Shown here piece after piece: positions 1-42,716 of a DNA stretch of 42,716 nucleotides. Both the position numbers and the translations under genes were made by a program. The stretch is from a virus. The notes below the pieces were generated by a model. That model ran no database searches, had not been told where the DNA came from, and saw only the letters and a list, made by a program, of their open reading frames with translations. The stretch covers positions 1 through 42,716 of IMG/VR virus record IMGVR_UViG_3300028378_000004. One strand, 5' to 3'. Numbering within the stretch: position 1 is the stretch's first letter; each line of letters begins with the position of its first letter.

Positions 1-2
1 GG

Positions 3-593
3 AGCCTCTTCACCCTTACAGGTTTAGGGGGGGAGAGCACACCTGCTGATGTAACTCTCTCATGGCCACTGTTTACTATCGCAGGTTCTGGGCAGTCTAT
101 TGCCCAACCGATCGGCGCTTCTGACTATGTGGTGTGGGTCGTAAACACTGACACTAAAGCCCACTCTACTTACGACAATTTCCTTGTAACCGCACAGAAC
201 ACGTTTAACGGCGTTGAGCTGGTAGCCACGGCTGACGGGTTATTTGAACTAACTGGAGAAGATGATGCTGGTACGGATATTGATGCAAAAGTCTACTGGG
301 TCCCCTCAGCGCTTGGCACAAGTAAACAGAAAAAGTCTCGGAGCGCTTTTGTGAACATAAGGGCCGGGGGGCAAGATTTCAAACTTGTTGCGTTCGCTGA
401 TGAAGTTGAGAAGAGAATCTATGGGCAGGATATGACTGGGTTCCCGTCTAACATGCACCGCAAGCGCGTTGAGTTCACACGTAATCTCGAGGGTCAGATA
501 TGGCAGTATGGGGTTGAGAACACTGATGGGTCCAGGTTCTCCCTTTCTGATATTGAGATCGATTACATCCCCGGCAAACGTAGGTTGAAATGA
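3..593 (+). CDS. Virion-associated protein, C-terminal part (gene enters from left of window)
   Basis: The frame is open from the first bases of the window, so the true start lies to the left. A GTG at 129 is in frame, but the upstream sequence reads as normal protein (GESTPADVTLSWPLF), which argues against starting there. The end of the protein has a motif (YGVENTDGSRFSLSDIEI) of the kind seen near the C-terminus of phage tail or neck proteins. The stop overlaps the next start as ATGA, so the two are translationally coupled. A structural role is inferred from position; no family is certain. Confidence 0.75.
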   Translation, partial: SLFTLTGLGGESTPADVTLSWPLFTIAGSGQSIAQPIGASDYVVWVVNTDTKAHSTYDNFLVTAQNTFNGVELVATADGLFELTGEDDAGTDIDAKVYWVPSALGTSKQKKSRSAFVNIRAGGQDFKLVAFADEVEKRIYGQDMTGFPSNMHRKRVEFTRNLEGQIWQYGVENTDGSRFSLSDIEIDYIPGKRRLK

Positions 594-3175
594 ACATCAG
601 GGAGATAATCCTTACACCAGAAGCTGTTAAGTACAAGGAACTTGCCAAGCGGGAGTTGTTTGTCCTTGAGGCACAGAGAGTTACTGCGAATCAAGTAGCG
701 AAACGTAAAGTCTTTCAGATCGAGGGTGTTTTTGCGCTCCTTTACACCTCAAGGATGACCAAGAAACTCATTATGTGGGGGGGACGAGGCCCTCAGATAT
801 TCCTCACAAACTACACAGATGCGTGGGCTTACGACTACTATTCGGATGCAGTCTCCAACGCGGTGTTCGCAGAGACCGTGGCCACAGCGCTTCCAGCTAA
901 ACCGCTGTATAATGGTCGTAATCAGGTTGGTGATTTGATCCAAAGTACCTACTCGCAGGGATGGACCTCCGAGAGTATAGGCAACCCCTATCTCTTCCTC
1001 GGTGGACTGAACAGTTATGAGATGGGAGTTTTTCATGATGGGAGTGAGGTCTATGGACGTATTGCTGGCACCATCGGCCATATTGCAACAGTGCCAGACA
1101 CCTTCTTGTCGGAGTTTGCAAAACCCTACGGGAGTTTGTTTGGACTGCCCGGTTATAAAACTTCTGCTGCATGGAATTTATTCAGGGGATCGATCCTTTA
1201 TACGCTAAATCCAGCCAACAAAAGCTTACAAGACTCTTGGTATTGGACGCCTTCTTTATTCAGCGTGCAGCCGGCAGACGCCTACGGGCTTAAGCCAGGT
1301 TGGTATTACGGTGAATATCCAAGCCCGGACTATGACGGCGAAAACGCCCTTGTTAGCCTAAAAGTGTCTCTGAAAGCTATTCTCGATACGCGCTATACGG
1401 GCGGGCTTTACAACTACGGCTGGGCAGAACTGGTTACAGAGGTGGACGGGGTAGAGAAAACCGATCTTAATTTCTACCTGCAAGCCGGGTTGCTCTCTGT
1501 GCCGTCAAACAGTTACGACACAAACATAAGCGTAGCAGGCACAACGGCTGATCAATACATAACAACCGGGTCGGACGTTCAAGGTTTTGACCGCACGTTT
1601 TCCATGCAGGCCGCAGTAACAGCGCTTGTTTCATGGTGGAACTTTCAAATGTATGGCGACGCTGGAGAGGATAGCGGGGTGTGTGTCGCTATTATTGATG
1701 GGCCGGTCGCAAGTTTTACACGGTTCAGCGGGTACCAATCAACGGTTTACGAAACAATAACCTACCATTCCCATGCAACAGATAGGCTTGGATCTCTTCT
1801 TGCGGTCTTTGAGAGTGATGACGGAGCGCTTATTTCGAGAGTGCGCGTGTTTGACCTGTTTGGAACGCGGGAGGTTAAAGATGGTGCCGATTATACCGCT
1901 GGCGGTTTCACAGAGCTTAGGGCTTCTACTGTTGTGGCTTCTGTTGAGGCGCTGACCGGTTGCGTTATTCCTCACAGGGTAGAAGGGTTTGAGCCTCTTG
2001 TTGTCGGCTACGACCTTGAGACCGCTGTACCAGCAGAGTCTCCTTCTGACTATACTGACTACCTACCGTCCCTCTCAACGCTTGCTTTCATAAAAACAGG
2101 GGTTGGGGCGCTTACGATGAAAAAGGTCGTGTGCTCGAACGGTGTCGACGCTGAGTACGGAATAACTACAGATGATTGTTTTGCCAGCACGGTTGTTATT
2201 GAAGATCCTGACGTTTCAAATGCTACTGAAAAGAAGATTGGTAGTTGGGATGAAGGTGGAGTAATTCGCGGCATGGTTCGTGGTGAGTTTACTGGTGCTC
2301 ATCCAAACATGAGATTTGCTGGTGCCGGTTCAGGAGAATCGATAACGCTTCCTGATACTTTTTCAATCATTGAATCGGAAACTGGGACTTTAACATTTGA
2401 AGGATATGTTGGCGATCTTTCTATAGGTTCTTGTATTACTACTGACTCGAACGGAGATTATATTCCTGACCCAACTTGTGATGTGCCAAGCTGTGAAGGA
2501 ACTTATAAAGCGACCGCGAGTTCTTCTTGTGGCCAAACAGCTTTGCTAGAGTTAGAGCTGTCTCCACCGGCCACTTTGTCTGTCTCTGGGCCAGACTACG
2601 CAGAACAAGGTGATGAATATATAGCAACTGGAGGGATTGGGCCTTACACTTTTGATCTTGACGGCACTGCGATGTCTGTAGTTGATGATACGGGAACAAT
2701 AACTCAGGCTATACCCTACTGCTCCCAAGGGTCGTGGACTGCTAGGTCGTATCTACAAAACATATATTACTACTGTGTATCCGGTGATACTACCTCTTGT
2801 ATTAAGCCAAACTCAGGGACTGCCTTCCTGTATGGCGGTGCCTCCCTCCCGACATTTCAAGAAGATGGTACAGACCATTGGGGGCCTGCTTCACAAATAT
2901 ACCAGACTAATGATAGATACTATATGCGTGGATGTTATGATCATTACGATGCTGACGGCGACATAACTAATTATTGTTATACAAATTCAAATTCTGGTGT
3001 TACACATTCGGGACAGGCCTATAGGTTTAGAGGGACTTCTCGTTTAGAACTCTCCCCGCCAAGAGGAGTTATCCAACTCTACTATTCAACCAACTATGGA
3101 TGTGAAGGGGTAATAACTGCCACAGACTCGTGCGGAACAGTAGCCTCACTAATCGTAAATAAGGTGCCTACGTAA
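590..3175 (+). CDS. Large tail-type structural protein with Cys-rich Ig-like C-terminus
   Basis: 861 residues, starting inside the ATGA overlap with the preceding gene. The N-terminal 60 residues are helical and charged; the middle is rich in Tyr, Trp and Gly, like phage tail and fibre beta-structures. From about residue 640 there are Cys-containing modules: a CEGTYKATASSSCG segment, an Ig-like stretch (TLSVSGPDYAEQGDEY) and a terminal CEGVITATDSCGTVAS segment related to the first. Such repeats occur in adhesins and receptor-binding tips. The DNA from about 2.2 kb on looks more AT-rich than the 5' part, which would fit an exchanged host-range module. I infer a tail tip or fibre role; the family is not recognised. 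Confidence 0.7.
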   Translation: MNIREIILTPEAVKYKELAKRELFVLEAQRVTANQVAKRKVFQIEGVFALLYTSRMTKKLIMWGGRGPQIFLTNYTDAWAYDYYSDAVSNAVFAETVATALPAKPLYNGRNQVGDLIQSTYSQGWTSESIGNPYLFLGGLNSYEMGVFHDGSEVYGRIAGTIGHIATVPDTFLSEFAKPYGSLFGLPGYKTSAAWNLFRGSILYTLNPANKSLQDSWYWTPSLFSVQPADAYGLKPGWYYGEYPSPDYDGENALVSLKVSLKAILDTRYTGGLYNYGWAELVTEVDGVEKTDLNFYLQAGLLSVPSNSYDTNISVAGTTADQYITTGSDVQGFDRTFSMQAAVTALVSWWNFQMYGDAGEDSGVCVAIIDGPVASFTRFSGYQSTVYETITYHSHATDRLGSLLAVFESDDGALISRVRVFDLFGTREVKDGADYTAGGFTELRASTVVASVEALTGCVIPHRVEGFEPLVVGYDLETAVPAESPSDYTDYLPSLSTLAFIKTGVGALTMKKVVCSNGVDAEYGITTDDCFASTVVIEDPDVSNATEKKIGSWDEGGVIRGMVRGEFTGAHPNMRFAGAGSGESITLPDTFSIIESETGTLTFEGYVGDLSIGSCITTDSNGDYIPDPTCDVPSCEGTYKATASSSCGQTALLELELSPPATLSVSGPDYAEQGDEYIATGGIGPYTFDLDGTAMSVVDDTGTITQAIPYCSQGSWTARSYLQNIYYYCVSGDTTSCIKPNSGTAFLYGGASLPTFQEDGTDHWGPASQIYQTNDRYYMRGCYDHYDADGDITNYCYTNSNSGVTHSGQAYRFRGTSRLELSPPRGVIQLYYSTNYGCEGVITATDSCGTVASLIVNKVPT

Positions 3176-3474
3176 TGGAAGAGAGAATCAATGGCGATGA
3201 CATCCCTATAGTGAAGTCTATTATTACTTCTCAAGGGACAACATCTTTCCCGACAAAGGGGACTATGGTTAAAAATATTATCGGTGCGGCTCATCTAGCT
3301 ATGCAGTCTGGCTTCAAGCTGGTTACTGATGAAAACCAAGAGCAGAGGCAGTTAATTTGCAAAACAGCTTGCAGTTTCTATGTGCATGAGTCTGCTCGCT
3401 GCTTAAAATGTGGTTGCTGGATAACGTACAAATCACGCCTGGAAGCTTGGCACTGTCCGATAGATAAATGGTAA
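3175..3474 (+). CDS. Small zinc-ribbon protein next to tail gene
   Basis: 99 residues; the ATG overlaps the previous stop as TAATG. The C-terminal third holds CLKCGC followed about 15 residues later by CPIDKW. This Cys-x2-CGC...CP..KW pattern is a recurring small zinc-binding module in phage and bacterial proteins. The N-terminal part has no recognisable features. Coupling to the tail gene suggests a chaperone, an assembly factor or a minor tail component, but this is only inference from position. Confidence 0.7.
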   Translation: MEERINGDDIPIVKSIITSQGTTSFPTKGTMVKNIIGAAHLAMQSGFKLVTDENQEQRQLICKTACSFYVHESARCLKCGCWITYKSRLEAWHCPIDKW

Positions 3475-3483
3475 AACAAAGGG

Positions 3484-3513
3484 TTGGAACCGTTTATGTA
3501 ACTATGATACACT
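3484..3513 (+). promoter_or_regulatory. Weak candidate promoter before the internal virion genes
   Basis: TTGGAA at 3484-3489 and TACACT at 3508-3513 are separated by 18 bases, in the only gap of the plus-strand block (3475-3539). A TATGAT at 3503-3508 is an alternative -10 but has no -35 at the right distance. The match is modest and the genes could simply be co-transcribed from upstream. Confidence 0.3.
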
Positions 3514-3539
3514 ACCACTGATTCTACGAGGAGACAACT

Positions 3540-4538
3540 ATGGCGACTGCAGAAGAAACTCTAGCGGCTAATGCAGCAATTACCGCGCAGATAAACGCAA
3601 AGACTGATGAGTACGAGGATCTGGCGGAGGCGAACCTCCAAGACCTTCTGTCTATCGCTAATGATACGCTGGGGAACCGCCTTGGGCGCACCTCTTCAAG
3701 TATTGATAAAGCGAGAGAGATTTCTCTAGGGGCTCTGGGGGATCTTCCCGAGGCTCGTCCTGAGGTGGTTGTCCCTCCGTTTGTCTTCAACCCTGAAGAT
3801 TTTATGACGACGGACCTCCTGAAAAAATACTCTTATGACTCTACGTTCTTTGATTTCCTTGACCCGATCTTGCAGACTTATATCACGAGTGAGACCGCGT
3901 TCATTGACCAGACAGTGCAGGATGCCTTGTTCGCACAGACCCATGAACGGGACATCCAGATACAGAACGACCAGCTTGATATGGTGGCTCGCCAGCAGGC
4001 ACATAGGGGGTTTAGTTACCCCACGTCGATGGCGACCGCTGCACAGAACGAAGTTATTAAGCAGTACGGCGACCGTAGGAGCGACCGCAACAGCGAGATT
4101 ACAGGTGTTATTGCCGAACGTGCTCAGGAGAGTCGTTTACGTGCTATGTCTACCGGCGTTGAGATGGAGAGTATTAGGTCTCAGTTCCAGCTTGGATATG
4201 GCCAGCTCTACATGCGATCCGCTGAATATCTCGTTCGTAAGTACCAGGTGGACGTTGAGAGTGAAGTTGCAAGGGTCAATACTGAACTTGAGCAGATCAG
4301 AATAAAAGCCCATATTGACGAAACAATGGTTGGCTCTGATGCGAATTGGACCACCAGCAGGCTTCAGCACACCCAGCAGACCATAGACCAACTTCTGCAA
4401 GACGCCAAGAACGAACTTGAAACCCAGAAAACCCAGGCGACCATGCAGATGGCAGCGGTAACTAAAGTAATTGATTTCTATAAAGACATCCACGCTGGCT
4501 ACACAGGTCAGATGAATGGCGTCAACCTCGTCACATAG
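3540..4538 (+). CDS. Probable internal virion protein (T7 gp14-like position), 332 aa
   Basis: Preceded by a good GAGGAG ribosome site. The protein is mostly helical: Ala/Asp/Glu-rich N-terminus, a central Gln-rich part and a long C-terminal coiled coil (about residues 220-310, TELEQIRIKAHIDE and HTQQTIDQLLQDAKNE). There is no signal peptide or clear membrane span. It is the first of three adjacent genes that grow in size towards the end of the virion block, as gp14, gp15 and gp16 do in T7-like phages. A role in the ejected internal core or channel is inferred from this order, not from a sequence match. Confidence 0.65.
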   Translation: MATAEETLAANAAITAQINAKTDEYEDLAEANLQDLLSIANDTLGNRLGRTSSSIDKAREISLGALGDLPEARPEVVVPPFVFNPEDFMTTDLLKKYSYDSTFFDFLDPILQTYITSETAFIDQTVQDALFAQTHERDIQIQNDQLDMVARQQAHRGFSYPTSMATAAQNEVIKQYGDRRSDRNSEITGVIAERAQESRLRAMSTGVEMESIRSQFQLGYGQLYMRSAEYLVRKYQVDVESEVARVNTELEQIRIKAHIDETMVGSDANWTTSRLQHTQQTIDQLLQDAKNELETQKTQATMQMAAVTKVIDFYKDIHAGYTGQMNGVNLVT

Positions 4539-4548
4539 GAGTTAGGAT

Positions 4549-5859
4549 ATGGCAGATTTAGCGAGATTTCCGAGAGTCAGAAACTTAAGCCTCCGTGACC
4601 CGTTACGTGACCCAGAGACACCGTTGGCTCAACAGCCTAAAGCGAGTACGGTGGGTTTACGAGCGTTAAAAGCGTTGCCGGGGCAGTTCCGGGAGACTTT
4701 CGGTATGAACCTATCAGCCGCAGAACGAGGTAGTGCGCTTACAAGCGCGCTAAACCCCGCGACCACTATCCCTAATATGATTAATCAGGCGGTGGCCTCA
4801 GCCCCTGAGTCTGTCCTTGAGGCGGCTTCTCTTGGCCAGTCTGACCTTGGTATGGGCGAGGCTTCTTTGAATGAGGCTGGGCGGGTCCAACGACTCACTA
4901 ACCCTGATGGTGGAGGCACAATCCCAAATATGCTCCCTAACTTTGTTCAAGCTGTTGGTGACAACGCCGGAATTAGAGAACGTGCTGCTGGGGGGACTTT
5001 AGCTTCTCCTGCCGCCTCTCCCACAGACACTCCGCTAGAACTGTTACCCTCGCATACCCAGGGGGCTACAGATAATGTTTTGGCAAGAAGCGCTGTCGGA
5101 ACAGGTCCGAGGGTTATTCGAGTCCCAGGGGAGAACCCACTAATCACAAATCGGGATGGTAGCTTTGCCAGTCTTTCAAGGGGTAACGCCGCTGAGGGGG
5201 GCCAAGCAGCCGCAGATACATTAAGGTCCGGTATTGCGAAAGGAAACTTCCAGAGTATCTCAAACGCTGATGATATAAGTGGAGGGGGTCTACGCTCGCG
5301 TGTTGCTGGTGATGGAACCAGTGAGACCTCGGCTTCCCCGACGATTGCAGACCTGCTCTCAAGCACCTCAGATATTAACCTCGGAGGCCTGCAAGCCGCA
5401 GGCGCTCTCTCTACTGACTTATTTAACCGGCGAGAGAAGGGTATCCGAAATCGTCAGAAGGATAGGGAGCTCGGTGTCCAGGAGTCTACGGCTCGCACTG
5501 CTGGGGTAACTGCAGACGCAAGCATGGCAAAAGCCCTGAAAGGGGATGAGCCTAATTTAACGGATAAGTTGAGAGCTTTGGGAGACGTTAAGATCGTCTC
5601 TAACCCGGTGTCCGGCACTGCTGATCTGCAGGTGGGCAACTCTTTAATTCCAGAGGCTCTCAGACCCCAGTGGGAGAACTTCTCCGCAAATATCAGACTA
5701 ACTCCAGAGTTCATAGCAGAGCATGGCAGTAAGTCTCCTGCTGAGCAAGACCGCATAGCCGCAAGACAGGCTGCGGAGTTTATGGAGGAGCAAGGTACTA
5801 TAAGTAGTGGGGCTCCGCGTTCTGGGATCGACGCGCTACAGACAGCTCTGGGGGGATAA
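4549..5859 (+). CDS. Probable internal virion protein (T7 gp15-like position), 436 aa
   Basis: Starts 10 bases after the previous stop with an AGGAG site. The protein is low-complexity, rich in Ala, Gly, Ser, Asp and Pro, with no recognised domain. A helical charged stretch (RREKGIRNRQKDRELG) lies near residue 290. It sits directly before the giant virion protein gene and ends three bases before its ATG. The length and position fit a middle internal virion protein, but no homology can be claimed from the sequence alone. Confidence 0.6.
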   Translation: MADLARFPRVRNLSLRDPLRDPETPLAQQPKASTVGLRALKALPGQFRETFGMNLSAAERGSALTSALNPATTIPNMINQAVASAPESVLEAASLGQSDLGMGEASLNEAGRVQRLTNPDGGGTIPNMLPNFVQAVGDNAGIRERAAGGTLASPAASPTDTPLELLPSHTQGATDNVLARSAVGTGPRVIRVPGENPLITNRDGSFASLSRGNAAEGGQAAADTLRSGIAKGNFQSISNADDISGGGLRSRVAGDGTSETSASPTIADLLSSTSDINLGGLQAAGALSTDLFNRREKGIRNRQKDRELGVQESTARTAGVTADASMAKALKGDEPNLTDKLRALGDVKIVSNPVSGTADLQVGNSLIPEALRPQWENFSANIRLTPEFIAEHGSKSPAEQDRIAARQAAEFMEEQGTISSGAPRSGIDALQTALGG

Positions 5860-5861
5860 TA

Positions 5862-8800
5862 ATGGCATTAACGCCCAGTCAGAAACAGTTTCTGCAAAGT
5901 CGAGCACACCAACCTGAGAGTGAAGACCCTAACGAGGTGTCCACGGCTCCAGCAGGGGCGGGGGTGCGCTCCCGCGTAGCTTCTGCGTTAACACCCTCCC
6001 AACAAGAGTTTCTCCAAAGTCGTGCGCCCCAGCCTGAGCCCGCCCCAGCGGTGGACCCAACGACTGGTGAGGTGCTTGGTATCGGTCTACGCTCTCTCGC
6101 TCAAGTACCTGGGGGTGTCGCTGCAAACGTTATCTCTGCAGTTCAAGGAGTCAGTGGTATTGAGGCTCCAGGTCAAGGGGACTTCTTTGAAGAATTCGCT
6201 CGGGGACAGCGTGAGAGCCAACAGAACCTTCAGGAAGAAACTGCCACAAGGTTTCCAGGGTCAGAATCAGCAGGGCTCGCCTCCCGCGTAGGTCAACAAG
6301 TGTCCTTCTCAATCCCCTCGACTCTCGGGGGTGTTGCTGCTGGTGTAGCCACTGCCCCTGTTGCTGCCTTGCCTATACCAGGGGCTCGCGTTGCCCCGTT
6401 TGCTGCCGGTGGTGCTGCTGCTGGTGCAGTTGCCTTCCGCACAGCCCAGTCTGACATCATGTCTACTTTCATTGAAACTCTTGATGAGGAAAAACGCACT
6501 GCAGAAGGTAGAGGTCTGACACCTGAAGAGGTCGAAGCTGCCAAACTTAAATTTGATACCCGGGCTACTGAGTTCGGTCTCTGGGAGGCGTTGCCTGAAG
6601 CTGCCGGTGGTGCCCTGGCGGGTCGTCTGATCTTTGGGCCTTTATCTAAAGTTGCCGGTGGTACTGTCGCTCGATCGATCTTCAAGAAACTCGGGGCGGC
6701 TGCTGGTGTAGCCGGTGAAGAACTCGCGACTGAGACCATTACGCAGATTGGCCAAGAGCAGACTTTGGCTGGTACACGCCTCGGTGTTCCTGAGGACGAA
6801 GCCCCATCGTTTACCAGCGCTGATGATATTGTAGAAGCCTTTAAACAAATTGCTCCGGATACTTTGTTGTTGACAGCTATCATGGGTGGTGGTCTCAAAG
6901 GCGGTCAACTTATTGCTCAGCGTCGTGCCCAAGGCAAACTCGCCAAAGACCTCGGTGTTGACCGCGCGGACTTGAAAGCCAGAGCCCAACAGTTAGCACT
7001 CGCAAAAGTACAAAATCCCGATCTGGAAATGACTGTCGAGCAACAGAATCAGTTCTTGGCTGGGGCTGTGACCCTCAATGACGCTGGTGAGTTTACCCCA
7101 GTTGTACCAACAGAAGCCCCCCAAGATGATGCAGAAAGTGCACCAACTGAAACTCCGACCGAACAGCGGCCGCCTGCGGCTGAGAGTACCACACCAGAAA
7201 CTCCCTTAACGGAAGAGACTCCGACACCGCAGGCGGCCACTTTAGCCGAGCTAAGCCGTGAAGAACTTATTGCTGAATTTAATGTTGCACAAGAAGAAGC
7301 CAAGACCGGCGAGCCCGAAGCTGTTGCTCGCTTTGAAGCTGTCAGGGCTGAGGTCAAACTGCAGTCCGATGCTGAGAGAGCGGCGCAGTTAGAAACGCCG
7401 GTAGGGGAAGAGGTACAAGACCTCAACGCTCGGATAGTAGAAGATGCGAAGGTCATTGAAACACCTAACGCATTTATAAAGGCACAAGTAGACGGGGTTG
7501 AGGTTCAGATATCAAAAGAGCAAGCTGCCCAGATGCAAGCTGAGGCGAATAAGAAAGCCAAGAAACTCATGGCCGCCGACACAACACTCACGAAAGCAAC
7601 TGCTATCGCCCAAGTGAGGGACGAAATCTTCTTACGCGCCAAAGACGTCCAGACCCTCAACGAGGGTATCTCTCGAGAGATAGGAGGTCCGGTTGCCCCA
7701 GAAGCCTATACAGTAGCGCAGTCTCCGAAAGGGGCCGAAGGTGACTTCATCCAGCAGATCGGGCAGGCTACAGGGACCCGTATAGTTTTTGTCAATCTGG
7801 CGAAGGACGCTCCTGTACAGTTCCGAGGGGCTACCAGGTTCCCTGGCGACCCAGGTATTATTTATGTCAACGCCGCCTCGAAAAAGCCTCACTTAGCTGT
7901 TACTGGCCACGAGTTTTTGCATCAGATCAGAGCGAGCGACCCGAACTTCTACGCCGAAGTTCTGCCAGCGTTCTTAAAGGTTATCCCACAGAATCTGATC
8001 ACACAACGGATGGAGGCTCTTAATGCCCATCGGAAGTCCCAAGGCCGCAAGGAGCTCTCAAAGGCAGACATCCAGGAAGAAGTCGTTGCAGACTATTTCG
8101 GCGAGCAGTTCCAAACCAAGGAGTTCTGGGCCAAGGTTGAGAAAAATAACCCGACTACGTTTGGTCGTATTGCAGAAGCCTTCATTCGCTTCATGGAGAC
8201 TATTAAAGGCCAGTTCACAGGCGCTCAGTCTGCCGATCTTGAGAAAGCCCAGAACGCTGCTGCTGAGGCTCTGGCACGGTACGTTCGAAAGAACCCAGAT
8301 GTTGAGGTCTCTTCGACTGCGAAGTATATGGCCGCTGCGTGGCACGGCTCCCCCCACCAGTTTAATAAGTTCTTAACCGCGTCGATCGGCACAGGCGAGG
8401 GCGCTCAGGTTTATGGCTGGGGTCTTTACTTTGCTTCGAGCAAAGGCGTGGCAGAGTGGTACAGGGACGTGCTGGCCAAAGACTTCAGAGGCGTAGAAAC
8501 GCCTTTTGGTGATTTTAATAGCGGGAGCACCCCAGCCAGAACTAGCTTTTCAGAGATGCTGTTCGTGCGCGGGTGGACCCCAGAGCAGTTGGCTGGGGGG
8601 GCTTTGCTAGGTACCAAGGGGGATGTAAATACAGCAATAGATTTTTTAGAGAAAACGATTGAGTTTGCTAAACTAACTGGGCAGGCTAACCAGCTTCCAG
8701 ACATAAAGAACGCCCTTATACTCGTATTAGAAACGAGCCAGTCTGAAATCACATATAATGACGCCCCAGGCTCCCTCTTCCAAGTCGAACTCGCCCCGAC

Positions 8801-11800
8801 CGAGGATGAGTATCTGTTATGGGATAAGCCGTTGTCTGAGCAGAGTGAGTTGGTGCAGAAGTCCTTAGAGGGTATAAGGACAACCATTGACGAACGGTTT
8901 ATTGAAGATGCTGAAGATGGCCTTAACGCCGACATGAGCGATTGGACGGGGGGAGAACTGGTACGGGTTATGGGGGTATGGGCTGGAGAAGGCGCTTTAG
9001 TGTCCAACGAAGCCTCTAAGAGTGCAGACCAAGACGTTTCTGAGTTCCTCCTCTCCCTCGGCATCCGGGGTAATAAGTATCTGGACGGGCAGAGCCGGTC
9101 TCTTGGTGAAGGTGATTTTAATTATGTCCTGTTTGATGAAGCCGATGTTTCTGTCACTGCGAAGTTTGATGAGCAAACAGACCGCAAGTTCGCCATAGCC
9201 CGCGAAATATCCAAAGCTAATAAGGAGGCGCAAGATGCCCAAAACCCCCAAGGTCCAATCGAAATTGCCGAAGTCCCTGCCTCGCCAAGATCTGCGGAAG
9301 CTGATACGCCAAGCACTCAAGAGTTACCCTTCCAGACCCATCCCGCCTTCGATAACGGAGAAGTGGGAGACCGCGCCCGGTGGCTTGGTTCTCTAGCCAA
9401 CAGCGCACTGGAAGCAGGGTTTACGATCGAGGAAGTCAAGGCTGACATCGCCGCTGAGGTTAACGCACAGGCCCGAGCCAACGACCGCATCGTTCCTGAG
9501 ATGCAACGGGTGCTACAGATCACACCGTTCGACCAGCTTGTCGCTGAGTACCCTGGGTGGGTGAGTGCGAACGAGGGCACGATCGGTGGGGCTGAGATTA
9601 AGTTTGATGAGGTGGATGGTGCAGCTTTCTTTGAACCTAAAGCATTAGCTGAGGCTGAGGAGTCGGCCAGCGGGGCGAAATCCCGCACCACGATCATAAC
9701 AATATCTCCGGAAAGGTTCCTCCAGCTTGCAGCCCCTGGCAAGGCTATTGAGAAAACAGAAGGCGTTGAGGCTGTCTTGGATCGCGGTGACAAGTTTAGT
9801 GGGCTGCCCTTCCTTTCTTTTGAACACGATGGCAAAGGGACGGCCAAGATAGCAGGCCATGAAGGTCGCCACCGTATGAGAGCCCTCCAAGCCCGTGGGG
9901 TTAAACAGGTTCCTATTGAGTTTATCTCTAAAGAGAGTGGTGAAGGTGCAGGAATCCGCTGGGGTAGCCAAGACAATAAATTCGATAAGGTTAAAGTGTT
10001 CCCTACCAAGATTGAGTCGGAGGAGAGTTCTGCGACTTTCGCTTTCCCTATCAGTTCCATTTTTCCACAGGAGGTAGTGCCTGAGGTAGATCGAGACGCG
10101 GTGCTTACTGCCTTAGAAGCTGATGTATCTACTGATGAGCTTATTAATATACTTAAAGGGGCCGGTATTAAGTTTGATGAAGGAGGGCTAGAAAATGCAA
10201 TCGCACAAAGCTTGCCTCAAGAAAAGCTCGACATTATGTTCGCTATCTCTAATGCGTCTGGACGGGGACTTTTCGGAGGGGCGCGTCCAAGAGTTTCTGG
10301 AAATACTAAACTCCGAGATAAATTATCAAAAGTCGCTGGGATGTTCGGACACGACGTTATCCTCATGGCTGATGACCCTGCTTTCCGAGTGCAGGGATTT
10401 ATTCACCCGAAAGACCCAGCCAGCATCTATATTGTGGACTCCGGAACTGGGGATCAAAATCACCTTGAAGTCTTAGGGCACGAACTGTTGCACCAAGTTC
10501 GCCAAGCCGATGAGGCGTTATATAAAGAACTGGTCACTGGTCTCCAAGAGGCTGGCATTAATGACCAAGCTATCGCAGAGTATTTCAGGGCCGCCCATAA
10601 ACTGACCCAGGACACTACTGGCACACTGGATGTGCCTCCAGCTATTGCTGAAGAGTGGGTTGCTGATGTGGTCGGTCGGAACATGACCTCTGAAGCCTTC
10701 TGGGCAGACCTTCAGGCGGCGCGCCCCGATATAGCAGTAAAACTAGCCCGAGTAATTAACGATCTATTGGCCCAGGTCAAAGGGCTTCTCGCCAGTGCCA
10801 AGCTCACCGAGACAACCTTGAAGGATGTACGCAAAGCAGAGCAGGTTACTGCTGACGTACTAGCTAAATATGCCCCTCAGCCCATCCGCTTTGACGAACC
10901 AACCAAAGCTTTTGAGGCTATGTCGGCCGCGACGGTCAGCAACCTCGCCAAGCTCAAGCAGGTACACAACACCGCTGCTCTCAAGCCCGCAGCCCGAGAA
11001 GCCTTGTTTAAAGTCACGCCATTACAGATCATGTCTGACGTTTATAGTAATGTGCTCCCAAGGCTTAAAGATTTTGTCAAGCTGATAGGCAAGAGAGACG
11101 CCCGTGTCAACTCCTTTGTTGATGAAGGCGCAGTGGCTATGGAAGAGATTAATGGTTTGCTTGCCAAGCACTTCGGCCGCAAGCAGTTCGGTCTGGGTAA
11201 AGGGTACAAGCGGGGGGTTGAGAAATTCCAGTCTGCGGTTCTCAATGCGACCTGGCATAAGATGCACCCTGAGCTCGGGGTTATGGAGCAAGACTGGATC
11301 ACAGAGTGGGAGCAGGAGCAGGTGGACATCCGTGTCGAAGCCCTCACCGGTTCTGGTATGCCCAAGGAAGCCGCCACCTCCCAAGCAGAAAAAGAAGTTG
11401 AGAGAATCCCAGCGGCTAATAAGCTCAAGGCTGCTCAGGGGGGCTGGGAAGCTGACGGTATGCAGGAGGCGACAGGCCGAACGTTCCGTGAGGCGCACAA
11501 CCTGGTCGATAAGTCGTGGAGGGCCCTCCAGCACGAGGACCTTCAGTTCGCAGTTCTCAAGGCCGCTGACAAGATGCAGGAGATACGTCAGGTCGAGTTT
11601 GACAGCACCAAACGGCTGATTGAGGAATACACTGACAAAGGGTCAAGGCAGCGTGAGCAGTTCGCCAGCAGCCTAAGTGCGCAGTTCAACAGCATTAAGG
11701 GTATGTACTGGCCCCTCAACCGCGATGGTAAGTACGAACTCTCTTATCAGGACACACAGGGGGTTCTCCACAAAGAAAAAGCCGAAAGCCCCTTTGAGCA

Positions 11801-13958
11801 AGAAGCCAAGATCGCAGCGTTGGTTCGTGCTGGCATCCCCCGTGACAGTATTGTCAAGTCTATCTCAGAAGAGTTTGAGGGGTCGATTGACGCGGCGCCG
11901 ACTGAGTTATTTACCCAGCTTCTGGATGCGGCTGTTGCCACGGAACTAAAAGCCCTGCCCCCCGATGCCGATGAGGCTTCCCGCGCGGCCGCCAGAGAGC
12001 GTGCGACTGATGCTGTCAATGGGATGACTGAGGTGTGGTTGCGGTGGCAGCCTGAGACCTCTGCCCTTAAAAACTCATTACAACGTCAGAATATTGCCGG
12101 GGCCTCACGGGACGCTGAGCGTGGATTTTTGAAGTACATGCAGAACCATGGTAAGCGTATCTCTGAGCTGGATGAGGGGCGTCAAATCTCTGCCCTTTTG
12201 ACTGACATGCGCAACACGATCTCTACGAAACGCAAGGAGGGTAATGATGTAGACCTCGAGGGGCAGATTCTTAATGACCTCAAAGCCCGCATTGCTGCTG
12301 ACAGAACCAACACGACCGGGCAAGTGGCAAAACTGCTGGGCCGGACCAGCACTCTGTATATGATGACCTCGCCCTCGATCGCACTGGTGCAGATGTCCCA
12401 GCTCGGGATTCTCACGTTCCCGGCGCTTGCGGTTAAGTACGGCCCTGCTGCTGCGACCAAGCACCTCACAAATGGAATCAGTATGGCGTTTAGCTCCAAG
12501 TACAGCCGACAGGCTATCTTTGCAGACCCACAGGTTAATAAGGCTTACGAGACCATCCACCGCACAGTCACCGCTGAGGACCAGCGTGAGGGCTTGGCTT
12601 TAGGTAAGAAGATCGGTGAGTCGTTCTTTGACAAGGATACTGTCGAGGGTGCTACTGAGATTAAAAAAGCCCTGAAAGATTTGACAAAAGACCAAGCCCG
12701 CACGTTAGCACTCCGTGAAGGGCTATCTCGCAATATTATGGACATCAGCCTCTCGCATGAGGTCGGAGAGATTGTCTCTGGCCAAGACCCCACCAAGCCT
12801 ACCAACCAAGCTTTTAAGGGGGCTATGTGGTTCATGCGCATGTCTGAGACCGCTTCGCGTAAAGCGACTATCATGGCAACCTTTGATGCTGCCGGTGGTA
12901 AAGACAACTTCTTCGAGGCTATGGACGCTGCGGAGGACATTACCAAGAGCACTCTGTTTGACTACTCGACCAGCGCTAAAGGTGTCGCCCTTAGAGGGGA
13001 TACCGCCAAAGTTATTATGACGTTCCAAACGTTTCGTATCATGGCCGCTTTCCGGATTGGGCTGATGGTTAAAAACTCTGTCGCTAATGAGTCCAAGGAA
13101 GTGCAGAACAACGCCCGCAAAGAACTCGTCGGGGTTATGGGGATGTCGGCTCTGCTTGCCGGTACAATGGGTATGCCGTTTGTGAATGTCCTGATGGGCG
13201 CGCTGTCCATGGCCATGGGGGATGACGATGAGCCTTACGATGCTGAGACTGATTTCCGAGCATGGTTGGAAGAGAACTTCGGTGAGGCCGGTGGGCGTGT
13301 CCTGGCCGGTGGTGTTGGTACTCTGATCGGTATGACCGCAGGGCAGCGTATTGGCTTAGGGGACGTGTACGGCTCGTCTTATGGTCCATGGCCGACCACG
13401 CACGGTCGTGACTATGCGGCTTACCTGGCCACACAGCTTATTGGTCCTGCGTACTCTGTTGCTGAGGGCTGGGCGGTCGGGTATGATGAGATGGTCAACA
13501 AGGGCAACATTGTGAAGGGGCTTGAGGCATCAACGCCTAAGCCGGTGCGGGACATGATCCGCGCTTACGGTATTTTCTCAGACGGGGTCAAGCTGCCTGA
13601 CCAGCGCCGTATTCTGAAAGCAGAAGATGTGAGTTTGGATGAGGTGTTGCTGATGGGTATCGGCTTCCAACCAACCGAGATTTTTGAGATGAAACGTAAA
13701 GAGCGTAACATTGCTATGATGTCAGCGATTGTTTCAGAGCGTCGGGGCTTGTTGATTCGGCGTGTTATAAGGGAAGGCAGGGATGGTGGCGACCCACACG
13801 GAGCGCTGGAGGAGCTCAAACAGTTTGCACGAAAGAACCCCAGCGCCTCTCAAGGACTCGGCTCAGCCATTGCTTCGGCTATGCGCAACGCTGCTAAGGA
13901 TGACGCCGGGGTCAGGACCAAACGTGAAGAACTTAATCGTCAGGCATTTGGGCAGTAA
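5862..13958 (+). CDS. Giant polyvalent virion protein: two zincins, ART-like and ParB-like domains
   Basis: 2698 residues, likely packaged and ejected with the DNA. In order: a duplicated N-terminal motif (ALTPSQxxFLQSRA, residues 2-15 and 42-55); a hydrophobic Ala/Gly segment (about 145-192); a zincin metallopeptidase with H683-EFL-H687 and a probable third ligand in EEVVAD (E739/E740); an ADP-ribosyltransferase-like domain from AAWHGSPHQF (H828) through GWGLYFASS to FNYVLFDE (E1093); a ParB-like GHEGRHR motif (1332-1338); a second zincin with H1540-ELL-H1544 and EEWVAD (E1597/E1598); then a long helical C-terminal region with hydrophobic stretches near 2163-2197, 2423-2453 and 2477-2497. 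This mosaic matches the 'polyvalent proteins' of phages and conjugative elements, where effector domains enter the host with the DNA. The membrane-active ends could help DNA pass the envelope. Confidence 0.88.
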   Translation: MALTPSQKQFLQSRAHQPESEDPNEVSTAPAGAGVRSRVASALTPSQQEFLQSRAPQPEPAPAVDPTTGEVLGIGLRSLAQVPGGVAANVISAVQGVSGIEAPGQGDFFEEFARGQRESQQNLQEETATRFPGSESAGLASRVGQQVSFSIPSTLGGVAAGVATAPVAALPIPGARVAPFAAGGAAAGAVAFRTAQSDIMSTFIETLDEEKRTAEGRGLTPEEVEAAKLKFDTRATEFGLWEALPEAAGGALAGRLIFGPLSKVAGGTVARSIFKKLGAAAGVAGEELATETITQIGQEQTLAGTRLGVPEDEAPSFTSADDIVEAFKQIAPDTLLLTAIMGGGLKGGQLIAQRRAQGKLAKDLGVDRADLKARAQQLALAKVQNPDLEMTVEQQNQFLAGAVTLNDAGEFTPVVPTEAPQDDAESAPTETPTEQRPPAAESTTPETPLTEETPTPQAATLAELSREELIAEFNVAQEEAKTGEPEAVARFEAVRAEVKLQSDAERAAQLETPVGEEVQDLNARIVEDAKVIETPNAFIKAQVDGVEVQISKEQAAQMQAEANKKAKKLMAADTTLTKATAIAQVRDEIFLRAKDVQTLNEGISREIGGPVAPEAYTVAQSPKGAEGDFIQQIGQATGTRIVFVNLAKDAPVQFRGATRFPGDPGIIYVNAASKKPHLAVTGHEFLHQIRASDPNFYAEVLPAFLKVIPQNLITQRMEALNAHRKSQGRKELSKADIQEEVVADYFGEQFQTKEFWAKVEKNNPTTFGRIAEAFIRFMETIKGQFTGAQSADLEKAQNAAAEALARYVRKNPDVEVSSTAKYMAAAWHGSPHQFNKFLTASIGTGEGAQVYGWGLYFASSKGVAEWYRDVLAKDFRGVETPFGDFNSGSTPARTSFSEMLFVRGWTPEQLAGGALLGTKGDVNTAIDFLEKTIEFAKLTGQANQLPDIKNALILVLETSQSEITYNDAPGSLFQVELAPTEDEYLLWDKPLSEQSELVQKSLEGIRTTIDERFIEDAEDGLNADMSDWTGGELVRVMGVWAGEGALVSNEASKSADQDVSEFLLSLGIRGNKYLDGQSRSLGEGDFNYVLFDEADVSVTAKFDEQTDRKFAIAREISKANKEAQDAQNPQGPIEIAEVPASPRSAEADTPSTQELPFQTHPAFDNGEVGDRARWLGSLANSALEAGFTIEEVKADIAAEVNAQARANDRIVPEMQRVLQITPFDQLVAEYPGWVSANEGTIGGAEIKFDEVDGAAFFEPKALAEAEESASGAKSRTTIITISPERFLQLAAPGKAIEKTEGVEAVLDRGDKFSGLPFLSFEHDGKGTAKIAGHEGRHRMRALQARGVKQVPIEFISKESGEGAGIRWGSQDNKFDKVKVFPTKIESEESSATFAFPISSIFPQEVVPEVDRDAVLTALEADVSTDELINILKGAGIKFDEGGLENAIAQSLPQEKLDIMFAISNASGRGLFGGARPRVSGNTKLRDKLSKVAGMFGHDVILMADDPAFRVQGFIHPKDPASIYIVDSGTGDQNHLEVLGHELLHQVRQADEALYKELVTGLQEAGINDQAIAEYFRAAHKLTQDTTGTLDVPPAIAEEWVADVVGRNMTSEAFWADLQAARPDIAVKLARVINDLLAQVKGLLASAKLTETTLKDVRKAEQVTADVLAKYAPQPIRFDEPTKAFEAMSAATVSNLAKLKQVHNTAALKPAAREALFKVTPLQIMSDVYSNVLPRLKDFVKLIGKRDARVNSFVDEGAVAMEEINGLLAKHFGRKQFGLGKGYKRGVEKFQSAVLNATWHKMHPELGVMEQDWITEWEQEQVDIRVEALTGSGMPKEAATSQAEKEVERIPAANKLKAAQGGWEADGMQEATGRTFREAHNLVDKSWRALQHEDLQFAVLKAADKMQEIRQVEFDSTKRLIEEYTDKGSRQREQFASSLSAQFNSIKGMYWPLNRDGKYELSYQDTQGVLHKEKAESPFEQEAKIAALVRAGIPRDSIVKSISEEFEGSIDAAPTELFTQLLDAAVATELKALPPDADEASRAAARERATDAVNGMTEVWLRWQPETSALKNSLQRQNIAGASRDAERGFLKYMQNHGKRISELDEGRQISALLTDMRNTISTKRKEGNDVDLEGQILNDLKARIAADRTNTTGQVAKLLGRTSTLYMMTSPSIALVQMSQLGILTFPALAVKYGPAAATKHLTNGISMAFSSKYSRQAIFADPQVNKAYETIHRTVTAEDQREGLALGKKIGESFFDKDTVEGATEIKKALKDLTKDQARTLALREGLSRNIMDISLSHEVGEIVSGQDPTKPTNQAFKGAMWFMRMSETASRKATIMATFDAAGGKDNFFEAMDAAEDITKSTLFDYSTSAKGVALRGDTAKVIMTFQTFRIMAAFRIGLMVKNSVANESKEVQNNARKELVGVMGMSALLAGTMGMPFVNVLMGALSMAMGDDDEPYDAETDFRAWLEENFGEAGGRVLAGGVGTLIGMTAGQRIGLGDVYGSSYGPWPTTHGRDYAAYLATQLIGPAYSVAEGWAVGYDEMVNKGNIVKGLEASTPKPVRDMIRAYGIFSDGVKLPDQRRILKAEDVSLDEVLLMGIGFQPTEIFEMKRKERNIAMMSAIVSERRGLLIRRVIREGRDGGDPHGALEELKQFARKNPSASQGLGSAIASAMRNAAKDDAGVRTKREELNRQAFGQ

Positions 13959-14163
13959 AGTTCTCAAGGATCTTACACACCAGGGCTTCAATCCCAGCCG
14001 CGCGGTGGTGGAAAACAGTTCCATGTTTCAGCTCCCTGATTTGTGGCCTATAATATTCCCAGCTGTAGAGTGTCTCCCCCTTGCCCTCAGGGGCGATACC
14101 CTCGTTGTGACCATAGATATGGCCAATCATCGACCCATTTATTTTTAACTCGATTGTGAACAT
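13933..14163 (-). CDS. Small hypothetical protein, 76 aa, convergent with the giant gene
   Basis: Starts at ATG 14163 behind a strong AAGGAGG site and overlaps the 3' end of the giant plus-strand gene by 26 bases, tail to tail. The protein reads as a compact soluble domain (LKINGSMIGHIYGHNEG, YSWEYYRP). No family is recognised. It is the last gene of the minus-strand block and has its own candidate promoter at 14215-14243. Confidence 0.75.
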   Translation of the reverse strand: MFTIELKINGSMIGHIYGHNEGIAPEGKGETLYSWEYYRPQIRELKHGTVFHHRAAGIEALVCKILENFTAQMPDD

Positions 14164-14214
14164 AGGTGCCTCCTTAACGTTAAATAAACGTTGCTTATAA
14201 CCCCCTTAAAGGGA

Positions 14215-14243
14215 ACTATAATTACCATTACACACGGTTTTAA
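14215..14243 (-). promoter_or_regulatory. Candidate sigma70-like promoter for the 76-aa gene
   Basis: On the minus strand, TTAAAA (14238-14243), a 17-base spacer and TATAGT (14215-14220). It lies in the gap between the metallophosphoesterase gene and the 76-aa gene. The same gap holds two short CCCTTAAAGGG-like palindromes and a pair of AACGTT sites. Confidence 0.45.
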
Positions 14244-14255
14244 CCCTTAAAAGGG
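14244..14255 (-). terminator. Weak hairpin after the metallophosphoesterase gene
   Basis: On the minus strand CCCTTTTAAGGG follows the stop at 14258 almost at once and is trailed by TTAAAACC. The loop is very small and the T-run is short, so it is a poor intrinsic terminator at best. No better terminator is visible for the convergent plus-strand genes. Confidence 0.25.
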
Positions 14256-14257
14256 CC

Positions 14258-15148
14258 TTACATGCCATAGCCCTCAACCCCCCGGATGTCTACGATCTGG
14301 CCATCACGTACATCGACCTCAGTCCAACCAAGTTTTGTGGGCTCCATCAGAGCGATCTCTGCGTAGCCAAACACTTTAGATCCCGGTGGGGAATAGAGTT
14401 TCAAAAACCCTCCGGTGTTGGCGTACCATCTACGCTCGGGTGGGATGTATGAGGCATTCTGGGAAAGGGTAGGTCTGGTGTGCGCCTTGATACCACTGGC
14501 TGAGGTGGTCAAAAGAAGCTCATCATGGATGGTTGGCTTGACGGTTACGAGTTGATGGGTGTGCCCCATACAAAACAAAGCACAGTCTGAGAACCCTGTC
14601 GCGTCGAGTTTGCGCTTTAGATGCGCCTTGCGATTGGCCTGGCGCTGGATGGGGTCCTTTGCGCCTTTTGGCAATCTCCCAGACCCGTGAGAGCAAAAGA
14701 CTTTGAACATAAGTTTACCATCAGGGTCAAGACACTGAAGGATGTAGTTATACCCTCCGAATGGCACCCCGAGGTCATCTGCGATAGTCTGCCCGAACGA
14801 CTCAATATTCCACAGCTTCGCTTCGTGGTTGCCCTCCCCGATAGCAAGGACGTAATCCTTGATCGGGCTCAGAAGTTCTACGACTGCGTTGGCTTGCGCC
14901 TTCGGAGTCATAAGCCCGGATTGGAAATCAACCGAAGCGTGTTTGTAGCGCTTATCATCCGGAGCAATACTATCCAGATTATCCCCCAGGTTCGTAAGGT
15001 ACGCCTTGATTTTCTTGCGTTTACGATCCTTGACAGAGGCGACCATTTCCTGCAACAGTTCTTTGTGGCAGTTGACATTACCGAAGTGGTAGTCCGATGT
15101 AAGCAGGAGTGTAAAATCCCTCGGCAATTTGTGTCTGACGATCTCCAT
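14258..15148 (-). CDS. Calcineurin-like metallophosphoesterase
   Basis: 296 residues with the full metallophosphoesterase motif set: SDYH (D19, H21), LGDN (G55-N57), GEGNHE (N107, H108), CSHG (H154) and GHTH (H196, H198). These residues bind two metal ions and cleave phosphoester bonds. A strong AGGAG precedes ATG 15148. The substrate cannot be read from the sequence; nuclease, nucleotide or protein phosphatase activity are all possible. It lies downstream of genes linked to nucleotide metabolism (DUF4406, dATP/dGTP diphosphohydrolase family). Confidence 0.88.
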   Translation of the reverse strand: MEIVRHKLPRDFTLLLTSDYHFGNVNCHKELLQEMVASVKDRKRKKIKAYLTNLGDNLDSIAPDDKRYKHASVDFQSGLMTPKAQANAVVELLSPIKDYVLAIGEGNHEAKLWNIESFGQTIADDLGVPFGGYNYILQCLDPDGKLMFKVFCSHGSGRLPKGAKDPIQRQANRKAHLKRKLDATGFSDCALFCMGHTHQLVTVKPTIHDELLLTTSASGIKAHTRPTLSQNASYIPPERRWYANTGGFLKLYSPPGSKVFGYAEIALMEPTKLGWTEVDVRDGQIVDIRGVEGYGM

Positions 15149-15163
15149 AATGTTTCTCCTTTT

Positions 15164-15436
15164 TTAGTACACCCGGTTTAACATCTCTTTTAAATAATTC
15201 GCATCCATACATTTTGGGCAGAGCCAAGTGGAGACTGATATGCCTTCCGTAATCCTTGGCCTCCCACAAGACCAGCACCGCCCCTCGGCCATACGTTTTC
15301 GTTTCTGCCTCAGCACTGACCTGGCGTTACTCTGCAAACACTTCTCGCACTTGGTTCGGTTAATAGCAACCGGTTCGGTACAGTCCGTACAGAGTCCGAG
15401 TGAGTGCCTGCGTCGTTTTTCTTTAAGACAGGTCAT
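15164..15436 (-). CDS. Zinc-ribbon protein with four CxxC pairs, 90 aa
   Basis: Four Cys pairs (CTDC, CEKC, CWSC, CPKC) in a basic protein suggest two zinc-binding knuckles, probably binding nucleic acid or protein. I start at ATG 15436, which overlaps the previous gene's end by 14 bases; an in-frame TTG at 15460 is possible but poorer. The ribosome site is weak, so translation may be coupled to the upstream gene. Confidence 0.7.
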   Translation of the reverse strand: MTCLKEKRRRHSLGLCTDCTEPVAINRTKCEKCLQSNARSVLRQKRKRMAEGRCWSCGRPRITEGISVSTWLCPKCMDANYLKEMLNRVY

Positions 15437-15779
15437 CTTCGTAAAGCACCTTAAGACCAAGAAAATCGGCCAGGGCTAGCTCCACCCTCGCACCTTTTGA
15501 CGACTCCCAACCGGTCAGCATGTAGATAGCGTCGCCGTTCTCAGGAGACAGTTCGAGCAAGAAGTTCAGGTCTCTGCGGATAAACCGCTTAAAGTCCTCG
15601 ATCGTTGGCACGAAGTCTTCTGGGGGGTAATCGATCCAATTCTCAAACAACCTGTCGATGTCAGCAGGGCTTGTAGGATGGTACCCAAGGCCTACGCACG
15701 TTGAAAATGCTCCATCAAAAGCGGGGAAATTAAAAAGATCATAACCTCTCATCGGACCTGCGATATATGCTTTTCTCAT
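15423..15779 (-). CDS. DUF4406 protein (nucleoside deoxyribosyltransferase-like fold)
   Basis: 118 residues starting MRKAYIAGPMRG, the hallmark N-terminus of DUF4406, a family with a nucleoside 2-deoxyribosyltransferase-like fold. The motif GWESSKGARVE near the C-terminus (about residue 90) also fits that fold. Of two ATGs six bases apart, the one at 15779 is eight bases from GGAGG and is preferred. The role is probably in nucleotide salvage or signalling, but no activity is proven for the family; the dATP/dGTP diphosphohydrolase-type gene just upstream supports a nucleotide role. Confidence 0.8.
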   Translation of the reverse strand: MRKAYIAGPMRGYDLFNFPAFDGAFSTCVGLGYHPTSPADIDRLFENWIDYPPEDFVPTIEDFKRFIRRDLNFLLELSPENGDAIYMLTGWESSKGARVELALADFLGLKVLYEDDLS

Positions 15780-15781
15780 AA

Positions 15782-15892
15782 TCATTTCCTCCATCCATAA
15801 ACAACCTGTTGGGCGTACCACTTCGCGCCTTCCCAATTATCACCACTTAGCCAACAGCGAATTGCAATTTGCCAGAAATGTAGGAGTCTCAT
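15782..15892 (-). CDS. Small protein, 36 aa, Trp-rich
   Basis: ATG 15892 follows a GAGGAGGTGG ribosome site and comes one base after the previous stop. The product (MRLLHFWQIAIRCWLSG...) has an amphipathic hydrophobic N-terminal half and a Trp/Tyr-rich tail. It could associate with the membrane. Its good ribosome site and tight packing support a real gene. Confidence 0.55.
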   Translation of the reverse strand: MRLLHFWQIAIRCWLSGDNWEGAKWYAQQVVYGWRK

Positions 15893-15893
15893 A

Positions 15894-16490
15894 TTACTCC
15901 ACCTCCTCGTAAAGTTTTTTAGCGCGGGGGGAAGCATCGCTTTTATTAATCTCCTGAACCCAGGCTTTAAGGCCTTTGGTGTAGGTGGACTCAGGCCCAA
16001 CAACACAAGGCTCCCCCATCGTACTCAAAGGTTTAATAAGGTCATCAGGGTCTGGGGCTGTACCCTCTATAATTGGTCCGGTGCAGTTTCCAGCGGGGAT
16101 TGGTTCATAGTTTCTAAACTGTAGGGCTTGAGCAATCTCCTCGGGGGTTTTGGACTCCTTAGCCACCAACACTTCGTGCATGTAACCCATCACATTAAAC
16201 ATCAACGCGCAGAGGGCGGTCTCGATCGTGTCAGGGTCTTTAACACCGCGATGAAGTTTCCACAAGGACATGAAATGGCGCCAGAGGGACTTCATAAATA
16301 CATTGAGGCCCATACCCTTTTGCCAGTTATCTGAGTCCCGGATCACACCGTCAGCCTGGACCCGGTTCTCATTCATGTACTGAGCGTACCGCTCAAGCAC
16401 TCTAGGGGATAAAAATCCCTCGTAGTCATACTTACCTTCCTCGGAGGAGCGCGTGGCTCCAGAATCAAAGGATCTCATTTTCTCGGTCAT
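15894..16490 (-). CDS. dATP/dGTP diphosphohydrolase-family protein (MazZ-type N-terminal domain)
   Basis: 198 residues behind an AGGAGG site. The conserved core is FDSGATRSSEEGKYDYEG (residues 8-25), LSPRVLERYAQYM, RDSDNWQKGM (51-60) and KSLWRHFMSLWKLHRG (67-82). This matches the phage family annotated as dATP/dGTP diphosphohydrolase, N-terminal, which includes MazZ of 2-aminoadenine (Z-genome) phages. It probably hydrolyses or senses purine dNTPs. The family is also common in phages with ordinary DNA, and no PurZ-like gene is seen here, so it does not by itself imply modified bases. Confidence 0.75.
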   Translation of the reverse strand: MTEKMRSFDSGATRSSEEGKYDYEGFLSPRVLERYAQYMNENRVQADGVIRDSDNWQKGMGLNVFMKSLWRHFMSLWKLHRGVKDPDTIETALCALMFNVMGYMHEVLVAKESKTPEEIAQALQFRNYEPIPAGNCTGPIIEGTAPDPDDLIKPLSTMGEPCVVGPESTYTKGLKAWVQEINKSDASPRAKKLYEEVE

Positions 16491-16513
16491 TTTAATTACC
16501 TCCTCTAGTACGC

Positions 16514-16690
16514 TTAATGCACACTATGTGTTACTGGTTCAACCGTCTGTAAATAAGTGACCTCGCGTATCTCAGCCTCGGTCCGACGACCCAGCAGGAA
16601 CGCATACTGGATCATCTCGGTAACCTCCCGCTCTACCGCCTTAGCCTCTTGGAGACTTAGGGATTGGTACTTTATGTAGCGCTCATCCAT
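16514..16690 (-). CDS. Small helical protein, 58 aa
   Basis: I choose ATG 16690, five bases after GGAGG, over an in-frame start 30 bases upstream. The protein (MDERYIKYQSLSLQEAK...) is charged and helical, with no known domain. Its first six residues are the same as those of the 18-codon reading frame at 16846-16902, using different codons. Confidence 0.6.
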   Translation of the reverse strand: MDERYIKYQSLSLQEAKAVEREVTEMIQYAFLLGRRTEAEIREVTYLQTVEPVTHSVH

Positions 16691-16853
16691 CACTACCTCC
16701 GTGTTCCTCGTCATAAGCATCTAGGCACGCCTCACAAACATCACCTTCGCAACACTCTAGCCAGTTGCCACAATCTGCGCACGTACATAACTCACACCCT
16801 TCATCGTTGCACTCGCAGGCAGTTGGTTTGAAGTACATCGGTCTTCTACCCAT
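16683..16853 (-). CDS. Cys-rich microprotein, 56 aa
   Basis: ATG 16853 is preceded by GGAGG, and the stop overlaps the next gene's start region. The product has eleven cysteines in a short span (CECNDEGC, CTCADCG, ECCEGDVCEAC) and must be a multi-zinc or disulfide-rich protein. In a cytoplasmic phage protein zinc is more likely. No family is recognised. Confidence 0.65.
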   Translation of the reverse strand: MGRRPMYFKPTACECNDEGCELCTCADCGNWLECCEGDVCEACLDAYDEEHGGSDG

Positions 16854-16902
16854 CGTTACCTCCCAGCAAGCCAGTTAAGGTATCAATATATCTCTCGTCC
16901 AT
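16846..16902 (-). CDS. Putative 18-aa micro-ORF
   Basis: ATG 16902 follows GGGAGGAGG at good spacing; the product is MDERYIDTLTGLLGGNDG. Its end overlaps the start of the Cys-rich gene, so it could couple translation between neighbours. It shares MDERYI with the gene at 16514-16690 through synonymous codons. Confidence 0.4.
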   Translation of the reverse strand: MDERYIDTLTGLLGGNDG

Positions 16903-17044
16903 GCTTGGCCTCCTCCCATTTTAAGGGGCGCTTCGGGCCACCTTTACTCAAGGCTTTCTGCCCTTGCAAACACTGGCCACAGTGATCTTCCGGGTCGCAG
17001 ATGTACTGGTTCGTGAATTTACAGAAGTCGCATGCTCTAGCCAT
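16883..17044 (-). CDS. Zinc-ribbon microprotein, 53 aa
   Basis: Starts at ATG 17044, inside the last codons of the primase gene, behind GGAGGGTGA. CDFC and CGQC pairs with an intervening CDPEDHC form a likely zinc site; the tail is basic. It may bind nucleic acid or the adjacent replication proteins, but this is inference from context. Confidence 0.65.
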   Translation of the reverse strand: MARACDFCKFTNQYICDPEDHCGQCLQGQKALSKGGPKRPLKWEEAKHGREIY

Positions 17045-19841
17045 TAGTCTCACCCTCCATCCGTTGTAGCTCCTCCATGGCAGAGGAGTCTTGTAAAAGT
17101 TGTAGCCCAACAGCGCCGAGCGCCGGAGCTTTTAGGTCGATCACCCAACAGGAGACCTGAGCGCCGCCGAGGGTCGTGTTCCCCCCCAGAACTTTACGCT
17201 GGTTGGCGTTGCGCAAGACCCGCTGATCTTTTAGTTCATTGGCAATCTTGGTATATTCTCCGAACCGTTTACCCAACCAGTTTTTCAACACTGAGCGTGA
17301 GATATACAGCTTATTGTTATCAACCTCATGGCGGATAACAAGCGGGCCTCGGGGGAGTTCGACCGGCACGTTCTGGGTACGCGGGCTGCAGTCACCACGA
17401 ATCATAAGTCTGTTGCTGGCGTGTTCATCAAGGAACTGCCCCAAAACACCCACGGCTGTGTCGGCAAGCTCGTCTTTCTGGTCGCGCATGTTTTTAATCA
17501 TGGTGGCAACCCATGGGATCATTCGGGCAACGTCGAAGTCAATAACACCCAGACTTTTTGCAACCGCACCCCCGTAGATAGCTGCGGCGGCCGTGGCCGA
17601 CCAGTACCTCTCCTCACCTCTGATATTGGCAAGAGTGTTTATCTTCTGCTGCACGGCTTTGATGCCCGGCCCCAGCTTCTGCACGTTCTGAACCAACCAC
17701 CTGACATACGTTTCCCCAGCGTGTCCGAAGTTCTGATGAATCGTCCAGAACAGGGCATCTGTAACCTCGCCCTTAAACTCCGGATGATCCACGACCGGGT
17801 ACTCAATGATACGGTTAATCTCCGCGCTGGCATCCTGTTTCATGCTGTTCAACCGGTCAACCAAAGAGGAGTTGGTGCTCACTACAGCGAGGGTGTTCCA
17901 CCGGTTCAAGTTCTCTTTCTCCGTGGCGTTCTTGGTTAGCCGGCCTTTGTCGCGGCCCTGCGTTATCCGGTACGCCAGGTCAGAGAGCTCGTCCCCTTTT
18001 ATGTTTGAGACCTCATCAATGACCATGGGCATGGTGCCATAAACCCCGAGTCTGGAGATCAGCATATTCTGAGTGTCTTTGTAGGCGAGCATGAGTTCTT
18101 TGTGGTTTCCGTAAATAGACAGGAGCATCTTGGAGGTGAGCGTCTTGCCTGTGCCGCTTCCTCCCGTCATAGAGACCATCGCGCCTTCAAAACCTGTGAA
18201 CTTCATCAGGGGCGCACCGAAGCCGCACATCAAAGCAAACGCGAGAGGCTCCATCCCCGGCTTATTAAACACCCGAGTGGCCTCCGTCCATTTCTCTACG
18301 CTGCCCTCGGATCTAAACCCTCTGGCTGCGGAAGGAACGTTGTTGGCTAAAGTCGCGGTCTCCATCGTGCCATCATGGTAGAAAATCTTTTTGCCAAGCA
18401 CAAACATAGCGTCGCCCTTGCGGGTCTCTCCCCACCCCATCTGGCAGAGGAGTTGCGACATGCGCTGGGCGCGTTGTAATTTCTGGGCATAGCCCTCAAC
18501 ATAAGCCTGCATGAGTTTTTTCTCCTTACTCCCTACGACCTTTACATGGTTGTCTGAAAACGTCGTCAAGAAACTCTTCTGGTCGTTCACAAAGCTGGAG
18601 CGTATTGAAAACTCCATATCCCCTTCATGGGGTAAGTGGTGCCTGATTGTAATAACCTCGTAACCGAGGGATGTGTCAAAGGCCAGGCGGGTCGGGTACA
18701 GGTCCTGATCGTAGAACGTTGTCCAGCGACCGTCCTCCTCGTAGCCCAGCCCCTCTTCTGTGCGCCTGAAACCAGTCGGAGGCTCAACCTCCCCCAAGGC
18801 AACATCAATGACCTTAGAGGCTGGCTCAGGGCGTCCTAAAACAATTGGCGAAGTTATTTTATCTTTGTGCTTACACCCCAGACACCCTTGGGCGTTGACC
18901 AGACCAAGCTGGTGACAGGTCGTGGGGCCGGTGGTGTTCTCCAGAAGCTGATCAACTTTATCTTGCGTGGCCTGTGGCGTGTAGTCTGGATGCCCTGACG
19001 ACCACTCCTGCGTGACCTCATCGCACTCTGTGGTGTAGGCAAGCACTCCGAGGCAGGCATACCAGATCGGCTCAGAAATGTTCCCTTTTTGAGTACGAAC
19101 GTTCCCGATTTGAGAACACTTGTCTGCGATAATATGAGCACTGGAGCTTGGGCCATCATCAATGCCAGCATAAAACTCAGCATTAATGTCCTGGTTCTTC
19201 CTCGGCTTGTTGAGTGGCTTGAGGTTGAGCTCTTTGGCCTTAGCAGCTTTGCGCAGTGCGGTGCAGAAGTCGTTGAACTTAATAGCCGGTGCATCCTTGA
19301 CCAGCTTGACAGCCTTGGGGTTGTTCGGATCTTTGCGGTGCGTGGAGCCTGGGGGTCTGAGGACTGAGGATATGTCCGAGGTGCGGGACGGGTCAGCGTT
19401 GAACTCATAGGCAGCAAGAGTGGATTTTAAGATCCGTGCGATTGTCTGCCACTGCTCAGCCGGTACCTCTTCCTCCAGGAACCAATAGGCATAGAGGCCG
19501 TTGCCGCTGACCATGACTGCGGGCATAGAGAGCCCGGTCTCCTCGACCATCTTCTTCAACGCTGTGACAGCCTCTTTCTGGCTGGGGTAGTCCTTCCCCT
19601 CCCCGCAGTCTATGTCAAGAAAAAACGAGCGTAATGACTGAGCGTTGACCTGCTTACGGTTCTCATCTGTCTTAAACGTCGCCTGTGCGAGATAGACCGT
19701 ATGCCCTTGCGCGTCCAGGGACTCAATCTGCTTAATCGCCTCATCGCGGTCCTCATAGAAATAATGACGGAACCCTTTTGAGAGCGCTTGTGCTACGCAG
19801 ACCATGCCTTGAGTGGGCAGGAGTTTTTCGAAGAAAGGCAT
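17037..19841 (-). CDS. Primase-helicase: AEP-type primase fused to P-loop helicase
   Basis: 934 residues. The N-terminal archaeo-eukaryotic primase (PrimPol-like) part has FFLDIDCG (D76, D78), SGNGLYAYW (112-120) and DPSRTSD...LRPPG (150-164). The usual His of the second motif (SGxGxH) is Tyr here. A Cys-rich linker follows near residue 300-315 (CHQLGLVNAQGCLGC). The C-terminal half is a P-loop ATPase with GGSGTGKT (K566), VIDEVSN (D609, E610) and a sensor-like VVSTNSS, of the DUF927/D5-like kind that loads and unwinds at phage origins. The start has an AAGGAG site. It should synthesise primers and unwind DNA for the phage family A polymerase. Confidence 0.88.
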   Translation of the reverse strand: MPFFEKLLPTQGMVCVAQALSKGFRHYFYEDRDEAIKQIESLDAQGHTVYLAQATFKTDENRKQVNAQSLRSFFLDIDCGEGKDYPSQKEAVTALKKMVEETGLSMPAVMVSGNGLYAYWFLEEEVPAEQWQTIARILKSTLAAYEFNADPSRTSDISSVLRPPGSTHRKDPNNPKAVKLVKDAPAIKFNDFCTALRKAAKAKELNLKPLNKPRKNQDINAEFYAGIDDGPSSSAHIIADKCSQIGNVRTQKGNISEPIWYACLGVLAYTTECDEVTQEWSSGHPDYTPQATQDKVDQLLENTTGPTTCHQLGLVNAQGCLGCKHKDKITSPIVLGRPEPASKVIDVALGEVEPPTGFRRTEEGLGYEEDGRWTTFYDQDLYPTRLAFDTSLGYEVITIRHHLPHEGDMEFSIRSSFVNDQKSFLTTFSDNHVKVVGSKEKKLMQAYVEGYAQKLQRAQRMSQLLCQMGWGETRKGDAMFVLGKKIFYHDGTMETATLANNVPSAARGFRSEGSVEKWTEATRVFNKPGMEPLAFALMCGFGAPLMKFTGFEGAMVSMTGGSGTGKTLTSKMLLSIYGNHKELMLAYKDTQNMLISRLGVYGTMPMVIDEVSNIKGDELSDLAYRITQGRDKGRLTKNATEKENLNRWNTLAVVSTNSSLVDRLNSMKQDASAEINRIIEYPVVDHPEFKGEVTDALFWTIHQNFGHAGETYVRWLVQNVQKLGPGIKAVQQKINTLANIRGEERYWSATAAAAIYGGAVAKSLGVIDFDVARMIPWVATMIKNMRDQKDELADTAVGVLGQFLDEHASNRLMIRGDCSPRTQNVPVELPRGPLVIRHEVDNNKLYISRSVLKNWLGKRFGEYTKIANELKDQRVLRNANQRKVLGGNTTLGGAQVSCWVIDLKAPALGAVGLQLLQDSSAMEELQRMEGETNG

Positions 19842-19853
19842 TCAGGCTCCTTA

Positions 19854-20075
19854 CTATGCTTTGAGAACAGTAGCTGAGTTACCAGCTATAACGATGGTGT
19901 AGCCGAGTTCGTCGGCCAAGGTGTCGGTGGCGAGTTGTGCATCTGTGGCCCTGAAGGCCACCGTTTGAAGTTGGTCTTCAATGAGCCGGACCCGCTCATC
20001 AAGGATCGGTTCTAGGTCATCTTCAATCATCAGGCCGAGGTGGGGGTAGATCTTTTTAGCAAGGTATTTAAACAT
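19854..20075 (-). CDS. Small protein upstream of primase, 73 aa
   Basis: Has an AGGAGG site and ends 12 bases before the primase start. It is the first gene after the promoter at 20096-20124. The sequence (YPHLGLMIEDDLEPILDERV) is helical and acidic; no domain is recognised. It could be a regulator or partner of the primase-helicase. Confidence 0.65.
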   Translation of the reverse strand: MFKYLAKKIYPHLGLMIEDDLEPILDERVRLIEDQLQTVAFRATDAQLATDTLADELGYTIVIAGNSATVLKA

Positions 20076-20095
20076 GAAATCCTCCTGAGTCGTAC

Positions 20096-20124
20096 AGTTT
20101 AAAGATGTGGACGTAAGTTGTCAA
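20096..20124 (-). promoter_or_regulatory. Sigma70-like promoter for the primase operon
   Basis: Perfect TTGACA (20119-20124), 17-base spacer and TAAACT (20096-20101) on the minus strand. It would drive the 73-aa gene and the primase-helicase. The -35 overlaps a 14-bp palindrome at 20123-20136. Confidence 0.65.
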
Positions 20125-20136
20125 CCTTATAGGGTT
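20123..20136. promoter_or_regulatory. Candidate operator palindrome, copy 1
   Basis: AACCTTATAGGGTT, an imperfect palindrome touching the -35 box of the primase promoter. A 12/14 match lies at 34218-34231, in the spacer of another promoter. The placement is typical of a repressor site. The HTH gene at 20155-20430 lies immediately upstream and is a possible source of the regulator. Confidence 0.45.
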
Positions 20137-20154
20137 TTTTGTATATATGGATTC

Positions 20155-20430
20155 TTACTGACCTAAGATGATGCGCCTTAAAATCCCAACTCTCTCAGAC
20201 GCCGGAAGCTTCCCGACCAGAGGAAGCCGACCGTCGCTTATAGCTCCTGCCAGGCGTTTAGCCACACTGTTTGCTGTTGAGAGTCGGAACCCGTCGTTGA
20301 TAGACCCACCGGCTTTCCAGTGGTGGAGCGTTTGTCGTGTGACCTTACCCTTTAAGAGTGTGGCGAAGTCGCTGATTGTGACCTCGCCTGCGGCCAGGGT
20401 GTCGAATATATATTTTGCAGTTGGGTTCAT
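20155..20430 (-). CDS. Helix-turn-helix DNA-binding protein, 91 aa
   Basis: Starts at ATG 20430 behind AGGAGG. Residues about 18-45 (VTISDFATLLKGKVTRQTLHHWKAGG) form a likely helix-turn-helix with the W..G pattern of phage repressor-like proteins; the rest is basic and helical. It sits between a terminator-like hairpin (20451-20469) and the primase promoter, a natural place for an autoregulated transcription regulator. Confidence 0.65.
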   Translation of the reverse strand: MNPTAKYIFDTLAAGEVTISDFATLLKGKVTRQTLHHWKAGGSINDGFRLSTANSVAKRLAGAISDGRLPLVGKLPASERVGILRRIILGQ

Positions 20431-20444
20431 AATTACCTCCTTGT

Positions 20445-20469
20445 AAGAAAGGGGGGCGTAACGCCCCCC
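20445..20469 (-). terminator. Intrinsic terminator after the ssDNA-binding gene
   Basis: On the minus strand GGGGGGCGTTACGCCCCCC (20451-20469) is followed by TTTCTT. It begins seven bases after the stop at 20476, and the ribosome site of the HTH gene comes right after the tail. It should reduce transcription from the ssDNA-binding gene into the HTH gene. Confidence 0.75.
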
Positions 20470-20475
20470 GATCGC

Positions 20476-21441
20476 TTACAGCCCTAGTTCGGCCGCGATG
20501 TCGTCGTCGGTCAACGAATCCGCAGAGGCAACTTCCGCCTCAGGCTCAGGCTCAACCTTTTCAGGATCGGCCGCCGCAGTCTCCTGCTTGGCAGGTTCCT
20601 GCTTAGCATCGTCCAGGCCCAGGCCAAGGTCATCTTCGACCTTCTCAGGTTCTACGACCTTCTCAACCTGCTTCTCGACCTGCTTCTTGGCCTTCTCGAC
20701 TGGCTTGGCATCGGAACTGGCTTTCATCTGGTTCTCGATAATCTCAGTGGCCTCGGTATCCTGAGCCATCTCAGCGAGCTTAGCAACAGCTTTCTCAGGC
20801 AGTGGGCCGCCGTACTGGAAAGTCAGCACGGGGAAGGTAGCTTCTTGGTCAAAGCCGACCAGGGTGAAGACCATACCGACCGGGATACCAGCGGCAGACA
20901 ACTTTTTAACATACTGGCCCCAGTTGCGCAGAGCCGCAGGCGTAATCTTGAGCTGGTGCACGCCACGGTTGGGGATGAACAGAGCCAGAATCTTGTTGTC
21001 CGAGCAAGCCTTGCCATCGCCTTTTCGGGCTGAACCATAAGCGTTATGCTGACAGTTGGCACAGATGTCGCACTGAGGAGCCTTGATTGAGCCATCCGGC
21101 TTTTCTCCATCGTTGCTGAAACAGTCCGGGGCAGCCGTGGAGCCTTCCGAGTACTCATCGACAAAGAAGACTTTTTGCAAAGCCTTGCGAGCCCGGAGCA
21201 CGACCGTTTTCAGGTACATGTTCTCGTCAGGGCCTTCGGTCATCTCCTTGTTCTTGATAACCACCTCTTCACCGGAGCCATCGACCAGCACAAAAGTCTT
21301 GCCAGCCATCTTAATGCGTGAGGGAAACCCGGTTGAGATGTTTGCTGCGGCGTCCTCGTTTGCTTGACGCGCCAGTTCGGGGTTAACAATATGCGCAGGC
21401 AACTGCGCGGCATCTGGGATCATAATTTCATGTGACGACAT
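20476..21441 (-). CDS. Probable single-stranded DNA-binding protein (gp32-like), 321 aa
   Basis: The central part contains a Cys cluster, CDICANCQHNAYGSARKG with flanking Cys (residues about 105-140), like the zinc site inside phage ssDNA-binding proteins such as T4 gp32. From about residue 230 the protein is a Lys/Glu/Pro-rich linker ending in a very acidic tail (TDDDIAAELGL), the usual partner-binding tail of SSBs. The length and neighbours (helicase, primase) fit. The call is from architecture rather than a recognised family signature. Confidence 0.65.
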   Translation of the reverse strand: MSSHEIMIPDAAQLPAHIVNPELARQANEDAAANISTGFPSRIKMAGKTFVLVDGSGEEVVIKNKEMTEGPDENMYLKTVVLRARKALQKVFFVDEYSEGSTAAPDCFSNDGEKPDGSIKAPQCDICANCQHNAYGSARKGDGKACSDNKILALFIPNRGVHQLKITPAALRNWGQYVKKLSAAGIPVGMVFTLVGFDQEATFPVLTFQYGGPLPEKAVAKLAEMAQDTEATEIIENQMKASSDAKPVEKAKKQVEKQVEKVVEPEKVEDDLGLGLDDAKQEPAKQETAAADPEKVEPEPEAEVASADSLTDDDIAAELGL

Positions 21442-21464
21442 ATTAATGCCTCCTTGGTTAGTGT

Positions 21465-21668
21465 TTAAGAGCGAGCGATGCCAGCGTTAGCCCACATCAC
21501 AGATTGTTCGAGGTTAGTAAGGGCGAGAGCTCTCTCACGGCAGTCGGGAGCAAGCTCATCGATCATCAGAGCCAGTTCTTTTGCCTTTTCCCGTAGGGCA
21601 GTGTAAATCTCAGGCTGCCCCGGCTTGGGTGAATGGTACTTGAAATTGTTGTCGATGGTTGGGTTCAT
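21465..21668 (-). CDS. acb2: Acb2-type anti-CBASS protein (cyclic nucleotide sponge)
   Basis: 67 residues with an AAGGAG site. The sequence fits the Acb2/Tad1-hairpin family closely: YHSPKPGQPEIY (residues 11-22), LIDELAPDCRERALALT and the signature LEQSVMWANAGIAR at the C-terminus. Acb2 forms hexamers that bind cyclic di- and trinucleotides made by CBASS, and also cA3-type signals, so host effectors are not activated. Length is typical for the family. It lies in the middle of the replication block, between the ssDNA-binding gene and a 79-aa gene, and so is probably expressed early with them. Confidence 0.85.
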   Translation of the reverse strand: MNPTIDNNFKYHSPKPGQPEIYTALREKAKELALMIDELAPDCRERALALTNLEQSVMWANAGIARS

Positions 21669-21682
21669 CGCAGTCTCCTTGG

Positions 21683-21922
21683 TTAGTTGTAAAGAGTGAT
21701 TGTGCCTTTAAGGGGTTCGAAGTGCCGTTCCTCCCAAACTTCCGCATGGTCGTACCCAAAAAACTGGTAGCCTATGCGGTACATACCCTTAGCATCATGA
21801 ACTACCGTCCCCATTCCTGGGCCAGAGAACAACACCACGAAACCAAGTGTAAGGTGAATTTTTAGGCAGGGGTACTCGTTCTTTTCTTTTTTTGTCTCAG
21901 GGCCTTTCAGATCTGATTTCAT
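21683..21922 (-). CDS. Hypothetical protein, 79 aa
   Basis: I choose ATG 21922 because GAGGAGG lies seven bases upstream; an in-frame start 66 bases earlier lacks one. The N-terminus is Lys/Glu-rich; the rest (IHLTLGFVVLFSGPGMGTVV, FEPLKGTITLY) suggests a small beta-rich fold. No family is recognised. Confidence 0.6.
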   Translation of the reverse strand: MKSDLKGPETKKEKNEYPCLKIHLTLGFVVLFSGPGMGTVVHDAKGMYRIGYQFFGYDHAEVWEERHFEPLKGTITLYN

Positions 21923-21932
21923 CACGACCTCC

Positions 21933-22517
21933 TCATTTCTTAGGTTTACGAACGACTTTAACTTTCTCGATTTTGATAAAGTTAACACCAGGCGGCAGGG
22001 TTTTGCTGTCCTCCAGGTCCTGCTTAATCGCGGTCTTGCTCACCCGGTTCTCAAGGTAATGCTTGCGGTTGGGGTAATCGTCGCCGACCCAGTTGCCGAA
22101 AATCAGAGGGTCTGAGACTGTCGCTGAGTCTACGTGGTAGACCTCACTGCGCCCCATGGTGCCGCTCTGGCTGGTCAGCCCCGCATCTTTAAGCTGGTTG
22201 CCCAAAAACTCAAGGCGTTTGGCCTGAAGTTCGTTTCGGGGGGCCATCGCGTCAGCAAACAGTTTTGCCTCAAGCTCCAGCTCCGCTTTGGTTTCCAAAA
22301 ACGCTGTGATCGCCCGGTCAATAAGACCCTCAGGAGCTTTGGGTTGCTCTGACTCCCCTTCAGGCTCCTCAGGCTTCGGGGTGCATTTGTGGCTGCGGGG
22401 CTTGCCGGCTTGAGTCCATGTGACCTCCTTACCACACTCTGGGCAGGGCTTACGCTCTGGCCCCTCTTTTAACTCAGGCTCTTCTAGGGAGTCGCCCATG
22501 TTGAAAATGTCTTTCAT
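21933..22517 (-). CDS. Zinc-ribbon N-terminus protein, 194 aa
   Basis: Starts behind AAGGAGG. Residues 25-45 have CPECGKEVTW and a downstream HKC, a probable zinc ribbon. A Pro/Glu-rich linker follows, then a helical middle (RNELQAKRLEFLGNQL) and a basic C-terminal tail (KIEKVKVVRKPKK). Likely a DNA- or protein-binding accessory factor of replication; no named family. Confidence 0.65.
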   Translation of the reverse strand: MKDIFNMGDSLEEPELKEGPERKPCPECGKEVTWTQAGKPRSHKCTPKPEEPEGESEQPKAPEGLIDRAITAFLETKAELELEAKLFADAMAPRNELQAKRLEFLGNQLKDAGLTSQSGTMGRSEVYHVDSATVSDPLIFGNWVGDDYPNRKHYLENRVSKTAIKQDLEDSKTLPPGVNFIKIEKVKVVRKPKK

Positions 22518-22536
22518 TTCAAAACCTCCTTCCTAT

Positions 22537-22848
22537 TTATTGCACCACTCTTAGTGCTGGTTTACTGTCTGCTGGTTTTAGATCCGACCACCTAAAAGGG
22601 CGGAAGGTGCAAGGGTGGTAAGAGTCAAGCTCTGGGGTATCCTTCCCATCGACCACAAGGGCAAAGGCATCAGGGTTGTGGATACCCACCACAGTGGCGA
22701 CCTTCCCACACGTTTCATACATAACATGGTCATTAAATCCGTAAGGGCAGTCAATCGTGCCGGTAGCGCGGACGCCAAACTCAGCGGCCAGATCATTGTA
22801 CTCTCTGATGACAACCTTCATTAGTGGGTGTACGTTCTTAAAAAGCAT
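22537..22848 (-). CDS. Hypothetical protein, 103 aa
   Basis: Good AAGGAGG site. Residues about 45-75 (CGKVATVVGIHNPDAFALVV) resemble a small beta-barrel. It is the first gene after the candidate promoter at 22879-22907. Function unknown. Confidence 0.65.
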   Translation of the reverse strand: MLFKNVHPLMKVVIREYNDLAAEFGVRATGTIDCPYGFNDHVMYETCGKVATVVGIHNPDAFALVVDGKDTPELDSYHPCTFRPFRWSDLKPADSKPALRVVQ

Positions 22849-22878
22849 TTCAACACCTCCTTCCTCGTTAGTGGTACC

Positions 22879-22907
22879 AACTTACACTACTGTAAAGTGC
22901 TTGTCAA
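22879..22907 (-). promoter_or_regulatory. Candidate promoter with perfect -35
   Basis: Minus-strand TTGACA (22902-22907), 17-base spacer and TAAGTT (22879-22884). The -35 is ideal, the -10 weak. The spacer holds an inverted TTACA/TGTAA pair that could be a regulator site. It overlaps the end of the 50-aa zinc-ribbon gene. Confidence 0.45.
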
Positions 22908-23056
22908 GTATTATATTGTGCAAAAAGAGTTTTTCCGTATTTAGTGCATTTTATACAGCGAACGTACCACCTCCCCCGCTTCCGTTCGGGATGACCCTCA
23001 CCTTTAGGGACAAACTCTCCACACGCGCAGCACCTACCAGCGTACCGGTTCCGCAT
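22904..23056 (-). CDS. Zinc-ribbon microprotein, 50 aa
   Basis: ATG 23056 sits six bases after GGAGATT and one base after the previous stop. The product starts MRNRYAGRCCACGEF and has a second pair CIKC, a simple four-Cys zinc ribbon with a basic spacer. Likely binds nucleic acid. Confidence 0.65.
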   Translation of the reverse strand: MRNRYAGRCCACGEFVPKGEGHPERKRGRWYVRCIKCTKYGKTLFAQYNT

Positions 23057-23075
23057 ATCAATCTCCTTTTTTCAC
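23054..23075. repeat. 22-bp direct repeat carrying ribosome site and start, copy 1
   Basis: The 22 bases at 23054-23075 are identical to 23388-23409. On the minus strand each copy includes GTGAAAAAAGGAG and the ATG of the following gene (starts 23056 and 23390). In copy 1 it also encodes the last residues of the upstream gene. Confidence 0.8.
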
Positions 23076-23390
23076 AAGATGCCAGATATTTTCTAGCTTC
23101 CCGAGCATATCAGGGTTTATCTCAGCGCATTCGTCTACAAAAAGTTCATCGAACTCGAGACCTTTAAGCCTCTCAACGGCTGTCGTAGAGGGGACAAACT
23201 TAATAGACCCGGCCCCAACCTCAACCGTGAGCGTAGCCCTGTTCAATTTAGACCCTCTCCCCTGAGTGAACCAAGGGACAAGGCTTATCATCTCGTTGGC
23301 TTTGGCGGTGTCACTTACGACTACAGCCCACTTGTACCCCTTGGCTGCTGTGTTAACCAAAGCTTTTACGTGGTCTGCTATATGCCTCAT
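23058..23390 (-). CDS. Small P-loop-like or terminase-like fragment, 110 aa
   Basis: Starts behind AAAAAAGGAG. Residues about 75-95 (VERLKGLEFDELFVDECAEI) look like a Walker B strand (four hydrophobics then DE), and the segment before (GAGSIKFVPSTTAVE) resembles the region before Walker B in terminase-type ATPases. No Walker A is present. It may be a cut-down ATPase or simply resemble one. It lies just downstream of the SNF2-like helicase gene. Confidence 0.55.
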   Translation of the reverse strand: MRHIADHVKALVNTAAKGYKWAVVVSDTAKANEMISLVPWFTQGRGSKLNRATLTVEVGAGSIKFVPSTTAVERLKGLEFDELFVDECAEINPDMLGKLENIWHLVKKGD

Positions 23391-23409
23391 ATCAATCTCC
23401 TTTTTTCAC
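23388..23409. repeat. 22-bp direct repeat carrying ribosome site and start, copy 2
   Basis: Identical to 23054-23075; contains the ribosome site and ATG of the gene at 23058-23390. Suggests that one of the two small genes arrived or was duplicated together with its translation start. Confidence 0.8.
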
Positions 23410-23423
23410 GAGTTCGAGTAACA

Positions 23424-24977
23424 TCACCCCTCCCTGACAAGATCAAGCAGCACATCCTGCAGTCGGCCTTTTTCTTTCAGCACTGTATAGGTCTTGCGCT
23501 CCTCAGATGTTGCGTACATATGGATGATATGGGTTACGTGTTTCTGCCCTGGCCGCACGATCCTCGCGTTGGCTTGGTTGTAGACATCATAAGAACTGAT
23601 CGGAGCGTACCAGATAATTGTCGAAGCCTCGGTCAGTGTTAAGCCGTGAGACATCGCGGCGGCGTTAGCTACGAGGATATGGGGGTCCTTGGTGTTTCTG
23701 AAGTTGCTGAAAATTCTGTTCCTGTTATTCATACTGGTTGACCCATCAATACTCTCAACTGTCCAGTGGTTTTCAAGCTCTTTCTTGACGGCTTGCAGGG
23801 CTCCGGTCAAGGGCACAAACACAATAACTTTACGCTCACAGGACTCAATAAGTTCTTTTAAAAGTCCGATGCGGGGGCCAAAATCTATCTTGACAACCTC
23901 ACCAGTGGGTGAATACAAAACGCCAAGGCTGGCCTGGAGGAGCTTACTTATCTGCACAGCCGCGTTGACTGCTGTAATCACAGTCCCCCTAATGTCTGTG
24001 GCCGCTTGACGCTTGATCTCACCATAATGCTTCTCCTGCTCTTTGGTCATCTGAGCCTCGCGGTCAGAATAAATTGTTTCTGGCAAGTCAACACAATCTT
24101 CCAGTGCATACCGAACTGAGGGTTTTAGGACCTTGTTTACAGTCTCTTCTGCGCCTTTGCGGGGTACCCACCGGAACTGATTAACCTGGTACATGGTTTC
24201 GTGCTTGAAGGAAGTGAAGTGTCCTTTGTAGTTCTCTGGTTTGATCAGTTTGCAGATGCCAAAGGCGTCGGTTGGGGCATTAGGGGTGGGGGCTCCGCTT
24301 AGTCCCCAAGCCATTCTAGAGAACCCGCACTTGTTGAGTATACTGTTCATAACCTTCCATCGACCTGTGCGAGCCGTCCGGCAAACAGCAACTTCATCGA
24401 CGATAACCAAGTCAATGTCCTCGCGCACCAGGAGGTCATCATGGAGAATTTTAACCCCGTCGTGATTAACCACATAAATGTCATGGGGCATGGCAAGCAG
24501 TTCTCGGCGGCGATCACGGGCGCCATGTAACACAGCGTATGTTTTGAGGGGGAAGTTCTTGAATATCTCCTGCCCCCATGTAGGCTCAAGTGTAGACAAA
24601 GGCGCCACGACCAGTACCCGTTTCACGACCCCGAGTTTCTGTAGGTAGTCAGCGGCCCAGAGTGCCGAAATTGTCTTCATCGACCCCATCCCATTCAACA
24701 CAAAACACCTTGGGTTCAAGGTCATAAAGTCAGCGGTATGTACCTGATGAGGGAGGGGGGTAAACCACCCAGGCCAGTCATACTTGGTCCGGATGGGCCC
24801 TGTAGCCGCATAGCCTAAGTTGTTCAGGATCTGTGCCGCCTCTAAGGTGTGAGGCACCGCACACACAGGTATATCTTTGATAACCGCCTCTTTCAGGTTC
24901 GGAAAGACAGCGCGGAGCTGTCCGGGGTTGCTCGAAGTGACGACTAAGTGGTCTTTGATGATTCGTACTTGGCTCAT
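23424..24977 (-). CDS. SNF2/DEAD-like superfamily 2 helicase, 517 aa
   Basis: Walker A is GMGSMKT (residues 96-102, K101) in place of the SNF2 GxGKT; motif II is DEVA (194-197); motif III GLSGAPTPN; the C-terminal RecA-like lobe has IDGSTS, LVANAAAMSHGLTL and motif VI QANARIVRPGQ. This is the layout of SNF2-type phage helicases that act at replication forks or on recombination intermediates. The ATG overlaps the preceding zinc-finger gene as ATGA, so the two proteins are probably made in step. Confidence 0.88.
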   Translation of the reverse strand: MSQVRIIKDHLVVTSSNPGQLRAVFPNLKEAVIKDIPVCAVPHTLEAAQILNNLGYAATGPIRTKYDWPGWFTPLPHQVHTADFMTLNPRCFVLNGMGSMKTISALWAADYLQKLGVVKRVLVVAPLSTLEPTWGQEIFKNFPLKTYAVLHGARDRRRELLAMPHDIYVVNHDGVKILHDDLLVREDIDLVIVDEVAVCRTARTGRWKVMNSILNKCGFSRMAWGLSGAPTPNAPTDAFGICKLIKPENYKGHFTSFKHETMYQVNQFRWVPRKGAEETVNKVLKPSVRYALEDCVDLPETIYSDREAQMTKEQEKHYGEIKRQAATDIRGTVITAVNAAVQISKLLQASLGVLYSPTGEVVKIDFGPRIGLLKELIESCERKVIVFVPLTGALQAVKKELENHWTVESIDGSTSMNNRNRIFSNFRNTKDPHILVANAAAMSHGLTLTEASTIIWYAPISSYDVYNQANARIVRPGQKHVTHIIHMYATSEERKTYTVLKEKGRLQDVLLDLVREG

Positions 24978-25126
24978 GCAGAGGTTCCTAAGGTAGGGGG
25001 TGGGGTGTATGTGTCGGCCTCGATAGCCTTAACGCAGTCAAAGCAGATAACGTATTGCTGCCTCTGTGGGTTGTTAATCGTTTTCTTTTTGTGCTTTTCT
25101 TGTAGACAGAAACTGCATGTGACCAT
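24974..25126 (-). CDS. ClpX-type zinc finger microprotein, 50 aa
   Basis: Behind AAGGAGG. The sequence MVTCSFCLQEK...YVICFDCVKA has the CSFC / C-x2-C spacing of the ClpX N-terminal zinc-binding domain, which dimerises and binds substrates and adaptors. As a stand-alone protein it might engage or mimic the ClpX domain, or serve the helicase, whose start overlaps its stop. The resemblance is clear; the function is inferred. Confidence 0.7.
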   Translation of the reverse strand: MVTCSFCLQEKHKKKTINNPQRQQYVICFDCVKAIEADTYTPPPTLGTSA

Positions 25127-25155
25127 GGTAAAAACCTCCTTAATAACCTAATTCT

Positions 25156-26115
25156 CTAAGGGAATAAGTTCTCTTCGACGGCTTCGCTAAGGTATGTCAT
25201 CCAGAACTTACGATCAACTTCCGCGGGCAGGGAGCTGTTCTCAGACAGAGTTTCTACTACAGCCATCGCATTCTCAAGTTCCGGTAGCACCACGGTGGTG
25301 AAATCAAGAGCCCCTAGCTTGACTTCTTTAAGAAAATCAGCCTCCTTTAATGGGTAGGTTATAGTGTGGTCAGTAAGTATCTCCCTGACCTGGTAAGCAG
25401 CTCTTATAGCGTGAGACACCGCCTTCCAATCAACCCCCTCGTTGGCCTCGGCTTTTTTAGCCCTCACCCCAAAGCTCTCAATGAACTGCCAGACTATTGA
25501 CCCTGCATAGGAGACAGAGCATGTACTTTGGAGCTGTTTTCCACACATCTGGTAAGTGGGGACTGCTGTTGTGGCGGTGTTAAGAAAAAGACAATGATCG
25601 TTGACGGGCAGTATGGAGAATGCCTCGCCAAACTTTAAAGTTTGATCCATGCTTGCAAGCACCTTCAGCACCTCTTTTGCTGCCGACAGCCGCGACCCTT
25701 TCAGCCCGTACTTAGCTGCTTGCTTGCGGGCGTATCCAACAAAAGCCTTCAGGTTACGTGTGTAAAATAAGGAACGAAATTTAACCAAATCTGCCCACAC
25801 CTTGGACCCTTGTATAAGGTTCTTCTCATCACAATGGAGCATATCCAATGCCGCAGTTTCCCCCTTACAGGCTAGTTCTATGAAATAATGCAAGGAGTAC
25901 ATCTCAGCGTCAACGTCTTCTTTGGAATTTCTCTCATTGGATGTGTTAGAGTCGTACCGCATACTTTTAGGAACTTTCCCTAAAAGCACTTGCTCCTTGG
26001 TTGGCATGAAGATGCCTTTGTAGTCGGTATCAGACTCTGGTGTATCTGTCCCGTAAAGGTGGCTGCCAAATTTCATAAGGCATACCACATTTAAGCTCTC
26101 GGTTATTTCTTTCAT
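25156..26115 (-). CDS. RlaP-type nucleotidyltransferase (Pol beta superfamily), 319 aa
   Basis: Residues 17-33, GSHLYGTDTPESDTDYK, hold the GS and DxD (D29, D31) of the Pol beta nucleotidyltransferase fold in the form typical of the RlaP (RNA repair pathway polymerase) family; DAEMYSLHYFIELACKG (about 70-86) supplies the third acidic position and the usual family continuation. The C-terminal part is helical. It starts inside an ATGA overlap with an HD-domain gene that resembles the HD part of CCA-adding enzyme. An RNA, perhaps tRNA, end-repair role is inferred from family and neighbour. Confidence 0.82.
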   Translation of the reverse strand: MKEITESLNVVCLMKFGSHLYGTDTPESDTDYKGIFMPTKEQVLLGKVPKSMRYDSNTSNERNSKEDVDAEMYSLHYFIELACKGETAALDMLHCDEKNLIQGSKVWADLVKFRSLFYTRNLKAFVGYARKQAAKYGLKGSRLSAAKEVLKVLASMDQTLKFGEAFSILPVNDHCLFLNTATTAVPTYQMCGKQLQSTCSVSYAGSIVWQFIESFGVRAKKAEANEGVDWKAVSHAIRAAYQVREILTDHTITYPLKEADFLKEVKLGALDFTTVVLPELENAMAVVETLSENSSLPAEVDRKFWMTYLSEAVEENLFP

Positions 26116-26612
26116 GCTTTACGCTCCTTTTTAAAATGCAGATCAGCCTTGAAGTTAAGTTTTTCCCTAAGGACCCCACAAGGTACATAGTGAATTGTGT
26201 TAGCGTTTCTACCCATCGTATCCCATCGGTGCAACGCAATGAGTTCTGGAAGCCATGGGTGGTTAAGGAGGGCAAGAACTTTCTGACGACGTTTCATGCG
26301 CCCTAAAATCAGGTCTGACACTCTCATGTGCTGCCCCACAAGCCATTCAGTTTTTACACTGACAAGCCCTTCAAGGAGGACTACCGATTCTTTATCATGC
26401 CCAAGAGGGTGAATCTGCTTACCAACATCGTGCAACCACGCAGCCAATATAAGATCTGTGTCGTTAGTCTCTCGAAGCGCATGGTGCAAAACCTGAAAAC
26501 TATGGATGTATACATCGCCTTCTGGATGCCATACTGGGTGCTGCTCTACCTGCTTACATGGTTCTAGTAAGTCATAAAAGGCCCCTACAGTATCTTCTGA
26601 AAAGAATTCCAC
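26112..26612 (-). CDS. HD-domain phosphohydrolase resembling the CCA-adding enzyme HD domain
   Basis: I start at GTG 26612, five bases after AAGGGGG; an ATG 54 bases upstream would overlap the preceding membrane microprotein. The 166-residue product reads HPVWHPEGDVYIHS, then AAWLHDVGK (H61, D62) and PLGHD (H72), the order and wording of the HD domain of bacterial tRNA CCA nucleotidyltransferase, which has 2',3'-cyclic phosphodiesterase and phosphatase activity. The next gene is a nucleotidyltransferase with a 4-base overlap, so the pair looks like a split NTase-HD enzyme. Confidence 0.8.
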   Translation of the reverse strand: MEFFSEDTVGAFYDLLEPCKQVEQHPVWHPEGDVYIHSFQVLHHALRETNDTDLILAAWLHDVGKQIHPLGHDKESVVLLEGLVSVKTEWLVGQHMRVSDLILGRMKRRQKVLALLNHPWLPELIALHRWDTMGRNANTIHYVPCGVLREKLNFKADLHFKKERKA

Positions 26613-26622
26613 GTTTTCCCCC

Positions 26623-26724
26623 TTAGTAAAAAGCCCAGATGAGCACTGTCGAGGTACCGCCGACAATGACGACCCACCAGACTGCTGCTGCTACCATTTG
26701 TTTTCCTGTCATTTCTACGATCAT
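26623..26724 (-). CDS. Single-span membrane microprotein, 33 aa
   Basis: ATG 26724 overlaps the previous stop as ATGA, with AAGGAG eight bases upstream. After a short N-terminus (MIVEMTGKQM) comes one hydrophobic helix (VAAAVWWVVIVGGTSTVLIWAFY) of membrane-span length. It ends ten bases before the HD gene. It might tether a partner to the membrane or act as a small toxin-like or inhibitor protein. Confidence 0.6.
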   Translation of the reverse strand: MIVEMTGKQMVAAAVWWVVIVGGTSTVLIWAFY

Positions 26725-26903
26725 AACCCGTACTCCTTAATAAGGTCCCTGATAGTAGCCAAAACCTCGTTTGCCTCAGCCAGTTCCTCTTGGGCTTTTT
26801 CCAGCCGGGAGGTCAGCATAGCGTTGGTTGCCCTGATCCATCCACCCTCAGGGTCAGTCTTATAAAACATCTCACCTTCAATTATGCACTCGTCATAATA
26901 CAT
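26721..26903 (-). CDS. Coiled-coil protein, 60 aa
   Basis: Start at ATG 26903 chosen because AAAGGGGAT precedes it; an in-frame ATG lies 21 bases earlier. N-terminal YYDECIIEGEMFYK then a heptad-rich helix (LEKAQEELAEANEVLATI). It overlaps the end of the VRR-NUC gene by 22 bases. Function unknown. Confidence 0.6.
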   Translation of the reverse strand: MYYDECIIEGEMFYKTDPEGGWIRATNAMLTSRLEKAQEELAEANEVLATIRDLIKEYGL

Positions 26904-27238
26904 TTTAGTATCCCCTTTAACCATGCCTCAAACTCAGTGAAGTCACCATCGATCACAAAGCAGGGGCCCGGGCTTTTATTAATTGCGTCGATCTGGAGTT
27001 TTTGAAACCCGGTCGGCTTCTTTTTAGGTGCTTTTGTCTCGACCGCCCAGAACAAGCCGTGGAATTTACCAATAAAATCAGGTACCCCTTTGATTGAGAA
27101 CTGAGTCCCTGGGGGCATGAAATACCAGCCTGAGCAGTCTGGGGGGAACGCGCCTGCCTTCCCCGCTGGGAAGATGCCGTAGGATAGTAATATGGCTTTC
27201 AAGGCGTCTTTGACCTTTCCTTCTGGCGTCTGTGCCAT
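26882..27238 (-). CDS. VRR-NUC domain nuclease, 118 aa
   Basis: The stand-alone VRR-NUC fold is shown by GVPDFIGKF (D54), FWAVETKAP (E67, K69) and the downstream Gln pair in GFQKLQ (Q79, Q82), the PD-(D/E)XK catalytic set. Such phage nucleases are thought to cut branched DNA. The start follows GGAAGGGGG. It lies among other DNA-processing genes (HNH, Cas4-like, SNF2 helicase). Confidence 0.85.
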   Translation of the reverse strand: MAQTPEGKVKDALKAILLSYGIFPAGKAGAFPPDCSGWYFMPPGTQFSIKGVPDFIGKFHGLFWAVETKAPKKKPTGFQKLQIDAINKSPGPCFVIDGDFTEFEAWLKGILKCIMTSA

Positions 27239-27239
27239 T

Positions 27240-27410
27240 TTATTTCACCCCCTTCCAGTCACCCCGACCCCAGAGGAGCCATGAGGCGAACTTAATACGG
27301 CTTGATAGTTTCCATTTCCGGATGCCTTTTACGGCGTCAAGCGTTGCGTTGACAATCACATCATTTTTGCGCTGCTGGTTCCTGGCTTTCTTTGGGTTAA
27401 AATGGATCAT
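27240..27410 (-). CDS. Basic microprotein, 56 aa
   Basis: ATG 27410 follows GAGGAGGTAATT; the stop is one base before the VRR-NUC start. The product is Lys/Arg-rich with several Trp (KKARNQQRKN, WLLWGRGDWKG). It may bind nucleic acid. No family recognised. Confidence 0.6.
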   Translation of the reverse strand: MIHFNPKKARNQQRKNDVIVNATLDAVKGIRKWKLSSRIKFASWLLWGRGDWKGVK

Positions 27411-27414
27411 TTAA

Positions 27415-27906
27415 TTACCTCCTCGCGGTGTTATAGTCGTCAGAACACTTTTTGTGCTGGTACATATTTACATTTTTATATTGGTAGTGCCTCATGTTCT
27501 CAAGGGCGTCGTACTCTGAGCAATACCCACACTTTCTCCAGGTGGCTGGGTGCCCTGCAGCAATAGCATCTGCCCTTGTGTGCAAAAGAAAGTGATACGC
27601 GTGGCTCTGACAGATTACAAGATTGCTGGGGTAGTTGTTGGCTTTGTCCTCGTCTACATGGTGGACCACTACTCCCGCAGGCAAGGGCTTCCCGAAAGCT
27701 TTCTCAGCCACAACTGTGTGTTCTCGCCTCCCAGCATAAGGCCCACTTGTGAATACCATATACCCTGCTTGGTCTTTGTGTGGTACCCCTGTAGGCCCCC
27801 GACCCCCTAAAGGATCACCATGCCTGTGCCATCTCATATAGTGAGCGGTACACCACCCTCTTCTGTCGGACGGTTTAGGACATGCTGCTACAGAGCAAAT
27901 ACTCAT
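27415..27906 (-). CDS. Free-standing HNH endonuclease, 163 aa
   Basis: The HNH core is EHTVVAEKAFGKPL (H63), VVVHHVDEDKANN (H82, H83) and NLVICQSHAYHFLLH, the usual order for phage HNH homing-type nucleases. An N-terminal Cys/His cluster (CSVAACPKP...WCTAHY) and a C-terminal CGYC/HKKC pair look like extra zinc sites for DNA recognition. It lies between the Cas4-like nuclease and VRR-NUC genes and may be a mobile homing gene. Confidence 0.87.
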   Translation of the reverse strand: MSICSVAACPKPSDRRGWCTAHYMRWHRHGDPLGGRGPTGVPHKDQAGYMVFTSGPYAGRREHTVVAEKAFGKPLPAGVVVHHVDEDKANNYPSNLVICQSHAYHFLLHTRADAIAAGHPATWRKCGYCSEYDALENMRHYQYKNVNMYQHKKCSDDYNTARR

Positions 27907-28791
27907 CTATTTACCTCTTGCATAGGGGCAGTTGTTGTAAGACGCGCACTGTCCGGTTTTCCATTTACAAAGACCACTTGGTCGAGCCTGGAACGTCTCT
28001 GTCTCCCACGCTTGCTCCATCCTGCGTACCCTCTGGAGAATACCTGCCCAGATGTTGGGGAGCTCCTCTTTAGTAAGTGACCCACAACCAATTACTTCCT
28101 TAGCCTTCGGGAATATGAACTTAGGTTTAAACACAGAAATGTCCGGGCGAACTACAGACAGAGACGCTGCAAAAATCTTGAGCTGGTCTGGGTTATCCTT
28201 AACCTTTCCAAACTTCCAGTCTGCTATGAGGGCCTCTTGCTCCCCGTTCTCTAAGGTTTTAACGACCGTGGCATCCAATTTCCCGCGAAACCAAGCCTCC
28301 TTAGAGAACCATGCTTTTTTCCCTGTCAGCGGGGCCATGTTCTCCCCCAGGACAATCTCATATTCGACAAGAAGCTCAGACCCTTGAGACTTCGCTCTCA
28401 GCATAGCGTTGGTGTAGGGGCTAATTATGTCCAGATACACTGGGTCTTTAGGGGGGACTCCGTTCAAAGTGTCCTCTGCGCAAGCGTGCCCCCGGTTGCC
28501 ATCACGGATGGCTTCGTTCTCTTGGAACTTTGTGTTGCAGAAAAACCTCTCTTCACCATAGGCTCGGGCGCAGTTTTCAAACGCTTGCAGCGCCGTGAAA
28601 CTCCAACTAAAAGGTCTGTCTTTCCTGTTCACGGGTCTACTCATCGTATTCTCTGCCTTCTCCGGTAACGTCCGGAATTGGTGGTTGTCTGGGTGAACCT
28701 CAAGCCCCCGCGCTAAGGCACTGTCTACAGAGGCGCTTAAAAGGTATCGGTTGTATTTGGTCGTTGGACTTTGTAGGGCTGAGAGGTTCAT
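27907..28791 (-). CDS. Cas4/AddB-like PD-(D/E)XK exonuclease with iron-sulfur cysteines
   Basis: 294 residues. Nuclease residues: H102 in RGHACAE, D173 in RGKLDATV, D191 and K193 in IADWKFGK, Q203 in PDQLKIF. Four cysteines in the Cas4/AddB arrangement, C74 (FENCARAY), C275, C282 and C288 (CKWKTGQCASYNNC), would hold a 4Fe-4S cluster. The protein should be a 5'-3' or end-processing exonuclease for recombination. The start at 28791 gives a 49-residue N-terminal extension; an ATG at 28644 just before SRPVNRKDRPFSW is an alternative that starts nearer the domain. A promoter and a terminator-like hairpin precede the gene. Confidence 0.83.
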   Translation of the reverse strand: MNLSALQSPTTKYNRYLLSASVDSALARGLEVHPDNHQFRTLPEKAENTMSRPVNRKDRPFSWSFTALQAFENCARAYGEERFFCNTKFQENEAIRDGNRGHACAEDTLNGVPPKDPVYLDIISPYTNAMLRAKSQGSELLVEYEIVLGENMAPLTGKKAWFSKEAWFRGKLDATVVKTLENGEQEALIADWKFGKVKDNPDQLKIFAASLSVVRPDISVFKPKFIFPKAKEVIGCGSLTKEELPNIWAGILQRVRRMEQAWETETFQARPSGLCKWKTGQCASYNNCPYARGK

Positions 28792-28801
28792 AGTAACCTT
28801 A

Positions 28802-28863
28802 AATAAAACGCCCCGAGGCTGACTCCCCCAGCCAGAGGAAGAAAGGCGCTCGTCCTCGGGGCG
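28802..28863 (-). terminator. GC hairpin with T-tail between promoter and nuclease gene (attenuator candidate)
   Basis: Minus strand: CGCCCCGAGG (28854-28863) pairs with CCTCGGGGCG (28810-28819), with an inner GGCTG/CAGCC stem in the loop, followed by TTTTATTT. It ends about 10 bases before the nuclease start. It sits downstream of both the polymerase gene and the promoter at 28884-28913, so it could end polymerase readthrough, attenuate the local promoter or define a short RNA. Confidence 0.72.
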
Positions 28864-28883
28864 ATGGTAACTTAGTTTCCCTC

Positions 28884-28913
28884 ATTGTAATCTGCTTTAC
28901 ATGGTTGTGTCAA
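28884..28913 (-). promoter_or_regulatory. Sigma70-like promoter upstream of the Cas4-like gene
   Basis: Minus-strand TTGACA (28908-28913), 18-base spacer, TACAAT (28884-28889). The predicted transcript would start near 28877 and run straight into the hairpin at 28810-28863. Confidence 0.65.
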
Positions 28914-28938
28914 CCCTTATTTCTCACAATCGCCATAA

Positions 28939-30852
28939 TTATACCTCTTTCAAATCTCCCCATGAGGGTCCAACAGCGGCATCGACCGGGAAATCAATAG
29001 GCAAGTCAACACCCCAGGCTTTTTTGTAAGGTAGGTTCGATAGCAAGTGTGTAAAAAATGGCACTGCTTCTGCCATCTTGCCCAAAGGGAAAATAAAAAA
29101 CAAGCCGTCATGTAGTTCATAGTAAAATTTACCATCAAAACGATTTAGGTGGTTGCGAGCTACCGCCAGGGCTAGGTATTTTTGATCACCGCCTGTGCCT
29201 TGGATTGGGTAGTTAATGGCTGTACTCTCGTTGGCCCACGCATCCTCTCCAGCCCAAGCACCTGGTAGCTGCACTCGCCTACCGGCAAAGGTTTCAGCAA
29301 AACCTTGGTATTTGCAGTCGAGAATCTGCTTGCGCCAGTAGGCTTGTACCCCAGGGTATGACTGCTTATAAATTAACTGAGTCTGCTTGATAAAAGGTAC
29401 ATCTACATCAAGGTCATACTCGACTCTTGCTTTCTTGGTTGCTGTCTTTGCCGATACCCTGTACTGGTAGGACAGGTTGCAAAACTTCCCGGCTTTTCGG
29501 TCATTGACTGCTTGAGGATCTTCTGCGTGGAATCTATTTACCAAATCCATATACTCGACGTTTGCCACTTGGGACCCCATAAAACTATGGGCGTCCTGGC
29601 CTTGAGCACAAAGACTGAGCATCGTTTCATCTTCAGAGGCTACTGCCATCCACCGAAACTCTTGGCCTGCAAAGTCAAGCTCAGCCATACCAAAACCTTC
29701 AGGGGCTTGTATAATCCTCCGGTAGTCTCTTCCACGCTTCCACTGGTGAAGGGCTATGCCTGTTGGCACTAATACATTTCGTACTACTTGGTGCTCACCT
29801 TTCGCCTTCGTCGTTTTTGTAACGACTTCTTTCGTTTTATCTTGGCTTGAGTAGGTCATCCTTGACGTGTATGTTCCAAATATCCTTGCAGATGGTCGCA
29901 CACAGCCGTCACCGTTATAGTCAAGGGCTTTTATAGTGGCTTCAGCATACTTTACCTTATTATTTTTAGCTTCCCGGATCTTTTTTAAAGTATTTGCTCG
30001 CGGGTCCATGAGAGCCAGGTCAAAGAGTGCGAATTTATCTGTTGATGGCTGCCCTGTTTTCTTGGAGGTTCCAAGGACCGGCAACTGCCAATCTTTAAAA
30101 AGAAGCTTTTGAAGTTGTTTAGGGCTGCCGAGATTTACACCTTCTATCTCAGGGCTTGACGCTAAAAGTTCAGCATAAAGTTTATCAGCTTCTTCAGTAA
30201 GGGATCTCTTCAAAGATTCAGCTGCCGGTCTTGAAGCCTTTAAGCCATGGACTTTTGACCATGCCACCAACGGTATACACCGGGCCTCGACTAAAGCTGC
30301 AAGCTGCTGACGATCGTTCAACTCACCCCAGAACTTCTCTGCTAACCTTATGACGAACAGTGCGTCACCCTTGTTGCGTGTGAGCAAGCCTTGCATAGAC
30401 TCATCATCATCAGCCTGGAAGTCATCAAAGTCTTTGAACCCTGCATGCTCCGGGTAGTACGTTTTCATGGCGTTAGCAAGGGCGTAGCTCCTGCGCTTGC
30501 TTTTAGGTATAGTGTCACCTTCAGGCTCAACCTGGGCATGTCGCCACAAGAGCATGGCGTCTAACCACTTAACCTGCATTACAAGGTCCTCACACCCGGT
30601 AGCTATGCACCATGAAGCGTCGAAGGCCACGTTCCACCCGAGTATGTAGGCATCAGCCTCTATGGCTTTTTTAAGCATGCCTTCAATAAGAGCCTTGCTT
30701 GGGTATAACTGCCCTGCTACCTTCTCACCTCTGGCAAAACTCGCGGCAGTTACCCACGCTTGGTTGGTGGTCTTTCGCACAGGCTGAAGGGCATACTCCT
30801 GCTTGTCTCCAGCGGTTTCAATATCGAACCCTATACAGCTAGGGAAAATCAT
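28939..30852 (-). CDS. Family A DNA polymerase with 3'-5' exonuclease, 637 aa
   Basis: Exonuclease motifs: GFDIETAG (D10, E12), GWNVAFDAS (N74, D78) and KGDALFVIRL (D163), the last lacking the usual Tyr four residues before the Asp (R159). Polymerase motif A is ELDFAGQEFR (D393, E398), motif B RKAGKFCNLSYQY (R452, K456, L460, Y464), motif C ELHDGLFF (H581, D582). The position equal to E. coli Pol I F762 is Leu (L460), and the motif C Glu after the Asp is Gly (G583). There is no 5'-3' exonuclease domain, as in other phage enzymes. This is the replicative polymerase, working with the primase-helicase and ssDNA-binding protein. Its ATG overlaps the 36-aa zinc-ribbon gene. Confidence 0.93.
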   Translation of the reverse strand: MIFPSCIGFDIETAGDKQEYALQPVRKTTNQAWVTAASFARGEKVAGQLYPSKALIEGMLKKAIEADAYILGWNVAFDASWCIATGCEDLVMQVKWLDAMLLWRHAQVEPEGDTIPKSKRRSYALANAMKTYYPEHAGFKDFDDFQADDDESMQGLLTRNKGDALFVIRLAEKFWGELNDRQQLAALVEARCIPLVAWSKVHGLKASRPAAESLKRSLTEEADKLYAELLASSPEIEGVNLGSPKQLQKLLFKDWQLPVLGTSKKTGQPSTDKFALFDLALMDPRANTLKKIREAKNNKVKYAEATIKALDYNGDGCVRPSARIFGTYTSRMTYSSQDKTKEVVTKTTKAKGEHQVVRNVLVPTGIALHQWKRGRDYRRIIQAPEGFGMAELDFAGQEFRWMAVASEDETMLSLCAQGQDAHSFMGSQVANVEYMDLVNRFHAEDPQAVNDRKAGKFCNLSYQYRVSAKTATKKARVEYDLDVDVPFIKQTQLIYKQSYPGVQAYWRKQILDCKYQGFAETFAGRRVQLPGAWAGEDAWANESTAINYPIQGTGGDQKYLALAVARNHLNRFDGKFYYELHDGLFFIFPLGKMAEAVPFFTHLLSNLPYKKAWGVDLPIDFPVDAAVGPSWGDLKEV

Positions 30853-30959
30853 GGGGCCCCCCTGGTTATTTTAACTCCCCCACAGGTTTGACACTGGTTG
30901 GCCCTGAAGGGCCTGAGGGTTTTGCAGGTGGGGCAATATAGGATCTCAGGGGTATTCAT
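30849..30959 (-). CDS. Zinc-ribbon microprotein, 36 aa
   Basis: ATG 30959 follows GGAGGA; both ends overlap neighbours as ATGA. The product MNTPEILYCPTCKTL...NQCQTCGG is a minimal four-Cys zinc ribbon. Translational coupling to the polymerase suggests a link to replication. Confidence 0.7.
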   Translation of the reverse strand: MNTPEILYCPTCKTLRPFRANQCQTCGGVKITRGAP

Positions 30960-31219
30960 CGGGTCCTCCTCAGGGTTTGTTGGATAAAGTCAACCATCTC
31001 ATTACCTTTTGGGGTTAGCTGGTCGTCTGTGAGGTCTTCGAGGATCGAGGCGAGGGTGGTCCGGGCATCCTCAAGATGCACCCCGAGCTTCCAGGCTCCT
31101 TCCTCCATGTCAGCGAAGTCTTTCTCCACCACAGTCAGCTTCAAGTCCAACGACGCTAACTCGCAGTGAGGGCACCCGTCAAATTGTAGTGGTGCGATTG
31201 TGTGCTTACGACATTTCAT
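30956..31219 (-). CDS. Small protein with N-terminal zinc site and helical tail, 87 aa
   Basis: Good GGAGG site. MKCRKH and GCPHCE give a likely C/H zinc site; residues 25-87 are helical with heptads (LDLKLTVVEKDFADMEE). Overlaps the following gene as ATGA. Function unknown. Confidence 0.65.
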   Translation of the reverse strand: MKCRKHTIAPLQFDGCPHCELASLDLKLTVVEKDFADMEEGAWKLGVHLEDARTTLASILEDLTDDQLTPKGNEMVDFIQQTLRRTR

Positions 31220-31220
31220 A

Positions 31221-31553
31221 TCAATCCTCCTTCACCATTTTTTCGTATTCAGCCACCTTCTGCTCGGCTGCTTTAAGTTTACTTTTAAGCAGGATAATTT
31301 CCAAGGCGGCTGTTGATTCTTTTATCTCGGCTTCTTCGGCACGATCAAAGCTGTTTGCGAATTTTACAGTCATTTTACCTAACGCAACACCCAAGTTTTG
31401 TTTACTATTACGCAATTTCTCTATCTCCGCATCCTTCTCTTTGAGAAGTTCTTCAGCCTCCCAGACTTCGGCCTCCAAATCACAGTATGTAATTTTATGT
31501 TTCTCATTGAACCGCTGAAAGCTTTCATAATCGCCTGCAAACCTTTTACTCAT
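31221..31553 (-). CDS. Coiled-coil protein, 110 aa (paralogue family)
   Basis: ATG 31553 is better spaced from AGGAGG than the GTG three bases earlier. Nearly all helical, with LLKEKDAEIEKL and AAEQKVAEYEK. The first motif is also in the gene at 34982-35296, and the DNA encoding it is repeated there. AEQKVA recurs in the genes at 31570 and 31869. Confidence 0.65.
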   Translation of the reverse strand: MSKRFAGDYESFQRFNEKHKITYCDLEAEVWEAEELLKEKDAEIEKLRNSKQNLGVALGKMTVKFANSFDRAEEAEIKESTAALEIILLKSKLKAAEQKVAEYEKMVKED

Positions 31554-31569
31554 CACTTAACCTCCTGTC

Positions 31570-31872
31570 CTATTCCGTGACATTACTTTTGACAGAAAAA
31601 TCACACATGATATGGTATGAAGCCTTCCACAGATTTCGGTCTACCTTCATCAAGTCATAGTCCCGTTCCCATGCTGTCGCTTTTGCCGTCATGTTGGCTA
31701 CTTTCTGCTCGGCTTCCTCAAGCCCCTCGCTAAGCAATCCAATGGTGTCGCTTGCTCTCCTGTGTAGCGCTTGCTCTGTCGCTAACTCAGCCTTCAATCC
31801 TAGTATCTCCTCATCCTTCTCTGCATGTACTTGCTCGAACATCCAGAGCAGTTTCTCCTCGTCTGTCTTCAC
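31570..31872 (-). CDS. Coiled-coil protein, 100 aa (paralogue family)
   Basis: GTG start at 31872, overlapping the previous stop as GTGA. Helical, with the family words EEAEQKVANM and AWERDYD. Function unknown; possibly an oligomeric scaffold or an inhibitor of a host complex. Confidence 0.6.
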   Translation of the reverse strand: MKTDEEKLLWMFEQVHAEKDEEILGLKAELATEQALHRRASDTIGLLSEGLEEAEQKVANMTAKATAWERDYDLMKVDRNLWKASYHIMCDFSVKSNVTE

Positions 31873-32315
31873 TTCACCGCCTTGAGTTTATTGAGGGTTT
31901 CTCTCGCCCATAGCGTCAGCGTCATAGCGTCAACTCGATTAAAGTGAGAACGGGAGTCGTTTGAAATAATCTCTTTCAATCCCTTCTCCGCTATAGCTAC
32001 CTTCTGCTCGGCTTGCTCTGCCCTCAGAGTCTGCTCCGAGCAGATGTTTCTCCAGTCGTCACGATCAGCAGTCAGCCGTGCAATCTCTTGTCGTAGGCTG
32101 TCGATTGTGTCTGGCTCGGTATCCAGATCATCAGCAAAGATAATGTCGTCAGTGTGCAGCAGGTGGAAGTCTTTGCCTGCGAAGTCGGGGCAAAGCTCCC
32201 AGTCAGCATTATCGCCTTTAGAAACGAATTCTTCCAGTGGCTCTTTTGAGTAATTATCTACTGAGCTACAATAGGCCCACCCGAGGAATTTCGCGAACTC
32301 TCTATTCATAGTCAT
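31869..32315 (-). CDS. Acidic protein with C-terminal coiled coil, 148 aa (paralogue family)
   Basis: GGAGG precedes ATG 32315, which overlaps the previous stop as ATGA. The N-terminal half is acidic (KEPLEEFVSKGDNADWELC); the C-terminal half has LTADRDDWRNIC and RAEQAEQKV, closely matching the next upstream gene (LTADRNEWQRIC, RAEQAEAEV). Confidence 0.62.
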   Translation of the reverse strand: MTMNREFAKFLGWAYCSSVDNYSKEPLEEFVSKGDNADWELCPDFAGKDFHLLHTDDIIFADDLDTEPDTIDSLRQEIARLTADRDDWRNICSEQTLRAEQAEQKVAIAEKGLKEIISNDSRSHFNRVDAMTLTLWARETLNKLKAVK

Positions 32316-32668
32316 TTGTTTTCCTCCAGTGCGTCAACTGCATCGGACAATTCCTGCTCAACCCTCGCCCAGTTGGTCGTATATACTGGCCCAACAAGAA
32401 GGTGCTGGCTTTTGGTAAAAAATGTATGCTGGGTAAACTCATACCCGCACCCTGTCATCCACGTAGCCAATTCTCTTAACTCTGCAAGATCTGCATTAAG
32501 CGTTAGAACCTCTGCCTCGGCTTGCTCTGCCCTGACAGTTTCCTCATCGCAGATTCTTTGCCATTCGTTGCGATCTGCGGTGAGGGCTAGTGTCCTGTCG
32601 TCGCAATCTTCACAACTCAGTTCACCGCAAGTTTTCAGTTCGTCCGGCCAGTCTTCAAATTCAGCCAT
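32312..32668 (-). CDS. Acidic protein with coiled coil, 118 aa (paralogue family)
   Basis: ATG 32668 is chosen: GGGAGGAG lies five bases upstream. An in-frame start 72 bases earlier has none. Contains CGELSCEDCDD, a possible zinc site, then LTADRNEWQRIC shared with the downstream gene, and a C-terminal acidic helix. Confidence 0.62.
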   Translation of the reverse strand: MAEFEDWPDELKTCGELSCEDCDDRTLALTADRNEWQRICDEETVRAEQAEAEVLTLNADLAELRELATWMTGCGYEFTQHTFFTKSQHLLVGPVYTTNWARVEQELSDAVDALEENK

Positions 32669-32756
32669 TATCTCCTCCCTTGGGGGGGCTTTTTGTGCTA
32701 TAGGGCTCCCGTTATTACCTAGTATGGACAACGTTTCCAAAGCCTCCCTGTAGCGG

Positions 32757-32963
32757 TCACGTTCTTATCGGTTCCACTTTTAGCCATGCTTCCCTCTCAG
32801 CGCCATCGCTCTCGGTGGCTTTCCAAAGTTGCAATAAATGCCCCCACGCATTGACCCCAAAGGTTCTGGTTGGATACCATGGCAGGGCGTTCTTGATTGG
32901 TCGGTTTGCATTGGCCTTTCTGTTATAGGCCTCGTGCATTTTGATTTCTATCTTATGTTTCAT
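32757..32963 (-). CDS. Hypothetical protein, 68 aa
   Basis: ATG 32963 has GGGGAG upstream and is preferred to an in-frame ATG 39 bases earlier. Basic N-terminus (MKHKIEIKMHEAYNRK) and Trp-rich C-terminal half. The 88-base gap after it (32669-32756) holds nothing clear. Confidence 0.55.
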   Translation of the reverse strand: MKHKIEIKMHEAYNRKANANRPIKNALPWYPTRTFGVNAWGHLLQLWKATESDGAEREAWLKVEPIRT

Positions 32964-33258
32964 GGTGTGTCTCCCCGTAGGCCCTTGCAATAGCTGCATC
33001 AATTAGGCCTGTGTCAAATCCCGTATATGGTCTATCACCATCGCTGACTTGCTGAATTTGAGTTTGTAAATTCTCAAGAGCCTCAAGTAAATCAGGTGCT
33101 GCAGCAATAAGGTAGGCATTCAATTCACGTTCGCGCAAGAGTTCTGGGAACAAGAGCTTGCATACTCTCTGCCCAACTGGCCCGTATATCATAATGCTTG
33201 CACCGGCCCTAACCACATCCCACGGCCCATCTGTGTAGTTTTTTATGTGCTCTTTCAT
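32953..33258 (-). CDS. Conserved phage hypothetical protein (AAAPDLLEAL type), 101 aa
   Basis: GAGGAGG precedes ATG 33258. The central words NAYLIAAAPDLLEALENL are a very common signature in small phage and prophage proteins of unknown function, usually preceded as here by a PW..V...IYG segment. No activity is established. Confidence 0.75.
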   Translation of the reverse strand: MKEHIKNYTDGPWDVVRAGASIMIYGPVGQRVCKLLFPELLRERELNAYLIAAAPDLLEALENLQTQIQQVSDGDRPYTGFDTGLIDAAIARAYGETHHET

Positions 33259-33362
33259 CGCTTTTCCTCCTCAGTAAATTCTTCCAGTGGCTCTTTTCCT
33301 TTCCCGTCGATTACTACCCTTGCAATCTCACCAAGGCGTTTGATCAACGTAGTCAAAGGCAC
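33255..33362 (-). CDS. Possible 35-aa protein, GTG start
   Basis: Frame open from GTG 33362, overlapping both neighbours, ending EEFTEEEKR. It lacks a strong ribosome site. The segment KEPLEEF is shared with the gene at 31869-32315, at DNA level too (20 bases near 33278 and 32226), which suggests a shuffled fragment of the same family. Confidence 0.35.
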   Translation of the reverse strand: MPLTTLIKRLGEIARVVIDGKGKEPLEEFTEEEKR

Positions 33363-33820
33363 TTCGGCTGATGTTCTATATTTCTGTGCTCATCACTTCC
33401 TCCCTTGCTGCGGATCAGCATTTTATAGTCACGGATAACGTCTTCCATCGCGACGCACTCATCGCATTTTGTGTTTTCTGTGTGGCTACAAATAATGACA
33501 AGGTTAATGTTGGCGTCCACTTCGCGCTGATGGTCGCTAGCAGCATCCCAGATCATCTCAACGTCGGCTTCGTCGATCTGGTTCACTGTGTAACTGTGCC
33601 ACAAATTGGTCTGCAGCAGATATTCGTTCTGCCACCATTGACTAAAATTCTTCGGTGACGGCTCATAAACAGGCAACAAAACATCCAGGAAGCCAGGCAC
33701 GCGCCGCTGCCCATTTTCCCATTTGACGTAAGTTCCGCGCGGCGTGTTTAGCCGCCGCGCCATCTGGCCTATGTCCAGGCCCATGTTTTCGCGGGCGTTT
33801 TTTAGCTCTTGGCGTGTCAC
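33353..33820 (-). CDS. XRE-type HTH regulator, 155 aa
   Basis: GTG 33820 follows AGGAGGGAATAAA. The first 45 residues (TRQELKNARENMGLDIGQM, TPRGTYVKWENGQRRVP) are a clear Cro/CI-type helix-turn-helix. The rest has no recognised oligomerisation domain but contains CSHTENTKCDEC, a possible zinc site. A candidate regulator of the early promoters. Confidence 0.75.
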   Translation of the reverse strand: MTRQELKNARENMGLDIGQMARRLNTPRGTYVKWENGQRRVPGFLDVLLPVYEPSPKNFSQWWQNEYLLQTNLWHSYTVNQIDEADVEMIWDAASDHQREVDANINLVIICSHTENTKCDECVAMEDVIRDYKMLIRSKGGSDEHRNIEHQPKCL

Positions 33821-33854
33821 TTTATTCCCTCCTATTTAGTTCGTGCTTGACAAC

Positions 33855-34037
33855 TTAAACTCCAGCCGCCTCAGCAACAGCAGCTCGGAACGCCAAAGGG
33901 TCGCGCACGCCTTTCATTATCGCGCCATTCCCTCCCGTTCCTGCAATTGCAATAGTGCCATAACCAAACATGCGACCAAAAATGTGTTGCGTGACTTTGA
34001 CACTCTCTATTTTGCCGACTCCTTCAGCCCTACCCAC
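33855..34037 (-). pseudogene. PH-domain (bPH_2-like) C-terminal fragment without a normal start
   Basis: The product after about residue 8 reads IESVKVTQHIFGRMFGYGTI, AGTGG and GVRDPLAFRAAV, the C-terminal half of bacterial PH domains of the YdbS/bPH_2 type; the N-terminal strands are missing. The only start codon is a GTG (34037) inside the upstream gene. The frame is also reached by a -1 slip at the end of that gene (GCA AAA TAG, with AAGGAG six bases upstream of AAA). It is either a decayed gene or a frameshift product. Confidence 0.5.
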
Positions 34038-34171
34038 ACGCCGTCAACTCGCTCGACTTCCACAACCTCGCCAAGGTCGACAGCGTTTACCGTGAGACCT
34101 TCCTCATTCTCGTAGCCCCAGCCTTCGTAAGTGTCGATTGATCCGGTTTTTTCATTCATGTAAGTTTTCAT
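34007..34171 (-). CDS. Small acidic protein, 54 aa (paralogue of 37993-38145)
   Basis: ATG 34171 after AAGGAG. Begins MKTYMNEKTGSI and continues with YENEEGLTVNAVDLGEVVEVE. A second copy at 37993-38145 starts MKFYMNEKTGSV and shares VNAVDLGEV. The fold looks like a small beta-sheet. First gene behind the promoter at 34213-34241. Confidence 0.7.
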   Translation of the reverse strand: MKTYMNEKTGSIDTYEGWGYENEEGLTVNAVDLGEVVEVERVDGVWVGLKESAK

Positions 34172-34212
34172 GTCGCTCTCCTTGTTTGGGTTTGTCCCTC
34201 ACTGTTAATTAG

Positions 34213-34241
34213 AGTATAACCCCATAGGGTTCAGGTGTCAA
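34213..34241 (-). promoter_or_regulatory. Strong sigma70-like promoter
   Basis: Minus-strand TTGACA (34236-34241), 17-base spacer, TATACT (34213-34218). Its spacer is occupied by the 14-bp operator-like palindrome at 34218-34231. Leads into the gene at 34171. Confidence 0.72.
34218..34231. promoter_or_regulatory. Candidate operator palindrome, copy 2
   Basis: AACCCCATAGGGTT, in the spacer and touching the -10 of the promoter; matches the copy at 20123-20136 at 12 of 14 positions. Confidence 0.5.
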
Positions 34242-34260
34242 CAAGAAAACAACATTATTT

Positions 34261-34329
34261 TCACTTTTTCCCAGCGAGGTAAAACAAATAATACCAGTAG
34301 TTATAACGTCTCAGCTCTGTTTTAGTCAT
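34261..34329 (-). CDS. Aromatic micro-ORF, 22 aa
   Basis: ATG 34329 overlaps the previous stop as ATGA and follows AAGGAGAAACACC. The peptide ends RRYNYWYYLFYLAGKK, very rich in Tyr and Trp. It is the last reading frame before the next promoter. Could be a leader peptide or a membrane-active microprotein; could also be chance. Confidence 0.4.
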   Translation of the reverse strand: MTKTELRRYNYWYYLFYLAGKK

Positions 34330-34985
34330 GGTGTTTCTCCTTGTTTAATAAACTCGTCTATCATCTCTTCCAGCATTTCGTTAGCTGCTGACTCTGCTGC
34401 TGACTCTGCTGCTGACTCTGCTGCTGACTCTGCTGCTGACTTTACTGACCATGCTGCTGACTCTGCTGCTGACTTTACTGACCATGCTGCTGACCTTGCT
34501 GCTGACCTTGCTGCTGACCATGCTGCTGACTTTACTGACCATGCTGCTGACCTTGCTGCTGCCTCTGCTGCTGACCTTGCTGACCCTGTTGCTGACCGCT
34601 TGTTATCATCACCACTCTCTAAGTAGGTAACAATTAACTCGTAGTCATCTGCATTTGTGTATGGTTTAATCTTCTCGATGTTTATCAGTGCTTGTTTACG
34701 GGCAAACTTTCGTAATAATTTATCAGCATTAAATCCATGTAGGTAAGTGCGCTCAGAGGCTACAACCTTATCATCCCCATGAACGATGTCTCCACTTAAC
34801 TCAACCACCCAGAGGTATGAGCTTGGGGCATATTGCAAAGCATCAATAGCCTTTATGCTTGCGTGTAGCCCGTGACCACAAAGTTCTAATTCACCTTTTA
34901 CCTTGTGCGTCCTGCCTTTTCTGATCTGCCGGTTGTCGTTGTAGCGTAGCTTCTTATCCATGTTGCTGAAATAATATGCTTTCAT
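34326..34985 (-). CDS. DUF7666-like protein with long Ala/Ser repeat tail, 219 aa
   Basis: Residues 1-120 form a domain (MKAYYFSNMDKKLRY, GLHAS, SYLWVVEL) of the DUF7666 kind seen in phages. From about residue 130 the protein is a run of SAAWSA, SAARSA, SAAESA and SAAWSVK units, probably one long alpha-helix. The function is unknown. Related phage proteins carry similar repeats of variable length, so it is likely to vary between relatives. Confidence 0.7.
   Translation of the reverse strand: MKAYYFSNMDKKLRYNDNRQIRKGRTHKVKGELELCGHGLHASIKAIDALQYAPSSYLWVVELSGDIVHGDDKVVASERTYLHGFNADKLLRKFARKQALINIEKIKPYTNADDYELIVTYLESGDDNKRSATGSARSAAEAAARSAAWSVKSAAWSAARSAARSAAWSVKSAAESAAWSVKSAAESAAESAAESAAESAANEMLEEMIDEFIKQGETP
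34384..34600. repeat. Short tandem repeats encoding the Ala/Ser tail
   Basis: Imperfect tandem units built on GCTGCTGAC with TCT, CTT or CAT spacers (12-15 bases). They encode the SAA-type repeats. Copy number is likely to change by slippage or recombination. Confidence 0.85.
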
Positions 34986-35296
34986 TTTGTTTCCTCCTTA
35001 ATAGCCAAAGCAATTTCGCACATCGTGTCGTACTCGGCAGGTAACAACTTATGCTCCAACGCCTGTACTCTCATCTGATTTCGGAAGTCGATAACGGCTG
35101 TCGCTAAACTCACTACTTCGGCTGGTAGGTGGCAATGGGAGCACGGTTCTAAGTTGAGATAAGTAAGTTTATCTTGCAATTTCTCTATCTCCGCATCCTT
35201 CTCTTTGAGGAGAGCTTGAAGCGTGGTAATCATTTTATAAGCCCACTGGCCGTCTTCTCCGTGAGTTTTATTCTTCAACCGGCATAATCTGCTCAT
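34982..35296 (-). CDS. Small protein with coiled coil and Cys/His site, 104 aa
   Basis: ATG 35296 (the GTG three bases earlier is less well placed), eight bases after GGAG. LLKEKDAEIEKL is shared with the gene at 31221-31553, then CSHCHLPAE, a possible zinc site. Function unknown. Confidence 0.6.
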   Translation of the reverse strand: MSRLCRLKNKTHGEDGQWAYKMITTLQALLKEKDAEIEKLQDKLTYLNLEPCSHCHLPAEVVSLATAVIDFRNQMRVQALEHKLLPAEYDTMCEIALAIKEETK

Positions 35297-35391
35297 CACT
35301 TCATCTCCTTGATACCAACTAATGCTTTTGCAAGCTCATCGCGCTCGGCAGACAATTCCTCTACCTTCTGTTCTTCTGCTTGTTTAAGCAT
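35296..35391 (-). CDS. Coiled-coil microprotein, 31 aa
   Basis: ATG 35391 after GGGGGG at good spacing; stop overlaps the next start as TGATG. The product (MLKQAEEQKVEELSAERDE) is one heptad helix resembling pieces of the coiled-coil proteins at 31.2-32.7 kb. Confidence 0.5.
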   Translation of the reverse strand: MLKQAEEQKVEELSAERDELAKALVGIKEMK

Positions 35392-35716
35392 CACTTACCC
35401 CCCGGAGGCTCTGTCCTTTAAGTCTTTTCTGCAGGTCCTCAAAGCTGCCTGGGAAAAAAGGGAGCTCCAGGGAGGCAAACCAGAACGCTGACATAGCGCC
35501 CGCACCGGTCAGAAACTCATAAGACTCTTTGAGTCTCTCCTCCCACTGCCGGGTCGCCTGCTGGAAACCATAGAACTGCCCTCTGTAAGGCCTCGGGGGG
35601 GTAGAAACGAAGTCAAGTATAGCTTGTTGAATAACTTTAGCAGCAAGGGCACGTTCCGACATCGTGGCGTGGTCTGTGGGGTCAGTGGCCTGGTGGCTGT
35701 TAGCGTGGGTCAGCAT
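35384..35716 (-). CDS. Hypothetical protein, 110 aa
   Basis: AAGGAG precedes the ATG. Helical N-terminal half (ERALAAKVIQQAILDF), aromatic C-terminal half (FWFASLELPFFPGSF). No recognised domain. Confidence 0.65.
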   Translation of the reverse strand: MLTHANSHQATDPTDHATMSERALAAKVIQQAILDFVSTPPRPYRGQFYGFQQATRQWEERLKESYEFLTGAGAMSAFWFASLELPFFPGSFEDLQKRLKGQSLRGVSDA

Positions 35717-35725
35717 AAGTTCTCC

Positions 35726-35956
35726 TTATTCCGCAACTTGGTTAAGTAAACCTTGTGCAAATTTTGAGGCTTCCTGAAAGCCGCTCTCTTTGGTAACATA
35801 TCGATGCACCAGGGCGGGGTACAGACACCCTTTCGGGCGGCGTAGGCCCACCAGGTCCTCAATGACCTCCTGCTTCTGGGCTTTGTTGCCGGTCATCCAC
35901 CTCTGGCCGAGGCTCTTAACCTCTGAGAATACAGCGGTTTTGTCTATTTTCGCCAT
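35726..35956 (-). CDS. Hypothetical protein, 76 aa
   Basis: AAAGGGG site before the ATG, which overlaps the previous stop. Basic and helical (VKSLGQRWMTGNKAQKQEV). No family recognised. Confidence 0.62.
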   Translation of the reverse strand: MAKIDKTAVFSEVKSLGQRWMTGNKAQKQEVIEDLVGLRRPKGCLYPALVHRYVTKESGFQEASKFAQGLLNQVAE

Positions 35957-36159
35957 TAGACCCCTTTCCGCTGTTCAGCGAGGTTGACCAGTTTTGCGAG
36001 CTTCTCACGGTGCCGGGGCTGCGGGGTGGTGTGGCCGTTCTCCCAGCGGTTATAGGTGACAAACTGCACCCCAATCAGTTTGGCCATAGCGGTTTGACTC
36101 CGGTTAAGTGAGGTCCTGGCCGCGCGGATCTGGTCCGGTGTGGGTATGGGTTGGGTCAT
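35956..36159 (-). CDS. XRE-type HTH protein, 67 aa
   Basis: ATG 36159 (GAGGAG upstream, overlapping the previous stop as TAATGA) rather than an in-frame start 51 bases earlier. RAARTSLNRSQTAMAKLIGV and NRWENGHTTP make a textbook Cro/CI helix-turn-helix. As a bare DNA-binding domain it is a candidate Cro-like regulator. Confidence 0.78.
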   Translation of the reverse strand: MTQPIPTPDQIRAARTSLNRSQTAMAKLIGVQFVTYNRWENGHTTPQPRHREKLAKLVNLAEQRKGV

Positions 36160-36479
36160 TATTCGGACTCCTCGAAGTGGCTGGCGAGTGCGGTGTCGAT
36201 GCTCGTCCATTGATCGTAGGACTCTATATAAGACCCGTGTGAAATTGCATCCTGCATGCCTCGGGCCATAGCACCCTCGCGAATGTGCGTCCGCCGGGCC
36301 TCCTTGTTAATGGCCTGACTCATATTAACCGCTGAGTTTAAAAGTAGCCACCACTTAACTGCTTCTTCAGGGGTGTTCAACGCAAAGGTTATGCTCATCG
36401 GCTCCCATGCGTTTTTAATAATGGCGGCGTCATAGCGCTGGATCATCTTTCTCATCTCTTCAATATATTCATTCATCAT
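36159..36479 (-). CDS. Hypothetical helical protein, 106 aa
   Basis: AGGGAG before ATG 36479. All helical (MMNEYIEEMRKMIQRYDAAI, EEAVKWWLLLNSAV). No family recognised. Overlaps the previous gene as ATGA. Confidence 0.62.
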   Translation of the reverse strand: MMNEYIEEMRKMIQRYDAAIIKNAWEPMSITFALNTPEEAVKWWLLLNSAVNMSQAINKEARRTHIREGAMARGMQDAISHGSYIESYDQWTSIDTALASHFEESE

Positions 36480-36613
36480 TTTCTCCCTGTTTCGGCGGTC
36501 GTAGACCGGTTAGTTAAGTCTGTGTCTATCGCGTCATAAGTCAGCTCTACAAGGGACCAGACCACGAGGAACACAAGAGCTGCGACGCCTGCGTTTTTTA
36601 AGAACTCGATCAT
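36476..36613 (-). CDS. Single-span membrane microprotein, 45 aa
   Basis: GGGAGGG six bases before the ATG. MIEFLKNAGVAALVFLVVW is an N-terminal membrane span; the tail is polar. Both ends overlap neighbours as ATGA. One of three tiny genes in a coupled run. Confidence 0.6.
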   Translation of the reverse strand: MIEFLKNAGVAALVFLVVWSLVELTYDAIDTDLTNRSTTAETGRK

Positions 36614-36762
36614 TTAGCCCTCCCATTGAGCTTGAGAATATTAAGCATCGTAACCACGCAGGCATTCAGGCTGTGCCGAAGTAACCTGTCGCCTATGGTA
36701 TCAACGACCCGTTCGACAGACTCCAGTGCTGCTGTGAGCTGTTCTTCAAAGTCCTTGGTCAT
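36610..36762 (-). CDS. Small helical protein, 50 aa
   Basis: ATG 36762 with AAGGTGG upstream; ATGA overlaps on both sides. MTKDFEEQLTAALESVERVV is an amphipathic helix. It lies between two membrane microproteins and could bridge them, though this is inference from position. Confidence 0.58.
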   Translation of the reverse strand: MTKDFEEQLTAALESVERVVDTIGDRLLRHSLNACVVTMLNILKLNGRAK

Positions 36763-36881
36763 GGCAGGACCACCTTGTAAGCCAGCCCTACGGTAATGTA
36801 GATAGCTGCGAACACAAAAGCGGCGGTTGCAGTGTTTTTAAGTGCCTCTGCGAGCATGGCTCGCCATAGGGGTGTGGTCAT
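36759..36881 (-). CDS. Single-span membrane microprotein, 40 aa
   Basis: GGGGGA before ATG 36881, one base after the upstream gene's stop. Residues 16-36 (NTATAAFVFAAIYITVGLAY) form a membrane span. First of the three-gene microprotein run. Confidence 0.6.
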   Translation of the reverse strand: MTTPLWRAMLAEALKNTATAAFVFAAIYITVGLAYKVVLP

Positions 36882-37292
36882 TTAGTCCCCCTCGTCCAGC
36901 ATCAGGAAGTCGTTAAACAGGTCATCGCCCAGGAACTCTTTGAACCGGGTCGTCTGCTCAATACACCCGCTGTAAATACGCTCAGCGGCGCGGCTGTCCG
37001 GGTCATAACCCAGCCCTGCGGCCCAATCCTCAAAATCACTGGCCTGGTCCAGTATGGCGGCATCCAGCTGCAGGCAGTTAAGCACTTCAGTGATCTCCGG
37101 GGGTGTGCCCTCATGCCCGACGCCCTTGCTGTAATAGAGGGTAAAGAGTCGCTGGTCCTCACCCTCGGGGCGTATGTAGATGCCGATCAGGTAGTGGTCC
37201 ATTGGATGCGAGGCGTCCATGGAGGGGTTGGTGTCGGTGGCGGCGTAGGTAAAGCCGAGGTCGTGGAGTTCTGCGTATTCTTTGTAGTTCAT
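36882..37292 (-). CDS. Conserved phage-type hypothetical protein, 136 aa
   Basis: AAGGGG before the ATG. Mixed alpha/beta acidic protein; YYSKGVGHEG...EVLNCLQLDAA and FEDWAAGLGYDPDSRAAERI are reminiscent of a widespread phage protein of unknown function. Confidence 0.7.
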   Translation of the reverse strand: MNYKEYAELHDLGFTYAATDTNPSMDASHPMDHYLIGIYIRPEGEDQRLFTLYYSKGVGHEGTPPEITEVLNCLQLDAAILDQASDFEDWAAGLGYDPDSRAAERIYSGCIEQTTRFKEFLGDDLFNDFLMLDEGD

Positions 37293-37316
37293 AATATTGG
37301 CCCCTTGGTTAGAGTG

Positions 37317-37589
37317 TTAGTTAAAAACGAGGCCGTTGGCCTGGTTGAGGGTCCCGGCTGCGATCTGCTTGCGGCGGCGGGCGCGTTCGCCCTCGCCCTG
37401 GTGGGGTTTGTACTTGGAACGGTTGTAGTGGTTGCGGGGTGGCAGGATACTTTGACCAAAAACTTCTGCCAATGAGTGGCCCGCCCCTGAAAGCATATTT
37501 TTCACTACACCCGTAAGAGTGCGGTTGTTTTTGGCGACCTCGGCGACGTTTACCCTCTTCTGTGATCCGCGCTGGTTGTTACGTTTCAT
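37317..37589 (-). CDS. Basic protein, 90 aa
   Basis: ATG 37589 follows GGAGGCATAAT and is preferred to an in-frame start 24 bases upstream. Very basic at both ends (MKRNNQRGSQKR, GERARRRKQ), so probably nucleic acid binding. No family recognised. Confidence 0.62.
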   Translation of the reverse strand: MKRNNQRGSQKRVNVAEVAKNNRTLTGVVKNMLSGAGHSLAEVFGQSILPPRNHYNRSKYKPHQGEGERARRRKQIAAGTLNQANGLVFN

Positions 37590-37590
37590 A

Positions 37591-37827
37591 TTATGCCTCC
37601 TCAAGTTGCTCAAAATATTTAATCATCTTTTCCTGGGTCATCTCATCAGCCTGCTCGAACAAGGTGTCAATAAATGGCATGGTCTCCTCCCAGATTGCCT
37701 CCGGGCTAATTATGCCTAAATACAGGGCTGAGGTTAAGAAGGCCAGGTAGGCTTGGACCGTGCGGAGCTCCCGTGCTGCCGCGTTGGCTTCTCGGTTGGT
37801 TTGGAACTGTCCAAAGATTGGTTTCAT
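37591..37827 (-). CDS. Hypothetical helical protein, 78 aa
   Basis: GAGGAG before the ATG, right after the clamp-like fragment. All helical, with a hydrophobic middle (VQAYLAFLTSALYLG). No family recognised. Confidence 0.62.
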   Translation of the reverse strand: MKPIFGQFQTNREANAAARELRTVQAYLAFLTSALYLGIISPEAIWEETMPFIDTLFEQADEMTQEKMIKYFEQLEEA

Positions 37828-37831
37828 TTTA

Positions 37832-37963
37832 TTAGCTCCTCATGGGCATAATGACTGCAGTTAAAAATCCACCTTTGAGAAGGACCGGGCTCGCGCCGTC
37901 TGTGACCTTGAACATGCAAATGTCGGCGCCCTCCAGGGCAGCTTTGAAATAGTCGGTGTTTAT
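37832..37963 (-). pseudogene. Sliding-clamp (DnaN-like) C-terminal fragment, no normal start
   Basis: Read from an ATA at 37963 the frame gives INTDYFKAALEGADICMF...SPVLLKG...VIMPMRS. This matches the last strand-helix unit of bacterial beta clamps, which end in YVVMPMRL or similar. There is no ATG, GTG or TTG start; AAAGGAG lies 11 bases before the ATA. An ATG at 37991 opens a different frame that a +1 shift near rare Arg codons (AGG AGA) would join to it. Either a remnant of a phage clamp or a frameshifted small gene. Confidence 0.5.
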
Positions 37964-37992
37964 GCTGCCAGTGTCTCCTTTGTTGTGTCATT

Positions 37993-38145
37993 TTATTCGG
38001 TTTCATACCATTCGCCGTCAACTTCCACAACTTCCCCAACTTCCCCAAGGTCGACTGCGTTGACCATAATGCCTTCCTCGTTCTCGTAGTCCCAGCATTC
38101 GTAAGTGGCGACGGATCCGGTTTTTTCATTCATGTAAAATTTCAT
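37993..38145 (-). CDS. Small acidic protein, 50 aa (paralogue of 34007-34171)
   Basis: AGGAGG precedes ATG 38145. MKFYMNEKTGSVATYECW and NAVDLGEVGEVVEV match the protein at 34007-34171 over nearly its full length. Directly followed by the clamp-like fragment. Confidence 0.7.
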   Translation of the reverse strand: MKFYMNEKTGSVATYECWDYENEEGIMVNAVDLGEVGEVVEVDGEWYETE

Positions 38146-38164
38146 TGTGTCCTCCTTGTTGGTT

Positions 38165-38476
38165 TTAGCCGCTCATGTCATCGTAGCAGGTAGGGCAGGA
38201 TGTGCCGAGGCTTGCCGCCAGCCAAGCTATGGCCAGGGAAAAAACTCTGTATCGCTCACAGTTAACAGTTTTCCCAGACATTTGGGATTGCTCCCAGGAG
38301 TAAATCTGTTCTACAGCTTTGGACCGACAATCTGTTACTTCTGACCCGGATTTAGCAAAATATACGCGGGAGGTGCAGGAAAAATTGCTGCCATTGGTCT
38401 GGGTAAAATAAACCTCATACCCAGCTTTTTTGGCCATCTCGATGAGTTCCTTCTTTTTCGTTTCGACGATGTTCAT
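38165..38476 (-). CDS. Hypothetical protein with Cys pairs, 103 aa
   Basis: GAGGAG before the ATG. MNIVETKKKELIEMAKKAGYEVYF then a beta-like part and a C-terminal SCPTCYDDM. First gene behind the promoter at 38585-38612, with a hairpin in the leader. Confidence 0.65.
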   Translation of the reverse strand: MNIVETKKKELIEMAKKAGYEVYFTQTNGSNFSCTSRVYFAKSGSEVTDCRSKAVEQIYSWEQSQMSGKTVNCERYRVFSLAIAWLAASLGTSCPTCYDDMSG

Positions 38477-38505
38477 GGTGGTCTCCTCTGGCTGTGTGTG
38501 GAGGG

Positions 38506-38524
38506 CGCCGGGGCTTTCCCCCGG
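38506..38524 (-). other. Leader hairpin
   Basis: GCCGGGG and CCCCGGC arms around a short loop, in the roughly 100-base leader between the promoter at 38585 and the start at 38476. There is no T-run after it, so it is more likely an RNA structure affecting stability or translation than a terminator. Confidence 0.5.
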
Positions 38525-38584
38525 CTGTCAGCATGATTCCCTCCGCTGGTTTGTGGTTCCGTTCTTCTCTGTAGCTTGCTTGTC

Positions 38585-38612
38585 AGTATATAGGTATAGT
38601 TTATAATGTCAA
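38585..38612 (-). promoter_or_regulatory. Sigma70-like promoter
   Basis: Minus-strand TTGACA (38607-38612), 16-base spacer, TATACT (38585-38590). It lies between the zinc-finger gene at 38635 and the gene starting at 38476. Confidence 0.65.
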
Positions 38613-38634
38613 GGGGTTTTCTTTGTGGGGTGTA

Positions 38635-39009
38635 TTATTCTTTGGCTGGGTGGGTTTTCACCAGCTTCAGGGCCTTTCGGTAGGCTCTTAGCAGGCGGGC
38701 TGCTGTCTCAATCTGAGCCTCTGCGGTCGCTATGCCCTTCTCATTTATGCGATCTATGTACCCCATAACGTGTGGGTTGCTGGAGTGTGGGCCTTTGGGC
38801 GGGTGCGCCCGCTTGTACTGCTCACGTAAGCATGTCCTGCAGTCATAAGAATAACCACGCGCGGTGCTGGGATCACGCCGGAAAGCTTCCAGGGGTTTAG
38901 GTAAGCAGCACTTGGAGCATCGCAGGGTCGCGGGGGCAGCCTCGGGCTCGGGGATTGTTTCAAAAGCCTCCATGATAGCATCGAGGGGGTCAGTGTTCGG
39001 GTTTGTCAT
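38635..39009 (-). CDS. Zinc-finger protein, 124 aa
   Basis: GAGGTG before the ATG, which overlaps the previous stop as ATGA. CSKCCLPKPLEAFRRD and CRTCLREQYKR (about residues 31-66) form a C-x2-C...F...C-x2-C module often found next to HNH and Endo VII domains, but no nuclease His is visible here. C-terminal helix rich in Ala and Lys. Related to the upstream gene. Confidence 0.72.
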   Translation of the reverse strand: MTNPNTDPLDAIMEAFETIPEPEAAPATLRCSKCCLPKPLEAFRRDPSTARGYSYDCRTCLREQYKRAHPPKGPHSSNPHVMGYIDRINEKGIATAEAQIETAARLLRAYRKALKLVKTHPAKE

Positions 39010-39596
39010 GCTTGCACCTCGCTTACCAGTCGCTTAAGGGTGCGTAGCTTGCCCTCTGCGGCCTTTATATGTTCTAAGGCTCGCTCAGGTCCGATCTTGG
39101 CAAGCAGGGCGGCCATGGCGTCTGTGTGGTCCTCGTGGGGTGTGCTGGTTGGGTTAATGCACTGCTTGCAGCGGTATTCTATACCATGAGGGCGAGCGCG
39201 GTGCTTATGGAAAGCTTTAAGAGGCTTCAGCTTGTGGCATTCTGTGCAGGTTGCTTGCCCGTCTGTAATAGTACGTGTTACAGGGCGGCCTGGTTTTTTG
39301 GAGGGCTTGCAGGACAGACAGGTCTTGGCGACTCCATAACGCTGGGTGTTATCTGGCTTAAACTCCCACCTAAACTTGTTTTCCAGACATTGAGTGCATT
39401 GTATAGTGCCATCTGCGTTGGGCAGGCGTATTGTTTTACCGCGCCATTTTGGGTAGGTGCCCCTCTTAAAAGCAATAGCGACCTCTTCAGCCGGGTGGCC
39501 AGTGAGCTCTGCGATAGCCACATAAGATAGGTTTGGGTTGTCATTAAAGAGCTTGTTACAGTAACTGTAAAATACCATTGTGTCGTAAGCATCCAT
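39006..39596 (-). CDS. Two-zinc-finger protein, 196 aa
   Basis: ATG 39596 follows AAAGGAGG and lies about 20 bases after the predicted start of transcription, so the longer in-frame extension to 39797 is rejected. Two C-x2-C...C-x2-C modules (CTQCLENKF...CLSC; CTECHKLKPLKAF...CKQC) follow an N-terminal helical region that may bind DNA (SYVAIAELTGHPAEEVAIAF). The second module matches the one in the next gene. Confidence 0.75.
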   Translation of the reverse strand: MDAYDTMVFYSYCNKLFNDNPNLSYVAIAELTGHPAEEVAIAFKRGTYPKWRGKTIRLPNADGTIQCTQCLENKFRWEFKPDNTQRYGVAKTCLSCKPSKKPGRPVTRTITDGQATCTECHKLKPLKAFHKHRARPHGIEYRCKQCINPTSTPHEDHTDAMAALLAKIGPERALEHIKAAEGKLRTLKRLVSEVQA

Positions 39597-39621
39597 GATT
39601 TTACCTCCTTTAGTTGGTGGG

Positions 39622-39650
39622 ACTATAGCATAGCTGAGGCTGTTTGTTAA
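39622..39650 (-). promoter_or_regulatory. Sigma70-like promoter for the zinc-finger operon
   Basis: Minus-strand TTAACA (39645-39650), 17-base spacer, TATAGT (39622-39627). Leads to ATG 39596 with a short leader containing AAAGGAGG. Confidence 0.6.
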
Positions 39651-40262
39651 CGATATAATTACTAAGTTTTTGGGTTTTTTAGAGGTATGTTTTTTGTGGG
39701 CTAAAGTGCCTATGATTCTAGGGGGTTGCGAGGTTGGGCAGTTATCTAAGTAAAAAGATATAACAGAACGTACTTTAAAGTTTCTGAGTAATACCAAGGT
39801 GTTAGGTAGGCTGTAGTGTTAAAAGTAAGTTTGAAACAAATAAAGGCCCTTTTTTCAATATCCAACACAGGGTATTAAAACGGATAACCATAAATCCGCC
39901 AGTATTAAGTAAATGGAATTCAATCTGGGCTGAGTAATTCTAAAAAACCATACTATTTGTACTATTAACACTTCTAAAAGAAATATATATATAGGGCCTA
40001 TTCCTTACTGGTTGGGCATCCGTGGCCGTTTGACCTAAAATCCTTCAACGGAAATAATGTCGAAAATTTCAACGGGATTTACTTCTAAACCGTGTTTTTC
40101 ACCTAATCTCAACTATAACTAATATATATTCATCTTCTTGCATGTCTTGAAAGTTATAAAAGATACTATCATACTTAGATATAATCCAGCTTTTGTTATA
40201 TATTAGACCTTGCATATATAGGAATAAGCGTTAGGTGAAAAAAATGAACTTTAGGTGAAATG
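39651..40262. other. AT-rich non-coding region with iterons; candidate replication origin
   Basis: More than 600 bases without a credible gene in an otherwise packed genome. TTAGGTGAAA occurs as direct copies at 40231-40240 and 40251-40260 and inverted at 40097-40106. TTCAACGG is repeated near 40044 and 40069. Several TATATA tracts lie in between (39983-39992, 40122-40129, 40196-40202, 40215-40220). Repeated protein sites plus easily melted DNA are the usual make-up of a phage origin. No function is proven. Confidence 0.5.
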
Positions 40263-40292
40263 AAAAAGGCCTTAAATTAGCTTTAAGGCCTT
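40258..40292 (-). terminator. Intrinsic terminator at the end of the rightmost operon
   Basis: Minus strand: AAGGCCTTAAA (40282-40292), loop GCTAA, TTTAAGGCCTT (40266-40276) followed by a further TTT, then CATTTC. An 11-bp perfect stem. It lies 30 bases after the stop at 40322 and separates the rightmost operon from the AT-rich region. Confidence 0.8.
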
Positions 40293-40321
40293 AATTGTAG
40301 CTTATTAGGTTATATTACCCC

Positions 40322-40435
40322 TTAATCTCTTACCCACGCCAGGCAATTTTTACAGCTTTTTGGGTCCCGGCGACCGGCACAATTATGACAAGGGGCTGTC
40401 AGTTTCTCCAGGTGTTTGTGGTCGTTTTGTTTCAT
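40322..40435 (-). CDS. Zinc-ribbon microprotein, 37 aa
   Basis: ATG 40435 after GAGGAGG; overlaps the previous stop as ATGA. CHNC and CKNC pairs 12 residues apart make a small zinc ribbon (APCHNCAGRRDPKSCKNC). Last gene of the rightmost operon. Confidence 0.65.
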   Translation of the reverse strand: MKQNDHKHLEKLTAPCHNCAGRRDPKSCKNCLAWVRD

Positions 40436-40590
40436 TTGATCACGTCCTCCTCATGGTATAATTTACCCATACCAATTAGCACAAGGGCGTGGTCATAATC
40501 CAGACCATGGGCATCAGCAAAAGCTTGGTAAGTGAGGTAATTATTGAACCAGTCCAGGAACATTTCTTTAACACTTTCTCGCATTCTCAT
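40432..40590 (-). CDS. Small helical protein, 52 aa
   Basis: GAGGAG before ATG 40590. MRMRESVKEMFLDWFNNYLT is an amphipathic helix; the second half (FADAHGLDYDHALVLI) resembles a small helix-turn-helix-like fold. No family recognised. Confidence 0.6.
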   Translation of the reverse strand: MRMRESVKEMFLDWFNNYLTYQAFADAHGLDYDHALVLIGMGKLYHEEDVIK

Positions 40591-40602
40591 GTCTTAATAC
40601 TC

Positions 40603-40638
40603 CTCAAAAGTAAACCCCGGCCTATGCAAGCGCCGGGG
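40603..40638 (-). terminator. GC hairpin with T-rich tail inside the rightmost operon
   Basis: Minus strand CCCCGGC (40632-40638), 10-base loop, GCCGGGG (40615-40621), then TTTACTTTT. It stands between the 49-aa and 52-aa genes, ending at the ribosome site of the latter. A leaky or regulated terminator is likely. Confidence 0.65.
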
Positions 40639-40651
40639 ACAGGTTTAAGCA

Positions 40652-40801
40652 TTACTCGTGTAGCTTCTCCATTACAGCGAGCTCAAAATCTTGGTACGTT
40701 TCTTTGGCCAACCTCATATAGTTAAAAGCGTTTTTCTTGTCAAGTGCCACTGATAGCTGCTCCCACTGACCCTCACGGTAGATCATTACAAAGTAATTCA
40801 T
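40652..40801 (-). CDS. Hypothetical protein, 49 aa
   Basis: AAAGGAG before ATG 40801. MNYFVMIYREGQWEQLSVAL, then a helix ending ELAVMEKLHE. Looks like a small alpha/beta domain; no family recognised. Confidence 0.62.
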   Translation of the reverse strand: MNYFVMIYREGQWEQLSVALDKKNAFNYMRLAKETYQDFELAVMEKLHE

Positions 40802-40816
40802 AACTTAGAGCTCCTT

Positions 40817-41140
40817 TTAAAAGTCTTGAATGATAACACCACCGTCGAAAGTAATAACGCTTGTGTGATCCTGCAGGTAGTCAAGGGCCTGGGCCTCCTG
40901 TAATCCTGCAACCTCCAGCTCTTCGTAGCCTTGCTGCTCTGCAGCCTCTAGGGCCGTGTCATACTCCGAAAACTCACAGCACAAGGCGATAACGTCAAGC
41001 TCAAAGCCAGTGCCACAATCATCCTCTAACTGCTCCAGATAGTCAAAGAGGGCTTTTAAACCATCATAGGTGAAGTTGTCCAAGCGGTTATGGTCTCGGA
41101 AAGCGTCGATAAACTGGGAAAAATTGATTGTTTGTTTCAT
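40817..41140 (-). CDS. Conserved phage hypothetical protein, acidic, 107 aa
   Basis: GAGGAG before the ATG. LFDYLEQLEDDCGTGFELDVIALCCEFSEY (about residues 30-59) is a signature of a small acidic phage and prophage protein of unknown function; it ends GGVIIQDF as relatives do. The strong negative charge would fit a DNA mimic or inhibitor, but that is speculation. Confidence 0.75.
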   Translation of the reverse strand: MKQTINFSQFIDAFRDHNRLDNFTYDGLKALFDYLEQLEDDCGTGFELDVIALCCEFSEYDTALEAAEQQGYEELEVAGLQEAQALDYLQDHTSVITFDGGVIIQDF

Positions 41141-41143
41141 GGT

Positions 41144-41206
41144 TCATCTCCTCATCATGGCCAGGCAACAGCCTAGCAGGGATATTAAAAGCAGAAATTC
41201 AAACAC
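41144..41206 (-). CDS. Possible 20-aa hydrophobic peptide, GTG start
   Basis: GTG 41206 lies six bases after GGAGG and overlaps the previous stop. The peptide is one hydrophobic stretch (FEFLLLISLLGCCLAMM) ending RR. It fills the gap between two genes, but its size makes it uncertain. Confidence 0.4.
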   Translation of the reverse strand: MFEFLLLISLLGCCLAMMRR

Positions 41207-41372
41207 CACAAGCCTCCAGGAACCGGGCCCGGTCAAAAGCTGGGTTGTCAGATTGCAGGTGAAAAGCAAAGTCCTGACAGAGGCGCCGGTGGTACTCTCT
41301 TTCCGCTCCAGGATTGCAGGCATAAGCGGTTTTCAAGGTCTGTGCAATCAATACATAGTCTTTTCTTTTCAT
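41199..41372 (-). CDS. Conserved phage hypothetical protein, 57 aa
   Basis: ATG 41372 rather than the TTG nine bases earlier, with GAGGAG upstream. Starts MKRKDYVLIAQTLKTA and ends FDRARFLEACGV, both recurring in small phage proteins of unknown function. Confidence 0.72.
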   Translation of the reverse strand: MKRKDYVLIAQTLKTAYACNPGAEREYHRRLCQDFAFHLQSDNPAFDRARFLEACGV

Positions 41373-41415
41373 AATCTTCAAGCTCCTCTGTTGGTTGTTT
41401 ATCTTGCCTCATCAG

Positions 41416-41449
41416 GCCCGGGCCGGTCCCGGGCGACGCCTAGCGGCGT
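41416..41449. other. Two adjacent GC-rich hairpins between genes
   Basis: GCCCGGG/CCCGGGC (41416-41434) and ACGCC/GGCGT (41436-41449) are side by side in the 86-base gap between the genes at 41199 and 41459. No T-run follows on either strand, so this is an RNA or DNA structure rather than a clear terminator. Confidence 0.5.
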
Positions 41450-41458
41450 TTCGGCGGT

Positions 41459-41860
41459 TTATTCAACAAAGGCTTTTAAAACCTCTTTTGCCTCCTCCAA
41501 GGCTTCAGGTAGCAGGTCGTTGGCAATCTCTGTCAAATACGTGTTATCGCTGCCTGGGTAGTTCGCTTCTATACCCCATAATGAGGTATTATCAGTCAAA
41601 CAGACCCCATTCTTATACACTGACAGCACAACACCACAATAAAACCACTCATCACCAAACCAGGCTTGCCGGGCTTCTAAGAGCTTGTCTTGTTGCTCAT
41701 CACTACAGCCGGCGATATCCTGGTCCGTATTATGGTAATCGTCGTCATCTATATGGCTGTCAATGTCGTGCTCAATAGTAGCCCGGACCACAAACCCCTC
41801 AACCTCTGTGCTTACAGTGTCGTCAATGCACACATAGTCGTCAAACGTTTCTTTAAACAT
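41459..41860 (-). CDS. Conserved phage hypothetical protein, 133 aa
   Basis: AAAGGAG before the ATG. Acidic N-terminal half (DIDSHIDDDDYHNTD), then FGDEWFYCGVVLSVYKNGV and SLWGIEANYPG, words that recur in a phage protein family of unknown function. Probably an early protein. Confidence 0.75.
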   Translation of the reverse strand: MFKETFDDYVCIDDTVSTEVEGFVVRATIEHDIDSHIDDDDYHNTDQDIAGCSDEQQDKLLEARQAWFGDEWFYCGVVLSVYKNGVCLTDNTSLWGIEANYPGSDNTYLTEIANDLLPEALEEAKEVLKAFVE

Positions 41861-41873
41861 GATTTACGCTCCT

Positions 41874-42143
41874 TTAATCTCTGTAAATATCAATAGTAAC
41901 TTTAGGATCATAAGACTTGCCGATATACAGTGTGCCAGCATTTGAAAAGCAGATGCAATATACCCGGCGCCATACTCTGTCAACCATGACCATGTAAGGG
42001 GTGGGCAACCGGCGCCCGTACCCGCTAGCAGTCTGGCCGCTGCGAGGTGTTTCGGTCTCTTTAATATGCAGGCCTTGTGTTAGGTAGCAGTTATAACCGC
42101 CTTGCCCGTCGTCTTGCTTGGTCTGTAAATAAGCTTTTAACAT
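41874..42143 (-). CDS. Conserved phage hypothetical protein, 89 aa; first early gene
   Basis: AAGGAG before the ATG. PTPYMVMVDRVWRRVYCICF and GTLYIGKSYD look like a small beta-sheet protein found in other phages without known function. It is the first gene behind the rightmost promoter (42175-42203), so it is likely among the earliest made after infection. Confidence 0.75.
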   Translation of the reverse strand: MLKAYLQTKQDDGQGGYNCYLTQGLHIKETETPRSGQTASGYGRRLPTPYMVMVDRVWRRVYCICFSNAGTLYIGKSYDPKVTIDIYRD

Positions 42144-42174
42144 GATTGTTTTCTCCTTTGTTTAAGTTGATAGA

Positions 42175-42203
42175 AGTATATCGAAATACTATACAAGTGT
42201 CAA
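42175..42203 (-). promoter_or_regulatory. Strong sigma70-like promoter of the rightmost early operon
   Basis: Minus-strand TTGACA (42198-42203), 17-base spacer, TATACT (42175-42180). The predicted leader to ATG 42143 is about 25 bases. Confidence 0.75.
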
Positions 42204-42238
42204 GTGCTTAACATCATTTAATTGCTTTTTATTTCGTC

Positions 42239-42359
42239 GTGATCCGAGCAGACCGAGCAGACCAAGGCGACCAAGGCGACCAAGGCGACCAAGGTGACCA
42301 AGGCGACCAAGGCGACCAAGGCGACCAAGGCGACCAAGGCGACCAGGTACCCGGATCAC
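42239..42359. repeat. 9-bp tandem repeat array between inverted arms
   Basis: Eleven 9-mers in a row at 42245-42343: two CGAGCAGAC then nine CAAGGYGAC (one with T at the variable base, the rest C). The array is framed by GTGATCCG (42239-42246) and its inverted copy CGGATCAC (42352-42359). It lies just upstream of the first early promoter. Candidates are an iteron origin, a partition or packaging site, or a regulator array. Confidence 0.85.
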
Positions 42360-42716
42360 ACCGCAATCCCCCATATCCAGGCTATTAAGCTGTTTCGGAC
42401 CATACCAGGCCAGAACCGGGCTTCGAGGTTGCTCCACAAGGCACGTTCTCTTGTAAGTCCATAGGAAAGGCTGCAGGGAATCCAGGAGATTCCAGGCGAT
42501 TAAGGGGGGGAGGGCCTTTTTTCTGTGAGGCTGAGGGGGTTGGGGGATATGTACCGGGGCCGGGCGTCATCTATTAATGACATCACAAACGATTTGTTTC
42601 TCAGACCCCTAATATTGTAAACCCCTTGTCATTATAACTTTTCCCTTATAAAATCCCTCAAAATGTATAACCCCTACAAACTATTGTACCCACCCATACA
42701 AGTCCTTGCACACACC
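42360..42716. other. Non-coding right end
   Basis: No convincing gene in these 357 bases. There is a GGAATC/GATTCC inverted repeat near 42479-42495, a long purine run near 42504-42515 followed by CTTTTTT, and an AT-rich last 120 bases with repeated CCCCT and TATAA words. This may be where divergent gene arms meet. Confidence 0.5.
42626..42652 (+). promoter_or_regulatory. Weak candidate plus-strand promoter pointing out of the window
   Basis: TTGTCA (42626-42631), only 15 bases, then TATAAA (42647-42652). The surrounding sequence resembles the minus-strand promoter at 38585-38612 (both have CCCCTTGxCATTATAA). Short spacing makes it doubtful. Confidence 0.3.

Follow-up and report, generated by a model that had tools for sequence, protein, structure and literature searches.

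A probable minisatellite slot in a conserved region between the divergent early and late genes of a tailed-phage family

The 9-bp tandem array near the right end of the phage genome studied here is best explained as an unstable, recurrently born minisatellite that occupies a fixed slot in a conserved, untranscribed, cis-acting region, a reading to which we give a probability of about 0.6. Judged by sequence comparison, the position of the array is conserved across relatives, with no such conservation of its repeat unit, the length of that unit, the inverted arms or the helical phase. The conserved cis region is probably a packaging, genome-end or origin region, of which the array would not itself be the essential site.

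The array and its setting in the window

The stretch of DNA analysed, referred to as the window, is a linear IMG/VR virus record of 42,716 bp. Plus-strand genes occupy the left part, up to ~14.1 kb, and include those for a virion structural protein and a 2698-aa DarB-like protein, and minus-strand genes, running from the right end to ~14.3 kb, encode a DNA polymerase, a primase/helicase, a helicase and nucleases. The spacer ahead of the first early gene is non-coding and holds the array, between divergent early (minus) and late (plus) promoter-like sites; the window stops short of the first late gene, which is TerS-like in relatives. The features are as follows.

41874..42143, minus strand: first early gene, 89 aa, function unassigned (ORF list and translation), transcribed away from the array
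42175..42203, minus strand: strong early promoter-like site TTGACA-17-TATACT, 11/12, between the array and the first early gene and directed away from the array
42239-42246, no strand: left inverted arm GTGATCCG, exact, not conserved in relatives
42245-42343, no strand: tandem array of 11 x 9 bp (2 CGAGCAGAC + 9 CAAGGYGAC)
42279..42527, no strand: segment common to the window and the end of contig L094, 246/249 identical (98.8%)
42352-42359, no strand: right inverted arm CGGATCAC, exact
42504..42564, plus strand: G-run block (G7, G5, G5) with a relaxed quadruplex motif at 42535-42564, of a kind conserved on the late-sense strand of relatives
42617..42623, plus strand: GTAAACC motif, recurrent in relatives
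42626..42654, plus strand: late promoter-like site TTGTCA-17-TAAAAT, 10/12, weak and near chance expectation

The eleven repeats and their flanking arms had been reported in a preliminary description of the window, and the sequence is as reported there, as is the placing of the array, as DNA that does not code for protein, where the early arm begins. Read in the frame CGAGCAGAC/CAAGGYGAC, the two CGAGCAGAC units come first and are followed by the nine CAAGGYGAC units, among which there is a single T variant (42290-42298). The variant units sit at the left edge of a homogeneous interior, which fits slippage or unequal exchange. The array is the top near-perfect array in the window (TRF score 165) and is far beyond chance, its longest period-9 exact self-match run being 41. 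When the full window was shuffled 20 times with dinucleotides preserved, no run was longer than 11, whichever period between 4 and 25 was taken. The first unit overlaps the left arm by 2 bases. Flanking arms that form an 8-bp inverted pair are unlikely by chance, having arisen in 14 of 20,000 shuffles, a figure that is post hoc.

About 40 bp separate the near end of the array from the -35 element of the early promoter-like site, and similar early sites, read by eye, are present in relatives. The array would be transcribed from neither promoter-like site. A search with the 89-aa first early protein found no relatives. An Rfam search of the region returned only a sub-threshold 2dG-II match (E 1.3), RNA folding was no better than that of shuffles (z 0.89 and -0.79), and the region had no match in phage or plasmid collections; an 18-mer of the left arm matched one contig, which is unrelated. 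GC skew follows gene direction and was for that reason left out of origin finding.

A collagen-like gene on the minus strand was also considered and rejected, since the 82-aa ORF reads GRLGRL... and is not credible as a gene, in keeping with the doubt already expressed in the preliminary description. The plus-strand motif of the array occurs in 59 viral contigs, 51 of which encode Gly-X-Y repeats inside long ORFs; unlike these coding repeats, the window array lies in no long ORF, and a position within a gene with a Gly-X-Y frame and a start, as expected of the collagen type, is lacking. Imperfect 12-bp repeats at 34384-34596, within a 219-aa ORF (34326-34985, minus strand), are a coding repeat separate from the array.

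Arrays at the junction in relatives

Relatives were gathered by a polymerase search (44 loci) and a portal search (71 loci), with the first late gene as the landmark of the junction, and every record reaching the junction was examined. The family consists of tailed phages of about 56-65 kb. The arrays found, with copy numbers that derive from metagenome assemblies, were these.

G037: TGCTCGGT x16.8
G044: GCTCCTGC, at least 20.9 copies
G045: AGGGCGA x11.6
G041: TCTGCCCG x6.8
G048 and G049: a 22-mer x10, copies identical
G071: the same 22-mer, x4
G047: a 16-mer x3.8, 97%
G068: GCCT x31.8, starting at the contig end, junction position inferred from the right flank
G070: TGGGAGCT x15.8, displaced one gene into the early arm
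G069: TCCCTTCG x15, displaced upstream of a tandem late gene

Unit length at strictly comparable junctions is 7-22 bp, with 4 bp in the one contig-end case (G068), and the units are unrelated in sequence between lineages, sharing neither a common motif nor a helical phase. The idea, put forward from the window alone, that a 9-bp spacing would wind a protein around the DNA does not generalise to such units. The inverted-arm frame is exact in the window, but arms sought around the relatives' arrays framed none of them, so that it is not a conserved element. Junction arrays were sought and not found in G028, G002, G012, G055, G057, G036 and others, and phage Rollin, the closest isolate, has no such array. 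About half of the lineages lack one, and the hot spot is therefore not universal.

A census of short-period arrays (at least 98% perfect and at least 49 bp) in 10 near-complete relatives gave eight sites, four of them at the strict junction, two displaced (G070 and G069) and two elsewhere. With the junction taken as 1.6-3% of the genome, the binomial probability of four in eight is 4e-6 to 5e-5, which is a rough guide and not a test, as the thresholds were set with the data already in view and the genomes share ancestry. Near-perfect 6-bp arrays away from the junction were seen at G069:6794-6881 (TTCGGG) and G070:29169-29217 (CTGCTC).

Several contigs break at arrays (L094, G044, G037, G050 and G068), and the existence of the slot explains assembly breaks at one point in these phages. 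In G037 and in G044, the contig both starts and stops within its own array, which is what an assembly graph broken at that point alone would give, and such ends can be assembly breaks. The left flank of the G037 array differs between the start and the end of the contig (L241 and L228), which suggests strain variants with a common array that differ beside it, like the window and L094.

Sister phages serve as natural experiments. Between G057 and G044, identity reaches 95.6% in a late-side stretch of 566 bp and 80% in an early-side stretch of 212 bp; G057 has ~45 bp of ordinary sequence at the position of at least 21 copies in G044. G055, G071 and G048 have common flanks, and their copies number 0, 4 and 10. 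This variation between conserved flanks indicates an array that, at the level of the sequences compared, is gained and lost quickly and is dispensable to a lineage, which lowers the claim of the array itself to be an origin, partition or packaging site; the claim of the surrounding region to be such a site is untouched by the loss. Absence of the array from close relatives with normal replication and packaging had been named beforehand as the observation that would count against such roles, and at the sequence level the absence is there in both sister sets (G057/G044 and G055/G071/G048), normal replication and packaging in these phages being presumed.

Conserved flanks and the first late gene

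Runs of at least five G are present on the late-sense strand in 17 of 17 junction regions. A relaxed quadruplex pattern on this strand was found in 13 of the 17, compared with 0-10% of mononucleotide shuffles, a count that includes G045, in which the first quadruplex match is the array itself; in L094, G041, G047 and G044 the G-block does not match the relaxed pattern. GTAAAC/GTTTAC motifs recur in many junction regions, where most GTTTAC copies are on the early side and most GTAAAC copies on the late side. The L094 equivalent of the late promoter-like site is TTGACA-17-TATAAT, 12/12.

The first late gene of the relatives is homologous to a gene of Pseudomonas phage Rollin (hhalign E 1.8e-15), and the Rollin homologue overlaps the large terminase gene (TerL), with the portal gene next. 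TerS-TerL-portal is the usual gene order, and the first late gene is probably TerS. Pfam, PHROGs and PDB profile searches gave it no terminase name; the AlphaFold model of the protein is weak (pLDDT 68), and a Foldseek search with this model placed the TerS proteins of PaP3 and E217 at ranks 8 and 10 with E>1, which is not significant. In some relatives, small genes separate the late promoter from the TerS-like gene.

The proposal that the site may be an origin, a partition site or a packaging start survives for the region rather than for the repeats: the region is a good candidate for an origin, packaging or genome ends; divergent promoters flank it, and the TerS-like gene of relatives is downstream. 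The array itself is not a conserved site. For a little-studied family, this points to a likely packaging or origin locus, the conserved and G-rich divergent stretch next to its terminase genes.

Under the minisatellite reading, the early promoter would be followed by the array slot, the G-rich block, the GTAAACC motifs, the late promoter and the small-terminase gene, in that order. Short local duplications would arise in the slot and then be amplified or lost through slippage or unequal exchange. Such instability may be favoured by stalled forks or DNA ends that replication or packaging would produce here, as the adjoining G-rich block and the neighbouring TerS-like gene suggest, and changes in length would be tolerated as the spacer sits between two outward promoters. 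Any origin, packaging or promoter function would be carried by the conserved flanks rather than by the repeats.

The arrays resemble VNTR/minisatellite loci in their short, near-perfect tandem units, homogeneous centre and variant edges, in a copy number that varies between close relatives (G055/G071/G048 and G057/G044, with units other than the window's) and in a G-rich, quadruplex-prone neighbour. They differ from such loci in that unrelated arrays arise repeatedly at one functional slot across a phage family. For the minisatellite hCEB1, instability driven by quadruplexes has been described (PMC5491262).

Competing readings and known systems

Repeated rebirth at one place could also reflect selection for a repeat, which counts against the minisatellite reading. 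It is possible, though unlikely, that the repeats are functional as an iterated target (origin iterons, a packaging or concatemer-processing array, or a partition-like site) that evolves fast together with its reader in the manner of a centromere, the flanks alone being insufficient in the array-bearing phages. The use of one slot, the high perfection and the repeated independent origins of the arrays are what such a target would lead one to expect, as is the TerS-like gene downstream, and the left end of T7 likewise has repeats beside early promoters. Sisters with conserved flanks and no array are difficult to accommodate, however, as are units of 7-22 bp with no common motif or helical phase and the lack of such an array in Rollin, the closest isolate.

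Known targets of this kind match in part. Replication-origin iterons are also short direct repeats near divergent transcription, but here the units are unrelated among relatives and missing in sisters, where iterons would be expected to keep a conserved unit, and initiator binding is hypothetical. TerS recognises cos or pac, and the pac site of P22 lies inside the TerS gene (review PMC9611059). Like cos and pac sites, the array region is near a probable TerS gene (putative, in relatives); unlike them, the array is dispensable in sister lineages, and cutting or binding by terminase there is hypothetical.

In our comparison, the closest analogue by position is the set of left-end repeats of T7, in which CCTAAAG copies are clustered at 13-bp spacing between 175 and 332, ahead of promoters A1-A3, a stretch that adjoins the terminal repeat. 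The T7/T3 repeats (CCTAAAG heptamers) are likewise an array in non-coding DNA that neighbours the early promoters where the early region begins. The T7 copies are degenerate around one heptamer, whereas in the present family the copies are near-perfect and the unit is lineage-specific, or there is no array, and a terminal repeat beside the array, as in T7, would be hypothetical here. A CCTAAAG-like heptamer with 13-bp spacing was sought here and is absent, and no lineage's unit is CCTAAAG. One phage family supplies natural variants of a single site with different units, different copy numbers or no array, which makes the old question of the role of T7-type end repeats testable by comparison. 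Such arrays are not described in the titles and abstracts of the phage literature covered, a scope outside which most subscription papers fall, and a search of that literature found no account of arrays that swap units at this locus throughout a family.

The main rival to the minisatellite reading is a functional but sequence-free array, actively generated and maintained near the TerS gene, whose function would come from its repetitiveness and not from its sequence. We regard this proposal as doubtful; possible roles would be concatemer joining, spacing, end protection or the provision of flexible DNA, and the array would, if the proposal is true, be a viral counterpart of the fast-turnover repeats of centromeres or telomeres.

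A further explanation starts from the second copy of the window array. L094, a 12-kb contig encoding a major head protein, a portal, a terminase large subunit and an endolysin, terminates inside the same 9-bp array, which recurs there with point differences. Past 42527 the similarity stops sharply, and the sequences are weakly alignable (score 22, compared with 8.1 +/- 4.1 for shuffles). The array and ~180 bp could then be a cassette recently exchanged, by recombination or as a small mobile element, between phages that differ elsewhere. The 98.8% identity over 249 bp with its sharp end is in line with this, as is the finding that an 18-mer of the element has no further copy in viral contigs and four scattered matches in genome contigs, which are taken to be chance matches (the ORF list of one was considered). 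Exchange is nevertheless improbable, as L094 ends within the array and leaves the left boundary out of view, and neither a transposase nor attachment-like ends were seen. When placed on the map of G037, a 59-kb relative, L094/L126 and the window fall on complementary stretches separated by ~7 kb. L126/L127 are strains of L094 at 97-98%, so that the window and L094 may be strains of a single species with differences confined to the downstream part. The comparison is compatible both with two strains of one phage and with a mosaic pair.

A regulatory array, with repressor or activator sites for the divergent early and late promoters, would suit a position between two outward promoter-like sites, with the early -35 element ~40 bp away, but it meets the same objections as the functional target (absence in sisters, no common unit, Rollin without an array), the GTTTAC/GTAAAC flank motifs are better candidates for regulator sites, and we consider it very improbable. 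An assembly artefact or a collagen-like coding repeat is scarcely credible. Contigs do break at arrays, as they would at unresolved repeats, but ten identical 22-bp copies are present in both G048 and G049, which have different sample prefixes, L094 has the same array with point differences, and there is no gene-like reading frame.

Some further observations concern the coding regions. The C-terminal part of the 2698-aa protein (5862-13958) matches a DarB-like antirestriction family. The window DNA polymerase (28939-30852) was detected in one of six relatives compared, G028 (66%), and the same six do share other replication genes with the window, so that the polymerase seems to have been swapped within the family. 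The 813-aa large terminase of L094 (3885-6326, minus strand) has a ~310-aa insertion at the Walker A motif (residues about 32-344), the uninterrupted counterpart of which in the Rollin terminase is GPVG | SGKS. A related stretch lies inside the longer DNA polymerase genes of relatives (e.g. G028:23580-24500), and the insertion looks like an intein common to the two genes.
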